DNA of 64,000 bases from Streptomyces sp. NA04227 (GTDB lineage Bacteria; Actinomycetota; Actinomycetes; Streptomycetales; Streptomycetaceae): assembly GCF_013364195.1 (NCBI RefSeq), contig NZ_CP054918.1, positions 5,135,001 to 5,199,000 on the forward strand. The letters run 5' to 3'. Position numbers and translations under genes: made by a program. This document shows positions 1-64,000 of the stretch, in pieces. A model generated the notes under the pieces. That model made no database searches and was not told the origin of the DNA. It saw only the letters and a program-made list of their open reading frames with translations. Numbering within the stretch: position 1 is the stretch's first letter; the number at the start of each line of letters is the position of its first letter.

Positions 1-1562
1 GCGGTGCGGAAGCCGGTGGTGATACGGAGGCCGGTACGGGTACGGCTGAGGGCGCCACGGGGGCAACCGCTACGGACGCCGCGTCCGGGGCTACGGATCC
101 CGGCGAGTCCGGTGACGCCGACCAGCCGAAGGACGCGTACCAGAAGGCCGCGGTCCCGGGCGGGACGCTCGTACTCGGTTCTGTAGCCGGGGCGGCGGCT
201 GCCGGTGGCGGTCGAGTGGGAGGCTTGGGCGAGGAAAGCCCGAGTGCTTCGGAAAGCTCGGGCGGATCGGAAAGCTCGGGCGACGCGGGCACGGGCACGG
301 GCACGGACGCGGACGGTGCCGCGAAAGGCGCGGGCAGTACGGCAGGTGCCGAGCGTGCGGCGAGCGGCGAAGCCGCAGGGGAGAGTGGCACGGCTGCTGC
401 CGGTGGCAAGCCAACGGGCGCCGACGGAAAGGCTGTTGCGGCAGCCGCCGGGGCCGCGGCTGCCACGTCGGCCGCTGATCCCCGCACCATGCACCTCGGC
501 CAGGTCGGCGGCAAGTCCTCGGCGTCCGCTCCCTCGGCACCCGCTCCCTCGACAACCGCTCCCGCTCCCTCGGCTTCGGCGTCCACGGCCGCTGGGAGTG
601 CGGCGAAGCCGGATGTCCGTACGACAGCGCTCTCGGCGGTGAAACAGGACTCCGGCGCCGCACAGGGCACCGCGGCCACTGCCGCCGGAACGCCCGCCGA
701 CCCCACAACCTCCGCCACCAGCAGAGAGGTTGGCGCAGGCGCAGGCGCAGGCGCAGGCGCAGGCGCAGGCGCAGGGTCCGGGGCTTCGGTGGCCGGGGTT
801 TCGCGGCGCACGCTTGTGATCGCGGCCGTCATCGTGGCGCTCGCGGTGCTGGGCACCGTGCTGGGGCTGGCGCTGCGGGACGGATCGGACGGTACGGACA
901 AGGACTCCGGTGACAAGAACAGCTCCGCGGGGGTGAGTTCGGGCGGCGGCGACTCCGGTGGTCAGGGCGAGGAGTCGGGTCGTAACGGCGGATCGGAGCA
1001 GGAGAACGGCGACAGCGGCGGGAAGACCGACGGCGGAACCGGCGAGGACGGCGACCAGGGCGAGGACGCGGGCGAGGGCCACGACCCGGGCCGCACCGGT
1101 GGTTCGGGCCCGGGCGGCGGAGGCATCGAGGACACCGTCACCCGGTACCGGCACCCGCAGGGCTTCTCCATCGGCCTTCCGCAGGGCTGGAAGTACACGT
1201 CGACCAGCAAGGCCGGAGCGCACTTCCAGGGCCCGCGCGGCCAGAAGCTGCTGATCGGCTGGACCGGTACGCCGAAGGACAACCCGGTCGTCGACTGGCG
1301 CAACCAGGAGAAGTACATGTACCGGTCGGAGTACCGGCGCATCCGGATCGAGCCGGTCGGCTTCCGCGGCTGGGAGACGGCCGACTGGGAGTTCACCTAC
1401 GTCGACAAGGGCGTCAAGTACCGCTCCATCGACCGCGGTTTCGTCGTGAACTCCCGGCTCGGCTACGCCCTGATGTACACGGCGAAGGACGCCGACTGGA
1501 ACACCGACCAGCGCCGCGACACCTGGCGCGTCTTCACCCGGACCTTCACTCCGAAGTCCTGA
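1..1562 (+). CDS. Membrane protein of the Ser/Thr kinase cluster, C-terminal part (5' end outside window)
   Basis: The reading frame is open from the window edge, so the N-terminus, and any kinase domain, lies upstream. About 519 residues are visible. The first ~270 are a disordered Ala/Gly/Ser/Thr linker, including a (GA)7 run. A single membrane helix follows (RRTLVIAAVIVALAVLG, about nt 810-885), then a Ser/Gly/Glu-rich spacer and a ~140-residue C-terminal domain from about nt 1140. That domain carries the HPQGFSIGLPQGW and WEFTY motifs that recur in the next three kinase-type genes, so I infer a kinase with a cytoplasmic catalytic domain and an outward-facing sensor. It heads a row of five such genes resembling, from memory, the S. 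coelicolor cluster linked to spore-wall synthesis (PkaI/PkaH/PkaD/PkaJ). The kinase domain itself is not seen here. Confidence 0.75.
   Translation, partial: GAEAGGDTEAGTGTAEGATGATATDAASGATDPGESGDADQPKDAYQKAAVPGGTLVLGSVAGAAAAGGGRVGGLGEESPSASESSGGSESSGDAGTGTGTDADGAAKGAGSTAGAERAASGEAAGESGTAAAGGKPTGADGKAVAAAAGAAAATSAADPRTMHLGQVGGKSSASAPSAPAPSTTAPAPSASASTAAGSAAKPDVRTTALSAVKQDSGAAQGTAATAAGTPADPTTSATSREVGAGAGAGAGAGAGAGSGASVAGVSRRTLVIAAVIVALAVLGTVLGLALRDGSDGTDKDSGDKNSSAGVSSGGGDSGGQGEESGRNGGSEQENGDSGGKTDGGTGEDGDQGEDAGEGHDPGRTGGSGPGGGGIEDTVTRYRHPQGFSIGLPQGWKYTSTSKAGAHFQGPRGQKLLIGWTGTPKDNPVVDWRNQEKYMYRSEYRRIRIEPVGFRGWETADWEFTYVDKGVKYRSIDRGFVVNSRLGYALMYTAKDADWNTDQRRDTWRVFTRTFTPKS
732..773. repeat. GGCGCA hexanucleotide tandem repeat (7 copies)
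   Basis: Seven perfect copies of GGCGCA lie inside the first gene and encode a Gly-Ala run just before the membrane helix. Copy number may vary between strains without breaking the frame, because the unit is a multiple of three. Confidence 0.9.
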
Positions 1563-1639
1563 AGCCCTGAGTCCTGAGCCCAGGACCTCGGCCCTGAGGG
1601 CCTGGGCCGGGCCCCGGGTCCCGGCTCAGCCCCCTCCGC

Positions 1640-2408
1640 TCAGCAGACGTGCCCCGTCATGGTCGTCGACCAGCGCATGCCGGCGGATATGTGCTCCAGG
1701 TAGCTGTCGTCGGTGACCCTCACGGTGATCTCCACGTAGGGGAGCGCGGGGAAGAGACGGTCGCGCAGGACGTCCCAGATGTCGTAGTCGTCGAGGTCGG
1801 CGGGGCCCGTCAGGGAGCTCGGGGTCCCAGGGTTGGTCCGGGTTCTGCGCCGCCGCGACCTCACTCAGCAACGGGACGTTCTGGTACGGCCCCACGTCGT
1901 ACGAGGCCACGATGTCGGCGGCGCGGCGGGAGAACTCCTCGGCGTTGCCGGGGGTCATGACGTAGTGCGAGACGCCGTCGTAGCCGCTGCCTCCGCTCAA
2001 CTCGTAGACGTCCGCCGCCTTGCGCCGGGGTTCGAGGACGCTGCTGCCGTCCTCCGTGAGCAGGTAGCCGTCCTTGGTGACCCGCACGGTCCGGCCGAGG
2101 ACGAGCTCGTAGAGGCGTGCGTACTCGCTCCTGCGCCGCATGCCCGCCACGGCGTCCTTCCCCTGCTGCTCGGACCAGGGGTTCCTGTCCCAGCCGTGGT
2201 CCTCGTTCCTCGCCAGCTCCTCGGAGTTCTCGTCGTCCTCGTCGCGCAGGAAGCCGTTGTCCAGGTGCCACCAGACGTCCACAAGCAGGGACAGCGGGAA
2301 CACGGGCTCCTTCGGTGCTAACGGGACGTCGGGGTTGATGAGGTGCACCCTTCCCCGCAGGGTCGGGCCTTCGATGGAGTCGACGGAGACGGTGAAGATG
2401 GTGGTCAT
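1640..2408 (-). pseudogene. Hypothetical protein, reading frame broken by one extra base
   Basis: An ATG at 2408 (MTTIFTVSVDSIEG) opens a ~200-codon frame with an AAGGGG ribosome site. The frame runs well to NPDQPWDPELPDG near nt 1810, then turns into Arg/Pro-rich out-of-frame sequence ending at 1626. The neighbouring frame continues sensibly as GPADLDDYDIWDVL to IPxxGMRWSTTMTGHVC-like sequence and stops at 1640. Removing one C from the GGGCCCC run at about 1803-1809 joins both parts into a ~255-residue acidic, soluble protein. It is either a real frameshift or a base-calling error in a GC homopolymer. No family is recognised. A DNA-damage-type promoter match lies ~150 bases upstream (2559-2581). 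Confidence 0.6.
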
Positions 2409-2558
2409 GCGGTTGCGCCCCTTCGGTTGGCTGCGGTCACGGGATTCACGTGGTGCGGCGTGCCGCGAAGTTGGTGTGCTCGGCCACGGCTGTGTGCGGT
2501 CCGCCGTGGGCCAAGGCGATCGGATGTGGTGGTCGCGCTTGATCGCCTGTCCTTTCGG

Positions 2559-2581
2559 AGAGTAGGCGCGATCACTGACAT
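2559..2581 (-). promoter_or_regulatory. RecA-NDp/PafBC-type promoter match for the gene at 1640-2408
   Basis: Reading the minus strand: ATGTCAGTG, 8 bases, TACTCT. This is one mismatch from TTGTCRGTG-N8-TANNNT, the promoter known in mycobacteria to be activated by PafB/PafC after DNA damage. The leader to the ATG would be about 140 bases. Confidence 0.45.
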
Positions 2582-2848
2582 TCGTGCCCTGCGTCACACG
2601 GGTCAGTCGGTGGGAGACAGGCCCCACGGATCCCCGGGACTCAGAGACCCAGGGACCCGCACTCCCAGGGACTGGCAGACCCCCGACCGCCCCTACCATC
2701 CGATGCCGATTCGGGGTTGTCTGGAGCGGTGCAGGGAAAGTTGGGGAATGCCGAGGCCGCACAGCGGCGGGTTGGTTCCGGGCGTCCGCCCGGGCGACCA
2801 CGGGTTCCGTACGGCGGACCGGAGCTGTTTTCCGGTCGGGTACGGAAG

Positions 2849-2878
2849 TTGTGGGATCCGTTCGGTGTGCGGTAGGGC
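2849..2878 (+). promoter_or_regulatory. Candidate promoter for the pseudokinase gene
   Basis: TTGTGG, an 18-base spacer and TAGGGC lie ~110 bases upstream of the ATG at 2986. The rest of the 2409-2985 gap has no convincing gene; the long frames there are shadows with poor codon bias. Confidence 0.3.
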
Positions 2879-2985
2879 TGGCACGTATCGTGAACCCTTG
2901 CGGACCGTCTGCATCCACAAGGGGCGCGGGGACGAACGGAATTGACCGGGACGGGTGGACCAGCCGTTCCCGTGGGGGAGGCGAC

Positions 2986-5900
2986 ATGGAGGAGTACGCG
3001 GGCCGGGTGCTGGCCGAGCGCTATCGCCTGCCGCTGCCCGTTTCCGGTGGGTACGACCCTTCCCAGACCCGGGCCTTCGACACCTACAGCGGTCAGGAAG
3101 TCCTGGTCCGGCACGTTCCGTTGCCGGAGGTGGTGGAGGCCGAACTGCTCGCGCCGGACGGGGCGCAGGCAGGGCACGGCCGACGTACGAGTCCGGGACG
3201 CCGGGAGACGGCGCCGCGCGAGGTGGCCGATCCGGTCGTACGACGGGCGATCGAGGCGGCCCAGGCAGCCGCTCAAGTCCCCGACCACCCGCGGCTCGAC
3301 CAGGTCTTCGACGTGTTCGCCGAGGACGGCGCCCTGTGGATCGTCAGTGAGCTGGTGCCGGCCCGCTCGCTGGCCACCTTCCTCGCCGAGGCCCCGCTCT
3401 CGCCGTACCGCGCCGCCGAAGTGGCCGCCGACGTGGTCACCGCGCTGCGCGCCCTGCACGCGCACGGCTGGGTCCACCGCAACATCACCCCGCGTACGGT
3501 GCTGATCTGCGACGACGGACGGGTGATGCTCACCGGCCTCGCCGCCGGAGCGGCCGAGGAAGCCCTGTGCGGCTACGACCCTCGCCCCGAGCCCACCACG
3601 GACGAGCCCGAGCCCCACGAGCCGGGCCCCGGCGAGTCCACCGCGCCTGGCTCCACGGCCGCAGGTCCCGCAACCGGCCACCGTGCGCTCGACGGTGGCG
3701 CCCACCCGCACCCGGGCGCCGCTCCCACGACCCGGGACAACCAGTCTCGCGGCGAGGCCCCTCCGTTCGGAGAAGGCCGCCCGCCTGCCGACAGTCGCCC
3801 GCCTGCCGACGGTCGCCCGTCTGCCGACAGTCGCCAGTCCGCCGACGGCCGCCCGCGCGCCGGATCCGCGATCGCCGCGTACCACGCGGGAACCCGCGCC
3901 GTGATGCGCCTCAGCGAGGAGAACCTCGCCAACCACGCGGCCCGCAGCGGGAACCAGGCCCAAGAGAACCCTGCCCAAGGGAACCAGGTCCAAAGGGACC
4001 AAGCCCAAAGGGACCAAGCCCAAAGGGACCAAGCCCAAACGGATCAGGGCGGCAGCCAGGGCGGCGAGCAGCACAGACCCTCCGCCCCGGGCCCCGACCC
4101 CTCCAACACCCCTGCGCGACCCGGCGACTTGGGCGACTCCGTCACGCCGCCGCCCGGGCAGATCGCCGACCCGTACGGCGTGCACGGCGCCCCGCGACCG
4201 TGGCACGGTTCGGTCCCGCGCGCGGGTCACGCGGCCGCACCCGCTCCGGGAGCGGGCGACCCGGACCGTACGGGCCAGCGACCCGGCCCAGCGGCCGACG
4301 ACGGCCGCCCCGACCGGCCGGACAGCCGTCAGGAGCACCCCGGCAGTGGCCCCGGTGCCGGCGTCGGCCCCGGCCACCCCGGCACCGGTATCCGCCCGCC
4401 CGCCCCTCGCTCCTCCACCGGCCTGCCGCCCCTGCCGGTCGGCTGGGACCCCAACCCGGCCCAGGACAACCGGTTCTCGACCCCCAACCCCGCCCAGGAC
4501 AACCGGCTCTCCGGCCTCACACCCGGCAGCGGCCACCCTGATGCGCGCCCGGCAGCCCGCCACCCTGAACCCACTCCCGGCCGCCACCCCGAACCCACCT
4601 CCGGCCGCCACCCCGACACCGCCCCCGCACCGGCGGCCCCGGGCACCCGTACCACCGCACCCGCACCCGCACCCGCATCTGCCCTCACCCCACCGGCCAA
4701 CCCCCACCCCCCAACCCCCCGTTGGGACTCCCCGGCCCCCCGCCCTCCCCGTCGAGGCCCCGCCACCGCGCTCGCCGCCGAGCGGGCGCGGCAGGCGCGG
4801 ATGACGTTGATCGGGCCGGTGACCGAGCGCTGGGCGCCCGAGCAGGCAGTGCCGGTGCACGAGAACTGGCAGTTGGCCGCGCCGATCGGGCCCGCTACGG
4901 ACCTGTGGGCGCTCGGCGCGCTGTTGTTCCGTGCGGTGCAGGGGCATGCGCCGTATCCCGAGGAGAGCACCGGGGAACTGGTGCAACTGGTCTGTGCGGA
5001 GCCGCCCGCCTTCGCCGAGGAGTGCGGGCCGTTGCGGCCGGTGGTGGAGTCGCTGCTGCGCCAGGACCCCACCGAGCGGCTCGACTTCGAAGAACTGCGA
5101 GGCTGGCTGCGGTCGTTGGTGCGGTCCGCGCCGGAGCCCGAGGCCGGTGCGCAGGTGGTCGCGGGGCCGCCCGCCGACCCGCATCTGCTGCCCATCAAGC
5201 GGCGGCGCGGTGAGCTCGTCCGCAGGTGGCGCCGGCGTGGTGCGGCGGGGTCCGCGCGGCACAGGCGCGCGGCCGCCCGCAAGGCGGAACAGCCGCCGCA
5301 CGAGCGGCACGAGGCGCGCGAGCACGCACCCGTGACGGAGAAACCGCGCGGGCCGGTACGCGAGCGCCCCGCACGTGAGAAGCGCGAGCGGGCGATCCGC
5401 GAACCGCGGACACCGCGCGAGCCGCGCATCGGCAACAGCAGGGGCGGCGGCAAGAGCAGGAACGCCAACCGGTCCGGTGGCGAGCCCCGTTCGCTGGGGC
5501 GGACGCTGCTCGTGCTGATCCTGAGCGCGCTGGTCGCCGCGGTCGTCTTCGCGATGATGTTCCTGCCGGAGGCCGAGGACGACAAGGGCGGCGCCGGGCC
5601 GAAGCCCGCCGAATCGGTGGGTCAGCAGCCCGGGCCGACCGAGCAGGAGCAGCCCGGGGAGGGCGGCGACGACCGTCCCTCGGATCCGGCGACCCCCGGC
5701 TCCGAGCAGCCGCAGAACTCCAGCCCGGAGCTGCCCGCCGGATTCGTGCTGCGCAAGGACGACGAGGGCTTCCGGGTGGGCATGCCCGAGGGCTGGCAGC
5801 GCGCGGCGAAGAACGGGCACGGCCAAGTCCTGTACACCAAGGGCGAGTTCACCCTGCTCGTCACGCCGGGCCGGGACAGCACCGCCACGTACGGGGACGA

Positions 5901-6186
5901 CCCGATGACGTATCAGCGGGAGCGGGAGTACGAGTTGCAGCCCTTCCGCGACTCGACCTGGGCCACCTCCAGCGGGATGCGCAGCATCGACGTCGGCGGG
6001 CGGAAGATGGCGGAGGGCCAGTTCACCTGGCAGGAGTCGGACGGCCGTGAGGTCTACGTACGCAATCTGGCGATGGTGTTCGGCGGCCGGTACCACGTAC
6101 TGCAGATCCGCGGTCCCGAGACCGAGCGGGACGAGGTGACCCGGCTCTACGAGGCGGCCTCGGCGAGCTACCGGTACACCGGCTGA
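2986..6186 (+). CDS. Membrane-anchored pseudokinase with a ~400-residue disordered insert
   Basis: The ATG at 2986 follows GGGGGAGG at good spacing; the frame is open further upstream but without kinase-like sequence. The 1066-residue product aligns with the Ser/Thr kinase fold but lacks its catalytic residues. The P-loop lysine region reads VLVRHV, the catalytic loop reads HRNITPRTVLI (Asn166 where the catalytic Asp should be), and the DFG position is Thr183-Gly184-Leu185. The second half of the C-lobe (RWAPEQ, DLWALGALLF) begins only near residue 606. Between lies a Pro/Gly/Gln/Arg-rich disordered insert with several short tandem repeats. A basic linker, one membrane helix (~838-860) and an outward C-terminal domain (GFRVGMPEGW, GQFTWQ) related to those of its neighbours follow. 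It probably binds or scaffolds partners; activity as a kinase is unlikely. Confidence 0.85.
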   Translation: MEEYAGRVLAERYRLPLPVSGGYDPSQTRAFDTYSGQEVLVRHVPLPEVVEAELLAPDGAQAGHGRRTSPGRRETAPREVADPVVRRAIEAAQAAAQVPDHPRLDQVFDVFAEDGALWIVSELVPARSLATFLAEAPLSPYRAAEVAADVVTALRALHAHGWVHRNITPRTVLICDDGRVMLTGLAAGAAEEALCGYDPRPEPTTDEPEPHEPGPGESTAPGSTAAGPATGHRALDGGAHPHPGAAPTTRDNQSRGEAPPFGEGRPPADSRPPADGRPSADSRQSADGRPRAGSAIAAYHAGTRAVMRLSEENLANHAARSGNQAQENPAQGNQVQRDQAQRDQAQRDQAQTDQGGSQGGEQHRPSAPGPDPSNTPARPGDLGDSVTPPPGQIADPYGVHGAPRPWHGSVPRAGHAAAPAPGAGDPDRTGQRPGPAADDGRPDRPDSRQEHPGSGPGAGVGPGHPGTGIRPPAPRSSTGLPPLPVGWDPNPAQDNRFSTPNPAQDNRLSGLTPGSGHPDARPAARHPEPTPGRHPEPTSGRHPDTAPAPAAPGTRTTAPAPAPASALTPPANPHPPTPRWDSPAPRPPRRGPATALAAERARQARMTLIGPVTERWAPEQAVPVHENWQLAAPIGPATDLWALGALLFRAVQGHAPYPEESTGELVQLVCAEPPAFAEECGPLRPVVESLLRQDPTERLDFEELRGWLRSLVRSAPEPEAGAQVVAGPPADPHLLPIKRRRGELVRRWRRRGAAGSARHRRAAARKAEQPPHERHEAREHAPVTEKPRGPVRERPAREKRERAIREPRTPREPRIGNSRGGGKSRNANRSGGEPRSLGRTLLVLILSALVAAVVFAMMFLPEAEDDKGGAGPKPAESVGQQPGPTEQEQPGEGGDDRPSDPATPGSEQPQNSSPELPAGFVLRKDDEGFRVGMPEGWQRAAKNGHGQVLYTKGEFTLLVTPGRDSTATYGDDPMTYQREREYELQPFRDSTWATSSGMRSIDVGGRKMAEGQFTWQESDGREVYVRNLAMVFGGRYHVLQIRGPETERDEVTRLYEAASASYRYTG
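3976..4045. repeat. 15-base tandem repeat in the pseudokinase insert
   Basis: Three near-perfect copies of the unit CCCAAAGGGACCAAG, with degenerate copies before and after, encode a Gln/Asp/Arg repeat (QRDQA units). Further in-frame repeats lie at ~3775-3860 (PPADSR/PPADGR) and ~4560-4620 (HPEPTPGR). Confidence 0.8.
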
Positions 6187-6395
6187 ATGGGACGGCCAGT
6201 CGGTGCGGGACTCAACTCCCGTAAGAGAAACGGTGTTTGACGGGGGCACAAACCCTCCGTCCGGTGAACTCCCGTGAACGTGCGGCGGGAGAACCGTCAC
6301 AGTGCGATCTCCTTGCGGGGCGCCGTGTTCCCCCGGCCGGGCACGGGTACTTAGGCTTGGCTCGTCAAGACCATTTGCGGGGGAACGTGAACCAG

Positions 6396-7937
6396 ATGCA
6401 GGGCCTGCTCCTCGGCGGCCGTTATCGGCTGGGCGAGTCCATCGGCAGGGGCGGTATGGGCCGCGTGTGGCGCGCGCACGACGAGTTGCTGCACCGGGCC
6501 GTGGCGGTGAAGGAGCTGACGGCGGCCCAGTACGCCGCCGAGGCCGACCGCGCCGTCCTGCTCATCCGCACCCAGACCGAGGCGCGGGCCGCTGCCCGGA
6601 TCAACCACCCGGCCGTGGTCACCGTCCACGACGTGCTCGAACATGACGAACGGCCGTGGATCGTCATGGAGTTGGTGGACGGTCCCTCGCTGGCCGACAC
6701 CGTCAAGGCCGAGGGCAGCGTCGACCCCGTCCGCGCGGCCCGTATCGGCCTGTGGGTACTGCGCGCCCTGCGCGCCGCGCACACCGCCGGAGTCCTGCAC
6801 CGCGACGTCAAGCCGGGCAACGTCCTGCTCGCCCGCGACGGCCGGGTCCTGCTCACCGACTTCGGCATCGCCCAGGTCGAGGGCGACACCACCATCACCC
6901 GCACCGGCGAGATCGTCGGCTCGGTGGACTACCTGGCCCCGGAGCGGGTGCGCGGCGCCGAGCCCGGGCCCGCGTCCGACCTGTGGGCGCTCGGCGCGAC
7001 CCTGTTCACCGCGGTCGAGGGGCGGTCCCCGTTCCGCCGTACGACGCCGCTGAACACCATGCAGGCGGTCGTCGACGAGGAGGTCGAGCCGACCGAGGTG
7101 TCCGGCTCGCTCGGTCCGGTGATCAGCGCGCTGCTGCGCAAGGACCCCGCCCAGCGTCCGGACTCCGAGGAGGCCGAGCAGATGCTCGCCGAGGCGGCGG
7201 ACGGCCGCCGCCCGGTGGCGGCGCAGATGTACGTGCCCACCCAGTCCACGTCGATCCGGCGGGAGTCGGCCACCCTGCACGGCCCGCCGCCCGCCCCGGT
7301 CACGGCCGCGCCGGAGCCGCGCCGCCGCCGCGGCTGGCGGACCGCCCTCGCCGTACTGGTCGCCGCCGCGCTGATCGGCGGCGGCACCGCCGTCGGCCTG
7401 CGCCTGCTCGACGCGAAGGAGGGCGGCGGGGCGGACAACAGCGCCTCGAGCGAGCCGACCGGGCCCAAGGAAGGCGAGATACCCGCCGACTGGCGTCGCG
7501 TCCACGATGTCAAAGGCTTCTCCATGGCGGTCCCGCCCGGCTATGAACGCCAGACGGACGGCACCCAGGTCGACTACACGGCGGACGACGGCAATCACTT
7601 CATCCGGATCGGGGTGGACGAGACTCCCGACTTCGACAACGCGTATCTGCACCAGCTCGACCTCGAACGGTCCACCTCGGGGCTCACCGACTACCGCCGT
7701 CTGCGGCTGACCCCCAACTCCTTCGGTGGCGGCGAGGGTTCGCTGTGGGAGTTCACCTGGACGGCAGCGAAGGAGAGGCCGTACCCCGGTCCACGGCGCG
7801 TGATCGAGGAGACGTACATCGCCGAGAACGGTGTCGAGTACGCGATCTACATGTCCTCACCGGCCAAGGACTGGGCCACCACCCGCAAGCAGTTCGACGC
7901 GGTACTCGCCAGTTGGCGGGTCTCGCCCCCGAGTTGA
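6396..7937 (+). CDS. Transmembrane Ser/Thr protein kinase
   Basis: Hanks-type kinase of 513 residues. N-terminal catalytic domain: Gly-rich loop IGRGGMGRVW, Lys39 in VAVKEL, catalytic loop HRDVKPGNVLL (Asp137), DFG at Asp155, APE as LAPERV. Then a short linker, one membrane helix (~313-336, TALAVLVAAALIGGG), and an outward C-terminal domain with DVKGFSMAVPPGY and WEFTWT. No PASTA repeats. I chose ATG 6396 because GGGGGA sits 11 bases upstream; GTG 6387 is also possible and adds three residues. The 209-base gap from the pseudokinase suggests its own promoter. Likely role: phosphorylating cell-envelope or division proteins in response to an extracytoplasmic cue. The family assignment is firm; the substrate is unknown. 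Confidence 0.93.
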   Translation: MQGLLLGGRYRLGESIGRGGMGRVWRAHDELLHRAVAVKELTAAQYAAEADRAVLLIRTQTEARAAARINHPAVVTVHDVLEHDERPWIVMELVDGPSLADTVKAEGSVDPVRAARIGLWVLRALRAAHTAGVLHRDVKPGNVLLARDGRVLLTDFGIAQVEGDTTITRTGEIVGSVDYLAPERVRGAEPGPASDLWALGATLFTAVEGRSPFRRTTPLNTMQAVVDEEVEPTEVSGSLGPVISALLRKDPAQRPDSEEAEQMLAEAADGRRPVAAQMYVPTQSTSIRRESATLHGPPPAPVTAAPEPRRRRGWRTALAVLVAAALIGGGTAVGLRLLDAKEGGGADNSASSEPTGPKEGEIPADWRRVHDVKGFSMAVPPGYERQTDGTQVDYTADDGNHFIRIGVDETPDFDNAYLHQLDLERSTSGLTDYRRLRLTPNSFGGGEGSLWEFTWTAAKERPYPGPRRVIEETYIAENGVEYAIYMSSPAKDWATTRKQFDAVLASWRVSPPS

Positions 7938-8111
7938 CGACCGGCCCGACGCCGCGGGACAGGCATGATCGAAGCGGGGCCGACCCAGGGGCGCGCCGCT
8001 CTCCCCGGGCGCACGCCCGCGCGTAGGAGGCCACCCGCCCGGCCGCTTGCTTCCGGTCACCTCGCATGAGACGCCCCGGGAGTGATCGCGGCGTTGGGGC
8101 ATGATGGGCGC

Positions 8112-9758
8112 ATGGGGACCGAGGGGGACACCGTCCGCGTCATCGCGGGCCGCTACCGGCTGCGGGAGCGGCTCGGTCGGGGCGGCATGGGCGTCGTCTG
8201 GCGGGCCCACGACCAACTGCTCGGTCGGCAGGTCGCGGTCAAGGAACTGGTGCTCGACGAGTCCCTGTCGCCGGAGGAGTCGCGCGAGTGGCGCGACCGC
8301 ATGCTGCGGGAGGCGCGGGCCGTCGCACAGTTGCGGCATCCGCATGTGGTGGTCGTGTACGACGTGGTGGAGCACGCCGAACGCCTGTACATCGTCATGG
8401 AGTTGATCGAGGGCGGCTCGCTCGCGCAGCACGTCTTCGACCACGGTCCGCTGCCCGCCGCCGAGGCGGCCAGGATCGCCCTCGCCCTGCTGGGCGCCCT
8501 GCGCACCGCGCACGACTCCGGGGTGCTGCACCGTGACCTGAAGCCCGCGAACGTGCTGCTCGAACCGGCCACCGGGCGGGTCGTCCTCACCGATTTCGGC
8601 ATCGCTCACGTCAACGGCGCGACCACGCTCACCGAGACGGGGTCCTTCGTCGGCTCCCCGGAGTACACGGCGCCGGAGCGGATGTCGGGCGGGCGTACCG
8701 GCCCCGAGTGCGATCTGTGGTCCCTGGGCGCGCTGTTGTGCGCGATCCTCTCCGGTGTCTCGCCCTTCCACCGCGACTCGCTCGGCGGCGTGCTGCACGC
8801 CGTGGTCGTCGACGACATCCGCCCGCCCGAACAGGCCGCGCCGCTGCTCCCGGTCGTGCTCGGCCTCCTCGAACGCGACCCCGCGCGCAGGCTGGGCGCC
8901 GCCGACGCCGAACGTATGCTGCGCGCCTTTCTGGCCTCCGGCCGCACCCCGGCCGCCGTCGGGCACGGCGGCACCACGGTGGGTCTCGGCACCGGCCCGG
9001 CCGAAGGCAAGGGCCAGCCGCCGCGGTTCGGACGGCCGGTCCTGATCGTCGCCGCGCTGGCCGCCGCGATCGCGGGCGCCGGGATCTCGGCCGCCGCGCT
9101 GCTCGTCGGCGGCGGCCCCGACTCGCCCGGCTCGCCCGGCAGTTCGGCCTCCTCCACGGTCTCCCTGACCCCCGGCCCGAGCGGCACCGGGCGGCCGAGC
9201 CCCTCCGCCTCGGCCGAGCCGAGCGCCTCCGGCTCCGCGACGGCGGGCGGGACCTCGGACCCGGCAGCGGACCCGACGACGGACCCGGCAGCGGACGAGT
9301 CCCCGGCCTCGCCCCCGGCCGGATATCTGCACACCCTCGACCCCGAGGGCTTTGCACTCGACATTCCCCAGGGGTACGGACGCAGCGTCGAAGGGCCGCG
9401 GATCTTCTACGTCTCCCCGGACGAGGCGATCCGGATCGGAGTCAAGGAGACGGCCCCCGAGGAGGGCGGGCCGCTCGCGGTGGCCGCCCGGTCGGATGCC
9501 GCCGGGCCGAAGAACAACCCCGGCTACCGCGACGGTACGGTGACCAGGGCCACACGCGGCCGGTACCCGGCGGCCCGCTGGGAGTTCACCTGGGACGGCT
9601 TCTCCGCGGCGGAGGGGCCGCGTCACACTTTCGACCTGTGCTGGGAGGAGGGCGGGCGGATGTACGACGTCTGGGTGTCCGCTCCCCTGGCACGGCTGCG
9701 GGAGGCCGAGCGGCACTTCGACACCGCCGTGGAGGGCTTCCGGGCGGACCCCGGCTGA
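8112..9758 (+). CDS. Transmembrane Ser/Thr protein kinase
   Basis: A 548-residue kinase. Gly-rich loop LGRGGMGVVW, Lys44 in VAVKEL, HRDLKPANVLL (Asp142) and DFG at Asp161 are all present, so it should be active. The activation segment reads TETGSFVGSPEYTAPER, with Thr/Ser available for autophosphorylation. A membrane helix (~312-335) precedes a Ser/Pro/Thr-rich stalk and an outward C-terminal domain (DPEGFALDIPQGY, WEFTWD) homologous to that of its neighbours. ATG 8112 has no clear ribosome site, and a GTG at 8082 would add ten residues, so the start is uncertain. The 174-base gap upstream shows no gene. Confidence 0.92.
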   Translation: MGTEGDTVRVIAGRYRLRERLGRGGMGVVWRAHDQLLGRQVAVKELVLDESLSPEESREWRDRMLREARAVAQLRHPHVVVVYDVVEHAERLYIVMELIEGGSLAQHVFDHGPLPAAEAARIALALLGALRTAHDSGVLHRDLKPANVLLEPATGRVVLTDFGIAHVNGATTLTETGSFVGSPEYTAPERMSGGRTGPECDLWSLGALLCAILSGVSPFHRDSLGGVLHAVVVDDIRPPEQAAPLLPVVLGLLERDPARRLGAADAERMLRAFLASGRTPAAVGHGGTTVGLGTGPAEGKGQPPRFGRPVLIVAALAAAIAGAGISAAALLVGGGPDSPGSPGSSASSTVSLTPGPSGTGRPSPSASAEPSASGSATAGGTSDPAADPTTDPAADESPASPPAGYLHTLDPEGFALDIPQGYGRSVEGPRIFYVSPDEAIRIGVKETAPEEGGPLAVAARSDAAGPKNNPGYRDGTVTRATRGRYPAARWEFTWDGFSAAEGPRHTFDLCWEEGGRMYDVWVSAPLARLREAERHFDTAVEGFRADPG

Positions 9759-9890
9759 CGGGATCCGGCCACTCACCGTGCGGGTGGCGCGCGCGGGACC
9801 GGCGACCGGTGCCGGGTCAACCGCGGGGCGGTACGGATCGGGCAGCACCAGGCCTGCCGTACGCACCCCGAAACCAGGGCAAAACGGTAT

Positions 9891-9916
9891 GCCCGGTCAC
9901 GGCTCTGTGACCGGGC
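9891..9916. promoter_or_regulatory. Perfect 10-bp inverted repeat upstream of a kinase gene
   Basis: GCCCGGTCAC and its exact complement are separated by six bases, 38 bases before the ATG at 9954. No T-run follows, so an operator or a hairpin in the mRNA leader is more likely than a terminator. Confidence 0.5.
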
Positions 9917-9953
9917 TGGAATCCGTACTGCCGCACGCGATAGAGAAGGATGT

Positions 9954-11807
<1,854 letters not shown>

Positions 11808-12088
11808 GGCGCACGTCCGCACCGGCCCGGTCACCCTCGGCGGCGGCCGGGCCGGGTGCGTGCGACGCGTGTGCGAAGTGCGCGGGAATGGCGTGAAACC
11901 CCTGTCACCGCTCCGGCACCCACCGTTAATCTTGTGTCGATCCGCACACACCACTCCTTGTACCGAAGGCCTGCTGAGCTCCTGATCAGGCCTGTTGTGC
12001 CAGTAACCACTGGCAGAGTGTGGGTGTTGCGTGAATTGCTGTTACCGATGGGTACACAAAGGCCGACTTCAGGAATACCCTCACGCAC

Positions 12089-13720
12089 ATGACGGACTCG
12101 CAGGCCACCGCACCCCGCCAGGACACCAGCACGTCGACCGGTAACCCGGTGGCGCCCGCCCCCGCGGGTGCCCGTACCGCCGCCGACGTCGTGACCCCGG
12201 AGCTGGTCGCCCAGCTCACCAAGGGGGTCGTCGGTTCCGGACACACCTGGAACCATTCGCCGCTGACCGGTAAGAAGCTGGCGGACCTTCCCGAGTCCAC
12301 GCCCGAGGACGTCGAGACCGCCTTCACGCGGGCGCGCGCGGCGCAGCCGGTGTGGGAGGCCGTACCGGCGCGCAAGCGGGCGGGTGTCCTGCTGCGCTTC
12401 CACGACCTGCTCCTGGAGCGGCAGAACGAGATCCTCGACATCATCCAGCTGGAGACCGGCAAGGCCCGGCTGCACGCGCACGAGGAAGTGCTCGCCGTCG
12501 CCCTGGCCGCCCGTCACTACGGCCGCAAGGCGCCCGCCTACCTGGCGCCCAAGCGGCACAGCGGAGCGATCCCGGTCCTCACGCACGTCAGCGAGCGGCG
12601 CCACCCGCGCGGCGTGGTCGGCCAGATCGCCCCGTGGAACTACCCGCTGGAGCTCACCATCGGCGACGCCCTGCCCGCCTTCGCCGCGGGCAACGCGGTC
12701 GTCCTCAAGCCGGACACCGAGACCGCGCTCACCGGCCTGTGGGCCCGGGACCTGATCATCGAGGCGGGTCTGCCCGCCGAGGTCTTCCAGGTCGTCATCG
12801 GCGACGGCCCGGTGGTCGGCCCCGAGCTCGTCAAGCGCGGTGACTACGTCTCCTTCACCGGCTCCACCCGTACCGGCCGCGAGGTCGCCAAGGGCGCGGC
12901 CGAGCGGCTGGTCGCCGCCTCGCTCGAACTCGGCGGCAAGAACCCGATGATCGTGCTCGACGACGCCGACATCGAGAAGGCCGCCGAGGGCGCCACCCGG
13001 GCCTGCTTCTCCACCGCGGGCCAGCTCTGCATCTCCATCGAGCGGCTGTACGTCCACGAGTCGATCGCCGACCGCTTCGTGGAGGCCTTCGCGGCCAAGA
13101 CCAAGGCGATGCGGCTCGGCAACTCCCTTGCGTACGGCGCCGAGATGGGCTCGCTGGCCAGCGAGCGCCAGCTCAAGACCGTCACCGAGCACGTGGACGA
13201 CGCGGTCGCCAAGGGCGCCAAGGTGCTCGCGGGCGGGCGCGCCCGCCCGGACCTGGGCCCGTACTTCTACGAGCCCACCATCCTCGACGGCGTCGTCGAG
13301 GAGATGACGCTGTGCTCCGAGGAGACCTTCGGCCCGGTCGTCTCCATCTACCGCTTCCGCACCGACGACGAGGCGGTCGAGCTGGCCAACGCCACCCCGT
13401 ACGGCCTCAACGCCTCGGTCTGGTCGAAGAACGGCGCCCGCGGCCGTGCGCTCGCCGCCCGGGTGCGCGCCGGAACGGTCAACGTCAACGAGGGCTTCGC
13501 CCCCGCCTACGGAAGCGTCAAGGCGCCGATGGGCGGCATGAAGGACTCCGGTCTGGGCCGACGGCACGGCAGCGAGGGCATCCTCAAGTACACCGAGGCG
13601 CAGACCGTCGCCCACCAGCGGCTGCTGCCGATGGCGCCCTCCTTCGGTCTGGACGACGAGAAGTACGCGGCCCTCATGTCCGTGGGCATGAAGGCGATGA
13701 AGGCGCTGCGCCTGCGCTGA
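12089..13720 (+). CDS. NAD(P)-dependent aldehyde dehydrogenase, probable succinate-semialdehyde dehydrogenase
   Basis: A 543-residue aldehyde dehydrogenase superfamily enzyme. It has the cofactor-pocket motif PWNYPLELT, the Rossmann FTGSTRTGREV segment, the general-base Glu280 in LELGGKNP and the nucleophile Cys314 in GQLCIS. A conserved C-terminal GGMKDSGLGRRHG segment is present. Actinobacterial relatives are annotated as succinic-semialdehyde dehydrogenases (GABA shunt), but substrate cannot be read from sequence alone. The N-terminus has a ~30-residue Ala/Thr/Pro-rich extension. ATG 12089 is the only good start; AGGA lies about 15 bases upstream, farther than ideal. It is 98 bases from the next gene in the same direction, so co-transcription is possible. 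Confidence 0.88.
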   Translation: MTDSQATAPRQDTSTSTGNPVAPAPAGARTAADVVTPELVAQLTKGVVGSGHTWNHSPLTGKKLADLPESTPEDVETAFTRARAAQPVWEAVPARKRAGVLLRFHDLLLERQNEILDIIQLETGKARLHAHEEVLAVALAARHYGRKAPAYLAPKRHSGAIPVLTHVSERRHPRGVVGQIAPWNYPLELTIGDALPAFAAGNAVVLKPDTETALTGLWARDLIIEAGLPAEVFQVVIGDGPVVGPELVKRGDYVSFTGSTRTGREVAKGAAERLVAASLELGGKNPMIVLDDADIEKAAEGATRACFSTAGQLCISIERLYVHESIADRFVEAFAAKTKAMRLGNSLAYGAEMGSLASERQLKTVTEHVDDAVAKGAKVLAGGRARPDLGPYFYEPTILDGVVEEMTLCSEETFGPVVSIYRFRTDDEAVELANATPYGLNASVWSKNGARGRALAARVRAGTVNVNEGFAPAYGSVKAPMGGMKDSGLGRRHGSEGILKYTEAQTVAHQRLLPMAPSFGLDDEKYAALMSVGMKAMKALRLR

Positions 13721-13818
13721 CAGGCGTGCGGGCCCCCGGCCCGCGACCCGGCGGGGCCGTGCGCGTGTGCCACGGCCCGGCCGAGCCGTGACATTTCTTG
13801 ATCACAGAGGAGAGCAAG

Positions 13819-15657
13819 GTGGCACAGGAGAACTCCGCCCAGGCCGCGCCCGCGACGTCCGAGGACGAGCGCGACGACGCCTACGACTACGACGTACTGG
13901 TCGTCGGCTCGGGCTTCGGCGGCTCGGTGTCCGCCCTGCGACTGACCGAGAAGGGTTACCGGGTCGGCGTCCTGGAGGCGGGCCGCCGCTTCACCCGCGA
14001 GAGCCTGCCCAAGAACTCCTGGGACATCAAGAACTTCCTGTGGGCCCCGGCGCTCGGCTGCTACGGAATCCAGCGCATCCACCTGCTCGGCAACGTCATG
14101 GTGCTCGCCGGAGCCGGTGTCGGCGGCGGTTCGCTGAACTACGCCAACACCCTCTACGTGCCGCCGAAGGCCTTCTTCGACGACCCGCAGTGGAAGGACA
14201 TCACCGACTGGCAGGACGAGCTGAAGCCCTACTACGAGCAGGCGCAGCGCATGCTCGGGGTGCGGCTCAACCCGACCATGACCCCGATGGACGTCCACCT
14301 GAAGGCCGCCTCCGAGGAGATGGGCTTCGGCGACAGCTTCCACATGGCACCGGTCGGCGTCTTCTTCGGTGACGGCGAGGACACCGACGGCACGGTGAAG
14401 GCGAAACCCGGCGAGGAGGTCGCCGACCCCTTCTTCGGCGGCGCGGGTCCCTCCCGCAAGGCCTGTACCGAGTGCGGCGAGTGCATGACCGGCTGTCGGC
14501 ACGGCGCGAAGAACACCCTCAACGAGAACTACCTCTACCTCGCCGAGAAGGCCGGCGCGGTGGTGCACCCGATGACCTCCGTGGTCGCGGTGACCGAGGA
14601 CTCGCGCGGCGGCTACGCCGTCAAGACGCTGCCGACGGACAACAAGCGCAAGGGCCAGGGCCGCACCTTCCGCGCCCGCCGTGTGGTGATCGCCGCCGGT
14701 ACCTACGGCAGCCAGACCCTGCTGCACCAGATGAAGGACACCGGCCTGCTGCCGCACATCTCCGGGCGGCTCGGCGAACTCACCCGTACCAACTCCGAGG
14801 CCCTGGTCGGCGCGCAGACCGACCGCCGCCGCTACGGCAAGCAACACCCGGGCAAGGAACTGGACTTCACCAAGGGCGTGGCGATCACCTCCTCGGTCCA
14901 CCCGAACGCGAACACCCACATCGAGCCGGTCCGGTACGGCAAGAAGTCCAACTCCATGGGCGCCCTGACCGTCCTCCAGGTGCCGTTCAGCCCGAACGGC
15001 AAGCGGGTCACGCGCTGGCTGGCCAACAACGCCCGCCACCCGCTGCTCTTCTTCCGCGCGCTGTCCACCCGCCGCTGGTCCGAGCGCACCATCATCGGCC
15101 TGGTCATGCAGTCCCTGGACAACTCGCTGACCACGTACCGCAAGGAAAAGGGCCTGGGCAAGGGCATGCTGACCGCCCGTCAGGGCCACGGTGTGCCGAA
15201 CCCGACCCAGATCGCCGAGGCGACCGAGGCGGCCAGCGTGATCTCCCATGAGATCAACGGCTTCCCCGGGTCCAACATCGGTGAGCTGACCGGGATGCCG
15301 CTGACCGCGCACTTCCTCGGCGGCTGCACCATCGGCGCGGACGCCGAGTCGGGCGTCATCGACCCGTACCACCGTCTCTACGGGCACCCGGGCATCTCGG
15401 TCGTGGACGGCTCGGCGGTCTCCGCGAACCTGGGTGTGAACCCCTCGCTGACCATCACCGCCCAGGCCGAACGGGCCATGTCCTTCTGGCCGAACAAGGG
15501 CGAGGAGGACACCCGTCCCGCCCAGGGCGGCGCCTACGTACGCGTCGCCGCCGTCGCGCCCAAGGAGCCCGCGGTACCGGCCGACGCCTTCGGCGCGCTG
15601 AAGCTGCCCTTCCTCGGCATCCCCGAGGTGCCGAAGAAGAAGGAGACCCAGGGCTAG
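13819..15657 (+). CDS. FAD-dependent GMC oxidoreductase (cholesterol-oxidase-like) with a four-cysteine motif
   Basis: GTG 13819 is preferred over the longer TTG start because AGAGGAG lies 6 bases before it. The 612-residue protein starts with a dinucleotide-binding fold (VLVVGSGFGGSVS, residues 27-39), has the glycine-rich AGAGVGGGSLNYANT segment typical of the family, and ends with HFLGGCTIGADAESG and a second FAD-binding segment. Residues 216-226 form CTECGECMTGC, a C-x2-C-x2-C-x3-C pattern of iron-sulfur type that classical secreted cholesterol oxidases lack. There is no signal peptide, so it is cytoplasmic. Probable role: oxidation of a hydroxylated (sterol-like or alcohol) substrate. 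The substrate is not determined. Confidence 0.85.
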   Translation: MAQENSAQAAPATSEDERDDAYDYDVLVVGSGFGGSVSALRLTEKGYRVGVLEAGRRFTRESLPKNSWDIKNFLWAPALGCYGIQRIHLLGNVMVLAGAGVGGGSLNYANTLYVPPKAFFDDPQWKDITDWQDELKPYYEQAQRMLGVRLNPTMTPMDVHLKAASEEMGFGDSFHMAPVGVFFGDGEDTDGTVKAKPGEEVADPFFGGAGPSRKACTECGECMTGCRHGAKNTLNENYLYLAEKAGAVVHPMTSVVAVTEDSRGGYAVKTLPTDNKRKGQGRTFRARRVVIAAGTYGSQTLLHQMKDTGLLPHISGRLGELTRTNSEALVGAQTDRRRYGKQHPGKELDFTKGVAITSSVHPNANTHIEPVRYGKKSNSMGALTVLQVPFSPNGKRVTRWLANNARHPLLFFRALSTRRWSERTIIGLVMQSLDNSLTTYRKEKGLGKGMLTARQGHGVPNPTQIAEATEAASVISHEINGFPGSNIGELTGMPLTAHFLGGCTIGADAESGVIDPYHRLYGHPGISVVDGSAVSANLGVNPSLTITAQAERAMSFWPNKGEEDTRPAQGGAYVRVAAVAPKEPAVPADAFGALKLPFLGIPEVPKKKETQG

Positions 15658-15660
15658 GTC

Positions 15661-15689
15661 TCAATCGGCACCGGAGAACGGTGCATTGA
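15661..15689 (+). terminator. Hairpin directly after the GMC oxidoreductase stop codon
   Basis: TCAAT-(CG)-GCACCG pairs with CGGTGC-ATTGA around a GAGAA loop. No U-tract follows. It is the first of two consecutive hairpins and may protect the 3' end. Confidence 0.5.
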
Positions 15690-15695
15690 GCGGCG

Positions 15696-15743
15696 CGTTG
15701 GCCAACAGGCCCCTGAAGGGAGCCTGTTGGCCAACGGCTTTTT
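15696..15743 (+). terminator. Strong intrinsic terminator between convergent genes
   Basis: A perfect 14-bp stem (GTTGGCCAACAGGC and its complement, plus one flanking pair) with an 11-base loop is followed by GGCTTTTTCC. It ends the rightward transcript before the convergent polysaccharide lyase gene. Confidence 0.85.
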
Positions 15744-15765
15744 CCAGCGGGCCTGTTGAGGCGTC

Positions 15766-18297
15766 TCAGCCGAGGGAGACCTCGCACCGATGGCTGGCGC
15801 CCAGGGTGCCCGGAGTGACGCGCAGGGTCAGGGCGTCGCCGGTGCCGGTCACCTCGATGGACCGGTCCTTGGAGAGCACCCTGCGCACCGGCCGGTGCCA
15901 GGTCAGCTCGAACTCGACGCCCTCGCGCGGCGGTTCGGCGACACAGACGGTCGCCCGGCCGTCGCGCACCCGGACCAGGACGCTCGCGGGCACCGTCACC
16001 GAGAGGTCGCCGAGGCGGCCCGCGGACCAGAAGTTGACCGCGGTCAGGCCGAGCGAGGGCACTGTGGCACCCTGCCGCTCCTCGGTGTTGGCGAGCAGCT
16101 TCAGCCACCCGCTGTCGGCGGCCCGCGCGGCCGTGGCCACGGTGCTCGCACCGGGCAGCACCAGATACGCGCAGGCGCCTCCCGCCGGATCGGTGCCGTG
16201 GTCGAACCAGAGCGTGAGATAGCGGCGGGTCAACTCGGCGTCGCTGCCGCCCTGGTTGATGTCCCGCCAGGCGCCGGTGCGTTCCTCGCGCAGCGCCCGT
16301 ACGTCCGCGCCGCCCGGGAAGACGTAGCCGCCGTGCCCGGCGAGGTGCGCCCAGCGCGCGCCCTTGAGGGTGGCGCTCCAGCCGAGGGTGTCCGGCGCGG
16401 GCTTTCCGTCCACCGTCAGGCGGTGGGTGCCCGCCGCGCCGAGGTTGCGGTTGTCGACGACCGTGTCCACGCCGGTGCCGTCCGTACCGCGCACCCCGGC
16501 CGTCAGACACAGCACCGCGTCGTCCAGGAAGAGCCACGACTTGCGCGCGGTCAGCGTGGACGACAGACCGCGCAGATGCTGGCCCGAGATCCCGTACGTA
16601 CCGTCCGAGGTGCCGCCCGTCCACCGCACATCGGGCCGGGCCGCGCCCCAGGCACCGCCCTCGCCGTCGGCGAGCTTCTTCTTCGACGTGGTCGTGCCGG
16701 GCAGCCGGTACGGGTCGACGGTGGGCCAAAAGGCGTCGCTGTACTGGCCGTTGGCGACGTTCTTGGGCCACCAGTAGAGCATTCCGGAACCGGTGTGCCA
16801 GCCGCGCAGATTCTCGCCGTTGCCGTTCTCGTAGTAGGTGATGCGGCGCGAGGCCATCGAGACGTTCGCGGCCCAGCCGGGGCGGCGGTGCACGGCGCGG
16901 TCGATTCCGGCGAAGAGCCGGTGTTCCACCGGTTCCTGGCTCGGCCTGGCCGGTCCGCTCTCCACCTCGGCGAGCCTCGCCGCCGCGGCGACGCCCAGCG
17001 CGGGGTCGGTGAGCAGCGGTGCGTAACGGGCGCGTGCCGACCAGCCCTTGATCATGGACTGCCACCGCTCGTTGTACGTGGCGGGGGCGCTGCGCGCGAG
17101 CAGGGCGATGGCGGCGATGACGAGATGGCCGCGGACATGGTCGCTCTGCGGGGTGAGCCCGGTGGCCCCGGACGCGGTGCCACGGCTGATGGCACGGCCC
17201 GAAACACTGTCCATGGCAAGGCCGTTGAACAGGAACGGGGCGTAGGCCCTGTCGACGGAGTCGAAGATGATCCGCCGGTTGTCGTCCGTCACCGCCCACT
17301 CCGAATCCGTGAGCAGCGCGAAGAGCAGCGAGAGCCCGCCGAGCATCACCGAACCGTACGACCCGGCGTAGGGGACGTACGTGTGCTGGATGAACGACCC
17401 GTCGGCGTAGAGCCCGTCGCCCTTGGTGACATACGGGAAGACCGGCGAGAGCGCGTCACGGGCGAGGGCGATCTTGGGCGCCGACTTGCCGAGGACACCG
17501 CGCAGTGCGAGCACCCGGCACAGGTCCACCCGGTTCGCCCCGGTCGAGGTGCCGGTGTAGCTGCCGACCGCGCTGTCCGGTACGAAGTGGTCGACGGCGG
17601 CGGTGAGTTGACCGATCCGTTCGGCGCCGAGGTCCTCGTGCAGATGGACCGCGATGTCGAGCAGGGCCTGCGGGCAGCCGATCTGCCAGTTGTACCAGTT
17701 GCCCCAGCGGGTCTGTCCCGCGTGGTAGGCCTCGTCGTGCAGATGGTCGAAGCCGGTCAGGATCGCGGTGCGCAGCGCGGCGTCCCCGGTGAGGCCGGTG
17801 CCGGGCTGTGCGTACGCCTCGGCCATGGTGCGCAGCTGGTAGTAACTGCGTTGCAGCGCCTCGGAGTAGCGGTACGACTCCGGGTCGGTGTCGGGTTCCG
17901 GGTCGGCGTAGACCAGGTCCGGCCAGAGCGAACCCGTCGCCGGGGCAAGGGAGTCGCGCAACTCCTTGGCCGCCTTGCCCAGCGCGGCGAGTTTGCTCCG
18001 GTACGGCTCGGTGGCCGGGTCGAAGCCCGAACCCAGTTGCAGGGCACGCCACTTGAGGCGCAGCGCGTCGAAGGCGTCCTGCTCGGCGGCGTGCGCGGGG
18101 GCGGCGGGGCCGGCGAGGTGCAGGGCGGCCGGTGCGGTGAGCGCGGTGGCGGTCGCCAGGCGCAGCAGCCCGCGACGGGAGAGGAAGGACGTGGCGAGCG
18201 GGGCGGGGCTGCCGGTGGTGGCGAGCCCAACGATCGGACCGGTGGGCTCGGTTCTGTCGGCCGGGCTCGATCCGGCGGGGGAGGGAGCGGAGGGCAT
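15766..18297 (-). CDS. Tat-secreted polysaccharide lyase family 8 enzyme (hyaluronate/chondroitin/xanthan lyase type)
   Basis: 843 residues; the ATG at 18297 has GGAGG ten bases upstream. Residues ~40-75 are a twin-arginine signal (SRRGLLRLATATALTAPAAL) with an AHA-type cleavage site. The mature protein has the family 8 layout: an alpha/alpha toroid with the Asn motif NWYNWQIGCPQALLD and the catalytic His/Tyr motif YADGSFIQHTYVPYAGSYG, then beta-sandwich domains (WPTVDPYRLPGTT, GGYVFPGG). Such enzymes cleave uronic-acid-containing polysaccharides by beta-elimination outside the cell. The promoter (18368-18396) overlaps an AAGCGCTT palindrome, suggesting control by a LacI-family repressor. The exact polymer (hyaluronan, chondroitin or xanthan) cannot be fixed. 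Confidence 0.9.
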   Translation of the reverse strand: MPSAPSPAGSSPADRTEPTGPIVGLATTGSPAPLATSFLSRRGLLRLATATALTAPAALHLAGPAAPAHAAEQDAFDALRLKWRALQLGSGFDPATEPYRSKLAALGKAAKELRDSLAPATGSLWPDLVYADPEPDTDPESYRYSEALQRSYYQLRTMAEAYAQPGTGLTGDAALRTAILTGFDHLHDEAYHAGQTRWGNWYNWQIGCPQALLDIAVHLHEDLGAERIGQLTAAVDHFVPDSAVGSYTGTSTGANRVDLCRVLALRGVLGKSAPKIALARDALSPVFPYVTKGDGLYADGSFIQHTYVPYAGSYGSVMLGGLSLLFALLTDSEWAVTDDNRRIIFDSVDRAYAPFLFNGLAMDSVSGRAISRGTASGATGLTPQSDHVRGHLVIAAIALLARSAPATYNERWQSMIKGWSARARYAPLLTDPALGVAAAARLAEVESGPARPSQEPVEHRLFAGIDRAVHRRPGWAANVSMASRRITYYENGNGENLRGWHTGSGMLYWWPKNVANGQYSDAFWPTVDPYRLPGTTTSKKKLADGEGGAWGAARPDVRWTGGTSDGTYGISGQHLRGLSSTLTARKSWLFLDDAVLCLTAGVRGTDGTGVDTVVDNRNLGAAGTHRLTVDGKPAPDTLGWSATLKGARWAHLAGHGGYVFPGGADVRALREERTGAWRDINQGGSDAELTRRYLTLWFDHGTDPAGGACAYLVLPGASTVATAARAADSGWLKLLANTEERQGATVPSLGLTAVNFWSAGRLGDLSVTVPASVLVRVRDGRATVCVAEPPREGVEFELTWHRPVRRVLSKDRSIEVTGTGDALTLRVTPGTLGASHRCEVSLG

Positions 18298-18361
18298 GGG
18301 CGGGGAACCTCCGTACGGAGAGCGGAACGGGCGGCTGTGCGGCCCGCACCAAGGGGGAAGT

Positions 18362-18396
18362 AAGCGCTTTCTAGCACGGCCCCGAAAGGCGGGCAA
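18362..18396 (-). promoter_or_regulatory. Promoter with overlapping LacI-type operator
   Basis: On the minus strand: TTGCCC, 17 bases, TAGAAA. The perfect palindrome AAGCGCTT (18362-18369) overlaps the -10 box. A repressor bound there would block the polysaccharide lyase gene. Confidence 0.45.
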
Positions 18397-18542
18397 TGCT
18401 TGTGACGTCGGGTGTCCGTCCGCGTGTCCGACCCCGTACACGGGTGCTTTGCCCGCCCATGTCCGCCATGTCGCCCGTACGACCAGGCGCTCCCTGCCCA
18501 AGCTCCCGTCCCCCGGCGGGAGTTGGGACGGAAAACGACGAA

Positions 18543-18574
18543 GGGACCTGCGCCCCCCTCCGAGCGCAGGTCCC
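18543..18574 (-). terminator. Intrinsic terminator after the LAETG protein gene
   Basis: An 11-bp perfect stem (GGGACCTGCGC and complement) with a ten-base loop lies 22 bases after the stop codon. On the minus strand it runs into TTCGTCGTTTTCC. Confidence 0.8.
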
Positions 18575-18595
18575 TCCTGATCGTGGTGGTGCGTG

Positions 18596-19639
18596 TTACG
18601 CGGTGGCGTCGGCCTTACGACGACGGACCACGAACACCGCACCCGCACCGGCCACTACGGCGAGACCGCCGAGCAGACCGATGGTGGGCAGCACCGAGGA
18701 CGAACCGGTCTCGGCGAGGCTGCCCCCCGGCAGCTCGGAGACGTCGCCCGAGGGCTTCGGCTGGTTGCCGGGCTTGCCGTCCTTGCCGGTGCCCGTGCCC
18801 GGCTTGGCCTCGCCCGGGTCGGTGTTGTTCGAACCGGCCTTCAGGACCGCGAAGTCGTACGCGGCCCAGCCCTCGGCGATGCAGTCCTGGCCGTCGATGT
18901 TGTCCAGGTACGCACCCGAGCCGAAGGAGTACGCGTCACCGGCCGGGGCGTTCTTGGCGATGCTGACCCGCAGCGGGACCTGCTCGCTCTTACCGGCCTT
19001 CAGCTTCTCGGTGTAGAAGAAGTAGTCACCGGCCCACTCGTCGCTGCCGATGCGCTCCCACTTGTTCGACTCGGGGTTCTTGAACTCCAGGTCGACGTAC
19101 TGGCTGAGGAACTTGGACTCGTCCTCGACCTCGTAGTTCTCGATCTCGGCGTAGAAGGCGACACCCTCGACGTCGATCTTCGAGTCGTTGGTGACCTTCA
19201 GCGTGAAGTTGTGGAAGCCGCTGCCCGCGACGATCTTGCCGGGCAGGCCGTTGATCGCGGCGGAGACGCGGGCGCCCTCGAAGTCCTCGTCCAGCTCCTC
19301 GCAGTACGGGGCCTCCTCCTCCGGGTCCTCGGACTCCGACGGGCTCGGCGAGGGGGCCGCGGTGGGGCTGCCGGACGGGGCCGGGCTGGTGGGAGCCGAG
19401 GTGCTGGGCTCCGGGGCGCTGGTGGTCGGAGCGCTGGTCGACGGCTCAGGCGAGCTCGTGCCCGTCTCGGGCGCGGAGGGCTCGGGGGTCGCGGTGGGCT
19501 CGGTCGCGGTCGGCGACGGCGATTCGGTCACCGTGGCGGGGTCGGTGGTGTCCGCGAAGGCGGCCGGTGCCGACAGCAGCGCGAGCGGGGCTATGACAGC
19601 CGTCGCGGCCGCAGTGGCCATGGCGCGGCGAAGCTTCAT
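18596..19639 (-). CDS. Sortase-anchored (LAETG) cell-surface protein
   Basis: 347 residues; ATG 19639 follows GAGG. The order is: a Sec signal peptide (MKLRRAMATAAATAV to the AFA site), a ~90-residue Pro/Ser/Thr/Glu-rich wall-spanning stalk, a ~190-residue globular domain with one possible disulfide pair (CEEL and QDCIAEGW), a Gly/Lys/Pro linker, and a classic sorting signal. That signal is LAETG, a hydrophobic stretch (VLPTIGLLGGLAVVAGAG) and RRRK. LAxTG is the substrate motif of class E sortases in Streptomyces, so the protein should be covalently linked to peptidoglycan. The globular domain is not recognised. Confidence 0.87.
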   Translation of the reverse strand: MKLRRAMATAAATAVIAPLALLSAPAAFADTTDPATVTESPSPTATEPTATPEPSAPETGTSSPEPSTSAPTTSAPEPSTSAPTSPAPSGSPTAAPSPSPSESEDPEEEAPYCEELDEDFEGARVSAAINGLPGKIVAGSGFHNFTLKVTNDSKIDVEGVAFYAEIENYEVEDESKFLSQYVDLEFKNPESNKWERIGSDEWAGDYFFYTEKLKAGKSEQVPLRVSIAKNAPAGDAYSFGSGAYLDNIDGQDCIAEGWAAYDFAVLKAGSNNTDPGEAKPGTGTGKDGKPGNQPKPSGDVSELPGGSLAETGSSSVLPTIGLLGGLAVVAGAGAVFVVRRRKADATA

Positions 19640-19787
19640 GAAGACCTCAGGGAGTCCGGCGTACCGCATGGTGTGCGGCACGGGTGGGAGGCCTCCGCGG
19701 CGTGGGGACGCGGGTGTGGCCGTTGTGTCTGCATGGATGACCTGCGACCCCGGGGAATGGTTGTCCCCGGTTTCACAGAATTCTCAT

Positions 19788-19801
19788 GTGGTCTGGATCA
19801 C
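19788..19801 (-). promoter_or_regulatory. Crp-like palindrome upstream of the LAETG protein
   Basis: GTGATCCAGACCAC on the minus strand resembles the Streptomyces Crp site (GTG-N6-GNCAC) with one mismatch. It lies ~150 bases before the start codon. The rest of the 19640-20043 gap holds no gene. Confidence 0.3.
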
Positions 19802-19953
19802 GCGATAGGGGGTTGCCGTCCGGATAAGGGGTTGTCGTCCGGCGGTAACCGGTGCAGTCGGCGCGGGGGTTCGTGACGGGGGCGCACTGGGGCGATCGCG
19901 CGCGCGGCGGCGAAGCCGGGTGCGTCGCATTCCAGAAAAGCTGAGCAGGACGA

Positions 19954-19982
19954 TTGACCTGGAAAGTGCCCCGGGTCATGAT
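19954..19982 (+). promoter_or_regulatory. Candidate promoter of the MFS transporter / beta-glucosidase operon
   Basis: TTGACC, a 17-base spacer and CATGAT place the transcript start ~55 bases before the ATG at 20044. Confidence 0.4.
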
Positions 19983-20043
19983 CGGTTCGCCGTTCGCGGC
20001 CTTACGCACCACGCGCCGACCCCCACAGGCGGAGGAACCCGGG

Positions 20044-21408
20044 ATGCACGGGACGGACCGGACTGACGGGACGGACGGGATAGACAAGACGAGCGGGACG
20101 GACGGGACGCAAGGCAACGACGTGCGGCGCGAGGGCGAGGGCGCGCCGCAGGAGGAGCTCCCGGTGCGCTGGGTGCTGGCCCTCTGTCTCGCCGTACTCG
20201 GCACCTTCGCGGGCTGGTTCGGACCGTTGCAGATCCTGCTCGCCAAGCAGGCCGACGCCTTCGCCCCCGGGGACAAGGAGGACACCCTCGCCCTGGTCGC
20301 GCTGCTCGGCGCGGCCGTCTCCGTGGTCGCCAACCCGCTGTGGGGCGCCCTGTCGGACCGCACCAACTCCCGTTTCGGCAGGCGCGTTCCGTGGATCGCG
20401 GGCGGAACTCTGGGCGGTGTCGCGGGACTTGGTCTGCTCGCCGCCGCCGACGGCATCACGGGCATGATCATCGGCTGGTGTCTCGTCCAGCTCGCGCTCA
20501 ACGCGCCCTTCGCCGCCCTGTCGGCCGCGATACCCGACCGGGTGCCGGAGCACCGACGCGGCGCGGCGGGCGGCTGGTTCGGTATCGCGCAGACGGTCGG
20601 CGTGATCGCCGGTACCGGCGCCGCCGTCGCGGGCCGCACCATCGTCGGCGGCTATCTCGCGTGCGCGGCCCTGGTGTTGCTCTCGGTGTTGCCGTACCTG
20701 GTGCTGGGGCGTGAAGTGGCCGTCGGGGAAAAGGAGTTGGCCACGGTCGACGGAACCCGGGCGGGGCAGCGCTCCGAAACGTGGTCCGAAACGTGGTCCG
20801 GGCTGTGGTCAGGCATGTGGTCCGGTATGTGGATCAGCCCACGCCGTCACCCCGACTTCGGCTGGGCCTGGCTGACCCGGTTCCTGATGAATCTGAGCAA
20901 CGCGATCGCCCTGCTCTATCTGCTGTTCTTCCTTCAGGACGCGGTGGAGGTGGACGACCCCGACGCCGCCGTGCTCGTACTGACCGTCGTCAACGCCCTG
21001 ACCGTACTGCTCACCGTGGTCTGGGCCGGGGTCTGGTCGGACCGGATCGGCCGCCGCCGGATCTTCGTGACCGTGTCCGGTCTGCTGATGGCGGCCGCCT
21101 CCGGACTGCTCGCCCTGGCCCCGACCTGGACCTGCACCCTGGTCGCCGCCGCGCTCCTCGGCGTCGGCTTCGGGGTGTTCACCTCGGTCGACTTCGCCCT
21201 GATCACCCTGGTCCTGCCCGCCGAGGCCGACCACGGCAAGGACCTCGGCCTGCTCAACATCGCCAGTTCGCTGCCCCAGGTACTCGCCCCGGTGATCGCG
21301 GCGCCGATCGTCGGCCATGTGGGCGGCTACCCCGCGCTCTACGGCCTCTCCGCCCTGACCGCCCTCATCGGAGCCGCGCTCGTGCACCGCATCACGGGCG
21401 TCCCCTGA
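20044..21408 (+). CDS. MFS transporter (sugar/glycoside type)
   Basis: ATG 20044 follows GGAGGAA at 8 bases. The 454-residue product has about twelve hydrophobic helices in two halves, with the MFS loop motifs LWGALSDRTNSRFGRR and VWSDRIGRRRIF after helices 2 and 8. The acidic N-terminus is a run of GTD repeats. The central loop carries an unusual Trp/Ser repeat (SETWSETWSGLWSGMWSGMW) encoded by 12-base tandem DNA repeats at ~20772-20831. The beta-glucosidase gene starts 68 bases downstream on the same transcript, so uptake of a beta-glucoside or cellobiose-like disaccharide is a reasonable inference; the substrate is not shown. Confidence 0.85.
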   Translation: MHGTDRTDGTDGIDKTSGTDGTQGNDVRREGEGAPQEELPVRWVLALCLAVLGTFAGWFGPLQILLAKQADAFAPGDKEDTLALVALLGAAVSVVANPLWGALSDRTNSRFGRRVPWIAGGTLGGVAGLGLLAAADGITGMIIGWCLVQLALNAPFAALSAAIPDRVPEHRRGAAGGWFGIAQTVGVIAGTGAAVAGRTIVGGYLACAALVLLSVLPYLVLGREVAVGEKELATVDGTRAGQRSETWSETWSGLWSGMWSGMWISPRRHPDFGWAWLTRFLMNLSNAIALLYLLFFLQDAVEVDDPDAAVLVLTVVNALTVLLTVVWAGVWSDRIGRRRIFVTVSGLLMAAASGLLALAPTWTCTLVAAALLGVGFGVFTSVDFALITLVLPAEADHGKDLGLLNIASSLPQVLAPVIAAPIVGHVGGYPALYGLSALTALIGAALVHRITGVP

Positions 21409-21476
21409 GCACCCCGCCGACGGACCCACTCGACCGCATTCGCGCACTCATCGCCCAACTCACCGTGGAGGCAACC

Positions 21477-22814
21477 GTGTTGACGTTCCCCAAAGACTTC
21501 GACTGGGGTGTGTCCATGTCGGCGTACCAGATCGAGGGCGCGCACGACGCCGACGGGCGCGGCCTCTCCGTCTGGGACACCTTCAGCCACCGGCCCGGGA
21601 ACATCGCCGACGGCACCACCGGCGACACCGCCTGCGACCACTACCACCACTGGCCCCGCGACCTCGACCTGATCGCGGGCCTCGGCTCCGTCTCGTACCG
21701 TTTCTCGGTCTCCTGGAGCCGCGTCCATCCCGAGCCGGGCGGTCAACTCTCCACCGCCGGGCTCGACTTCTACGAACGGCTCGTCGACGGCATGCTCGAA
21801 CGCGGCATCCGCCCGGTGCTCAACCTCTTCCACTGGGACACCCCGCAGTGGGTGCAGGACGCGGGCGGCTGGCGGCAGCGCGACACCGCGGACCTGTTCG
21901 CCGCGTACGCCGCCGACGTGGCCGCCCGGCTCGGCGACCGGGTGGCCCGCTGGAGCACGGTCAACGAGATGTTCGAGCACCTCACGCTCGGCCATGTCCT
22001 CGGCGAGCACGCACCGGGCCTCAAGCTCGGCATGGACGAGGCGTTCCCGATCGCGCACCACCTGATGCTCGCCCACGGCAAGGCGGTTGGGGCCCTGCGC
22101 GCGGCGAGCGACGCCCCGGTGATGCTGGTCAACAGCTACGCACCGGCACGTCCGGCGACCGACGCGGAGGCGGACCACGCGGTCACCGGCCTGTACGACA
22201 TCCTCCAGAACCGTCTGTTCACCGATCCGGTACTGCTCGGCCGGTACCCCGCCGAGGTCGAGCCCTGGCTCGGCGACTGTGTGGCCGACGGCGACCTGGA
22301 CCTCATCGCCGCGCCGCTGGACGCGCTGGGCGTCAACTACTACACGGTCAACGCGGTCCACGCGACGGAGGGACCCGTACCCCTCGAAGTGCGGCCGCCC
22401 GAGGGCCACCCGCGCACCGCCTTCGGCTGGGCGGTCGTCCCGGACGGCCTGCGCGAAACCCTGATCGGCCTGCACGGCCGCTACGGCAGCGCACTGCCGC
22501 CGCTGTACGTCTCCGAGAACGGCTGTGCCTACGACGACGTCCCCGGTCCCGACGGCCGCTGCGACGACCGGGAACGCATCGCCTTCCTGGACGGCCATCT
22601 GCAGGCCCTGCGGGCCGCCCTCGACGTCGGCGTCGACGTCCGCGGCTACTGGGTCTGGTCGCTGCTCGACAACTTCGAGTGGGCCGAGGGCTACACCAAA
22701 CGCTTCGGCCTCGTCCACGTCGACTATCCGACCCAGCGGCGCACACCCAAGGCCTCGTACGACTGGTATCGCGAACTCATCGCGGGGGCACGGCAGTTGG
22801 GGGAGCAGCGGTAG
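21477..22814 (+). CDS. Family 1 glycoside hydrolase (beta-glucosidase)
   Basis: GTG 21477 with GGAGG five bases upstream gives a 445-residue cytoplasmic (beta/alpha)8 enzyme. N-terminal FDWGVSMSAYQIEGA, the general acid/base glutamate in STVNEMFEH (Met replaces the usual Pro of NEP), and the nucleophile glutamate in YVSENGC are visible, as is WSLLDNFEWAEGYTKRFG near the C-terminus. It would hydrolyse beta-glucosides brought in by the MFS transporter encoded 68 bases upstream. Two terminator hairpins follow. Confidence 0.93.
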   Translation: MLTFPKDFDWGVSMSAYQIEGAHDADGRGLSVWDTFSHRPGNIADGTTGDTACDHYHHWPRDLDLIAGLGSVSYRFSVSWSRVHPEPGGQLSTAGLDFYERLVDGMLERGIRPVLNLFHWDTPQWVQDAGGWRQRDTADLFAAYAADVAARLGDRVARWSTVNEMFEHLTLGHVLGEHAPGLKLGMDEAFPIAHHLMLAHGKAVGALRAASDAPVMLVNSYAPARPATDAEADHAVTGLYDILQNRLFTDPVLLGRYPAEVEPWLGDCVADGDLDLIAAPLDALGVNYYTVNAVHATEGPVPLEVRPPEGHPRTAFGWAVVPDGLRETLIGLHGRYGSALPPLYVSENGCAYDDVPGPDGRCDDRERIAFLDGHLQALRAALDVGVDVRGYWVWSLLDNFEWAEGYTKRFGLVHVDYPTQRRTPKASYDWYRELIAGARQLGEQR

Positions 22815-22900
22815 TCGGGGAGCAGAAACGATAGTTGGGGAGCAGAGGGGGAGCGGCGAGATCCGCCGACCGGCGACCGGTCTTCGGCGGGAAGATCGTC

Positions 22901-22938
22901 GGCCGGCTCCGGGCGTCCCCGGAGCCGGCCGTTTCTCC
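22901..22938 (+). terminator. Intrinsic terminator after beta-glucosidase
   Basis: A perfect 13-bp stem (GGCCGGCTCCGGG and complement) with a four-base loop is followed by GTTTCTCC. Confidence 0.8.
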
Positions 22939-22940
22939 TG

Positions 22941-22974
22941 GTGACCGGGCCGCTGTCCCCTGCGGTCCGGTCAC
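22941..22974. terminator. Second hairpin in tandem
   Basis: A 13-bp stem with one G-U wobble (GTGACCGGGCCGC / GCGGTCCGGTCAC) and an eight-base loop. It could act as a back-up terminator. The rest of 22975-23155 shows no gene. Confidence 0.5.
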
Positions 22975-23155
22975 CTTCTCCGAAGCGAGGTCCCACGACG
23001 CACGTCCGTACGTCTCATCGCTCCGGGCCGAGCCACGCGTGGTTCTTCTTTGGGGCCCGCCCCTGGCTGGCACGGACAACAGGCCCAACGAAGCCTGTGC
23101 CTTGACGGTCACGCGCCGTACGGGTGAGAAGCGGCCGAACGCAGGTGCGGCGAGG

Positions 23156-23674
23156 TCAGACGCGGCCTCGGCAGAGTTCGAGCAGCGTCATCGCCAGCGT
23201 GGTGCCCGGCTTGCCGAGCGCGTCGCGGTACTGGCCGAGGATCTCCATCTCCCGGGCCAGACTGACCCGTCGGCCGCCGGAGGAGATCCGCTGTTCCTGG
23301 ATGACCGCGGAGACGGCCATCCGCTCCTGCACCAGACCGATGATGTGCGCGTCGAGCGCGTCGATACGGGCCCGTGAGGCGGTGATTGCCCCGGCCGCCT
23401 CGTCGGTACGGGCACCCGTCCACTCGGCCTCCGAACGCTTCCCCTGCTCCGGGGCCCGCCTCGTCCGGGCCCGCTCTTCAGGCGACCGCTGCCCACCGCG
23501 GTGCTTGTCCTGCTTCTCGCGGTCACCGAGCTTGGCGTGCTTGGGCTGCTGAGGGTGCCTGGTGGTCGCGGCGGTCGTGGCCGTCATGGCTTCGGCGGCA
23601 GTGGTTTCGGTGGTGAGCGCTTCGGTGGTGATGGCGTCGGTGGTGAGCGCTTCGGTGGTGGTGTGCACGGTCAT
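23156..23674 (-). CDS. Chorismate mutase (AroQ type, Rv0948c-like) with Thr-rich N-terminal extension
   Basis: 172 residues; ATG 23674 follows GAGGAG. The C-terminal ~80 residues are an all-helical AroQ chorismate mutase: SRARIDALDAHIIGLVQERM, the ISSGGRRV loop and SLAREMEILGQY, close to the M. tuberculosis intracellular enzyme, which converts chorismate to prephenate for Phe/Tyr synthesis and is activated by DAHP synthase. The first ~45 residues are a repetitive Thr/Glu/Ala stretch (TTEALTT units), followed by a basic linker; neither belongs to the enzyme. Expression is probably set by the attenuator immediately upstream (23735-23895). Confidence 0.88.
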   Translation of the reverse strand: MTVHTTTEALTTDAITTEALTTETTAAEAMTATTAATTRHPQQPKHAKLGDREKQDKHRGGQRSPEERARTRRAPEQGKRSEAEWTGARTDEAAGAITASRARIDALDAHIIGLVQERMAVSAVIQEQRISSGGRRVSLAREMEILGQYRDALGKPGTTLAMTLLELCRGRV

Positions 23675-23734
23675 GGTCCGGGCTCCTCGGGGACGGGTCG
23701 GGGTGCCACGGTCCGGTCGGGTCCGGGAAAACGA

Positions 23735-23769
23735 CAGGCGCCCCGGACCTTGTCGGTCCGGGGCGCCTG
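23735..23769 (-). terminator. Attenuator terminator in the chorismate mutase leader
   Basis: A perfect 15-bp stem (CAGGCGCCCCGGACC and complement) with a five-base loop runs, on the minus strand, into TCGTTTTCC. It lies between the leader peptide and the structural gene. Leader bases 23816-23822 (CGGTCCG on the transcript) can pair with CGGACCG at the top of the 5' arm, giving a competing antiterminator. Confidence 0.7.
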
Positions 23770-23789
23770 GGAAGTCGCTTGTCAGGTGA

Positions 23790-23858
23790 TCAAGCAGCAC
23801 GTCCATGGCAGCCGGCGGACCGGATGCCATAGGTAAAGACGAAGCTGTGCTGGATCAC
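23790..23858 (-). CDS. Phe/Tyr leader peptide of chorismate mutase attenuator
   Basis: A 22-codon frame starts with GTG at 23858 and stops at 23790. It begins [13 protein letters not shown], with two Phe and one Tyr within five codons, the end products of the pathway served by the downstream enzyme. There is no ribosome site, but the promoter's -10 box ends six bases before the GTG, so the mRNA is probably leaderless, as often seen in Streptomyces. Ribosome stalling at the Phe/Tyr codons would leave the segment right after them (23816-23822) free to disrupt the terminator. This is an inference from sequence, but every element of classical attenuation is present. Confidence 0.65.
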
Positions 23859-23864
23859 GGCGCC

Positions 23865-23895
23865 AGTATGCCCGTACCGGCCGCCGCCGGGTCAA
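23865..23895 (-). promoter_or_regulatory. Promoter of the chorismate mutase leader transcript
   Basis: TTGACC, 19 bases, CATACT on the minus strand. The start site falls at or next to the GTG of the leader peptide. Confidence 0.5.
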
Positions 23896-24064
23896 GCCGC
23901 ACTCGTCCGGTCACCCGCCGTCACACACGGGCGGCCATCCCTTGTGGGCACTGCGGACCCGGTGAATCCCGGGCGTCGCGCGCGTGGCCCATGGGCGCCG
24001 CGTACGTGGCGGGACGCACACCCGTCCCGTCGGATGAGACGAAAGGTGACGTCCCGGACCCCGT

Positions 24065-24070
24065 TAGAAT
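24065..24070 (+). promoter_or_regulatory. -10 box of guaA
   Basis: TAGAAT fits the actinobacterial TANNNT consensus and lies 84 bases before the GTG start of guaA. A convincing -35 box was not found. Confidence 0.4.
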
Positions 24071-24153
24071 CGACAACGAGCCCCCTGTTCTCCGCAGATC
24101 CCAGACTCCTGTACCTCGCAGAGCTGCCTGCTCAACGCCGGAAGGCCGCCGCC

Positions 24154-25734
24154 GTGCCATCAGCGTCCCCCGCCGCCACCGACACCGTTCTGGTCGTCGA
24201 CTTCGGTGCGCAGTACGCCCAGCTCATCGCCCGCCGGGTCCGTGAGGCCCGGGTCTACAGCGAGATCGTGCCGAGCACCATGCCCGTCGCCGAGATGCTC
24301 GCCAAGAACCCCGCGGCGATCATCCTGTCCGGCGGTCCCTCGTCGGTGTACGCGGAGGGTGCGCCGACCGTCGACCGCGCGCTGTTCGAGGCCGGGGTGC
24401 CCGTCTTCGGCATGTGCTACGGCTTCCAGCTGATGGCGACCACGCTCGGCGGCACCGTCGACAACACCGGCGCCCGTGAGTACGGCCGCACCGGGCTGCA
24501 CGTCACGCGTCCCGCCTCCACCCTCTTCGAGGGCACGCCCACCGAGCAGCAGGTGTGGATGTCGCACGGCGACGCGTGCAGCGCCGCCCCCGAGGGCTTC
24601 ACGGTGACCGCCTCCACCGAGGTCGTCCCGGTCGCGGCCTTCGAGAACGACGAGAAGAAGCTGTACGGCGTGCAGTACCACCCCGAGGTGATGCACTCCA
24701 CGCACGGCCAGCAGGTCCTGGAGCACTTCCTGTACCGGGGCGCCGGGATCAAGCCCGTGTGGACCATGGGCAATGTCATCGAGGAGCAGGTCGCGGCGAT
24801 CCGCGAGCAGGTCGGCAACCGCCGCGCCATCTGCGGTCTGTCCGGCGGCGTGGACTCCGCGGTGGCCGCGGCGCTGGTGCAGAAGGCCATCGGCTCCCAG
24901 CTGACCTGCGTGTACGTCGACCATGGGCTGATGCGCAAGGGCGAGACCGCGCAGGTCGAGAAGGACTTCGTGGCCGCGACCGGCATCAAGCTCAAGGTCG
25001 TCGACGCCGAGAAGCGGTTCCTGGACGCGCTGGCGGGGGTCAGCGACCCGGAGCAGAAGCGGAAGATCATCGGGCGCGAGTTCATCCGCGTCTTCGAGCA
25101 GGCGCAGGCCGAGATCGTCGCCGAGGCGCCGGGCGACCAGCCGGTGGAGTTCCTGGTGCAGGGCACGCTCTACCCGGACGTGGTCGAGTCCGGCGGTGGC
25201 ACCGGCACCGCCAACATCAAGTCCCACCACAACGTGGGCGGTCTGCCCGAGGACCTCGAGTTCAAGCTGATCGAGCCGCTGCGCCAGCTGTTCAAGGACG
25301 AGGTACGGATGGTCGGCTCCGAGCTCGGCCTGCCCGAGGAGATCGTCCAGCGCCAGCCCTTCCCGGGCCCGGGCCTCGGCATCCGTATCGTCGGCGAGGT
25401 CACCCGCGAACGGCTCGACCTACTCCGCGAGGCCGACGCCATCGCCCGTGAGGAGCTCACCGCCGCCGGTCTGGACCGTGACATCTGGCAGTGCCCGGTC
25501 GTGCTGCTCGCCGACGTCCGCTCGGTGGGCGTACAGGGCGACGGCCGCACCTACGGCCACCCGATCGTGCTCCGCCCGGTCTCCTCCGAGGACGCCATGA
25601 CGGCCGACTGGTCGCGCCTGCCGTACGAGGTGCTCGCCCGTATCTCGACCCGGATCACCAACGAGGTCGCCGACGTCAACCGCGTCGTCCTCGACGTGAC
25701 CAGCAAGCCGCCGGGCACCATCGAGTGGGAGTGA
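24154..25734 (+). CDS. guaA: GMP synthase (glutamine-hydrolysing)
   Basis: 526 residues, the usual length. GTG 24154 follows GGAAGG at 8 bases. The N-terminal class I glutamine amidotransferase domain has the nucleophile Cys88 in GMCYGFQ and the His/Glu pair in GVQYHPEV. The ATP-pyrophosphatase domain has the P-loop SGGVDSA (230-236). The C-terminal dimerisation domain ends GTIEWE, as in other GuaA proteins. It converts XMP, ATP and glutamine to GMP in the cytoplasm. It is divergent from chorismate mutase and followed by a terminator. Confidence 0.98.
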
Positions 25735-25763
25735 CCCGGTCTCAGGGTCCTCCCGCACAGCAG

Positions 25764-25809
25764 CACACCGCCTGCCGTCGTCCCCGCCGGGACGGCGGCA
25801 GGTGTGTTT
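25764..25809 (+). terminator. Terminator after guaA
   Basis: A long hairpin with small bulges (CACACC..CCTGCCGTCGTCCC pairing with GGGACGGCGGCAGGTGTG) followed by TTTCCC. Confidence 0.7.
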
Positions 25810-25870
25810 CCCGGCCGTCGTGCCCCGTGGCCTGCTTTTCCCCGTCGCCCCTCAGATCCCCTGCCGCCCC

Positions 25871-26350
25871 TCAGGTCCGCCGCACCGTACGCACCCCCTC
25901 CCCGGGCCGCCAGATCCGCAGTACCAGGTACTTCTCTTCCTCGATCGAGGTCCGCACCACCTCGGTGAGCTCGGTCCGGAAGAGATGGAAGGCGCCCGGG
26001 TCCGGTGGGTTCACCTCGTTCGTGTAGCCGGCGCGCGCCTCGGGGTCGGTGACCTCGACGGCGCGGCCGCTCACCCGTACGTCGCCGTGCTCCATCTCCG
26101 TGCCCGGACCCGGATTGGCCTGGAGCGAGAAGCGCGGATCGCGGCGCAGGTCCAGTGCCTTGGCCGAGCGCGGCATCATGCCGAGCCACAACTCGCCGTT
26201 CAGGAAACGGACTTCGAGACCGTGCGTACGCGGCGAGCCGTCGGGGCGCAGGGTCGCGAGGACATGGTGCGCGGCCAGCCCGAAGCGCTCCTCGACCTCT
26301 CGGGCGAGCGGCGGCTCGGCTTCGGTGAAGTGTGCCCAGTTGAAGGTCAT
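25871..26350 (-). CDS. Pyridoxamine 5'-phosphate oxidase-like FMN/F420-binding protein
   Basis: 159 residues with the split-barrel fold pattern: HHVLATLRPDGSPRTHGLEVRF, LWLGMMPRSAKALDLRRDPRF, VRVSGRAVEVTD. This family uses FMN, F420 or haem; actinobacterial members are often F420-dependent reductases, but the cofactor cannot be told here. No ribosome site precedes ATG 26350. Instead, a RecA-NDp-type promoter ends six bases upstream, so the mRNA is probably leaderless. Confidence 0.8.
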   Translation of the reverse strand: MTFNWAHFTEAEPPLAREVEERFGLAAHHVLATLRPDGSPRTHGLEVRFLNGELWLGMMPRSAKALDLRRDPRFSLQANPGPGTEMEHGDVRVSGRAVEVTDPEARAGYTNEVNPPDPGAFHLFRTELTEVVRTSIEEEKYLVLRIWRPGEGVRTVRRT

Positions 26351-26356
26351 GGGTGC

Positions 26357-26379
26357 AGTGTGCCGCCCGCCACTGACAA
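26357..26379 (-). promoter_or_regulatory. RecA-NDp/PafBC-type promoter match for the PNPOx-like gene
   Basis: On the minus strand: TTGTCAGTG, 8 bases, CACACT, six bases, ATG. The upstream half is perfect; the -10 box differs from TANNNT by its first base. Confidence 0.5.
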
Positions 26380-26481
26380 CGCCCGGCCACCGGCGCCGCC
26401 ACCCTTCGGTACGGGGACTGTTCCTGCCGCACCCACCGGAGGTAGCTTCCGCTGCGTACCGCCCCATGCGATGGAGGAAAG

Positions 26482-27267
26482 ATGCACGGGCCCAGTCCGA
26501 TACCCGTCGACCAGTTGCGGCTCGCCCTGCCGCCCGTGCACGAGTCGGCCGAGGAAGAACGCCGTCATCGCAAGGAACGTCTCGCCGGAACCCTGCGCCT
26601 GTTCGGCCGCCTCGGCTACGAGGACGGGGTGTCCGGTCACCTCACCGCCCGCGACCCCGAACTCACCGACCACTACTGGGTGAACCCGTTCGGCATGCCC
26701 TTCGCCTGTGTCACCGTCGGCGACCTGGTGCTCGCCAACGAGGAGGGGCAGGTCGTCGAGGGCTCCCGGCACGTCAACCAGGCCGCGTTCACCGTGCACG
26801 CCGCGATCCACCGGGCCCGCCCCGATGTGGTCGCCGTCGCGCACTTCCACTCCGCGCACGGCCGCGCCCTGTCCGCCCTCGGCGAGTTGCTGAGCCCGAT
26901 CACCCAGGAGTCCTGCGCCTTCTTCGAGGACCACTCGCTGTACGAGGACTACTCGGGCGTGACCGTCGACGCGGAGGAGGGCCGCCGTATCGCCGCAGCC
27001 CTCGGGCCGCACAAGGCGGTCATCCTGCGCAACCACGGCCTGGTCACGGTCGGCGAATCGGTGGACGCCGCCGCCTGGTGGTTCGTGACCATGGACCGCT
27101 GCAGCGGGATCCAGCTCGCCGCGCGCGCCGCCGGGACCCCGCTGATCATCGACCACGCCCGCGCCCTGGCCACCCGGGAACAGCTCGGCCACGACCTCGT
27201 CGCCTGGATCAACTTCCAGCCGATGTGGCAGGAAATCAGCCGCGCGGAACCGGACTTCCTCGCCTGA
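26482..27267 (+). CDS. Class II aldolase/adducin family protein
   Basis: 261 residues; ATG 26482 follows GGAGGAAAG. The zinc-binding class II aldolase pattern is present: GVSGHLTARDP, VAHFHSAHGRAL (two metal-ligand histidines), and LRNHGLVTVGESVDAAAWWFVTMDRC with the third histidine. Members include L-fuculose/L-ribulose phosphate aldolase-like and decarboxylase-like enzymes. The closest type is the actinobacterial 'aldolase/adducin' group with unknown substrate. It stands alone, followed by a 193-base gap. Confidence 0.88.
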   Translation: MHGPSPIPVDQLRLALPPVHESAEEERRHRKERLAGTLRLFGRLGYEDGVSGHLTARDPELTDHYWVNPFGMPFACVTVGDLVLANEEGQVVEGSRHVNQAAFTVHAAIHRARPDVVAVAHFHSAHGRALSALGELLSPITQESCAFFEDHSLYEDYSGVTVDAEEGRRIAAALGPHKAVILRNHGLVTVGESVDAAAWWFVTMDRCSGIQLAARAAGTPLIIDHARALATREQLGHDLVAWINFQPMWQEISRAEPDFLA

Positions 27268-27460
27268 GCCACGGGCCTGCGCGGCGCCCGGCGTGCGCCC
27301 GGCGCGCGCGGTCAACGGGGGCGTCGCCGGATCACCCTGACGGGAGGGCCCGGCCGACCCCGAGGGCGTCCGAGTACGGCACAATCCCAGGCACGGCAGA
27401 AAATTCCATGATCATGATCACATCGGGCGATCATCTGCCGAGAGGGACGGGAGCGGGTCC

Positions 27461-28723
27461 GTGGCGGTCCAGGAAGCGCGGCCGAGCGCGCACGAGGGCG
27501 GGTGCGCCTGCGGCGACTGTCCGCACGGTGCCCGTGAGGGACACCGCAGGGCGGTGGCCCGGTTCCTCGCGCTGCGCGACGAACTCGCCGCGGGTCAGGG
27601 GCTGCCCGCCGCCGTGGCGCACTCCGCGAGCGCCTCGCGTCAGTGGGTCTCCGAGGAACTGAACCGGTCCGCGGCCGATGTGGCCGAACGCGGCCGGGCC
27701 GAGGACACGGCCCGGCTCGGACCGCTGTGGCAGCGCACGGTCCAACTCCTGTGGGCGGGCGTGGCCGTACTGGTCCTCGTCCAGGCCCTGACCGCACTCG
27801 GCAGCGGCTGGACGCCGGGCCGCACCGCGGGCCTGGTGGCCGCCGCCCTGCTCGCCGCACCGCTCAGCGCCGCCGCGTATCTGCACCGCGCCCGCGGCGG
27901 TCTGCTCGCGCCGCTGACCCGCGAGGACAACCGTCTGTCGACGACCCGCGCGGTGGCCGCCGCATGGCTGCTCCTGTTCGGCTACGCCCTGCTCGTCCTG
28001 ACCGTCCGGGCCGCCGTCGCGGACGAGGCCGGACGCGAGGACCTCCTCGACTCGCTGGCCCTGGACCACAGCGCGGGCACCGTCACCGTGCTCGGCACCC
28101 TGGTCGCGGTGGCCGTCCTCGCCGACCGGGCCGCCACCCTGCGCCTGGCCCGCGGGCGGCTGCAACGCGTGCCCGCCGCCCGGCCGCGCGGCGCCGATCT
28201 GCTCACCGACGAGTCGGGGCGCGGCAGTTTCACGGCGGTGCAGTACGTGTGTGTCGCGGGCGGTGCGCTGGTGCTCGCCTGTGTGCTGCTCGCCCGGCGC
28301 CCGGGGGAGTTCCCGCACCTGCCGTGGGGTCTGGTTCTCGCCGTTCTCGTGTCGGCGGGCGTGGCCGCGGGCGCCGCCTGTACGACGGGCAGCCGCCCGG
28401 TGATCCTCTCCGTGGTGCGGGCCCGCGAGGCGGGCGGCCTGGACGGGCCGATCCGTACCGGCGACGACATCGAGATCCGCGGCACCGGCTTCGTCCCGCC
28501 CGGTGCCCGCACCGCCGACCAACTCGCCAGGATCACCGTCCGGTTCGGCGCGGTGCACACCCAGGTACCGCTGGTCCCGGTCGCCGGAGGTTTCGCCAAC
28601 CCCGCGGACACGGTTCTCACGGTCCCGGTGCCCATCGACGTCGAGCCCGGCCGGGTCGAGGTACAGGTCGTGACCGCGGCGGGCGTGGAGACCGGCCGCT
28701 GCGCGATCGACGTCTCGGACTGA
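27461..28723 (+). CDS. Multi-pass membrane protein with C-terminal IPT/TIG-like domain
   Basis: 420 residues from a GTG start. The N-terminus has a Cys pair (CACGDC) and a cytoplasmic helical part. Six or so membrane helices follow (LLWAGVAVLVLVQALTAL through GLVLAVLVSAGVAAGAAC). The last ~100 residues look like a beta-sandwich resembling IPT/TIG folds (VVRAREAGGLDGPIRTGDDIEIRGTGF, PVPIDVEPGRVEVQVVTAAG). No function is recognised. Start codon support is moderate: GGGAG lies about ten bases upstream. Confidence 0.75.
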   Translation: MAVQEARPSAHEGGCACGDCPHGAREGHRRAVARFLALRDELAAGQGLPAAVAHSASASRQWVSEELNRSAADVAERGRAEDTARLGPLWQRTVQLLWAGVAVLVLVQALTALGSGWTPGRTAGLVAAALLAAPLSAAAYLHRARGGLLAPLTREDNRLSTTRAVAAAWLLLFGYALLVLTVRAAVADEAGREDLLDSLALDHSAGTVTVLGTLVAVAVLADRAATLRLARGRLQRVPAARPRGADLLTDESGRGSFTAVQYVCVAGGALVLACVLLARRPGEFPHLPWGLVLAVLVSAGVAAGAACTTGSRPVILSVVRAREAGGLDGPIRTGDDIEIRGTGFVPPGARTADQLARITVRFGAVHTQVPLVPVAGGFANPADTVLTVPVPIDVEPGRVEVQVVTAAGVETGRCAIDVSD

Positions 28724-28896
28724 GCGGGCCCCGCCACCTTCCCCCTGCCGCCCGCTTCCTTCGGCCGGGCGCGGCCGCGGAGCCCGGCCGTAGGCTGGAA
28801 TCAGCCGTCGACCGGGCGGTGCTGAGCAGGTCCGGCCCGGCGTACGTACCACCTGTGACGGGCCACCAGGGCCCGGCGTGAGAAGGCGGTCAGGTG

Positions 28897-29544
28897 ATGG
28901 CGCACAGCATGCGGGGCGAGAACGGCGGCAACACGTCCTTGGGCGAGAGCCGGGCCGGGGGGTGGTTCGGGAGACTGTCCGGGTCCGGCGGCCGTGCGGC
29001 GGGGGCGGGACACCTCGCGGGCGGCGGTGCGCAGGGACTACAGGCGCAACTCGGCCAGTACGCGCTGCTTCCGCTGCGGATCTTCCTCGGGATCACCTTC
29101 ATCTACGCCGGTATCGACAAGCTCACCGACAGCGCGTTCATGTCCGCGTCCGGACCGGACTCGATCGGCGAGACGATGCGCAGCGTCCAGCAGACCGCCG
29201 CCATCCCGCCCATGGTCGACATGGCCCTGGAAGCCCCGCTCTTCTTCGGCTACGCCATCGGCATCGGCGAAGTCGCCGCGGGCATCGGCACCTTGTTCGG
29301 CATCCTGGCCCGGGTCGCGGCCCTCGGCGGCATGTGTGTCTCGCTGAGCCTGTGGCTGACGGTCACCTGGGCCACCGAGCCCTACTACTACGGCAACGAC
29401 CTCGCGTACGCGATGGCCTGGCTGCCGCTGGTGCTCGCCGGTGCGCCCTATCTCTCGGTGGACGCCTTGCTCCGGGACCGGCGCAAGTGGTCGCGTGGGG
29501 ACGGGGGCGACAACGGGGACGGGGCCGGGGACCGGGACGGCTGA
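28897..29544 (+). CDS. DoxX family membrane protein
   Basis: 215 residues. After a ~50-residue Gly-rich N-terminus come four membrane helices typical of DoxX/DoxD (YALLPLRIFLGITFIYAGIDKLTD, FFGYAIGIGEVAAGIGTLFGILA, MCVSLSLWLTVTWA, LAYAMAWLPLVLAG). DoxX proteins form membrane-associated complexes with oxidoreductases in mycobacteria; a role here is not evident. ATG 28897 was chosen with AGAAGG upstream; GTG 28894 is one codon longer. Confidence 0.85.
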   Translation: MAHSMRGENGGNTSLGESRAGGWFGRLSGSGGRAAGAGHLAGGGAQGLQAQLGQYALLPLRIFLGITFIYAGIDKLTDSAFMSASGPDSIGETMRSVQQTAAIPPMVDMALEAPLFFGYAIGIGEVAAGIGTLFGILARVAALGGMCVSLSLWLTVTWATEPYYYGNDLAYAMAWLPLVLAGAPYLSVDALLRDRRKWSRGDGGDNGDGAGDRDG

Positions 29545-29612
29545 CCCAACGGCGTACGTGAGGGCGTCCGTGACGGCTTACGTCACGGCGGTGGCCCGCG
29601 AAACGGATCGAG

Positions 29613-30752
29613 TCAGCGGTTCGCCGGGGGAGTGGCGGCCGCCATGCCTCCGCAGGACGCGCGGACGACGAGCGTGGGCCACAACTGGAGCCGGTGGACG
29701 GGGCGTTCGACCGGGTCGGCGGCGCGGGCCAGCGCCATCTCGGCGGCCAGGGCGCCGAGTCGGTGTTTCTGTGGCCGTACGGCGGTCAGGGGCGGGTCGG
29801 CGGCCGCGGCCACTTCGTCGTCGTAGGTGATGACGGCGAGGCCGTCGGGGACGGTGAGGCCGTGGTCGCGGGCGCGTTCGACCAGGCCGATGGCTTCGCT
29901 GTCGGAGTGCACGAACAGGGCCGTGGCGCCCGCTTCCCGACAGGCGCGCAGCGTGGCGTCGTAGGCGTCCGCCCACCCGGCGGACCCGTACGGCGGCACG
30001 TCGTGCGCGAGGCCTTCGTGGTCGGGGAGGCCGAGGGAGGCGATGGTCTCCCGCCACCCTTCGCGCAGGGCCTTGGTGGTGGGGCTGAAGCGCGCGGTGA
30101 TGAAGGCGATACGGCGATGGCCGAGGGTGACCAGATGCCGCACGGCCAGCCCCGCGCCGAGGTTGTGGGCGGTGGTGACGGCGTCGAGGGGCAGAGTGGG
30201 CAGGGTCGGGGGCGGCAGCCGTTCGACGAGCACGACGGGGATGTTGAGGGTGCCGAGCCAGCGCAGCAGATCCTGGCCCGCCTCGCCGGTGTTGGTCGGC
30301 GCGACGAGCAGGGTGCGTACGCCGCGTTCGAGGAGGCCGGTCACCTGGCGCCGGTCCTCCGCCGCGTCGTAGGCGGACGCGCGGAGCACAAGGCGTCCGC
30401 CCGCGGCGGCCACGGCCGACTGGGCGCCCTGGATGACGGCCGGCCAGTAGTACTCGACGGTGGGGACGACCATGCCGACGAAGGCCTGGTCGGGCAGCCG
30501 CCCGGAGGCGAAGGCGCCCCGGGCGGTTCTCTCGTCGGGCCCCTGCGCGCCCTGCCCGCCCTGTCCGCGGTACGGCAGGGTGACCCCGCCGTGGACGCGC
30601 GCCACCAGGCCCCGGTCGGCCAGCGTCGTGACGTCGCGGCGGACGGTCACCGCGGTGACGCCGAGCCGGTCGACCAGATCGGCCAGGCGCACGGTGCCCT
30701 GTTCCCGCACGGTGGCCAGAATGAACTCCTGCCGTTCCGATGCCAACGCCAT
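29613..30752 (-). CDS. Transcriptional regulator: DeoR-type HTH fused to LacI-type sugar-binding domain
   Basis: 379 residues. Residues ~6-55 form a DeoR-family helix-turn-helix (RQEFILATVREQGTVRLADLVDRLGVTAVTVRRDV). From residue ~90 there is a periplasmic-binding-protein-like sensor (GMVVPTVEYYWPAVIQGAQSAV, HRRIAFITARFS, ATALFVHSDSEAIGLVERARDHG) as in LacI/GalR proteins. It is divergent from the ABC importer operon and probably represses it until a sugar, likely an oligo-uronate, binds. The intergenic region has repeated GATCG-based motifs that could be its operators. Confidence 0.88.
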   Translation of the reverse strand: MALASERQEFILATVREQGTVRLADLVDRLGVTAVTVRRDVTTLADRGLVARVHGGVTLPYRGQGGQGAQGPDERTARGAFASGRLPDQAFVGMVVPTVEYYWPAVIQGAQSAVAAAGGRLVLRASAYDAAEDRRQVTGLLERGVRTLLVAPTNTGEAGQDLLRWLGTLNIPVVLVERLPPPTLPTLPLDAVTTAHNLGAGLAVRHLVTLGHRRIAFITARFSPTTKALREGWRETIASLGLPDHEGLAHDVPPYGSAGWADAYDATLRACREAGATALFVHSDSEAIGLVERARDHGLTVPDGLAVITYDDEVAAAADPPLTAVRPQKHRLGALAAEMALARAADPVERPVHRLQLWPTLVVRASCGGMAAATPPANR

Positions 30753-30770
30753 CGCGGTCCCCGGCCCTTC

Positions 30771-30969
30771 GTTGTGATCGTTTTGTTTTGTTCGGTTTCT
30801 TTTGGGTCTCTTCTGTTCTATCGCAGCGTCCCGGACGTGGGAAACGATCGAGAGACTTTGTCACTACTCGCATGAGATCCCGTACGGAGAGTGCGTACCG
30901 CACCGCCCCAAGGCGCTGCTCACCCACTTTGATCTTTCCTTTCCGATCGATGTTGATCGATGTGTTTCG
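30771..30969. promoter_or_regulatory. Candidate operators in the regulator/importer intergenic region
   Basis: The direct repeat GATCGATGTT/GATCGATGTG lies at 30945-30964, GATCGTTT at 30776-30783, and its inverted copy AAACGATC at 30842-30849. A strikingly T-rich, low-GC stretch (about 30772-30822) abuts the regulator start. These fit tandem sites for the DeoR-type protein. Confidence 0.4.
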
Positions 30970-31039
30970 TTACCGTTGACCGAAAAACACCGGGGCGCTG
31001 AAGTGTGCGAACACGTTCCTGCGTGAAAGGAAACCCTTG

Positions 31040-32389
31040 GTGTTCGGCTCCTCCTCCGACGCCGGTGACAGCGGCAGCACCGCTCGCACGCGCTGGTCCA
31101 GAAGGTCCCTGTTGCGGACCTCCTCGGGCCTTGGCGCGGCGCTTCTCGCCGGCGGTCTCACCGGTTGTTCGCGCAGCTCCTCCGGCGCCACGCGGGTGCG
31201 GCTGTGGTCCTGGCTGACCGGCATGGACCAGTACGTCGCCGCGTTCAACTCCGCCCAGCGCGACGTCCATGTCGAGCTCAGCGTGATCGCCGCCGGGATC
31301 TCCGGCGGCTACGCCCAGCAGACCAACGCGATCCGCGCGCACAACGCCCCGGACATCCTGCACGTCGAGTACCAGGCACTGCCGCAGATCGTGACCACCG
31401 GCGGCCTGCGCGACCTGAGCGCCGAGGTGGACGACCTCGCGAAGGGTTTCCTGCCGGCCGCGTGGCAGAGCGTGCGCCCCGGCCAGAAGACCTGGGCGGT
31501 GCCGATGGACTTCTGTCCGATGGCGTTCTTCTACCGCAAGGACCTCTTCGACAAGGCGGGCATCCAAGTCCCCCGTACCTGGAAGGAGTTCGGGCAGGCC
31601 GCTGCGGCGGTCCGCCGGGCCGACCCGAAAGCACGGATCACCACCTTCCCGCTCAACGACGGCGCGTTCCTCGCCGGGATGTCCTGGCAGGCGGGGGACC
31701 CCTGGTGGCGCATCGCCTCCGACGCCTGGCAGGTCGGCATCGACGGTGCGGGCACGATGCGGGTGGCCGAGTACTGGCAGGACATGGTCTCCTCCGGCCG
31801 GGCCGCCCATGACGCCACGGGCACCCAGAGCTGGATCTCCGCGATGCACCACGGACGGCTCTGGGGGATGCTCGGGGCCACCTGGGGCGTGGGCATGCTG
31901 AAGAAGTCGCTGCCCGAGGACAAGGGGCGCTGGGCCGTTGCCCCCTTGCCCACCTGGGGCGACAACCCGTCCACCGGAGTGTGGGGCGGCTCCGCGTTCT
32001 CGGTGTCGGCCGAGAGCGAGGTGCCCGAGGCGGCTCTCACGTTCCTGCGCTGGCTGAGCACCGACCCCGCGGTCCCACGGATCGGTTCGAAGGTCACCTT
32101 CCCCTCGCCCGCGTACCTGCCCAACCGGGAGGTCGCCCGCGAGGTGTACCAGGACGACTTCTTTGCCGGCGGTCCGATCTTCGACGTACTGGACAAGGCC
32201 GCGACCAGGGTTCCCGAGTGGACCTGGGGACCCACCTCGCTGAGCGCCTTCTCCACCATCGCCGACGCGCTGGGCCCGGTGTCCGCCGGAGCCACCACGA
32301 TCCCCAGAGCGATGCACAAGGTCCAGTCCTCGACCGTCGCCACCATGCGCGCACGCGGCCTGGCCGTCACGGACGGGAGCCGGACATGA
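31040..32389 (+). CDS. ABC transporter sugar-binding lipoprotein
   Basis: 449 residues. GTG 31040 lies 8 bases after AAAGGA; a TTG one codon earlier is an alternative. The N-terminus has a twin-arginine lipoprotein signal (SRRSLLRTSSGLGAALLAGG) with lipobox LTGC. The rest is a family 1 solute-binding protein (TRVRLWSWLTGMDQYVAAFN, WAVPMDFCPMAFFYRKDLFDKAGI, VWGGSAFSVSAESEVPEAALTFL). It delivers a carbohydrate to the two permeases encoded next; its stop overlaps the next start (ATGA). No ATPase is encoded, so it probably shares MsiK, the usual Streptomyces arrangement. Confidence 0.92.
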   Translation: MFGSSSDAGDSGSTARTRWSRRSLLRTSSGLGAALLAGGLTGCSRSSSGATRVRLWSWLTGMDQYVAAFNSAQRDVHVELSVIAAGISGGYAQQTNAIRAHNAPDILHVEYQALPQIVTTGGLRDLSAEVDDLAKGFLPAAWQSVRPGQKTWAVPMDFCPMAFFYRKDLFDKAGIQVPRTWKEFGQAAAAVRRADPKARITTFPLNDGAFLAGMSWQAGDPWWRIASDAWQVGIDGAGTMRVAEYWQDMVSSGRAAHDATGTQSWISAMHHGRLWGMLGATWGVGMLKKSLPEDKGRWAVAPLPTWGDNPSTGVWGGSAFSVSAESEVPEAALTFLRWLSTDPAVPRIGSKVTFPSPAYLPNREVAREVYQDDFFAGGPIFDVLDKAATRVPEWTWGPTSLSAFSTIADALGPVSAGATTIPRAMHKVQSSTVATMRARGLAVTDGSRT

Positions 32390-33324
32390 CCACCGCAGTG
32401 ACCTCCTCGAAGGCGCCCGAGTCGCCCCCCGCGTCACCCTCCGCGCCGCCCCGCCGACGGGCGACCCGGCGCCGCCTCACCGGTGCCGCGCTGGCCGCGC
32501 CATTCGCGGTACTGCTGCTCTGCACCGTGCTCGTGCCGATCGGGTACGCCTTCTACCTGAGCCTGTTCACCGACCGGCTCTCCGGGCTGGGCTTCGACGG
32601 CTACCGCCAGGTCTTCACCGGCTTCGGCAACTACGCGGACGTTCTCCAGGACCCCGCCGCCCACGACAGCGTGGCCAACGTCGCGCGCTACGCCCTCATC
32701 CACATCCCCGCGATGTTCGCCGGCGCCCTGCTCATCGCCCTGCTGCTCGACTCGGCCACCGTACGGCTGCGCCAACTCTGGACCCTGGCGGTGTTCTTGC
32801 CGTACGCGGTCCCGGGAGTCATCGCCGGTCTGATCTGGGGCTACCTCTACAGCCCCGGCATCGGCCCGGTCGGCGACGCCCTGCCGTTCGACCCCTTCGG
32901 CGAGTCCGGTGTGCTGCCCTCCATCGTGAACATGGCCACCTGGCAGTGGATGGGCTACAACGTGATCATCTTCTACACGGCGTTGCAGACCGTGCCCCGC
33001 GACGTGCTGGAGGCCGCCCGCGCCGACGGCGCGAGCGCCATCCGTACCGCACTGTCCATCAAGGTCCCGATCATCCGCCCGACGATCTTCGTCGCGCTCG
33101 TCTTCACCACCATCGGCTCCCTGCAACTGTTCACCGAGCCCATGGTGTTGCGCACCTTCACCGGCACGGTCACCAGTACCTGGACCCCCAGCCTCTACAT
33201 CTACGACGCGGCCTTCATCCGTGACGACTACGGGCGTGCCGCCGCCGCGTCCATCCTGCTCGCCCTCGCCTCGGCCCTGCTCTCGGCGCTGGTGATGCGG
33301 CTGTCCTCCCGGAGTTCACGATGA
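32386..33324 (+). CDS. ABC sugar transporter permease (MalF-type)
   Basis: 312 residues, six membrane helices, with the EAA loop EAARADGASAIRTALSIKVPIIRP that contacts the ATPase. The N-terminal 40 residues are Pro/Ser/Arg-rich. It overlaps its neighbours by four bases on both sides, which implies translational coupling. Confidence 0.92.
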   Translation: MTTAVTSSKAPESPPASPSAPPRRRATRRRLTGAALAAPFAVLLLCTVLVPIGYAFYLSLFTDRLSGLGFDGYRQVFTGFGNYADVLQDPAAHDSVANVARYALIHIPAMFAGALLIALLLDSATVRLRQLWTLAVFLPYAVPGVIAGLIWGYLYSPGIGPVGDALPFDPFGESGVLPSIVNMATWQWMGYNVIIFYTALQTVPRDVLEAARADGASAIRTALSIKVPIIRPTIFVALVFTTIGSLQLFTEPMVLRTFTGTVTSTWTPSLYIYDAAFIRDDYGRAAAASILLALASALLSALVMRLSSRSSR

Positions 33325-34250
33325 GCGCACCGACCACCACGCCGACTCCCGCACCCACGCGCCGGGTTCCCGCCCGCCGCCGGACCACCGAAAGACCGGA
33401 GCCCGGCTCCCGGAGCTCACGCTGGACCTCACGCGGCGCCGTGCACGGCGTCCTCCTGCTCGCCGCCCTCTACAGCGTCCTGCCCCTGGTGTGGCTGGTC
33501 ACCTCGGCCACCAAGTCCGTCGGCGACTTCTCCAGCACCAGCGCCTTCGAGCTCGCCGACTTCAACCTCTGGGGCAACCTGCGTGATCTGTTCGCCCGGG
33601 AGGACGGCGTCTTCCTGTACTGGATCCGCAACTCCCTGCTCTACGCGGGCCTCGGAGCCGTACTCGGCGCACTGATCTGCACCGCCTGCGGCTACGCCAT
33701 CGCCAAGCTGGACTTCCCCGGGCGGCGCGCCCTGTTCGCGGTGACCCTGGCCGGTGTCCTGGTGCCGCCCACCGCACTCGCGCTGCCGCTGTACCTGCTG
33801 GCCTCCGAGCTGCACCTGGTGAACACCTTCTGGGCGGTGTTCCTCCCGCTGCTGACCAACCCCTTCGGCGTCTACCTCGCGCGCACCTTCGCCGACGCGG
33901 CCGTACCCGACGAGGTCCTGGAGGCGGCCCGTCTCGACGGAGCGGGTGAGTTCCGCATCTTCCTGACGATCGCCCTGCCGATGATGATGCCCGGGTTCGT
34001 CACCATCCTGCTGTTCCAGTTCGTCTCCATCTGGAACAACTTCTTCCTGCCGCTGGTGATGCTCACCGACCCCGAGCTGTTCCCCATGACACTCGGCATC
34101 TACCAGTGGAACACCCGCGCCCCGCAGTTCCCGGACTACAACCCCCTGGTCATCACCGGGTCCCTGCTCGCCGTCGTCCCGCTGATCACCGCCTTCGTGG
34201 TGCTCCAACGCCAGTGGCGCAGCGGCCTGTCCGCGGGGAGCGTCAAGTGA
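33321..34250 (+). CDS. ABC sugar transporter permease (MalG-type)
   Basis: 309 residues, six membrane helices, with the EAA loop EAARLDGAGEFRIFLTIALPMMMP. It pairs with the preceding permease to form the importer channel. Its stop overlaps the GTG start of the dehydrogenase gene by three bases. Confidence 0.92.
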   Translation: MSAPTTTPTPAPTRRVPARRRTTERPEPGSRSSRWTSRGAVHGVLLLAALYSVLPLVWLVTSATKSVGDFSSTSAFELADFNLWGNLRDLFAREDGVFLYWIRNSLLYAGLGAVLGALICTACGYAIAKLDFPGRRALFAVTLAGVLVPPTALALPLYLLASELHLVNTFWAVFLPLLTNPFGVYLARTFADAAVPDEVLEAARLDGAGEFRIFLTIALPMMMPGFVTILLFQFVSIWNNFFLPLVMLTDPELFPMTLGIYQWNTRAPQFPDYNPLVITGSLLAVVPLITAFVVLQRQWRSGLSAGSVK

Positions 34251-35296
34251 CCGAGACCGTACGGACCGGGACTTCGCGGGCCGAGTCCCCGCGCAGGCCC
34301 GAAACCCTGCTCCTGATGAACGAGCCGACCCGGCGGACCCAGTTCGGCCCCCGGGAACTGGCCCGGCTGCACGCCGCCGCCTCGCTCGGGGAGCCGTACG
34401 CCGCCTCGCAGCTGGACTCCGAGGCGGTACGGGCCCGCCTCTCCGAGGTGGAGGTACTGATCACCTCCTGGGGCTGCCCGGCGCTCGACGAGCAAGTGCT
34501 GCGCGCCGCACCGCGGTTGCGGGCCGTGCTGCACGCAGCGGGCTCGGTGCGCGGTCACGTCCGGGACGCCGTGTTCGACCGTGGGCTCCTGGTGACCACG
34601 GCGGCCGACAGCAATGCCGAGCCCGTCGCCCAGTACACCCTCGCCGCGGTCCTCTGGGCGTTCAAGAAGGTGCCCTTCCTCGCCATGGACGCACGCCGCT
34701 TCCGCGAGGACTGGAGCTACGTGGACGGCAGGGGGGAACTGAGCGGCCGTGACCGCACGGTCGTCCTCGTCGGTTTCTCCCGGATCGGACGCCGGGTGGC
34801 CGACCTCCTGCGCACCCTCGATCTCGCCCGGGTGCTGGTCGTCGACCCCGTCGCCGACCCGGCCGAGATCATCGCCGCGGGAGCCGAACCGGCGCGGCTG
34901 GAGGAGGCCCTGCCGCAGGCGGACGTGCTCAGCCTGCACGCGCCGGAGCTGCCGCAGACCCGGCACATGATCGGCGCCGCCCAACTCGCCGCCCTGCCAC
35001 CCGGGGCGGTGCTCGTCAACACCGCACGGGGCTCCCTCGTCGACACCACGGCGCTGGAAAGCGCCTGCCGCGACGGCCTCCACGCCGTCCTCGACGTCAC
35101 CGACCCCGAACCCCTGCCCGCCACCAGCCCCCTGTACGACCTGTCCAACGTCGTCCTCACCCCGCACATCGCCGGCTCCCTCGGCTCGGAGACCCGCACG
35201 ATGGCCGACGCCGCACTGACCGAACTGGAGCGCTACGCAGCGGGGTTGCCACCACTCGCCCCGGTCACCGAACAGTCCCTGGCCACCCAGGCATAA
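34247..35296 (+). CDS. D-isomer-specific 2-hydroxyacid dehydrogenase
   Basis: 349 residues from GTG 34247. The NAD-binding motif VVLVGFSRIGRRVADLL, the substrate arginine in NTARGSLVD, the acidic residue in VTDPEPLP and the catalytic histidine in LTPHIAGS follow family order. It reduces a 2-oxoacid or oxidises a 2-hydroxyacid with NAD(P). Being inside a sugar-uptake operon suggests handling of a uronic or aldonic acid derivative, for example a 2-keto-3-deoxy acid from lyase products; this is inference. Confidence 0.88.
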   Translation: MTETVRTGTSRAESPRRPETLLLMNEPTRRTQFGPRELARLHAAASLGEPYAASQLDSEAVRARLSEVEVLITSWGCPALDEQVLRAAPRLRAVLHAAGSVRGHVRDAVFDRGLLVTTAADSNAEPVAQYTLAAVLWAFKKVPFLAMDARRFREDWSYVDGRGELSGRDRTVVLVGFSRIGRRVADLLRTLDLARVLVVDPVADPAEIIAAGAEPARLEEALPQADVLSLHAPELPQTRHMIGAAQLAALPPGAVLVNTARGSLVDTTALESACRDGLHAVLDVTDPEPLPATSPLYDLSNVVLTPHIAGSLGSETRTMADAALTELERYAAGLPPLAPVTEQSLATQA

Positions 35297-35355
35297 CCGG
35301 CGCCCAACTCCCACCGGATCTCACACCCAGCCCAGGAAGAAAGGTACGGATCGCC

Positions 35356-37365
35356 GTGAACAACCAACACCTCAGCAGAAGAACCGTGTTGCAGGCAGGC
35401 GGCTTCGCAGGCCTCGCGGCGGCCATCGGCCTGTCCGTCAACTCGGCGACCGCGGCCCCCACCGCAGGCCCCGCACAGGCCGCGGTCGTCGACCTGGGCC
35501 CGGCGGTGTCCCAGTTCGCCCTGATGAGCGCGGTGCTCGTCGGCGACACCGTCTACATCGGCTCCCGCAACATCGAACCCGTCCAGATCATCGCCCTGCA
35601 CCTGCCCACCCAGAAGGTCGTGGCACGGACGGAGCTGGCCACCGGCCACTCCATCCAGGCGCTCGCGGCGGACGACAGCGGCCGCTACCTGTACGCGGGG
35701 ATCCTGCAGAAGGCGGCCAGCCAGGCCAACCTCTACCGCTGGGACCTGAGCACACCGGACAAGCCCGCCGAAGCCCTCGGCCGCATCGCGGACCGTGACG
35801 TACGCGCCCTCGCCGTGGCGCCCGACGGCGTCCTCTACGCGGTCGGCGGTGGCAGCTCCACCGCCCCGGCCCTGTGGGAGTACGACCCCGCGACCGGCGA
35901 GGTGCGCAACGTCGGGACCCCGGACCCGAAGGTCAGCCTGGCGCGTGCCGTCGCGGCGACCCGCACCCACGCCTACTTCGGCGCGGGCACCACGTTCAAC
36001 GGCGGCGGTGACGCCAGCAGGGCCGCGCTGTACGCCTACGACAGGTCCGCCAAGACCTTCACCTCGATCGCGCCCACCGAGATGCAACGCGACCCGAGCA
36101 TCCGTGATCTCGCGGTCTTCGGCGACAAGCTCGCCGTGAGTACCGCGGGCTCCACCGAGGAGTCGAAGGTCGGTCTGCTGGACCTGGCCGATCCGTCCAC
36201 GTACAAGGTCACGACCTCGATCGGCAAGGTCGCCAAGTCGTTCACCATGATCGGCGACACCGTCTACTACGCCAACGAGGAGGGCCTCCTCGCCTACCGG
36301 CCCGAGACGAACACCGTCTCCCCGGTCGCGTACGAGGGCCCCGAACTCGGCGAGATCTGGGGCGTGGACAGCCGCGACGGCAAGGCCGTCGTCACCTCCG
36401 CCTACGGCTTCGTGGCCCAGATCGACCCGGCCGCGAGGACGGCCGCCGAAATCGACCTCGGCAAGGCCGGTGCTCCGATGGCCGCGCAGACGGTGATGGG
36501 CATCGCCGCGGGCGGCGGCTACGTCTACGTCGGCGGCAACGCGATCATCGCCCGGCACCGGCTCGGCAGCGACAAGGTCGTCAACCTGCGGGCGCCGGGT
36601 GAGGCCAAGGACGCGATCGTCGTCGACCGCTTGCTGTACACCGGCCAGTACAACTCCCAGGGCATCTGGCGCTACAACCCCCGCACCGGTTCCCTCGGCC
36701 AGGCCGCCCACTTCCCGTCCGAGCAGAACCGTCCCCTGGATGTCACCTACGACAAGGACAACGGTCTCGTACTGGCCGGAGTGCAGTCCGACACCGAGGG
36801 CGGCGGCGCGCTGTGGACGTACCACCCGAGGACCGGCCGCTACCGCCACTTCGCCGACCCGGTCGACGCCTCGCAGTGCGTACGCGGCATCGCGACCCGC
36901 GAGGGCGTGACCTACCTCGGCGGTGACAACGTGGCCCCCACCGGACCGCGCAGCACCGTCGTCGCCTTCGACCCCGTGGCGGGCAAGGAGCTGTGGCGGA
37001 TCGACCCGGAGCAGACGGCGGGTGTCGCGGCTCTGGCCGTACGCGGACGTCACCTCTACGGACTGTCCCGCAAGGGCGGCCTGTTCGTCATCGACATCCC
37101 GCGGCGCAAGCTGATCCACCGCGCCGACGTCACCTCGGTCAGCAACGGCTTCGCGGCCCTGGTGACCACCAAGGGTGTCGTCTACGGCGTCTCCGACAAG
37201 AACGTCTTCCGCTTCCACCCGGAGACCTTCGCCGTCACCACCGTCGTCGCCGACATCAACGGCGGCTGGTACAGCGGCTCGCACATCGCGGCCGACGAAC
37301 AGGGCCGCCTGTACACCATGCGGGGCCGCAACCTCGTCCAGATCACCGACGACCCCCGGTACTGA
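35356..37365 (+). CDS. Tat-secreted beta-propeller (PQQ-like repeat) protein
   Basis: 669 residues from GTG 35356. The signal peptide SRRTVLQAGGFAGLAAAIG is of twin-arginine type with an AxA-like site near residue 35. The mature protein consists of repeated four-stranded blades with recurring LYAYDR, LLAYRP, IWRYNPRTGSL, LWTYHPRTGRY and VVAFDPVAGKELWRIDPEQ segments, as in quinoprotein-like propellers. No catalytic residues are recognised. In this operon it could be a polysaccharide-binding protein or a lyase acting on the same polymer as the next gene; some oligogalacturonate lyases are propellers. Confidence 0.85.
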   Translation: MNNQHLSRRTVLQAGGFAGLAAAIGLSVNSATAAPTAGPAQAAVVDLGPAVSQFALMSAVLVGDTVYIGSRNIEPVQIIALHLPTQKVVARTELATGHSIQALAADDSGRYLYAGILQKAASQANLYRWDLSTPDKPAEALGRIADRDVRALAVAPDGVLYAVGGGSSTAPALWEYDPATGEVRNVGTPDPKVSLARAVAATRTHAYFGAGTTFNGGGDASRAALYAYDRSAKTFTSIAPTEMQRDPSIRDLAVFGDKLAVSTAGSTEESKVGLLDLADPSTYKVTTSIGKVAKSFTMIGDTVYYANEEGLLAYRPETNTVSPVAYEGPELGEIWGVDSRDGKAVVTSAYGFVAQIDPAARTAAEIDLGKAGAPMAAQTVMGIAAGGGYVYVGGNAIIARHRLGSDKVVNLRAPGEAKDAIVVDRLLYTGQYNSQGIWRYNPRTGSLGQAAHFPSEQNRPLDVTYDKDNGLVLAGVQSDTEGGGALWTYHPRTGRYRHFADPVDASQCVRGIATREGVTYLGGDNVAPTGPRSTVVAFDPVAGKELWRIDPEQTAGVAALAVRGRHLYGLSRKGGLFVIDIPRRKLIHRADVTSVSNGFAALVTTKGVVYGVSDKNVFRFHPETFAVTTVVADINGGWYSGSHIAADEQGRLYTMRGRNLVQITDDPRY

Positions 37366-37415
37366 GGCACCGGACCCGATCCGCGTCATCCCCCCACCAT
37401 CGCAAGGGAGTTCCC

Positions 37416-38285
37416 ATGTCGAAGGCGCACAAGAAGAAGGCCCACAGGAAGAACGCGTACAAGAAGATCGCCCTCGCCGTCTGCGTCGCCGCGGTCGCCG
37501 GTACCGGATATGCCGCGACCGCCATCGCGACGCCGGCGGAGACCAAGCACCGTCCCGCCTCGCCGAAGGCTTCGTCCGTCCTGCTCGACGTCGACTACGA
37601 GTCCGGCACCCTGGACTCCGGCATCCCCGGCCTGACGACGACCCACGCCAAGGCCGACGACGCCTCGAAGGTCGAGAACGGCGGCGACGGCGGCAGCTCC
37701 CACTCGGTCTCGCACAAGGTGACGCTGAACGACCCGGACTACGTCTCCGACGGCGCCCCCCGCAGCGAGAGCGCCAACAACGAGCTGCAGGAGTCGCTCA
37801 TCCAGGTGGGCGACGTGCACCGCTACGAGTTCAGCGTCATGCTCAAGGACTGGGAGGCGAGCGACGGCCCCGCCGGCGACATCCTCTTCCAGGGCAAGCA
37901 CGCGGGCGGGAACAAGCCCTCCTTCTACCTGATGGCGAAGCGCGATGAGATCGCCTTCCGCTCCCCGCTCCTGAACCTCCAGGCGCCGGTGGTCGCCGAC
38001 TTCCGCGACTACGTCAACAAGTGGATGCGGTTCCGTATCGACGTCAAGTGGACCGACGACAACACCGGTTACTACAAGGTGTCCTCCCAGCTCCCGGGCG
38101 AGTCCGGCTACACGCTCAAGAAGACGTACTCGAACGTGAAGACCTTCCACCCGGAGAACCCCACGACCTTCGGCTACATCAAGTGGGGTCTGTACCGTCC
38201 CGCCTCCTCCACGGACGCGGGCGACCCGGCGACACGGATCGTCCGGCACGACGACATCCGGGTCTTCGACCTGGCCAAGTCCTGA
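37416..38285 (+). CDS. Secreted polysaccharide lyase (heparin lyase I / glucuronan lyase-like fold)
   Basis: 289 residues; ATG 37416 follows AAGGGAG. A Lys-rich N-terminus and hydrophobic core (IALAVCVAAVAGTGYAAT) form a Sec signal peptide. The mature domain matches the jelly-roll polysaccharide lyase family: YEFSVMLKDWEAS, ILFQGKHAGGNKPSFYLMAK, WMRFRIDVKWTDDNTGYYKV, FGYIKWGLYRP and HDDIRVF. Such enzymes depolymerise uronic-acid polymers outside the cell, matching the importer and dehydrogenase upstream. It is the last gene of the locus before a strong terminator. Confidence 0.85.
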   Translation: MSKAHKKKAHRKNAYKKIALAVCVAAVAGTGYAATAIATPAETKHRPASPKASSVLLDVDYESGTLDSGIPGLTTTHAKADDASKVENGGDGGSSHSVSHKVTLNDPDYVSDGAPRSESANNELQESLIQVGDVHRYEFSVMLKDWEASDGPAGDILFQGKHAGGNKPSFYLMAKRDEIAFRSPLLNLQAPVVADFRDYVNKWMRFRIDVKWTDDNTGYYKVSSQLPGESGYTLKKTYSNVKTFHPENPTTFGYIKWGLYRPASSTDAGDPATRIVRHDDIRVFDLAKS

Positions 38286-38330
38286 ACCACTGAACCCCGG
38301 GCCCGCCTCCCCCCTGGCCCGGCACCGACC

Positions 38331-38382
38331 CGAGGGGACGGCCGCGGCAGGCCCCACACTGCCCAGCGGCCGTCCCCTCGGT
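38331..38382. terminator. Bidirectional terminator between lyase and cupin genes
   Basis: A perfect 16-bp stem (CCGAGGGGACGGCCGC and complement) encloses a 20-base loop with its own 5-bp stem (GGCAG/CTGCC). It lies between convergent genes. Confidence 0.75.
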
Positions 38383-38446
38383 CATCGGTCCCTTCGGTCT
38401 CGGCACCGTCGTCGATGTCGCACCGCCCCGGCCGGAGTTGTCGGGC

Positions 38447-38782
38447 TCAGTGGCGGGCGGTGGAGAGCACACCGTCCGCGTGCGGAAGGTGTTCGACGAT
38501 GACGAGCGTGCCCCGGCTGCCGGGCCGCACCGCGTGCTCGACTCCCGCCTCGACGAGGTACAGCTCTCCCGCACGCACGTCGACCTCGATGCCGTCGGCC
38601 ACCAGCCGCAGCACACCGTCCAGCACCAAGAGGGCCTCTGCCCTGTCATGGGACTCCGGTTCCCCCGGATGTCCGTCCATCCGGAGCACTTTCACGCCCG
38701 CGCCCCCGACCTGCCCCAGCAGGAGCGAGTTCCAGGCCTCGGGCAGGTTCGCGGCGGTGTCCGGCAGGTCGATCGCGTTCAC
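38447..38782 (-). CDS. Small cupin-domain protein
   Basis: 111 residues. GTG 38782 has a perfect AGGAGG six bases upstream. The single cupin barrel shows HPGEPESHDRAEALLVLDG (first metal motif) and GELYLVEAGVEHAVRPGSRGTLVIVEH (second motif). Function may be sugar isomerisation or binding; the position next to a carbohydrate locus is suggestive only. Confidence 0.85.
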   Translation of the reverse strand: MNAIDLPDTAANLPEAWNSLLLGQVGGAGVKVLRMDGHPGEPESHDRAEALLVLDGVLRLVADGIEVDVRAGELYLVEAGVEHAVRPGSRGTLVIVEHLPHADGVLSTARH

Positions 38783-38916
38783 AGCATGCCTCCTGGCGGG
38801 TCGTCCGGCCGGAGAGCTGCCATGAGCCGCCGGGGACACCCGCAGTCGTGATCAAGGGATGCGGCGACGTTACGACGCGGCGGCGCCTCGTGGGTCGACC
38901 GTTCGGTAAAACCTCC

Positions 38917-39177
38917 TCACCGCCCTCCCGCCGCGCCCCCCGCGTCCGCCCCCGGCGGCGCCCCCCGGTGTCTGCGCCCGCCGCTCGCGCGGTGCCGTAC
39001 GACATAGCCCACGCCCGCCACCGCGGCGGACAGGAACAGGCCGCCGCAGACCATCGGGATCACGACGAACCAGGCGGTGTGCCACCAGCCCGCCGCGTCG
39101 CCGAGGTAGCACAGCGAGGTGCCGAACAGGGCCAGTCCGGCGAGCAGTTTTCCGGGGCGGAACTCATGGCGCGACAC
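38917..39177 (-). CDS. Small two-helix membrane protein
   Basis: 86 residues from GTG 39177, overlapping the end of the PspC-toastrack gene by 14 bases. Two membrane helices (KLLAGLALFGTSLCYLGDAAGW, AWFVVIPMVCGGLFLSAAVAGVGY) and an Arg/Gly-rich tail. No known family. Coupling to the stress-module gene suggests it works with it. Confidence 0.7.
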   Translation of the reverse strand: MSRHEFRPGKLLAGLALFGTSLCYLGDAAGWWHTAWFVVIPMVCGGLFLSAAVAGVGYVVRHRASGGRRHRGAPPGADAGGAAGGR

Positions 39178-40570
39178 GGGTCACCTCCACCTGTCCCAGG
39201 CCGACTTCGAGGTGCAGTTCCAGGGTGCCGAGGGGCTTTCCCCGTCCGGCCGGTGGCAGCACGGCGTCCTTCGTCTTGTCGGGGGCGATGTCGACGTCCT
39301 GTTGGTCGTCGCCGGGCAACTGGACGTCTCCGACGCCGACTTCGGCGTGCAGCCGCACCGTGGTCCGCTCGGGCACCACGACCCGCAGCCGTCCCGCGCC
39401 GACCTCGGCGTTGACCGGCAGGGTGCGGCCGGGGGCCACCCGGACGTCCGTGAGGTTCAGGACGGCGTCGCCCGAACCGAGTTCGTAGGAGGACCTCACC
39501 TGCGCCGCCGAGGCGGGGTGCCAGGTGCGGTCCATCCAGTCGGTGGTGATGTTCGAGGGCAGGGCGGCCGAGGCGCCGAGCAGGCCCGCGGTGAGTACGG
39601 CGAGCAGCATCGAGCCGCTGCCGGTGCGGCCGTACCAGGAGCTGAGCGCGATGCCGAGGCCGAGCACGGCGAGCGCCGAGGCGAGGCCCGTCTGCAGGCT
39701 CGCGCCGAGGTTCACGTGCTCCCAGGTGGCGCCGGTGCCGACGCCGCCCGCGACCAGCGCGAGCAGGACGATCCAGCCGCCGATCCAGCGCGGCCCCTTG
39801 GACTTGGGCTCCGGCGCGGGCGGCTTGGGTCCCTGCGGCCTCGGCCGGAACGCGCTGCGCAGCACCCCCGGCACCGAGGCGGGGTCCTCCAGTTCGGGCG
39901 GGCCCCACAGATATCCGGTGCCGCCGACGTGCGTACCGTCCTTGACGATCGGCTCGCGCCACCAGCTCTCGACCCGGTCGGGCGCCGGCGGCGCCTGCGC
40001 CTCCGGCGGCGCGCCCCCGTACACGGTGGCCGCAGGGGCGTCCTTCCCGGTACCCGCCGTCTCGCGCGTCTCACCGCCGTCCGCCTCGACGCGCTGCCGC
40101 GACCAGTAGGCGGTGGCGGCGAGCATCAGCGAGAGGGCGGTCGCGAAGGTGACCACGGTGGCGTTGCTCATCATCGACAGGAACAGACCGGTGCCGACGA
40201 GCTTGCACAGCACCGCGGTCAGGGCCGGGCCGTCGACCCGGCCGGAGAGCAGCCGTCGCGCCTCGTTCTCGTCCTCGCCGTCCAGCGGCACGAACAGCCA
40301 GGCGAAACCGTAGAAGAGCAGGCCGAGACCGCCGGTGACGGCGAGCACCGCGAGCACGATCCGGAAGATCACCGGGTCCAGGTCGTAGTGACGACCGAGG
40401 CCCCCGCAGACACCGCCGAGGATCTTCTGGCCGCGGTCACGTCGCAGCCGCGGCTGCTCCGGCGGTGGGTGCTCCGCGCCGGGCCGCTCCTGCGGCCCGG
40501 GCCCGGCAGCACCGGATCCGCCGCCCCTGCCGGGCGCCGGATCCGGCTCTGCGTACTGCTGATCCGTCAT
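39164..40570 (-). CDS. PspC-domain membrane protein with LiaF/toastrack-like C-terminal domain
   Basis: 468 residues. A PspC domain (RDRGQKILGGVCGGLGRHY, FGFAWLFVPLDGEDE-like) near residue 50 is followed by several membrane helices, a disordered cytoplasmic segment, further helices (WIGGWIVLLALVAGG), and a C-terminal beta-rich domain (SSYELGSGDAVLNLTDV, AEVGAGRLRVVVPE, AEVGVGDVQLPG) of the toastrack/DUF4097 type found in LiaF. It is divergent from a PspC-histidine kinase. In Firmicutes, LiaF holds the LiaS kinase off until the envelope is stressed, and a similar role is likely here. The start is MTDQQ; a TTG seven codons earlier is possible. Confidence 0.85.
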   Translation of the reverse strand: MTDQQYAEPDPAPGRGGGSGAAGPGPQERPGAEHPPPEQPRLRRDRGQKILGGVCGGLGRHYDLDPVIFRIVLAVLAVTGGLGLLFYGFAWLFVPLDGEDENEARRLLSGRVDGPALTAVLCKLVGTGLFLSMMSNATVVTFATALSLMLAATAYWSRQRVEADGGETRETAGTGKDAPAATVYGGAPPEAQAPPAPDRVESWWREPIVKDGTHVGGTGYLWGPPELEDPASVPGVLRSAFRPRPQGPKPPAPEPKSKGPRWIGGWIVLLALVAGGVGTGATWEHVNLGASLQTGLASALAVLGLGIALSSWYGRTGSGSMLLAVLTAGLLGASAALPSNITTDWMDRTWHPASAAQVRSSYELGSGDAVLNLTDVRVAPGRTLPVNAEVGAGRLRVVVPERTTVRLHAEVGVGDVQLPGDDQQDVDIAPDKTKDAVLPPAGRGKPLGTLELHLEVGLGQVEVTRVAP

Positions 40571-40737
40571 GCCTCCATGGTGACGGCCCAAGCGGCGCCG
40601 CGGGAGCGGGGAAGACCCTGGCTGAACCCTGAGTTCCAGGTCCGGCCCGGGCCGGACCGCCCGCGAAAGCCCCGCTCAGGGAAGTCTCCGGGTCCGACCC
40701 TGATGTCTTCGCCGCGCGAGCGTGTGACCATCGGTGC

Positions 40738-42030
40738 ATGCAGGATGCCGCCACCGCTCCCACCGACGCCGAGCGGCCCGTACGCAAGCTCTACCGCAGC
40801 AGTGACGGCCGCTGGCTCGGCGGTGTGGCGCGCGGGCTCGCCGGGCATCTCGGGCTGCCGGTGATCTGGGTCCGGCTCGCTTTCGTCGGCCTGTTCATGG
40901 CGGACGGGCTCGGCGCCCTGCTGTACGCGGCGTTCTGGTTCTTCGTACCGCTCGGCCTGGGCGGCGTGGAGGAGGGGCGCAAGGGCGCCGTCACCACCGA
41001 GGCCGCGCCGGACGGGCGGCTGCGCCTGGTCGCGCGCAAGCCCGACAAGGGGCAGATCGTCGCCCTGATCGCGATGGTCATCGTCTCGATGGTCTTCGTC
41101 CGCGAGGTCGACCTCGGCGGCCCCGCCAAGCCCTATCTGTGGCCGACCCTGCTCGTCGGCGCCGGTGTCGCCCTGGTGTGGCGGCAGGCGGACAACTCCC
41201 GCCGGGCGCGCTGGATCCAGGTCGGCCGCCGCCGTCGCACGCTGACCCTGCTGCGTTCGGCGGCCGGGGTGGTCCTGGTCGGCGCCGGGGTCACCAGCAT
41301 CTTCGTGATCCAGGGCTCGGCCGAGGACCTCGGCGCCGTCATGCAGGCCTCGCTCGCGGTCCTGGTCGGCATCGCCCTGCTCGCCGGTCCCTATCTGGTC
41401 CGGATGGCACAGGACCTGTCCGAGGAACGCCTGATGCGCATCCGCGCCCAGGAACGCGCCGAGGTCGCCGCCCATGTGCACGACTCGGTGCTGCACACCC
41501 TGACCCTGATCCAGCGCAACGCCGACCAGGCGGGCGAGGTGCGCCGCCTGGCCCGCGCCCAGGAACGGGACCTGCGCGAGTGGCTCTACCAGGGCATGGG
41601 CAAGAGCACCGAGGAGACGGACGCCGAGCCCGAGACACTGGCCGCCGCCGTCAAACGGTGCGCGGCCGAGGTCGAGGACAAGCACGGTGTCCCGCTGGAG
41701 GTCGTGGTGGTCGGCGACTGCCCGCTCGACGTCCGCCTCGGCGCCCAGATCCAGGCGGCGCGCGAGGCGATGGTCAACGCCGCCAAGTACGGTGGCGAGG
41801 GCGGCGCGGTGCAGGTGTACGCGGAGGTCGAGGAGAAGAAGGTCTTCGTGTCCGTGCGCGACCGTGGACCGGGCTTCGACCTGGACTCGGTGCCCGCCGA
41901 CCGCATGGGTGTACGGGAGTCGATCATCGGCCGGATGAAACGCAACGGCGGTACGGCGCGGCTGCGCGCGGTGCCGGACGGCGGTACCGAGGTCGAGTTG
42001 GAGATGGAGAGGGCGGAAGCGACGTCATGA
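40738..42030 (+). CDS. Sensor histidine kinase with N-terminal PspC domain
   Basis: 430 residues. The PspC domain (KLYRSSDGRWLGGVARGLAGHLGL, residues ~16-75) is fused to about four further membrane helices and a HisKA_3 transmitter: H-box AAHVHDSVLHTLTLIQRN, N-box REAMVNAAKYG, G-box VRDRGPGFDLDSV. ATG 40738 lacks a ribosome site and may be leaderless. It overlaps the response regulator gene by four bases. Domain content and neighbours point to envelope-stress sensing. Confidence 0.92.
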   Translation: MQDAATAPTDAERPVRKLYRSSDGRWLGGVARGLAGHLGLPVIWVRLAFVGLFMADGLGALLYAAFWFFVPLGLGGVEEGRKGAVTTEAAPDGRLRLVARKPDKGQIVALIAMVIVSMVFVREVDLGGPAKPYLWPTLLVGAGVALVWRQADNSRRARWIQVGRRRRTLTLLRSAAGVVLVGAGVTSIFVIQGSAEDLGAVMQASLAVLVGIALLAGPYLVRMAQDLSEERLMRIRAQERAEVAAHVHDSVLHTLTLIQRNADQAGEVRRLARAQERDLREWLYQGMGKSTEETDAEPETLAAAVKRCAAEVEDKHGVPLEVVVVGDCPLDVRLGAQIQAAREAMVNAAKYGGEGGAVQVYAEVEEKKVFVSVRDRGPGFDLDSVPADRMGVRESIIGRMKRNGGTARLRAVPDGGTEVELEMERAEATS

Positions 42031-42746
42031 GCGAGCCGACCGGGGCCACGGGCCCCGCCGCGCAGGAGCAGCCCGGCCACGGCGAACGGCGGGTGCGCGT
42101 CGTGCTCGTCGACGACCACCGCATGTTCCGTACCGGGGTCCAGGCCGAGATCGGTGAGACCGCGCAGACCGGGGTCGAGGTGGTCGGCGAGGCCGCCGAC
42201 GTCGACCAGGCGGTCACCGTGATCACGGCCGTACGCCCCGAGGTGGTGCTGCTCGACGTGCATCTGCCCGGCGGCGGAGGCGTCGAAGTGCTGCGCCGCT
42301 GCGCCTCGCTCAGCGCGGACCCCGAACGGCCCGTGCGCTTCCTCGCGTTGTCGGTCTCCGACGCCGCCGAGGACGTGATCGGTGTGATCCGCGGCGGCGC
42401 CCGCGGCTACGTCACCAAGACGATCACGGGCACCGACCTGGTCGACTCGATCTTCCGGGTGCAGGAGGGCGACGCGGTCTTCTCGCCGCGCCTCGCGGGC
42501 TTCGTACTCGACGCCTTCGCCTCCACCGACGCCCCGCCGGTCGACGAGGACCTCGACCGTCTCACCCAGCGCGAACGCGAGGTGCTGCGCCTGATCGCCC
42601 GCGGCTACGCGTACAAGGAGATCGGCAAGCAGCTCTTCATCTCGGTGAAGACGGTCGAGTCCCACGTCTCGGCGGTACTCAGGAAGCTCCAGCTCTCCAA
42701 CCGCCACGAACTCACCCGGTGGGCGACGGCACGACGGCTGGTGTGA
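42027..42746 (+). CDS. NarL/LuxR-type response regulator
   Basis: 239 residues. Receiver domain with VVLVDDHRMFRTGV (acidic pocket), phospho-acceptor Asp in VVLLDVHLPGGGG, conserved Ser and Lys in LALSVSD and GYVTKTI; C-terminal HTH (LTQREREVLRLIARGYAYKEIGK). Partner of the PspC kinase encoded immediately upstream. LiaR/VraR-like in architecture. Confidence 0.94.
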   Translation: MSEPTGATGPAAQEQPGHGERRVRVVLVDDHRMFRTGVQAEIGETAQTGVEVVGEAADVDQAVTVITAVRPEVVLLDVHLPGGGGVEVLRRCASLSADPERPVRFLALSVSDAAEDVIGVIRGGARGYVTKTITGTDLVDSIFRVQEGDAVFSPRLAGFVLDAFASTDAPPVDEDLDRLTQREREVLRLIARGYAYKEIGKQLFISVKTVESHVSAVLRKLQLSNRHELTRWATARRLV

Positions 42747-42769
42747 GCGGCAGCGCGGGAAGCGCCCAA

Positions 42770-42833
42770 GTGGCCTGAGGTGCTGGGCGGTTGGCCCTTG
42801 TCCCCCTCAGCCTCCGCAGGGCGCTCAGGCCAC
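42770..42833. terminator. Long-range inverted repeat at the convergent junction
   Basis: GTGGCCTGAG (42770-42779) and its complement (42824-42833) flank a 44-base loop. The right arm includes the last codons of the NlpC/P60 gene. It may form a shared 3' structure. Confidence 0.35.
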
Positions 42834-43904
42834 TCTCGCCGCGCCCGCGAACGGCATCTGGTCGATCGGCGCGACGCGTACCGGCGCGCCCGGCTTCGGC
42901 GCGTGGATCATCTTCCCGTCGCCGATGTACAGGCCGACATGGCTGACGCCGGAGTAGAAGAACACCAGGTCGCCGGGGCGCAGTTGGCCGCGTGAGACCC
43001 GCTGTCCGGCGTTGATCTGGGAGTAGGAGGTCCGGGGCAGCGAGACACCCGCCGCGCGGTAGGCGGCCAGGGTGAGCCCGGAGCAGTCGTAGGAGCTGGG
43101 GCCGGTCGCGCCCCACACATAGGGCTTGCCGAGGGCGCGGTACGCGTACGCGATCGCGGCGGCGGCCCGGGAGCCGGGCAGCGCCTGCGCCACCGGCGCG
43201 GCCACGGGGGCCGACCGCTCGGCGTCGCGGGAGGCGCGCTGTTCCTTCTCCCGCAGGCGGGCGCGTTCGTCGGCGGTGAGCCGGGCGAGCAGGTGCCGGG
43301 CCTCGCGGAGCTTGCCCTGCACGGTGCGCTTGTTGCGGGCCAGATCGCGCTCGCGGGTGGTGAGCCGCCCGGCCAGGCGGGCCGACTCGTCCCGCAGCCG
43401 GTCGAGTTCGCGCAGTTCACCGCGGGCCTCGGCGAGCGTCGCCGACTGCCGGTCGCCCGCGCGCTCGGCCAGCTCCGCGCCGCGCAGCCAGTGCGCCGGG
43501 TCCTCGGACAGCGCGAGCCGCGCCACCGGGCCGAGAGTCCCCTCCCGGTACTGGTCCTTCGCCACCGAACCGAGCGCCGTGCGGGCCGAGTTGAGCCGCT
43601 GCGTCCGGCGCGCGGCCTCGTCCTGGAGCCGGTCCAGCGCCTTCCGCGCCTCCTTGGCCTGCTCCTTGGCGCCGTGGTACTTGTCCGCCGCCGCCTCCGC
43701 CTCCCGGTAGAGGCTCTCCACCCGGGCCTGCACCCGGTCCGGGTCCCCGGATGGTGCGGCGGCCGCGCTCTGGCCGAGGACTCCGGCCGTCGCCGCCCCG
43801 GTGAGGGCGAGCGCGGTGGCGGCGCGGGCGGCGGCCTTGCCGCCCAGCGGGCGGCGGCCGGGTTTTCGGTGGGTCTGCTTGCGGTGCTTGTGCTGCGCGG
43901 CCAC
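42825..43904 (-). CDS. Secreted NlpC/P60 peptidoglycan endopeptidase with coiled coil
   Basis: 359 residues from GTG 43904 with GGAG upstream. A basic signal peptide ends near AAAAP. A ~180-residue coiled coil (QARVESLYREAEAAADKY through RDLARNKRTVQGKLREARHLLARL) precedes the NlpC/P60 domain: YVWGATGPSSYDCSGLT (catalytic Cys), SGVSHVGLYIGDGKMIHAPKPG (catalytic His and third residue). It cleaves peptide stems of peptidoglycan, as RipA-type enzymes do in cell separation and germination. The upstream region carries a large nested hairpin (44025-44073) but no c-di-AMP riboswitch, unlike its paralogue at 44776-45936. Confidence 0.9.
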   Translation of the reverse strand: MAAQHKHRKQTHRKPGRRPLGGKAAARAATALALTGAATAGVLGQSAAAAPSGDPDRVQARVESLYREAEAAADKYHGAKEQAKEARKALDRLQDEAARRTQRLNSARTALGSVAKDQYREGTLGPVARLALSEDPAHWLRGAELAERAGDRQSATLAEARGELRELDRLRDESARLAGRLTTRERDLARNKRTVQGKLREARHLLARLTADERARLREKEQRASRDAERSAPVAAPVAQALPGSRAAAAIAYAYRALGKPYVWGATGPSSYDCSGLTLAAYRAAGVSLPRTSYSQINAGQRVSRGQLRPGDLVFFYSGVSHVGLYIGDGKMIHAPKPGAPVRVAPIDQMPFAGAARVA

Positions 43905-44024
43905 GAGGGCTCCACGTCCTTCCGTGCGACGGCTCCGTGCGGTCTCCGCCACGGCGTGCGCGGCGGATGCCCGGCCCCGGCGGCGTCCCGTACGGGGGAG
44001 CGGACCGCCACCGGAGCCGGGGGC

Positions 44025-44073
44025 AGGTGTCCGGCGACCGTCCTCGCGGACGGCGGTGAGAGGCCGGACACCT
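44025..44073. other. Nested hairpin upstream of the NlpC/P60 gene
   Basis: A perfect 11-bp outer stem (AGGTGTCCGGC and complement) encloses an inner stem CCGTCC-TCGC-GGACGG. It lies ~120 bases before the minus-strand start, within the probable mRNA leader. No T-run follows on either strand. The remainder of 43905-44297 shows no gene. Confidence 0.5.
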
Positions 44074-44297
44074 GGGGGAGGACGCTAAACGGCGCGCACA
44101 GACGATTAACCCGATGTCCACAAGTGCTCGCACAGGCGGGCATGTTGACCATGTGCGACCGGACGCGGACACCCGGGCCACCGCGTTGGCGCCCCGAGCT
44201 GACCGATCGGCGCAAGCGCCGCGCGCCGGGTCCGGGCCGGTGCTACGGCGCCGTCCCGCCCGAGGCCGCCGCGGGGCGGAGGGCTACGCTCCGGGAC

Positions 44298-44651
44298 ATG
44301 GACGTACTCATCCACCTCTTCGTGGGCCTGCACATCATCGGCATCGCCTCACTGCTTGGCGGATTCCTCACCCAGATGAAGGCCATGGGCGAAAACACCG
44401 CCCGCTTCAGCCCGGCCATGCTGCACGGCGCGCTCACCATGCTGGTCACCGGTGTGATCCTGGTCGGCCTCAACCAGGCCGACGACGCCGACGTCAACAA
44501 CATCAAGATCGGCCTCAAGCTCGCCCTGCTGATCGTCATCCTCGGGCTCGTCTACGTGAAGCGCGACGAGGAGCGGGTCGACAAGTCCCAGTTCGCCCTC
44601 GTCGGCGCCCTGACCACGGCGAACATCTTCATCGCGGTGCTCTGGACCTGA
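44298..44651 (+). CDS. Small integral membrane protein
   Basis: 117 residues, four membrane helices (LIHLFVGLHIIGIASLLGGF, MLHGALTMLVTGVILVGLN, IGLKLALLIVILGLVYV, FALVGALTTANIFIAVLWT). It resembles small actinobacterial membrane proteins of unknown function. It is preceded by TACGCTCCGGGAC without a clear ribosome site and followed by a hairpin shared with the convergent gene. Confidence 0.8.
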   Translation: MDVLIHLFVGLHIIGIASLLGGFLTQMKAMGENTARFSPAMLHGALTMLVTGVILVGLNQADDADVNNIKIGLKLALLIVILGLVYVKRDEERVDKSQFALVGALTTANIFIAVLWT

Positions 44652-44676
44652 GGGCTCGCACGCTCCGGCACGCCGA

Positions 44677-44721
44677 GGGCCCGCTTCCTTCCCCAGGTGA
44701 ACTCCTGGGCAAAGCGGGCCC
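44677..44721. terminator. Bidirectional terminator
   Basis: GGGCCCGCTT pairs with AAGCGGGCCC. The loop has an inner CCCAGG/CCTGGG stem. It separates the membrane protein and NlpC/P60 genes, which converge. Confidence 0.65.
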
Positions 44722-44775
44722 CTTCGCGTATCCGCCGCTCAAGTACGCCCGTACGGGCGGCCGTTGCCCAAGGCG

Positions 44776-45936
44776 CTACCCGGGCCGCACCACACTGTGG
44801 ATCGGCATGTAGTACACCGACTCCTCGCGGACGTTGGTGCCCGGCTTCGGGGCGTGGACCATCTTGCCGTCGCCGAGGTACAGGCCGACGTGGCTGATGT
44901 CGTCGTAGAAGAACACCAGATCGCCCGCGCGCGCCTGGGAGATCGGGATGGTGGTGCCGGTCTTCACCTGGTCCCAGGTGGTGCGCGGCAGCGTGATGCC
45001 CGCCGCGTCCCAGGCCTTGAGGGTCAGCCCGGAGCAGTCGAACGAGCCGGGCCCGGTCGCGCCCCACACGTACGGCTTGCCTATCTGCTGCCGTGCGAAG
45101 GCGATGGCCTGCTCGCCCTGGGCGGCCGTGGTGCCGCCGGGGGTGTCGGTGCCCGTGCCGGGGTCGGTGGTCCCGCCCCCGCCGCCGTCACCGTCGTCGT
45201 TGTTTTCTTCTTCCTCGCGCTCGCGCCGCTCGCGCTCCGCGGCCTGCTGCCGGGCGAGTTCCTCGGCCTTGCGGCGGGCCTCGTCCTCTTTCCTCTTCTC
45301 GATCGCCGCGAGCCGGGCCTTCTCCTCGGCCGTCAGCTTCGACAGCAGCTCGCGGGCCTCGGTCAGCTTGGACTGCACGTTCTGCTTGGAGGTCTTGAGC
45401 GAGTCCTGGGTGCCGGTCAGCGTCTCCAGGCTGCGGGCCGCCTCGGCCCGCTTGCGCGAGGTGGCGAGCTGCTGCGCCTGGAAGTCGTCGACCGCCTGCT
45501 TCTGCCGTCCGGTGAGCCGGTGCATGAGCTGCTTCTGCTCGGTGTACTCGCCCGGGTCGTCGGCGAGGAGCAGATTGGCGGTGTCCGAGAGGCCGCCCGT
45601 GCGGTACTGGGCGGCGGCGTACGAACCCAGCTCGCGCCGTGCGTCGTTGAGCTTGTCGGTGCGCTTGGCCACGTCGTCCAGAAGGGTGTCGACCTTCTTG
45701 CGCTGCGAGGTCGCGCGTTCCTTGGCGGCGTTGTACTTCTGCGTGGCGACACCCGCCTCGCGGTACAGGTCGTCGACCTTCTTCTTGACCTCTTCGATGC
45801 TGGGCCGCGGCTTCTCGGGCGCGGCGGTCGCGCTCTGCGAGAGCAGGGCGACCGAGGTGAGCGCGGCGGTGGTCAGGCCGAGGGCGGGACCGGAGGGCGC
45901 CAGGCGGGCCGGGCGCGGCTTGCGGTGTGACGCCAC
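44776..45936 (-). CDS. Secreted NlpC/P60 peptidoglycan endopeptidase under a c-di-AMP riboswitch
   Basis: 386 residues from GTG 45936 with AAGGAG upstream. Signal peptide ending TATAAP; a long Lys/Glu/Ala coiled coil (residues ~45-245) with an acidic EEEENNDDGDGGGGG linker; C-terminal NlpC/P60 domain with GATGPGSFDCSGLT (nucleophile Cys), DDISHVGLYLGDGKMVHAPKPG (His). It trims peptidoglycan stem peptides. Control is by a riboswitch that turns expression off when c-di-AMP is high, a known scheme for Streptomyces wall lytic enzymes. It is a paralogue of the gene at 42825-43904, same layout. Confidence 0.93.
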   Translation of the reverse strand: MASHRKPRPARLAPSGPALGLTTAALTSVALLSQSATAAPEKPRPSIEEVKKKVDDLYREAGVATQKYNAAKERATSQRKKVDTLLDDVAKRTDKLNDARRELGSYAAAQYRTGGLSDTANLLLADDPGEYTEQKQLMHRLTGRQKQAVDDFQAQQLATSRKRAEAARSLETLTGTQDSLKTSKQNVQSKLTEARELLSKLTAEEKARLAAIEKRKEDEARRKAEELARQQAAERERREREEEENNDDGDGGGGGTTDPGTGTDTPGGTTAAQGEQAIAFARQQIGKPYVWGATGPGSFDCSGLTLKAWDAAGITLPRTTWDQVKTGTTIPISQARAGDLVFFYDDISHVGLYLGDGKMVHAPKPGTNVREESVYYMPIHSVVRPG

Positions 45937-45956
45937 GGAGGGCGACTCCTTCCGTT

Positions 45957-46140
45957 CGGCCGCCTACCGGGTTAGCTGTCGGGTTCGGGCTGGGAAGGTC
46001 TGCCCTACGGCTCCGCGCCGTGAACGCGGTGCCGATTCACCCCAAGGGATCCTGGTGGGTCCCCGGCTCCGGCTGCCCCGTGGGCGCACCGGACTCGGCG
46101 GGAGCGGCCCGTCCCGGCGAGATCTTCCCCGGTGGTGGCG
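45957..46140 (-). ncRNA. c-di-AMP riboswitch (ydaO-yuaA type)
   Basis: In the leader of the NlpC/P60 gene the minus strand reads GGGGTGAATC around 46030-46045 and CCGAACCCGACAGCTAACC followed by CGGTAGGCG at 45961-45990. These are the diagnostic conserved blocks of the ydaO class. The segment is flanked by a promoter ~15 bases upstream and ends ~20 bases before the start codon, with AAGGAG in between. Boundaries are approximate. Confidence 0.88.
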
Positions 46141-46155
46141 GACTGCCCGACCGGC

Positions 46156-46185
46156 ACGCTAGCCAACTCGTGGAACGCCTGTGAA
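46156..46185 (-). promoter_or_regulatory. Promoter of the riboswitch-controlled gene
   Basis: TTCACA, an 18-base spacer and TAGCGT on the minus strand, ending just upstream of the riboswitch. Confidence 0.45.
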
Positions 46186-46301
46186 GGTTGGTGTTCGAAT
46201 TGCCCGATACATTTTCGTGACTTTCGCGCTGCGTGAGAGCACGTAAGCGGAGCGCTCCGTACCGGGCGCGCGGGAGTGGCCTGGGCCGAACCCGGGGCGG
46301 G

Positions 46302-46324
46302 CTGTCAGTGGGGCCGCCTAGACT
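46302..46324 (+). promoter_or_regulatory. RecA-NDp/PafBC-type promoter of pcrA
   Basis: CTGTCAGTG, 8 bases, TAGACT, nine bases before the pcrA ATG. One mismatch to the DNA-damage consensus TTGTCRGTG-N8-TANNNT. The start site is expected almost at the ATG. Confidence 0.6.
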
Positions 46325-46333
46325 CGGGAGGCG

Positions 46334-48826
46334 ATGAGCAGCCTCTTTGACGAAAGCTTCCTGGCGGATCTGCGTGCCCCGCGCGAGGAAGCGCCCCCGC
46401 CACCCGAGGATGAGGGCCCGGAAGAAGTACCCGACGACTTGTTCGGAGGGAAATTCGACGTGCCGCCACCCCGCGACGCCCACTACCGCGACGGCGCCCC
46501 GCGCCCCGTGGTGGATCCCGCTGCCCTGGTGGAGGGACTGAACGAGGAACAGCGCGCCGCCGTCGTGCACAGCGGCTCGCCCCTGCTCATCGTGGCCGGC
46601 GCGGGCTCCGGCAAGACCCGGGTGCTCACCCACCGCATCGCGTATCTGTTGGCCGAGCGCGGCGCGCACCCCGGCCAGATCCTCGCCATCACCTTCACCA
46701 ACAAGGCCGCGGGCGAGATGAAGGAGCGCGTGGAGCAGCTCGTCGGGCCGCGTGCGAACGCCATGTGGGTCTCCACCTTCCACAGCGCCTGCGTCCGCAT
46801 CCTGCGCCGCGAGTCGAAGAAGCTCGGCTTCACCTCCTCCTTCTCGATCTACGACGCCGCCGACTCCAAGCGTCTGATGGCCCTGGTCTGCCGCGACCTG
46901 GACCTCGACCCGAAGAAGTTCCCGCCGAAGTCCTTCAGCGCCAAGATCTCCGGCCTGAAGAACGAGCTCATCGACGAAGAGGACTTTGCCGACAAGGCCG
47001 CCGACGGGTTCGAGAAGACGCTTGCCCAGGCCTATGCGATGTACCAGGCGCGGCTGCGCGAGGCGAACGCCCTCGACTTCGACGACCTGATCATGACCAC
47101 GGTCAACCTGCTGCGCGCCTTCCCGGACGTCGCCGAGCACTACCGTCGCCGCTTCCGGCACGTCCTGGTCGACGAGTACCAGGACACCAACCACGCCCAG
47201 TACGCCCTGGTGCGCGAGCTCGTCGGCCGTGCGCCGGTCGAGGGCGAGGCCGCGGACATCCCGCCCGCCGAGCTGTGCGTGGTCGGTGACGCGGACCAGA
47301 GCATCTACGCCTTCCGCGGCGCCACCATCCGCAACATCCTCCAGTTCGAGGAGGACTACCCGGACGCCACGACGATCCTCCTGGAGCAGAACTACCGCTC
47401 CACCCAGACCATCCTCAGCGCCGCCAACGCCGTCATCGAGCGCAACGAGTCCCGCCGCCCCAAGAACCTGTGGACCAAGGCGGGCGCGGGCGCGCACATC
47501 ACCGGCTACGTCGCCGACACCGAGCACGACGAGGCGCAGTTCGTCGCCGACGAGATCGACCGGCTCACCGACAAGGGCGAGGCCAAGTCCGGGGACGTCG
47601 CGGTGTTCTACCGCACCAACGCGCAGTCCCGTGTCTTCGAAGAGGTCTTCATCCGGGTCGGCCTCCCGTACAAGGTGGTCGGCGGCGTCCGCTTCTACGA
47701 GCGCAAGGAGGTCCGCGACGTCCTCGCGTACCTGCGCGTCCTCGCCAACCCCGAGGACTCCGTCCCGCTGCGCCGGATCCTGAACGTCCCCAAGCGCGGC
47801 ATCGGCGACCGTGCCGAGGCCATGATCGACGCGCTCTCCCAGCGCGAACGCATCAGCTTCGCGCAGGCCCTGCGCCGCGTCGACGAGGCGTACGGCATGG
47901 CGGCCCGCTCCGCCAACGCCGTCAAGCGGTTCAACACGCTGATGGAGGACCTCCGCACGATCGTGGAGTCCGGGGCCGGACCGGCCACCGTCCTGGAGGC
48001 CGTACTCGAACGCACCGGCTATCTCGCCGAGTTGCAGGCCTCCACCGACCCGCAGGACGAGACGCGGATCGAGAACCTCCAGGAACTCGCCGCCGTCGCC
48101 CTGGAGTTCGAGCAGGAGGGCGAGGAGGCGGCCGGAGGGGTGGCCGAAGGGGCCGAGGAGACCGCGACCGGCGGTGGCCTCGCCGCGTTCCTCGAACGCG
48201 TCGCCCTGGTCGCCGACTCCGACCAGATCCCGGACGAGGAGGACGGCGGCGGCGTCATCACGCTGATGACCCTGCACACCGCCAAGGGCCTGGAGTTCCC
48301 GGTCGTCTTCCTGACCGGCATGGAGGACGGCGTCTTCCCGCACATGCGCGCGCTCGGCCAGACCAAGGAGCTGGAGGAGGAACGCCGCCTGGCCTACGTC
48401 GGCATCACCCGGGCCCGCGAGCGCCTCTACCTGACCCGCTCGACCCTGCGCAGCGCCTGGGGCCAGCCCTCGTACAACCCGCCCTCCCGCTTCCTGGAGG
48501 AGATCCCCGCCGCGCACCTGGAGTGGAAGCGCACCGGCCCCCTCGCCCCGGTCTCCTCGGGCCCCGCGGCCGGTATCGCCGCCTCGCTGTCCTCCTCCCG
48601 CTCCCGCTCGGCCGCCTCCGGCGCCTCGGGCTTCGCCACCCGCCGCGCGGGCGACAAGCCGGTCGTCGCCCTGGCGGTGGGCGACCGCGTCAACCACGAC
48701 CAGTTCGGCCTCGGCACGGTCGTCGGCGTCAAGGGCAGCGGTACGAACGCGGAGGCGACCATCGACTTCGGCGACACCAAGCCGAAGCGGCTGCTGCTGC
48801 GGTACGCGCCGGTGGAGAAGTTGTAG
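46334..48826 (+). CDS. pcrA: ATP-dependent DNA helicase PcrA/UvrD
   Basis: 830 residues. After a ~60-residue acidic Pro-rich N-terminus come the superfamily 1A motifs: Q-motif LNEEQRAAV, Walker A GAGSGKT (89-95), Ia ITFTNKAA, II VLVDEYQDTN, III VGDADQSIYAFRGA, IV QNYRSTQ, V TLHTAKGLEFPVVFL, VI YVGITRARERLYL. The C-terminal tudor-like segment (VGDRVNHDQFGLGTVVGV) that binds RNA polymerase in PcrA is present. It unwinds DNA in repair and replication-conflict processing. A DNA-damage promoter directly upstream fits this role. Confidence 0.96.
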   Translation: MSSLFDESFLADLRAPREEAPPPPEDEGPEEVPDDLFGGKFDVPPPRDAHYRDGAPRPVVDPAALVEGLNEEQRAAVVHSGSPLLIVAGAGSGKTRVLTHRIAYLLAERGAHPGQILAITFTNKAAGEMKERVEQLVGPRANAMWVSTFHSACVRILRRESKKLGFTSSFSIYDAADSKRLMALVCRDLDLDPKKFPPKSFSAKISGLKNELIDEEDFADKAADGFEKTLAQAYAMYQARLREANALDFDDLIMTTVNLLRAFPDVAEHYRRRFRHVLVDEYQDTNHAQYALVRELVGRAPVEGEAADIPPAELCVVGDADQSIYAFRGATIRNILQFEEDYPDATTILLEQNYRSTQTILSAANAVIERNESRRPKNLWTKAGAGAHITGYVADTEHDEAQFVADEIDRLTDKGEAKSGDVAVFYRTNAQSRVFEEVFIRVGLPYKVVGGVRFYERKEVRDVLAYLRVLANPEDSVPLRRILNVPKRGIGDRAEAMIDALSQRERISFAQALRRVDEAYGMAARSANAVKRFNTLMEDLRTIVESGAGPATVLEAVLERTGYLAELQASTDPQDETRIENLQELAAVALEFEQEGEEAAGGVAEGAEETATGGGLAAFLERVALVADSDQIPDEEDGGGVITLMTLHTAKGLEFPVVFLTGMEDGVFPHMRALGQTKELEEERRLAYVGITRARERLYLTRSTLRSAWGQPSYNPPSRFLEEIPAAHLEWKRTGPLAPVSSGPAAGIAASLSSSRSRSAASGASGFATRRAGDKPVVALAVGDRVNHDQFGLGTVVGVKGSGTNAEATIDFGDTKPKRLLLRYAPVEKL

Positions 48827-48844
48827 GGGGAGAGGGCGACGGAG

Positions 48845-48869
48845 GCCGCGCGGCTGACCACCGCGCGGC
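48845..48869. terminator. Hairpin after pcrA
   Basis: GCCGCGCGG and its complement CCGCGCGGC with a seven-base loop, 19 bases after the pcrA stop, before the convergent M23 gene. No T-run. Confidence 0.5.
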
Positions 48870-48920
48870 GCCGACTACGGGGGGGCGGGCTGACCAACGG
48901 GCCAGCCCGGGGAGCGAGTT

Positions 48921-48979
48921 ACTGCCGGACCGACTACTACTGCCGGACCGACTACTACTGCCGGACCGACTACTACTGC
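48921..48979. repeat. 18-base tandem repeat (3 copies) at the 3' end of the M23 gene
   Basis: Three perfect copies of ACTGCCGGACCGACTACT plus a partial fourth. The stop codon of the convergent M23 peptidase gene (48973-48975) lies within the last unit, so the repeats are in its 3' untranslated region. Confidence 0.9.
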
Positions 48980-51201
48980 GGGTCGAGTCCGTGGCTCTGG
49001 AGCCACGGCAGCGGGTTGACCGCCGAGCCGCCGCCGGGGCGCACCTCGAAGTGGAGGTGCGGGCCGGTGGAGTTGCCGGAGTTCCCGGAGAAGGCGATGG
49101 TGTCGCCCGCCTTGACCTCGCCGCTGAAGACCTTGTGGCTGGAGAGGTGGCAGTACCAGGTCTCCGTGCCGTCCTTCGCGGTCACGATCGCCATGTTCCC
49201 GTACGCGGTGTTGTACTGCGTCCGTACGGTTCCGTCGGTCGCGGCCAGTACAGGCGTGCCGTAGGAGACCGGGAAGTCGATTCCGGTGTGGATGGACATC
49301 CAGTTGACGCCGGCCTGGCCGTAGTAGGCGCTGAGGCCGTGCCGCGCGACCGGCAGGCTGAACTTCGGGCGCAGCCGCTCCTTGCGGGCTGCCTCCTCGG
49401 CCGCGGCCTTGCGCTCGGCTTCCTTCTTGGCCTTGAGGTCGATGCGCTCCTGGGTGCGGCTGGCGCGGTCGGCGAAGTCGCCCGCGTCGGCGGTGACGCC
49501 CTGGAGCTGGGTGTCGAGCCTGCTGTTGGCCTCGGAGGGCCGCACGCTCGTCGGGTCGGGAGCGGAGGCCGTGGTCTCCTTGTCGCCGTCGCCGAAGTCG
49601 CCCACGGAGGCGGCGGCGATACCCGCGACGCCCATCACACAGGCCGAGGGAACGGCGACGGACAGCAGCGCGGAACGCTTCTTCGGGCCGGTACGGCGCC
49701 GGGCCCGCACCCGCGAGGCCGCCGCCGAGGAGCGCTCGCCGGGGTGCTCGGTGGCCACCTCGGGAAGTTCGAGCGCCTCCCCGAACTCCGGGGCGTCCGC
49801 GGGCAGTTCGGCCCGGCCGTGCTCGGGCGGGGAGACCGGCGGCAGGGGCGCGCCGGGGACGGCGGTGTAACCGGCGTCCGCGTCCATGGCATGGGTGGCG
49901 TGCGCGGTGTGGGTGTTCCCGGGGGCGCCGTGCGTGGGCGGCAGCTCGTCGTCCGTCAGGGGGAACCCGTCGGTTCCGTAACGGGGTTCCTCGGGGTAGG
50001 CCGGGGCCTCGTAGATCGCCTCGAAGGTGGCGGTGTCGAAGCCGGTGGTCTCGTACGAGCCGGTCGGGTTCAGCGGGTCCGTGGCGTCGTAGGCGCCGCT
50101 CGCCTCGGGGTGGGCCGCGAATCCCTGGGCGGGAACGGCCGGGGTGCCGCCCTGTGCCGGTACGGACGGGGCCGCGGGTGCGCCGTAGGCCGGAGCACCG
50201 AAGGCCTCGGGGGCGTCGAGGGCGGTGTGCGCGACGTGTGCGTAGTCCTGGGCGGCGTAACCGTGGCTCGCCTGCTCGCCGTTGGCGTAGGACGCCGCCT
50301 CCAGGCCACCGCCTTCGAGACCGGAAGCGTCGAAGCCGCCGGTGTCGTAGCTGCCGGTGCCGAAGCCGTTGGTGTCGTAGCCGTTGGGGGCGAAGGCGTT
50401 CGTGTCGAGGGGGTTCGCGTTGAGGGCGTTCGCATCGAACGTGCCCGTCTCGAAGCCGCCGGTCTCGAAGCTGCCCGTGTCGAAGCCTCCGACAGGGAAA
50501 CCGCCGTTGTCGAAGCCGCCGTTGTCGAGGCCCTGGACCGGAAGGCCCTGGCCGTCGGTCCCGTAGCCGGGCGTCTCGTAGCCCTGTGCCGCGAGGCCCG
50601 TGGTGTCGAACTGCCCGGTCCCGTACTCGGGTTGCTGCCAGCCGTCCGGGCCGGGCGCCTGCTGCTCGTAGCCGGTCGCCGGGTACCCCGTGGGGTCGAA
50701 GCCCTGGGTGCCGAACTGGCCGGTCTGCTGCTCGTAGCCCGCACCGTCGAAGGTCTGCGGGTCGAAGTTCTGCGTCTGCCACTGACCGGTGGCGTCGGTG
50801 CCCGGGTGCCCCGCGGCCTCGGCCGGTTGCTGGGTCGCCCAGGTGCCCGTGGTGTCGTAACTGCCGGTCTGGTAGGCGCCGGTGTCGTACGCGGCCTGAG
50901 GCGCGCCGTACGGGTCGGCGCCGTAGGAGTCGTACTGCCCGGTGTCCGTCACGCCGTGCGGCGGGGTCTGCTGGACCGTGGACCAGGAACCGCTCTCGTA
51001 CGCGCCGCCGCTGCCCGGCATGTCGCCGAAGAGGGGGTCCGCGTCGAAGCCGGTGGTGGCGTAAGTGCCGGTGCCGTAGCCGTCGTAGCCCGGGAAATTG
51101 CCTTGCTGCCCGCCGTGGTCGTAGGAACCATGGGCTGCGGAGGCGGCGTCGGGAGCAGATGCCGGAGCATGAGCGGCCCCTGACGGGTGACGGTCGTTCA
51201 C
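48973..51201 (-). CDS. M23 metallopeptidase with very long Tyr/Phe-Gly-Thr-rich cytoplasmic tail
   Basis: 742 residues from GTG 51201. Residues 1 to ~500 are low-complexity, built of short Tyr/Phe-x-Thr-Gly-like units (GSYDTGGFD, GFETGTFD, GYEQQ) with no Lys and few charges. A basic stop-transfer segment (RVRARRRTGPKKR) and one membrane helix (~555-580, SALLSVAVPSACVMGVAG) follow, then a helical linker (ERIDLKAKKEAERKAAAEEAARKE) and the M23 domain: HTGIDFPVSYGTPV and HLHFEVRPGG zinc motifs. The peptidase should act outside on peptidoglycan crosslinks, with the tail inside. The promoter TTGTGG-N18-TACAGT lies at ~51300-51330. Confidence 0.87.
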   Translation of the reverse strand: MNDRHPSGAAHAPASAPDAASAAHGSYDHGGQQGNFPGYDGYGTGTYATTGFDADPLFGDMPGSGGAYESGSWSTVQQTPPHGVTDTGQYDSYGADPYGAPQAAYDTGAYQTGSYDTTGTWATQQPAEAAGHPGTDATGQWQTQNFDPQTFDGAGYEQQTGQFGTQGFDPTGYPATGYEQQAPGPDGWQQPEYGTGQFDTTGLAAQGYETPGYGTDGQGLPVQGLDNGGFDNGGFPVGGFDTGSFETGGFETGTFDANALNANPLDTNAFAPNGYDTNGFGTGSYDTGGFDASGLEGGGLEAASYANGEQASHGYAAQDYAHVAHTALDAPEAFGAPAYGAPAAPSVPAQGGTPAVPAQGFAAHPEASGAYDATDPLNPTGSYETTGFDTATFEAIYEAPAYPEEPRYGTDGFPLTDDELPPTHGAPGNTHTAHATHAMDADAGYTAVPGAPLPPVSPPEHGRAELPADAPEFGEALELPEVATEHPGERSSAAASRVRARRRTGPKKRSALLSVAVPSACVMGVAGIAAASVGDFGDGDKETTASAPDPTSVRPSEANSRLDTQLQGVTADAGDFADRASRTQERIDLKAKKEAERKAAAEEAARKERLRPKFSLPVARHGLSAYYGQAGVNWMSIHTGIDFPVSYGTPVLAATDGTVRTQYNTAYGNMAIVTAKDGTETWYCHLSSHKVFSGEVKAGDTIAFSGNSGNSTGPHLHFEVRPGGGSAVNPLPWLQSHGLDPQ

Positions 51202-51812
51202 CAACTTCTCTTTCGCCTCGACAGCAGGGCCGGGTCCCGGGGGACCCACGGTCGTGGACCGTTGAAGCGCTGATCCGGGTGGCGGAGCAGTGCCGCGACT
51301 GTACCCGCCGGTTATCGGGCGCCACAATCTTCCGCTGGTTTCAGCACTCCGGGAAACGGGCATTCGGCCGCGTTTCGCCGCCCGTAAAACGGAGCCTTGG
51401 CTCTATGTTCGAGGCGTGTTCGAAGTTTTGGGACGGAACCGCTGCACACAGTTCCGCCGACGGCAGCCCGAATTGGCCGCTCTGGTGCGGTTATTGGCGA
51501 ACCTCGGCGCAGTAGTCCCCTGCGTGCCCGGGGCGGAATCTTGTCGGGTTCCGCTCGAACCGTGGCTGAGAGGGCCAGGAGGTCGGGAGGGCCGGGCGGG
51601 TCGGCGGGGTGGCGCTGTCGGCGGCGCAGGCGCCGGAGGGGGCGGAGGGGGCAGCGCTCGCCGTGCTCCTGCCGGCACCGGGCCGAGCCCAACTCCGCCT
51701 TGTGCGGCGGTCGTCGTATTCCGTACCCGACTCGTCGTTCCCGTACGCCGGTTGTCGTTCCCCGTTCCTCTGTTCCTCTGCGCCTCTGTGTCGCTGCGCC
51801 GGTCGTCGTCGC
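51202..51812. other. 611-base intergenic region without a convincing gene
   Basis: It holds the M23 promoter and a GGGTCCC/GGGACCC palindrome (~51234-51250) in its leader. A 36-codon Trp-rich frame (51405-51515) is discussed under rejected items. Other frames have non-Streptomyces codon bias and no family resemblance. Confidence 0.5.
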
Positions 51813-52697
51813 TCAGGCCACGGTGAGCGTTCCGTCCGCCCCCGACCCCGTCGCGGTCGCCGCCTTGTCCACGGACTGCAGGATCTCGCGGATCCGGGTG
51901 GCCACCGCCGGGTGCGCGGGCAGGGCGAGATGGCCGATGCCGGTGACCCGTACGTTCTGGGCGATGAGGTCCGGGTGGGTGATCCGGGCGGTCTCCACCG
52001 GGACCATGATCTGGTCCAGGTTGCTCCAGAAGGCGAAGAAGCGGGTCCCGCACTGGGGGGCGGGGCTGCGCAGTTCCTCGACCAGGTCGGAGCCCGGACG
52101 CATCTGCCGCACCACGGGGTGCGCGTCCATCAGTGGGACGAACCGGGTGCCCTCGTGCGGAGTGCCGAGGGTGATGAGGGTGCGCACGCGCGCGTCGCCG
52201 CCGAGCCGCTGGACGTAGTACCGCCCGATGAGTCCGCCCAGACTGTGCCCGACCACGTCCACCTGCTCGTGCCCGGTGCGCTCGCACAGCTCCTCGATGT
52301 GCCGGCCGAGCAGGTCCGCCGCGGCGCGGATGTCCGAGGTGAGCGGTGAGTAGTTGAGCGACTCCACGTGGTGGCGGCCGTCGCGGGTCAGCCAGCGGTG
52401 CAGCAGGACGAACACGGACCGGTTGTCGATGAAGCCGTGCAGCAGGACCACCGGCGGACGGGTGTCCGTCGGCAGATGTTCCGCGCCCGCGTCCCGCTGC
52501 CCCGGGCCGGACCTGCGTTCCTGGGCGATGCCCGCGGGATAGAGGACCAGATGCCCGGCGAGGATGGCGGCCTCAAGCACCGCCGCCCTCAGCAGGGTCA
52601 CGGACAGCCGCGGCACTGTCATCGACAGTCCCGCCAGCTCCTTCGGGAGCAGTCTGCGGCAGAGGGGGAGCAGGGGCAGTGCCTTGATGACCTGCAT
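51813..52697 (-). CDS. Alpha/beta hydrolase, triacylglycerol lipase-like
   Basis: 294 residues; ATG 52697 follows GGGAGG. A hydrophobic N-terminal segment (~30-55, LSVTLLRAAVLEAAILAGHLVL) may anchor or export it. The fold shows the oxyanion-hole motif PVVLLHGFIDN, nucleophile Ser152 in GHSLGG, and His in TGIGHLALPAHP; the Asp is probably in FWSNLDQIM. Streptomyces lipases of this kind hydrolyse triglycerides or esters. The substrate is inferred from family only. Confidence 0.87.
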   Translation of the reverse strand: MQVIKALPLLPLCRRLLPKELAGLSMTVPRLSVTLLRAAVLEAAILAGHLVLYPAGIAQERRSGPGQRDAGAEHLPTDTRPPVVLLHGFIDNRSVFVLLHRWLTRDGRHHVESLNYSPLTSDIRAAADLLGRHIEELCERTGHEQVDVVGHSLGGLIGRYYVQRLGGDARVRTLITLGTPHEGTRFVPLMDAHPVVRQMRPGSDLVEELRSPAPQCGTRFFAFWSNLDQIMVPVETARITHPDLIAQNVRVTGIGHLALPAHPAVATRIREILQSVDKAATATGSGADGTLTVA

Positions 52698-53119
52698 GGC
52701 CGACCTCCCGTCGGCCCGCGGAACGGATGCCGGTGTGCCACCTGACGGACGCCGGTGTCCCTCGCGGGCGCTAGCGGAGAGCCGGGAGTGGTCGGCACGT
52801 GCGTACGGTGAAGCCCGCGCACCGCTGTGTGGTGGGTGGACTCCGCGGCCGGACGGCCCGCGCGACCGTCGAGAGCACCTCATGTGCCCGCCGGTCCGTG
52901 CGGTTCACGGAGCGGGGAGGTGGTCGGACGGCTCCCCTCGCGCCCGGGCCCGGGTGCGGCTCCCGTACCGCCTCGGGGGACCTGACGCGGTGAACATGTC
53001 CCACGGATGATTTCCCCCTCCGCCCCCGCAGCGAAACTGCCCCGGATGGCCCCCGCCGCCTGGCCTGCGCGCGGAGTGGCGAGGTCAGGGGCACGAAAGC
53101 GCCGGGATCAGGGGTGCCA

Positions 53120-53190
53120 AAGCTCCGGGGGCGGAGGGGTACGGGTACGAAAGCTCCGGGGCGGAGGGGTACGGGTACGAAGCTGCGGGG
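53120..53190. repeat. ~31-base tandem repeat upstream of icmB
   Basis: Two copies of a unit starting AAGCTCCGGGG and ending ACGGGTACGA (31 and 30 bases), plus the start of a third, lie in the gene-free 52698-53422 region, ~235 bases before icmB. Confidence 0.85.
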
Positions 53191-53422
53191 CCCGGCCCCG
53201 GCCCCGGGCGCGGAGCTGGAGGGCACCGGGTGCGGCGCGGGATCGCCGCCCGCCTCGTCACAGGGCGGGCGGCACCGGGCCGGACGTACATTGTGGGCGT
53301 CGTGTCCTGCTCGCCGTTGTGTCGCTGTCGCTGTCGCGGGCCATACCGACGCGGACGGGACCAGCACGTCGGGTATGGCCCGCGAGGACCCGAGAAAACC
53401 GGGGAGAACCGGAGAGGGAGTG

Positions 53423-53833
53423 ATGGCCGTGGCAACGGGGCCGATCCGGGTGGTGGTCGCCAAGCCCGGGCTCGACGGGCACGACCGCGGTGCCAAGGTC
53501 ATCGCGCGCGCCCTGCGCGATGCCGGTATGGAGGTCATCTACACCGGCCTGCACCAGACGCCCGAGCAGATCGTGGACACCGCGATCCAGGAGGACGCCG
53601 ACGCGATCGGCATGTCCATCCTCTCCGGCGCGCACAACACCCTCTTCGCCCGCGTGATCGAGCTCCTCAAGGAGCACGACGCCGAGGACATCAAGGTCTT
53701 CGGCGGCGGGATCATCCCCGAGGACGACATCGCTCCCCTCAAGGAGCAGGGCGTCGCCGAGATCTTCACCCCGGGTGCGACCACCCAGTCCGTCGTCGAC
53801 TGGGTCAGCGCCCACGTCCGTCAGGGCGCGTAG
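53423..53833 (+). CDS. icmB: B12-binding small subunit of isobutyryl-CoA mutase
   Basis: 136 residues, the size of a free-standing cobalamin-binding subunit. ATG 53423 follows GGAGAGGGAG. The DxHxxG motif (LDGHDRGAK, His20 as lower cobalt ligand), the SILSGAH loop and GGGIIPEDD nucleotide-tail contacts are intact. With a separate IcmA subunit, not in this window, it interconverts isobutyryl-CoA and n-butyryl-CoA. A methylmalonyl-CoA mutase-type partner is an alternative. In S. coelicolor, icmB sits at the same place relative to pcrA as far as I recall. Confidence 0.85.
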
Positions 53834-54026
53834 GACTCGGGGCGTCGGCGGGTACCTCGGCGGCAGGTTCCTCGGTGGTGGGTCCCTCGTGGCGGCGGCC
53901 TCCCTTTCCTTTCCTCCTCCTTTCCTCGGACACGTCTTTTCTTTCCCCCGGCCTTCGCCTTCCCCCGGACCTTCGCCGCCCCCTGGCCCCCTCCTTCTCC
54001 TTACTTCGGCCGCGCGCCGACCGCCC

Positions 54027-55871
54027 TCACCGCGCGCCCATCAGCTCCTCCCGCATCGTGGAGCGCAGGCGGAGGGTGCCGAGGAGGCGTTGGAAGGACT
54101 CCGCCCAGTAGCCGCCCGCGCCCGGGGAGGAGTCCTCGGTCTCGTCCGGGATCGCGGCGAGCGGTTCCAGGCGGGTGGCCTCCGAGGGATCGAGGCAGCG
54201 TTCCGCGAGGCCGAGTACCCCGCTGAAGCTCCATGGGTAACTGCCCGCGTCCCGCGCGATGTTGAGCGCGTCCACCACCGCACCGCCCAGCCTTGGAGCC
54301 CAGGGCGCGGCGCAGGTGCCCAGGAGCTGGAAGGCCTCGGAGAGACCGTGCGCGGCGATGAACCCGGCCACCCACTCGGCACGTTCGGCCGCGGGGAGCG
54401 CGGCGAGCAGCTTGGCGCGTTCGGCCAGGGACGAGGCGCCCGGTCCTCCGGCACCCGGCGCGGAGGGCTCGGCGAGCAGGGCCCGCGACCAGGCGGCGTC
54501 GCCCTGCCGGACGGCCGCCCGGCACCAGGCCGCGTGCAGCTCGTCCCGCCAGCCGTCCGCGACCGGCAGTGCCACGATCTCCTGCGGTGATCTGCCGCCC
54601 AGCGTCCGGGGCCAGAGCGACAACGGCGCCGCCTCCACCAACTGCCCGAACCACCAGGCCCGTTCACCCCGTCCGGCGGGCCGTTTGTGGACCACCCCGT
54701 CCCGCTCCATCTCGGCGTCGCACTCGCCGGGCGGCTCCACGAGCAGCGTCAGCTCCAGCGGGCCGGTCGCCGTCGGCTCGTGCGGCACCCGGCCGGGCGC
54801 CGGTGCCTTGCCCAGGCGTACGCAGGCTCCGGCACGCTCTGCCATCCTGCCCGCGAGGGCGGATCCGGGCAGGGAGGACAGGAGTTCGGCCGCGGTGGCG
54901 CGGACGTTGCGGCTGCGGTCCGTCAACGCCCTTTCCAGGAAGGGCTCGTCGGGTGCGGAGAGTCTCGCCCGCAGACAGTCCAGGAACATCAGCCGGTCCT
55001 CGGCGCGCTCCTTGGTCCAGGTGGCCGCCAGCAACTCCCGTGCCGCCGCCGGGTTGTGCACCCGTACCGACGTCAACAGGGCCACCCGCTCCGCGAACAG
55101 GCCCTCCTGCCATCTGCGTTCGACCTCGGCGGTGTCGTCGGGCGCCGGAAGCGAGGCACTGCCGCCGGGAGTGGCGCGCAGCGCGTACTTCCAGTCCGGG
55201 TTCAGCCGGGCCAGCCACAGTCCGCGCGACCCCGCGAAGGCCAGCACCTCCGCACGCAGATCGCTGCGCCCGCGCGCCGCGTCGAGCAGCGCGGGCAGCA
55301 GATGGGGCGGCGGACCGAAGCCGCGCGCGTTCGCCAACGCCAGCCACTGCGGCAGCAGTTCGAGCAGGTCCGGCGCACTGCCCCGGCGCCCGCCCGCACT
55401 GCCGGGCCGGTCGGTGAGCAGGGTGCCCAGCCGTTGTACGGCCGCGGGCGGCGGTGTCGGACGCGGATCCGGCGTGGCCACGTCGAGCGCCGGGGCGGCC
55501 GTCGCCGGACGCAGCGCCGCCCGACGGCGCACCGTCTGCACGGCGGCCGCCTCGAGCAGCGCCGTCTGCGGCAGCGCGCCCGCCCGCCCGCGCACGGGCG
55601 GCGTGCGCCGGTCCGTCCCAAGCAGCGCCGCGGTCACCAACTCGTCCCAGGCGGTGTCCTCGGTGTCCGTGGTGTCTCCGGCGGCGGTGCGCGGCATGGC
55701 TTCGGCGATGTGCGGTGCGGCTTCGGTGGTGCGCGGTGCGGCTTCGGTGGTGCGCGGCGCCTCGTCGGTGGCCTCCATCGAGTCGCCGGTGGCGGCCACC
55801 CCGTTCCCAGGGGCGCCCATCGCCTCCCCGGTCAAGGTCGCGGAGCCTGCCCTCGTCCTCACGGTCCCCAT
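54027..55871 (-). CDS. DUF5691 family protein
   Basis: About 614 residues from ATG 55871. The start is uncertain: ATG 55895 or 55988 and later GTGs are possible, because the first ~75 residues are a low-complexity Ala/Thr/Pro tail. The conserved region begins WDELVTAALLGTDRR and is helical and repeat-like (HEAT-like: WQEGLFAERVALLTSVRV, RNVRATAAELLSSLPGS). Function unknown. It lies ~190 bases downstream of the SWIM gene on the same strand, opposite the MoxR-DUF5682-VWA genes. These five gene families tend to sit together in Streptomyces, suggesting one machine. Confidence 0.75.
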   Translation of the reverse strand: MGTVRTRAGSATLTGEAMGAPGNGVAATGDSMEATDEAPRTTEAAPRTTEAAPHIAEAMPRTAAGDTTDTEDTAWDELVTAALLGTDRRTPPVRGRAGALPQTALLEAAAVQTVRRRAALRPATAAPALDVATPDPRPTPPPAAVQRLGTLLTDRPGSAGGRRGSAPDLLELLPQWLALANARGFGPPPHLLPALLDAARGRSDLRAEVLAFAGSRGLWLARLNPDWKYALRATPGGSASLPAPDDTAEVERRWQEGLFAERVALLTSVRVHNPAAARELLAATWTKERAEDRLMFLDCLRARLSAPDEPFLERALTDRSRNVRATAAELLSSLPGSALAGRMAERAGACVRLGKAPAPGRVPHEPTATGPLELTLLVEPPGECDAEMERDGVVHKRPAGRGERAWWFGQLVEAAPLSLWPRTLGGRSPQEIVALPVADGWRDELHAAWCRAAVRQGDAAWSRALLAEPSAPGAGGPGASSLAERAKLLAALPAAERAEWVAGFIAAHGLSEAFQLLGTCAAPWAPRLGGAVVDALNIARDAGSYPWSFSGVLGLAERCLDPSEATRLEPLAAIPDETEDSSPGAGGYWAESFQRLLGTLRLRSTMREELMGAR

Positions 55872-56060
55872 CCCCTTATCCCCCCATCCCTTCATCTCCC
55901 TTTCCCCGCCTGCCGATTCGCGCCGCGACTCGTCCCTCTCTGCCGATACGGGCCGCTCCCCTTCCCCACCTGCTGATACGGGCCGCACTCCTTCCCGGTC
56001 GGGATCGCGCTGGCCCGCTCCCTGCGCGCCGTGCGCGCCCGGCCGCGTGCGCCTCGCGTC

Positions 56061-57434
56061 TCAGCACAGCGACACCAGCTCCCCGCCCGGCCCGTCCCAC
56101 GCCGCGAGAGGTGTGAAGCCGCGGTGGCCGCACTCGCCGAACACGCTCACCGGGGCGCCGCCCGAGAGAGCCACCAGCCGCCACAGCCCCGCCCTGCTCC
56201 CGGCCGAAGTCGTCAGCGGAAGCGCGGAACCCTCTGCGGTGTCGACCAGTTGCCAGCGTTCGTCGTCCGGGGCCGAGGCCGGGGCCGGGGTGACCGAACG
56301 CAGAGTCACCGGCCAGGAGTCCAGCCACGGGTCGTCGCGCAACGCCGTCCCGTACTGTGCGAGCGCCTCGCCCGGACCGACGCCGGTCGGCCGGGTGGTC
56401 GCGGGCGCCGGGGCGGAGAACTGTTCGCCCAGGTCGGCGCGGAGCCCGCCGCCCGGGTGGCCGGACAGCTCCGCGTCGAGGGCGAGCCCGACCGGGAGCG
56501 CGAGCCCGGGCGCGCGGCCCGCGGCGCCGAACGACAGCAGCAGCGCCGTACGGCCGGACGCCTCGCCGTGGACCCAGGTGCGGCGGGTGACCAGGTGGCC
56601 CTCGGCGGTGTCGTAGCGGGCCAGGACCAGCCATGTGTCGCGGGCGGCGGGGCCCTCGGCGGTGGCGGGCAGGCCCACCCGGGTGCGTACCGTGGCGGCC
56701 AGTTCGGGCGGCAGGCTCTCGCGGCGCTGCCAGCCCTGCCCGAGCAGATGGAGCAGTGCGCACTCCTCCAGGAGCCGCACCGGCCAGCCCGCACCGGAGC
56801 CCGGTATCGCCCCCAACTCCCTTGCTCGCGCGGCAAGACCGGGAGCCTGGGCGTCGACCATGCGCGCGGCGGTCTCCTCCCAGAGCGCGTACCCGGACTG
56901 CTCGGCGGAGGCGAGACCGCCGCGCAGCAGATCGGCGAGGCGCTGTTCCAACTCGCTCGCGCCCGCGGTGATCCGTTCCGCGCGCCTGCGCGCCCGCTTC
57001 CGCGCGGCCTCCGGGTCGGACCCCTGCGACCGGCCCGGCCCCTGCGCGCCCGTCGTCTCCTTCTTCTTCTCTTCTCGCGCGCGCCGCGCGGTCAGCCACT
57101 CCCGCGCCCAGCCCGGCGGCTCTCCGTCGGCGGCGACCGCCGGGTCCGTACCGGACCACAGCAGCAGCAGACCGAGCGCGTGCTTGCACGGGAACTTCCT
57201 GCTGGGACAACTGCACTTGTACGCCGGGCCCGCGGCGTCGGCGAGGTCCACCACCGTCTGGTACGGCTTGCTGCCGCTGCCCCGGCACAGTCCCCACACC
57301 GTGCCCTCGCCGGTGCAGCCCGCATCGGACCACGGCCCGGCCGAGCCGAGCCTGCTTCCCGCTTTGCGCGACGAGGCGTCAGGAGCCAGTGCCAGCACCT
57401 GATCAGCCGTCCAGCGCACCCCCTGCTGAGTCAT
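56061..57434 (-). CDS. SWIM zinc-finger protein
   Basis: 457 residues from ATG 57434. An N-terminal SWIM finger, CxCx(n)CxH, is visible as KCSCPSRKFPCKHALGLLL (residues ~70-90). SWIM fingers bind DNA or proteins. The remaining ~350 residues are unrecognised, mostly helical then beta-rich (GPGEALAQYGTALRDDPWLDSWP). There is no ribosome site. A RecA-NDp-type -10 box ends seven bases before the ATG, so the transcript should begin at the start codon. It is divergent from the MoxR operon. Confidence 0.85.
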   Translation of the reverse strand: MTQQGVRWTADQVLALAPDASSRKAGSRLGSAGPWSDAGCTGEGTVWGLCRGSGSKPYQTVVDLADAAGPAYKCSCPSRKFPCKHALGLLLLWSGTDPAVAADGEPPGWAREWLTARRAREEKKKETTGAQGPGRSQGSDPEAARKRARRRAERITAGASELEQRLADLLRGGLASAEQSGYALWEETAARMVDAQAPGLAARARELGAIPGSGAGWPVRLLEECALLHLLGQGWQRRESLPPELAATVRTRVGLPATAEGPAARDTWLVLARYDTAEGHLVTRRTWVHGEASGRTALLLSFGAAGRAPGLALPVGLALDAELSGHPGGGLRADLGEQFSAPAPATTRPTGVGPGEALAQYGTALRDDPWLDSWPVTLRSVTPAPASAPDDERWQLVDTAEGSALPLTTSAGSRAGLWRLVALSGGAPVSVFGECGHRGFTPLAAWDGPGGELVSLC

Positions 57435-57441
57435 ACGAGCG

Positions 57442-57464
57442 ACCGTACGACCCGCCACTGACAA
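57442..57464 (-). promoter_or_regulatory. RecA-NDp/PafBC-type promoter of the SWIM/DUF5691 genes
   Basis: On the minus strand: TTGTCAGTG, 8 bases, TACGGT, seven bases, ATG. This is a full match to TTGTCRGTG-N8-TANNNT and predicts a leaderless, DNA-damage-induced mRNA. Confidence 0.7.
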
Positions 57465-57645
57465 CGCCCCGGCCCGAGCCCGCCGTACTCGCCCTCCTCG
57501 GCCCGCCACCCGGCATCCATCCGTCCGTCGACCTCGCAGCCCCGGCTCCCGCCTCCTCCTCCCCCTCCCTTCCCAACCCCCTTCCCACCCCGTTCCCACC
57601 TCTCCGTGATCGGTCGCGATCGGCGTTTGCGCAGGTCGGAACGGA

Positions 57646-57668
57646 TTGTCAGTGGGGTGGTGCACGGT
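57646..57668 (+). promoter_or_regulatory. RecA-NDp/PafBC-type promoter of the MoxR operon
   Basis: TTGTCAGTG, 8 bases, CACGGT; only the first base of the -10 box departs from consensus. The leader to ATG 57710 would be ~35 bases with GGAGGGGG as ribosome site. Confidence 0.6.
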
Positions 57669-57709
57669 GGGTGACATCCGATCAGGAACAGCTGGAGGGG
57701 GACGGCTTC

Positions 57710-58879
57710 ATGTCCGTGACGTCTGCGGAGTCCACACAGTCCGTGCAGTCCGCGAGCGCCGCGAGTGCCGGGAGCACCGGTGCGTCGGCGGACGGCGGCG
57801 CGCAGGCCCTGCGGCCGCACGCCGAGGACGCCTTCGCCGCCGAACTCGCCGCGCTCGCCGCCCAGGACGACCGGCCGCGCCCGGCCCGGTGGCGCCTCTC
57901 GCCGTGGGCCGTGGCCACCTATCTGCTCGGCGGCACGCTGCCCGACGGCACGGTGATCACACCGAAGTACGTGGGCCCGCGCCGGATCGTCGAGGTGGCC
58001 GTGACCACTCTGGCCACCGACCGCGCCCTGCTGCTGCTCGGCGTCCCGGGCACCGCCAAGACCTGGGTCTCCGAACATCTCGCGGCCGCCGTGAGCGGCG
58101 ACTCGACCCTGCTCGTGCAGGGCACCGCGGGCACCCCGGAGGAAGCCATCCGTTACGGCTGGAACTACGCGCGCCTGCTCGCGCACGGTCCCAGCCGCGA
58201 GGCTCTGGTACCCAGCCCGGTGATGCGGGCGATGGCCGACGGCATGACGGCCCGGGTCGAGGAGCTGACCCGTATCCCGGCCGATGTGCAGGACACGCTC
58301 ATCACGATCCTGTCCGAGAAGACGCTGCCGATACCGGAGTTGGGCGACGAGGTACAGGCCGTCCGCGGCTTCAACCTCATCGCCACCGCCAACGACCGGG
58401 ACCGCGGCGTGAACGATCTGTCCAGCGCGCTGCGGCGCCGGTTCAACACGGTCGTCCTGCCGCTTCCGGACAGCCCGGAGGCGGAGGTGGACATCGTGTC
58501 CCGGCGCGTGGACCAGATCGGCCGCTCGCTCGATCTGCCCGTCGCCGACGGCGGCATCGAGGAGATCCGCCGGGTCGTCACCGTCTTCCGCGAGCTGCGC
58601 GACGGCATCACCGCCGACGGCCGTACGAAGGTGAAGTCCCCGAGCGGCACCCTGTCCACCGCCGAGGCGATCTCGGTGGTCACCAACGGGCTTGCCCTCG
58701 CCGCCCACTTCGGCGACGGCGTGCTGCGCCCGAGCGACGTCGCCGCGGGCATTCTCGGTGCCGTCGTCCGTGATCCGGCGGCGGACCGGGTGGTCTGGCA
58801 GGAGTACCTGGAGGCGGTCGTGCGCGAGCGCGAGGGCTGGAAGGACTTCTACCGCGCCTGCCGTGAGGTGAGCGCGTGA
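57710..58879 (+). CDS. MoxR-type AAA+ ATPase
   Basis: 389 residues. After a Ser/Ala-rich N-terminus the AAA+ core has Walker A GVPGTAKT (111-118), sensor 1 FNLIATANDRDRG and Arg finger region SSALRRRFNTVVLPLP. A C-terminal lid follows. MoxR ATPases remodel or insert cofactors into client proteins and work with VWA-domain partners, which fits the VWA gene two positions downstream. Start overlap ATG-independent; the stop overlaps the next GTG by four bases, implying coupled translation. Confidence 0.92.
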   Translation: MSVTSAESTQSVQSASAASAGSTGASADGGAQALRPHAEDAFAAELAALAAQDDRPRPARWRLSPWAVATYLLGGTLPDGTVITPKYVGPRRIVEVAVTTLATDRALLLLGVPGTAKTWVSEHLAAAVSGDSTLLVQGTAGTPEEAIRYGWNYARLLAHGPSREALVPSPVMRAMADGMTARVEELTRIPADVQDTLITILSEKTLPIPELGDEVQAVRGFNLIATANDRDRGVNDLSSALRRRFNTVVLPLPDSPEAEVDIVSRRVDQIGRSLDLPVADGGIEEIRRVVTVFRELRDGITADGRTKVKSPSGTLSTAEAISVVTNGLALAAHFGDGVLRPSDVAAGILGAVVRDPAADRVVWQEYLEAVVREREGWKDFYRACREVSA

Positions 58880-61470
58880 CCCTCGTCGAATCGCCCGCGC
58901 CGGAGCGCGCCGTACCGGAGTCGGAGGCCGCGCCCCCTGTGGCATGGCCGCTGCTGCTCGGCGTGCGCCACCACGGCCCGGGTTCCGCCCGTGCCGTACG
59001 CGCGGCCCTGACGGAGGCCCGGCCGCGCACCGTACTGATCGAGGGCCCGCCCGAGGCCGACGAGCTGATCCGGCTCGCCGCCGAGGAGGGCATGCGCCCG
59101 CCCGTCGCACTCCTCGCCCATGTCGTCGACGAACCCGGCCGGTCCTCCTTCTGGCCGTTCGCCGAATTCTCCCCGGAGTGGGTCGCGATCCGGTGGGCGC
59201 TCGACCACGACGTACCGGTCCGCTTCATCGACCTCCCCGCCGCCCACAGCCTGGCCCAACGCGCCCCGGAACAGGACGCCCAGGCACAGGACGCCCCGGT
59301 GCCGGAGGCAACGAGGGAAGAAGAGGGGAAGGGAGGGGAGACAGGAGAGTCGGGAGAGACAGGAGAGAGGGAGGAGAGCGGGGAGAACGGGGAGAGCGGG
59401 GCGGGGAACGGCGACGAGCCCGGTGAGGAAGTGCGGGTCGATCCGCTGGCCGTGCTCGCCCGTACCGCCGGATACGACGACCCGGAGCGCTGGTGGGAGG
59501 ACGTCGTCGAGCACCGGGGCGGCGGGCACGAGGGGGCCTTCGCCCCCTTCGAGGCGCTCGGCGAGGCGATGACGGCGCTGCGCGAGACGTACGGCACCGG
59601 TGGCCACGACCGGGACGAGGTGCGCGAGGCGTATATGCGGCTCCAACTGCGGGCGGCGCAGAAGGAGTTCGGCCAGGAGGTGGCGGTGGTCTGCGGCGCC
59701 TGGCACGTACCGGCGCTGCGGACGCGCACCACACTGACCGCCGACCGTGCCGTCCTCAAGGGGCTGCCCAAGGTCAAGGCCGAGATGACCTGGGTCCCGT
59801 GGACGTACCGCAGGCTGTCGCGGGCGACCGGTTACGGCGCGGGCATCGAGTCGCCGGGCTGGTACGGCCACCTCTTCCACTGCGCGGACCGGCCCGTCGA
59901 GCGCTGGATGACCAAGGTCGCCGGGCTGCTCAGGGAGGAGGACCGGCTGGTCTCCTCCGCCCATGTCATCGAGGCCGTGCGCCTCGCGGATACGCTCGCC
60001 GCGATGCGCGGCCGCCCGCTGGCCGGTCTCGCGGAGACGACGGACGCGATCCGTGCGGTGATGTGCGAGGGCTCCGACGTACCGCTGGACCTGGTGCGCG
60101 ACCGGCTCGTCGTCGGTGACGTACTGGGGGAGGTGCCCGACTCCGCACCGGCCGTACCGCTGCAACGCGACCTGACCCGTCTGCAGCGGCGGCTGCGGCT
60201 CAAGCCGGAGGCACTGGAGCGCGAACTCGACCTCGACCTGCGCTCGGAGAACGACGGCGCCCGCAGCCGTCTGCTGCACCGGCTCCGGCTGCTCGGTATC
60301 GGCTGGGGCGAACCCGCGGCCGGCCGCACCGGTACCGGAACCTTCCGTGAGAGCTGGCGGCTGCGCTGGGAGCCGGAGCTCGCGGTGCGGGTCGCGGAGG
60401 CGGGCGTGTGGGGCACGACGGTGCTCGGCGCGGCGACCGCGAAGGCGGAGCAGGAGGCGGTCTCGGCCACCGTCCTGGCCGACATCACGGCGCTCGCCGA
60501 GCACTGCCTGCTCGCCGAACTCCCGGACGCCCTCCCCGTGGTGATGCGCGCCCTGGCCGACCGCGCCGCGCTCGACGCCGATGTGGGCAGGCTCGCCCAG
60601 GCCCTGCCCGCCCTGGTGCGCTCGCTGCGCTACGGCGATGTACGGGGGACGGACACGGCCGCGCTCACCGAAGTGGCGGCGGGGCTGGCCGAGCGCATCT
60701 TCGTGGGGCTGCCGCCCGCCTGCGTCGCACTGGACGGCGAGGCCGCCGAGGAGATGCGGCGCCATCTGGACGCGGTGCACTCCGCGGTGGGGCTGCTCGA
60801 AGAGGTGCCGCACCCGGGCCACACGTCCTCGCGTGAGCCGACTCCTGGGGCGGGCCCGGCAGTTGAGGCGGCGGAGGGTTCTGGACCATCCCTGTCCGAA
60901 GAGGCGGTGGCCGCGCCCTCTGGGATGCGCGTCCGCTGGTGGCGCGTGCTGCGTACGCTCGCCGCCCGGGAGACGGTGGCCGGGGTGCTGCGCGGGCGAT
61001 GCGCCCGACTCCTCCTGGACGAGGGCGAGTTGACGGCCGAGGAGGCGGCCCGGCTGATGGCGCTCGCGCTGTCCAGGGGCACCCCGCCCGACCAGGCGGC
61101 AGCGTGGATCGAGGGGTTCGTGGGCGGCGGCTCGGGCGGCATGCTCCTGGTCCACGACGAGCGGCTCCTCGCTCTGGTCGACCAGTGGCTCACCCAGGTA
61201 CCCGACGCCGCGTTCAACGATGTGCTCCCACTGTTGCGGCGCACCTTCTCCGCGTACGAGACGGGCGTCCGCAGAACGCTCGGCGAGCTGGTGCGTCGGG
61301 GCCCGGCGGGGGCCAACTCCCTTGCCGGGGGCACGGGTTCGGCGCCGTCCGGGTTCGCACCGGAACTCGATCCCGTACGCGCGGACGCCGTACTGCCGGT
61401 GCTGTACCTGCTGTTGGGCGATCCACGGGGCGTGAGCGGTGCGGCGGAGGTCTCGGGGTGCGGGACTTGA
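58876..61470 (+). CDS. DUF5682 family protein
   Basis: 864 residues from GTG 58876. It begins with a conserved segment LLLGVRHHGPGSARAVRAAL and VLIEGPPEADELIRLA, then WVPWTYRRLSRATGYGAGIESPGWY. Its first ~300 residues are ChaN/TraB-like in flavour (an Rx-HHGPGS and EGPP motif pair), which I regard as weak similarity. A variable Glu/Gly/Ser insert sits at ~145-180 (purine-only DNA). The rest is helical. Function unknown. Between MoxR and VWA genes, overlapping both, it is probably the client or effector of this ATPase system. Confidence 0.82.
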   Translation: MTLVESPAPERAVPESEAAPPVAWPLLLGVRHHGPGSARAVRAALTEARPRTVLIEGPPEADELIRLAAEEGMRPPVALLAHVVDEPGRSSFWPFAEFSPEWVAIRWALDHDVPVRFIDLPAAHSLAQRAPEQDAQAQDAPVPEATREEEGKGGETGESGETGEREESGENGESGAGNGDEPGEEVRVDPLAVLARTAGYDDPERWWEDVVEHRGGGHEGAFAPFEALGEAMTALRETYGTGGHDRDEVREAYMRLQLRAAQKEFGQEVAVVCGAWHVPALRTRTTLTADRAVLKGLPKVKAEMTWVPWTYRRLSRATGYGAGIESPGWYGHLFHCADRPVERWMTKVAGLLREEDRLVSSAHVIEAVRLADTLAAMRGRPLAGLAETTDAIRAVMCEGSDVPLDLVRDRLVVGDVLGEVPDSAPAVPLQRDLTRLQRRLRLKPEALERELDLDLRSENDGARSRLLHRLRLLGIGWGEPAAGRTGTGTFRESWRLRWEPELAVRVAEAGVWGTTVLGAATAKAEQEAVSATVLADITALAEHCLLAELPDALPVVMRALADRAALDADVGRLAQALPALVRSLRYGDVRGTDTAALTEVAAGLAERIFVGLPPACVALDGEAAEEMRRHLDAVHSAVGLLEEVPHPGHTSSREPTPGAGPAVEAAEGSGPSLSEEAVAAPSGMRVRWWRVLRTLAARETVAGVLRGRCARLLLDEGELTAEEAARLMALALSRGTPPDQAAAWIEGFVGGGSGGMLLVHDERLLALVDQWLTQVPDAAFNDVLPLLRRTFSAYETGVRRTLGELVRRGPAGANSLAGGTGSAPSGFAPELDPVRADAVLPVLYLLLGDPRGVSGAAEVSGCGT
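59306..59411 (+). repeat. Purine-only tract inside the DUF5682 gene
   Basis: Almost 100 bases are A/G only, made of GGAGA/GGGGA-type units, and encode a variable Glu/Gly/Ser insert. It could form G-rich secondary structure. Confidence 0.7.
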
Positions 61471-62771
61471 CAGAGCGGGCGGAGACGAACACGAGGGCAG
61501 GGGGCGTCGTGACGAAGGCAGCAGGGGGCGCGGTGGCGAAGGAAGCCGGGAGCACGGAGCCGGATGTGCGGGACGCGCCGGACGTGCCGGACGCGCCGGA
61601 CGTGAACGACGAGGCGTCGGCGGCCGACGAACGGCTGCGGCGGTGGCGGCTGGTGCTCGGTGGGGAGGCGGCGGACGGTACCGGGCGGGCGCTCACCGGT
61701 CGGGACGCGGCCATGGACGGGGCACTGTCCGCGCTGTACGGGAGCAAGGACAAGGACGGGCGGGGCAAGGACCGGTCGGCGGGGCTCGGGGCCTCCGCGC
61801 CCTCGGTCGCACGCTGGCTCGGGGACATCAGAACGTACTTCCCCTCCTCCGTGGTCCAGGTGATGCAGCGCGACGCGATCGACCGCCTTGGCCTCAACAC
61901 CCTGTTGCTCGAACCGGAGATGCTGGAGGCGGTCGAGGCGGACGTCCATCTCGTCGGCACCCTGCTCTCGCTGAACAAGGCGATGCCGGAGACCACCAAG
62001 GAGACCGCGCGCGCCGTGGTCCGCAAGGTGGTCGAGGACCTGGAGAAGCGGCTGGCCACGCGGACCCGCGCCACCCTGACCGGCGCTCTGGACCGCAGTG
62101 CGCGGATCAGCAGGCCGCGCCACCACGACATCGACTGGAACCGCACCATCGCGGCCAACCTCAAGCACTACCTGCCCGAGTACCGCACCATCGTCCCGGA
62201 GCGGATGATCGGCTACGGCAGGGCGGCCCAGTCGGTGAAGAAGGACGTGATCCTCTGCATCGACCAGTCGGGCTCGATGGCCTCCTCGGTCGTCTACGCC
62301 TCGGTCTTCGGCGCCGTCCTCGCCTCGATGCGGTCGATCGCGACCCGGCTCGTCGTCTTCGACACGGCCGTGGTCGACCTGACCGATCAACTGGACGACC
62401 CGGTGGACGTGTTGTTCGGCACCCAGCTCGGGGGCGGTACGGACATCAACCGGGCGCTGGCGTACTGCCAGTCGCAGATCACCCGGCCCGCGGAGACCGT
62501 GGTGGTGCTCATCTCGGACCTGTACGAGGGCGGCATACGTGACGAGATGCTGAAGCGGGTGGCGGCGATGAAGGCGGCCGGGGTGCAGTTCGTGGCCCTG
62601 CTCGCCCTCTCCGACGAGGGCGCCCCCGCCTACGACCGCGACCACGCCGCGGCACTCGCCGCCCTGGACGCCCCCGCCTTCGCCTGCACCCCCGACCTCT
62701 TCCCGGACGTGATGGCCGCGGCGATCGAGAAGCGCCCGCTGCCGGTACCGGACAAGGAGGTGGTGCGGTAG
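61458..62771 (+). CDS. VWA-domain protein (CoxE-like)
   Basis: 437 residues. GTG 61458 has GGAGG 8 bases upstream and overlaps the DUF5682 gene by 13 bases. An acidic/basic low-complexity N-terminus (~75 residues, with DAPDVPDAPDV repeats) and a helical region precede a VWA domain with MIDAS DQSGSM (Asp269, Ser271, Ser273), Thr in GGGTDINRAL and Asp in VVVLISDLYEGG. VWA partners of MoxR ATPases recognise the substrate and bind a metal. It completes a MoxR-DUF5682-VWA operon. Confidence 0.9.
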   Translation: MRDLTERAETNTRAGGVVTKAAGGAVAKEAGSTEPDVRDAPDVPDAPDVNDEASAADERLRRWRLVLGGEAADGTGRALTGRDAAMDGALSALYGSKDKDGRGKDRSAGLGASAPSVARWLGDIRTYFPSSVVQVMQRDAIDRLGLNTLLLEPEMLEAVEADVHLVGTLLSLNKAMPETTKETARAVVRKVVEDLEKRLATRTRATLTGALDRSARISRPRHHDIDWNRTIAANLKHYLPEYRTIVPERMIGYGRAAQSVKKDVILCIDQSGSMASSVVYASVFGAVLASMRSIATRLVVFDTAVVDLTDQLDDPVDVLFGTQLGGGTDINRALAYCQSQITRPAETVVVLISDLYEGGIRDEMLKRVAAMKAAGVQFVALLALSDEGAPAYDRDHAAALAALDAPAFACTPDLFPDVMAAAIEKRPLPVPDKEVVR

Positions 62772-62900
62772 CCAGGGGGAGAGGAGTTCAGGCGGACGCA
62801 GGAGGCGCAGGAAGCGCGGGAGGCGCAGGAGGCGGGGGAGATACGGTCGGGCTGGAGCGGGGGCCGGGGGCTACGTCAACACACCGGGGGAGCAGGCCAG

Positions 62901-63761
62901 TTGGGCAGTGCAGGACATGCGGGGAGCGCGGCGGCGCCGCAGTGCGTCCTCAGCAGCGACGAGGACCCGGACGAGAGCTGGGGCACGGCGCTTCAGGCCA
63001 GGGGACTGTTCACGCCGGTGGGGGGCGGGGGACTCCGGACGGTCCAACTGCTGGGCTGCGCGCCGAGTGGCGCTCTGGCGAGGAGCGCCGGTCACCTCGG
63101 TGGACGCTGTGCCGAGGCGGGGAACGCGGACTTCGCTCTGCTGGACACGGAGGGCCTCGGCATGGGGTCGTACTTCGTGAACGACGTGACCGTGACCGCG
63201 GCCGGACCCTCGCGGTACGGGGACGGCCTGCTGGATCTGACGGTGAGCCTGTGGTGCGCGAGCGCGCTGCCGCGGTCCGGTGAGCTGTGGGACCTGATCC
63301 GGCACGGACGGCTGGACCGGCCCGGCATGTGGCGCTCCTTCGGGCCGAAGGGGCGCCTGGCCTGGCTGTCGGTGGCGCTGACCTCCCGTACGTACCGGCA
63401 CCGTGAGAGCCCGGAGGACGCGCCTCCCGGGCAGGTGTACGTACTGGACGGCACGCAGGTGGTCGACGAGGACAGCTTCTACTGCGCGCTCGGCGAGGCG
63501 GTCAACGGACCCGGCGGCTACTTCGGCTGGAATCTGTCCGCCCTGGACGACTGCCTCAGGGGCCGGTGGGGTGCCGCCCCGCCGTTCACGCTGCGGTGGC
63601 TCAACTCCGGGGTCGCGAAGTCGCGGTTGCGCGAGCGCATCGACGGTCGCATCGACGCCCGGGACGACGCCCGGGACTCGCAAGGCAAAGCACCCTCCAC
63701 ACTCTTCGACGTTCTTCTGGAGATCTTCGGGGAGCACGGGATCGAGGTCGAGTTGAGGTAG
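62901..63761 (+). CDS. Barstar-domain protein with novel N-terminal domain
   Basis: 286 residues from TTG 62901, the only in-frame start near GGGGGAG. The last ~110 residues form a barstar (barnase inhibitor) fold: YVLDGTQVVDEDSFYCALGE, GPGGYFGWNLSALDDCL, FTLRWLNS and FDVLLEIFGEHGIEVELR. The first ~170 residues are not recognised. No RNase toxin gene is seen beside it. It may inhibit a polymorphic toxin or housekeeping RNase. It lies 129 bases after the VWA gene, on the same strand, separated by a G/A-rich stretch of degenerate 9-base repeats (~62800-62840). Confidence 0.8.
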   Translation: MGSAGHAGSAAAPQCVLSSDEDPDESWGTALQARGLFTPVGGGGLRTVQLLGCAPSGALARSAGHLGGRCAEAGNADFALLDTEGLGMGSYFVNDVTVTAAGPSRYGDGLLDLTVSLWCASALPRSGELWDLIRHGRLDRPGMWRSFGPKGRLAWLSVALTSRTYRHRESPEDAPPGQVYVLDGTQVVDEDSFYCALGEAVNGPGGYFGWNLSALDDCLRGRWGAAPPFTLRWLNSGVAKSRLRERIDGRIDARDDARDSQGKAPSTLFDVLLEIFGEHGIEVELR

Positions 63762-64000
63762 GGGCGTAGGCGGAACGGCCGGGTCCGGAACGGCACTTAG
63801 CCGGGCGTGGGGCGGTGAACCAGCGGAGAGCGCGCATTTCACGCATGCCGACGCATCACCGCCACGGGGCTTGCGCAACCCTTCCCGGGGCGTGCGAGGA
63901 TCACTGCCGGGCAGCCGGAGGGACACGTTCCCTTCTCTGCCGCTCCCGCGCCGCGCGCCGCCGTCGGATGCCGGTCTGCGCTCTCGCAGGCCTGTGCCTT
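63762..64000. other. End of window: no gene seen
   Basis: No frame with good codon bias. The segment TTGCGC (63870-63875) with a G-rich spacer and GAGGAT might be a promoter for a gene beyond the window. Confidence 0.4.

Follow-up and report, generated by a model that had tools for sequence, protein, structure and literature searches.

MoxR systems of the RavA-ViaA, NorQ and CbbQ type pair a MoxR AAA+ ATPase with a VWA partner gene, and YehL represents one of the seven MoxR subfamilies (PMC3893208). In a jumbo phage, according to a passage in PMC7824862, the vWA member of a MoxR-vWA pair is fused to a metallopeptidase. Escherichia coli K-12 carries yehL-yehM-yehP-yehQ, four consecutive genes for MoxR (AAA_5), DUF5682, VWA_CoxE and SWIM proteins; these relatives were absent from the first-pass annotation of the DNA studied here. 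The RecA-NDp promoter consensus consists of a TTGTCRGTG box, an 8-bp spacer and a TANNNT -10 element. It is known from PafBC-controlled promoters of mycobacteria and, as previous knowledge that the annotation had not mentioned, from recA and SCO6735 of Streptomyces. Published work indicates that single-stranded DNA activates PafBC (PMC11804915) and that UV raises SCO6735, whose promoter is of this type, 5-fold (PMC5087735).

The locus described below, from a 64-kb window (the whole stretch of Streptomyces DNA that was analysed), combines both themes. We propose, with a probability of roughly 60%, that back-to-back promoters fired by PafBC would drive a MoxR-VWA machine in which DUF5682 would be the enzymatic subunit and a SWIM-DUF5691 pair would provide targeting.

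The five-gene locus and its relatives

All five families named in the first-pass annotation, i.e., SWIM, DUF5691, MoxR, DUF5682 and VWA, were confirmed individually by Pfam (Table 1), and both promoter sites lie where they had been placed, between the DUF5691-SWIM genes on the minus strand and the MoxR-DUF5682-VWA genes on the plus strand. The interval 56061–62771, which had been taken as the whole cluster, needs extension because it omits the DUF5691 gene. The DUF5691 protein has an uncertain start and a repeat-rich N-terminus; its predicted structure is mostly helical (pLDDT 85), with matches of the generic HEAT/ARM kind only. The VWA_CoxE gene begins with a GTG, picked from the sequence, that overlaps the end of the DUF5682 gene.

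Table 1. Genes and promoter sites of the locus (window coordinates)
Feature	Position	Strand	Remarks
DUF5691 protein	54027..55988	-	Pfam PF18944, 564 bits; domain about 54042-55643
SWIM zinc-finger protein	56061..57434	-	Pfam PF04434; start taken from sequence
RecA-NDp-type promoter, TTGTCAGTG-N8-TACGGT	57442..57464 (read 57464-57442)	-	before SWIM-DUF5691
RecA-NDp-like promoter, TTGTCAGTG-N8-CACGGT	57646..57668	+	before MoxR-DUF5682-VWA
MoxR AAA+ ATPase	57710..58879	+	Pfam AAA_5, 126 bits; YehL-like position
DUF5682 protein	58876..61470	+	Pfam PF18934, 994 bits
VWA_CoxE protein	61458..62771	+	Pfam PF05762, 203 bits

The window proteins resemble E. coli YehL, YehM, YehP and YehQ, and the order MoxR, DUF5682, VWA_CoxE with an adjoining SWIM gene reproduces the YehL-type layout; the window MoxR is likened to YehL by this place in the gene order. 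In contrast to the divergent arrangement in the window, the E. coli genes form one run, all pointing in the same direction, close to WGR and DUF4132 genes, and YehQ gave no DUF5691 match. Compared with RavA-ViaA, NorQ and CbbQ, the locus adds DUF5682, SWIM and DUF5691 subunits as well as damage-type promoters. The literature searched yielded no paper treating MoxR together with DUF5682 and no link between the cluster and a damage promoter; among the papers listed for DUF5682, DUF5691, YehQ and YehM, a DUF name was used in none.

The arrangement is conserved within the genus. DUF5682 was present in 117 of 121 congeneric genomes, and the 40 loci chosen from these 117, strong matches only, all retained the five genes, the divergent layout and both promoter sites. 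The SWIM-side site scored 12/12 in 39 of them and 11/12 in one, and the MoxR-side site scored 12/12 in one, 11/12 in 35 and 10/12 in four. Among named loci (the best 80 of at least 586 candidates), 77 showed the divergent SWIM/MoxR layout with both sites; the remaining three (L164, L167 and L198) were unreadable and set aside, lacking SWIM and, in two cases, also MoxR. The full set of five genes occurred in 68 of the 77, while nine had no DUF5691 or no VWA match. Here the SWIM-side site scored 12/12 in 68 loci and 11/12 in nine, and the MoxR-side site 11/12 in 74, 10/12 in two and 9/12 in one. In a second genus, a G-variant of the motif lies upstream of the SWIM-type gene in 22/22 loci (20 of 38 genomes with a match, plus two more). 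Ten other actinobacterial DUF5682 loci (L099, L101 and L103–L110) showed no motif match of 11/12 or better, just scattered 10/12 matches; thus, this promoter control is lineage-bound.

The families also keep company over larger distances, and rare co-occurrence, which the first-pass annotation had named as grounds for rejecting its reading, was not the pattern found. DUF5691 exceeded its cut-off in 18 of 296 genomes of a phylum sample, and all 18 also contained DUF5682, which itself occurred in 21. Gene fusions of SWIM-type::DUF5691 and of DUF5682::VWA were found, favouring the idea that the five families may act as one machine. As far as is known, this is an uncharacterised five-gene set, widely shared across Streptomyces, that by its domains probably encodes an ATP-driven protein machine.

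The DUF5682 N-terminal domain

The DUF5682 protein (structure model pLDDT 82) consists of a putative N-terminal Tiki/TraB-like domain (about residues 24–345) followed by a mainly helical C-terminal part. The N-terminal domain contains the arrangement GxxH ... E ... GxxH, which we take to be the Tiki/TraB superfamily signature and which is visible in YbaP; this feature of DUF5682 had not been recorded in the first-pass annotation. In the numbering of the window protein, H32, E56, G274 and H277 are shared without exception by 18 diverse DUF5682 proteins, with G29 conserved in at least 90%, and the four remain invariant in 19 sequences when E. coli YehM is added. In an alignment of 88 sequences, E56, G274 and H277 do not vary, and H32 is kept in at least 90%. 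The domain shares its GxxH, E and GxxH segments with Tiki/TraB/ChaN hydrolases such as YbaP but differs in its length of about 320 residues and its long helical extension, and the likeness is not significant by itself.

We suggest that the domain may be kin to Tiki/TraB, with every kinship test remaining below its threshold. Aligned with YbaP by hhalign, the 88-sequence profile gave two separate local matches, in order, to the first GxxH/E segment and the last GxxH segment, at a probability of 1.5% or less, about equal to the score of the DUF5691 control. Pfam searches of 19 DUF5682 members returned ChaN in three and TraB in two, with a sub-threshold best E value of 0.0089, and the first-ranked Foldseek match in BFVD was a TraB protein (probability 0.99; E 0.042; TM 0.41 by target), likewise sub-threshold. 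Among the PDB matches listed, no relative and no Tiki/TraB protein was found.

These sub-threshold scores speak for an alternative that we regard as possible though not probable, namely a chaperone for assembly or metal insertion, like RavA-ViaA or NorQ, that would mature a damage-related enzyme and whose Tiki-like domain would be structural and not catalytic. PMC3893208 describes known MoxR proteins as maturing specific complexes and co-occurring with VWA proteins, and the window's VWA_CoxE match and weak ViaA similarity fit such a role. However, a purely structural domain agrees poorly with the near-complete conservation of the four signature residues in both the diverse set, with or without YehM, and the larger alignment.

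Promoter sites and a possible damage regulon

A pattern search of the window allowing up to three mismatches returned seven matches against 1.69 expected, and among these seven the two cluster sites alone match perfectly. The SWIM-side site has the exact TTGTCRGTG box, the 8-bp spacer and a TACGGT -10 fitting TANNNT, with T, A and the final T of the -10 invariant in the 77 readable loci of the best 80 named ones. The first-pass annotation had described the plus-strand site as the same motif, which stands for the box and the spacer; its -10, with C in place of T at the first base, does not fit TANNNT. Since this -10 is CANNNT, we call the MoxR-side promoter RecA-NDp-like only. The C is invariant in the same 77/77 readable loci, and no other single deviation is as frequent among the one-mismatch sites of the genome (10/38). 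This -10 and the back-to-back arrangement set the locus apart from the described RecA-NDp/PafBC promoters. The SWIM mRNA is likely leaderless: the ATG lies 7 nt past the -10 in the window, and the first ATG lies at 7 nt in 50, 2 nt in 22, 6 nt in four and 64 nt in one of the 77 loci. Conservation of the 9-bp boxes reaches 1.92 and 1.96 bits/column, compared with 0.33 and 0.36 in the 60 bases upstream, in a motif-anchored, ungapped alignment that lowers the flank values.

The motif occurs beyond chance in the genome, because exact TTGTCAGTG-N8-TANNNT is found 16 times and the reversed control pattern not once, with 145 versus 46 occurrences at up to two mismatches. With at most one mismatch there are 54 sites, including 38 one-mismatch sites and the two of the cluster. 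We examined 40 further sites (15 other exact and 25 hand-picked one-mismatch sites); three more were read separately and nine stood outside this count. A downstream ORF was present at 37 of the 40, and of the 29 ORFs scanned for domains, 12 encode repair or replication domains (RecA, UvrB, RuvC, MgsA, DnaX, DnaE, XseA, UDG, RecD2-like, DinG-like, MGMT and PD-DExK) and 17 do not. The motif also lies upstream of pcrA, inside the window, and in two other Streptomyces genomes the exact motif precedes recA, uvrB, UDG, RecD2-like and DinG-like genes. The earlier reading of the motif as damage-type gains from the conservation of the sites and from the many repair genes that share the motif in this genome, which also contains both pafB and pafC; their presence only permits PafBC control. 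Damage-type promoters at both operons are strongly supported by these sequence comparisons, and we infer that both operons are damage-induced and both promoters PafBC-dependent.

A damage response read by a regulator other than PafBC alone, with ClgR recognising the motif or LexA adding a second layer, is distinctly unlikely. Work cited in PMC5656591 has ClgR recognising this promoter (P1) as well in mycobacteria; against this reading, the paper also reports that M. smegmatis lacking pafBC no longer induces recA transcription from P1. Both paf genes are present here, and the motif is found at the PD-DExK gene about 17 kb away. For LexA, the best SOS-box score up to 200 bp from the MoxR-side motif was taken at each of 75 loci and compared with random stretches. 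Boxes scoring 8/10 were commoner than expected (32 vs 18.4 loci), but 9/10 scores were rare (3 vs 1.8 expected) and 10/10 did not occur in any of the 75. By the same simple score, the recA region of this genome reaches just 8/10.

We consider it quite unlikely that the cluster serves in anti-phage defence or some other conflict, with DNA damage as the signal of infection. MadB is a defence protein, and the MoxR protein matches the NCBIfam MadB model weakly (45 bits, far under the cut-off of 475); immunity-type domains (SUKH-4 and TriTu) occur in other motif-downstream genes, and GmrSD_N in one such gene of another genome. However, none of the six proteins matched a PADLOC model of known anti-phage systems at E 0.01 or better, and the near-universal presence of DUF5682 in the genus, with a constant layout in the loci examined, is unlike patchy defence islands. 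A coincidental housekeeping promoter is disfavoured because the 9-bp box reaches 1.9 bits/column next to weakly conserved flanks, and because TTGTCA stands 11 bp from the -10 instead of about 17.

A proposed damage-induced MoxR-VWA machine

In the PafBC-driven machine that we favour, DNA damage would generate single-stranded DNA and thereby activate PafBC, which together with the housekeeping RNA polymerase would fire both RecA-NDp-type promoters. The MoxR AAA+ ring and the VWA (MIDAS) adaptor would then remodel a bound target recognised by the SWIM-finger/DUF5691 pair, with DUF5682 contributing a putative enzymatic Tiki/TraB-like domain on a helical arm. The target, at which we can only guess, may be a protein that is attached to, or stuck on, damaged DNA or replication and transcription complexes. 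A bolder version, speculative and rather unlikely, is a new type of damage-induced AAA+ machine whose MoxR-VWA motor and Tiki-superfamily metallohydrolase (DUF5682), aimed by SWIM-DUF5691, would strip or cleave proteins trapped on damaged DNA, the E. coli yeh system being a relative without DUF5691.

Should DUF5682 prove to be an active enzyme of the Tiki-like kind, MoxR-VWA systems would acquire a catalytic effector. The motif survey bears on the published question of a PafBC-type damage regulon in Streptomyces: PMC9380542 reports an initial search suggesting that S. venezuelae does not conserve the PafBC motif of M. smegmatis, whereas here the motif stands before recA as well as a dozen further genes for repair or replication. 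With the proposed machine, a widespread, uncharacterised Streptomyces system acquires a role that can be tested, as do its relatives in E. coli.

Promoter motifs between the divergent operons

DNA-damage-type control of both operons is very likely (probability about 0.9), to judge from the promoter sequences and their conservation. The first-pass annotation had placed two RecA-NDp motifs between the SWIM and MoxR start codons, and both are present there: the minus strand carries TTGTCAGTG-N8-TACGGT, the plus strand TTGTCAGTG-N8-CACGGT. Each -10 hexamer lies upstream of its own start codon, 7 nt before the SWIM ATG, suggesting a leaderless SWIM mRNA, and 41 nt before the MoxR ATG, which is preceded by a GGAGG-like site. 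The genome is a single 7.9-Mb contig, of which the window is 64 kb; it contains exact TTGTCAGTG-N8-TANNNT 16 times and the reversed control not once. Two more Streptomyces genomes of the same sample hold 14 and 26 copies (reversed control 0), and the remaining 116 phylum-sample genomes 0–2 each. When up to two mismatches are allowed, the NA04227 genome yields 145 motif matches versus 46 for the control.

Features of the window (positions in the window)
Feature	Position	Strand	Remark
260-aa protein gene	1629-2408	-	ATGTCAGTG-N8-TACTCT at 2559-2581, 150 nt upstream
PNPOx-like gene	25874-26350	-	TTGTCAGTG-N8-CACACT at 26357-26379, 6 nt upstream
PcrA/UvrD helicase gene	46334-48823	+	CTGTCAGTG-N8-TAGACT at 46302-46324, 9 nt before ATG
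DUF5691 gene	about 54027-55988	-	start uncertain because of the tandem repeats
Tandem repeats (21 and 30 bp)	55682-55771, 55896-55996		N-terminal end of DUF5691 ORF
SWIM zinc-finger gene	56061-57434	-	
SWIM-side motif	57464-57442	-	
MoxR-side motif	57646-57668	+	
MoxR gene	57710-58879	+	ends of the MoxR, DUF5682 and VWA_CoxE genes overlap
DUF5682 gene	58876-61470	+	
VWA_CoxE gene	61458-62771	+	
Barstar-domain protein	62901-63761	+	immediately 3' of VWA gene

The arrangement is widely conserved in the genus. DUF5682 is matched in 117 of 121 sampled genus genomes (a few weakly) and in 21 of 296 phylum-sample genomes, and the window's protein shares 69–78% identity with Streptomyces proteins among its 120 best matches. 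In 40 congeneric loci that we picked from genus genomes with a DUF5682 match, the five genes and their divergent layout are always present; on the SWIM side, 39 loci match the motif at 12/12 and the other at 11/12, and on the MoxR side a single locus reaches 12/12, with 35 at 11/12 and the remaining four at 10/12. These 492,640 bases contain 40 matches at 12/12, 36 at 11/12 and five at 10/12, versus 0, 0 and 7 in block-shuffled copies. The best 80 named loci of a longer candidate list are nearly all Streptomycetaceae by title. SWIM, MoxR and DUF5682 occur together in 77 of them (among others from S. griseus, S. noursei, S. anulatus, Actinacidiphila and Streptacidiphilus), divergent and with both motifs in all 77 (SWIM side: 12/12 in 68, 11/12 in 9; MoxR side: 11/12 in 74, 10/12 in 2, 9/12 in 1), and the five-gene set is complete in 68. 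The start-to-start distance of the motifs, 182 bp in the window, is <100 bp in 66 of the 77, 100–300 bp in 3 and 300–1500 bp in 7; the remaining locus has 6251 bp. At a Wenjunlia locus (L222), the promoters and their genes are ~6.3 kb apart, as if DNA had been inserted in between.

Mean information for the two motifs is 1.92 and 1.96 bits per column in the 9-bp box, 1.01 and 1.54 in the spacer, 1.55 and 1.47 in the -10 hexamer, and 0.33 and 0.36 in the 60 bases upstream, flank values being diluted by the ungapped anchoring of rows on the motif. Since C is the first base of the MoxR-side -10 in 77/77 loci, and T to C at this position is the commonest single departure in the NA04227 genome (10 of 38 one-mismatch sites), the hexamer may be read as YANNNT in the genus.

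Candidate PafBC-type regulon

Many genes behind the motif concern DNA repair or replication. When no more than one mismatch is allowed, the NA04227 genome has 54 sites; 40 of these, all outside the window, were examined. An ORF follows within 260 bp at 37 of them, starting 6–7 nt past the -10 in 11. Repair or replication domains were found in 12 of 29 scanned downstream proteins (RecA, UvrB, RuvC, MgsA, DnaX, DnaE, XseA, UDG, RecD2-like, DinG-like, O6-methylguanine methyltransferase and PD-DExK nuclease); the other 17 include a sigma factor, methyltransferases, SUKH-4, LRR and unknown proteins, among others. Within the window, the PcrA gene is a likely further member. A second PNPOx-type gene elsewhere in the genome carries an exact motif. 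The 260-aa protein has no Pfam match, and a protein resembling it lies behind another site (L152).

In two further Streptomyces genomes, we read 36 stretches with 38 exact sites. The motif precedes recA, uvrB, UDG, RecD2-like and DinG-like genes in both genomes and rpsF and the methyltransferase gene in one each, and UvrA-, UvrD-, PcrA- and DnaN-type proteins are among ten further downstream proteins scanned. In one genome, a WGR plus PQQ/propeller protein, whose WGR domain brings to mind yehF of E. coli, and a different SWIM protein are behind exact motifs (L263:891-2348 (-), L267:1169-2542 (-)).

The NA04227 genome encodes two Pup-ligase-family proteins, with PafB (WYL, WCX) and PafC (HTH_PafC, WYL, WCX) nearby. 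A RecA-NDp promoter was reportedly described for S. rimosus recA by Ahel in 2002, and such promoters in Streptomyces by Gamulin in 2004. In mycobacteria, the motif is the route of damage-gene activation by PafBC (PMC6789036, PMC8223512), which ssDNA switches on (PMC11804915). SCO6735, which has a RecA-NDp promoter, rises 5-fold after UV (PMC5087735; also PMC9411070). M. smegmatis without pafBC has lower MoxR1 and MoxR2 (PMC5656591). In the S. venezuelae LexA study, an initial search pointed to a lack of conservation of the M. smegmatis PafBC motif in that species, and the authors leave the question open (PMC9380542). Our motif data, from other Streptomyces genomes, argue for a PafBC-type regulon in the genus. 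LexA may be a weak additional input.

Retention of the promoter motif in a second genus

DUF5691 is present in 38 of the 39 genomes of a second actinobacterial genus, which belongs to the same class. In the two loci covered in full (L100, L102), every gene points the same way and a single ORF joins the SWIM-type part to DUF5691, with the finger detected by Pfam in L100 only. A G-variant, nTGTCGGTG-N8-TAnAnn, which lacks the last T of the -10, is the best or equal-best match in 22/22 loci. It lies 238–297 nt upstream of the SWIM finger in 18. The other four (L102, L282, L284, L293) have no CxC...CxH finger by pattern; their gene aligns with the SWIM protein only from about residue 134–140, with the G-variant 78–84 nt before, as if the finger had been lost and the promoter retained. 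The forward strand has 12 matches at 11/12 and 11 at 10/12, and the reverse strand none at 10/12 or above; twenty shuffles of all these loci gave 13 at 10/12 and none at 11/12. The putative promoter class is thus retained across two gene orders. Predicted motif control of the cluster is lineage-bound, since ten further actinobacterial DUF5682 loci (L099, L101, L103-L110) have no match of 11/12 or better; five have scattered 10/12 matches of mixed quality.

Composition and predicted activity of the probable machine

The cluster products probably constitute one machine, as the first-pass annotation proposed. Co-occurrence of the families is seen among the 296 phylum-sample genomes: DUF5682 is present in 18/18 genomes with DUF5691 over the cut-off (the DUF5691 match being partial in five), and without DUF5691 in three (G124, G204, G259). 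In E. coli K-12, the MoxR, DUF5682, VWA_CoxE and SWIM genes are consecutive (yehL-yehM-yehP-yehQ), close to yehF, which encodes a WGR protein, and yehI, which encodes a DUF4132 protein. YehL is one of seven MoxR subfamilies, and a VWA protein generally co-occurs with MoxR proteins (PMC3893208). Fusions of DUF5682 to VWA (loci L097, L101, L111-L115; proteins P0180, P0206) and of SWIM-type to DUF5691 (L100, L102) point to those pairs. In five Streptomyces genomes (L111-L115), a second DUF5682 copy is fused to VWA in one ORF near a MoxR gene, with neither SWIM nor DUF5691 in the 12–13 kb fetched; SWIM and DUF5691 are thus apparently not always needed. Many further second DUF5682 copies with long open frames occur in the sampled genus genomes.

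A Tiki-type domain in DUF5682 is moderately favoured. Its N-terminal domain alternates strands and helices in a confident structure model, and helices predominate in DUF5691 and in the remainder of DUF5682. H32, E56, G274 and H277 do not vary among 18 sequences, nor among 19 when E. coli YehM is included; in an 88-sequence set, H32 is kept in at least 90% and the others are invariant. All four lie at strand ends in the model, and Tiki/TraB proteins have conserved residues at strand ends. In hhalign comparisons with the YbaP family (probability at most 1.5%), the 88-sequence profile matched the first GxxH/E and last GxxH segments in order, and the 18-sequence profile only the last GxxH and another segment. 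A control against DUF5691 scored similarly, for which we lowered our confidence slightly. Besides DUF5682, the only Pfam families matching more than one member are the Tiki-type ChaN (3/19) and TraB (2/19), all sub-threshold; four of these five matches, those viewed in detail, lie at the profile end and cover the GxxH segment. In BFVD, Foldseek ranks a TraB protein first (prob 0.99, E 0.042). The three weak tests agree, each by itself not significant.

Predicted catalysis by DUF5682 is tentative, its odds slightly below even. Jumbo phages carry a MoxR-vWA pair with vWA fused to a metallopeptidase (PMC7824862), which shows that a hydrolase can be joined to a MoxR-vWA motor. Given the gene company behind the motif and the SWIM finger, we propose, at odds well below even, that the machine would act on proteins trapped on damaged DNA.
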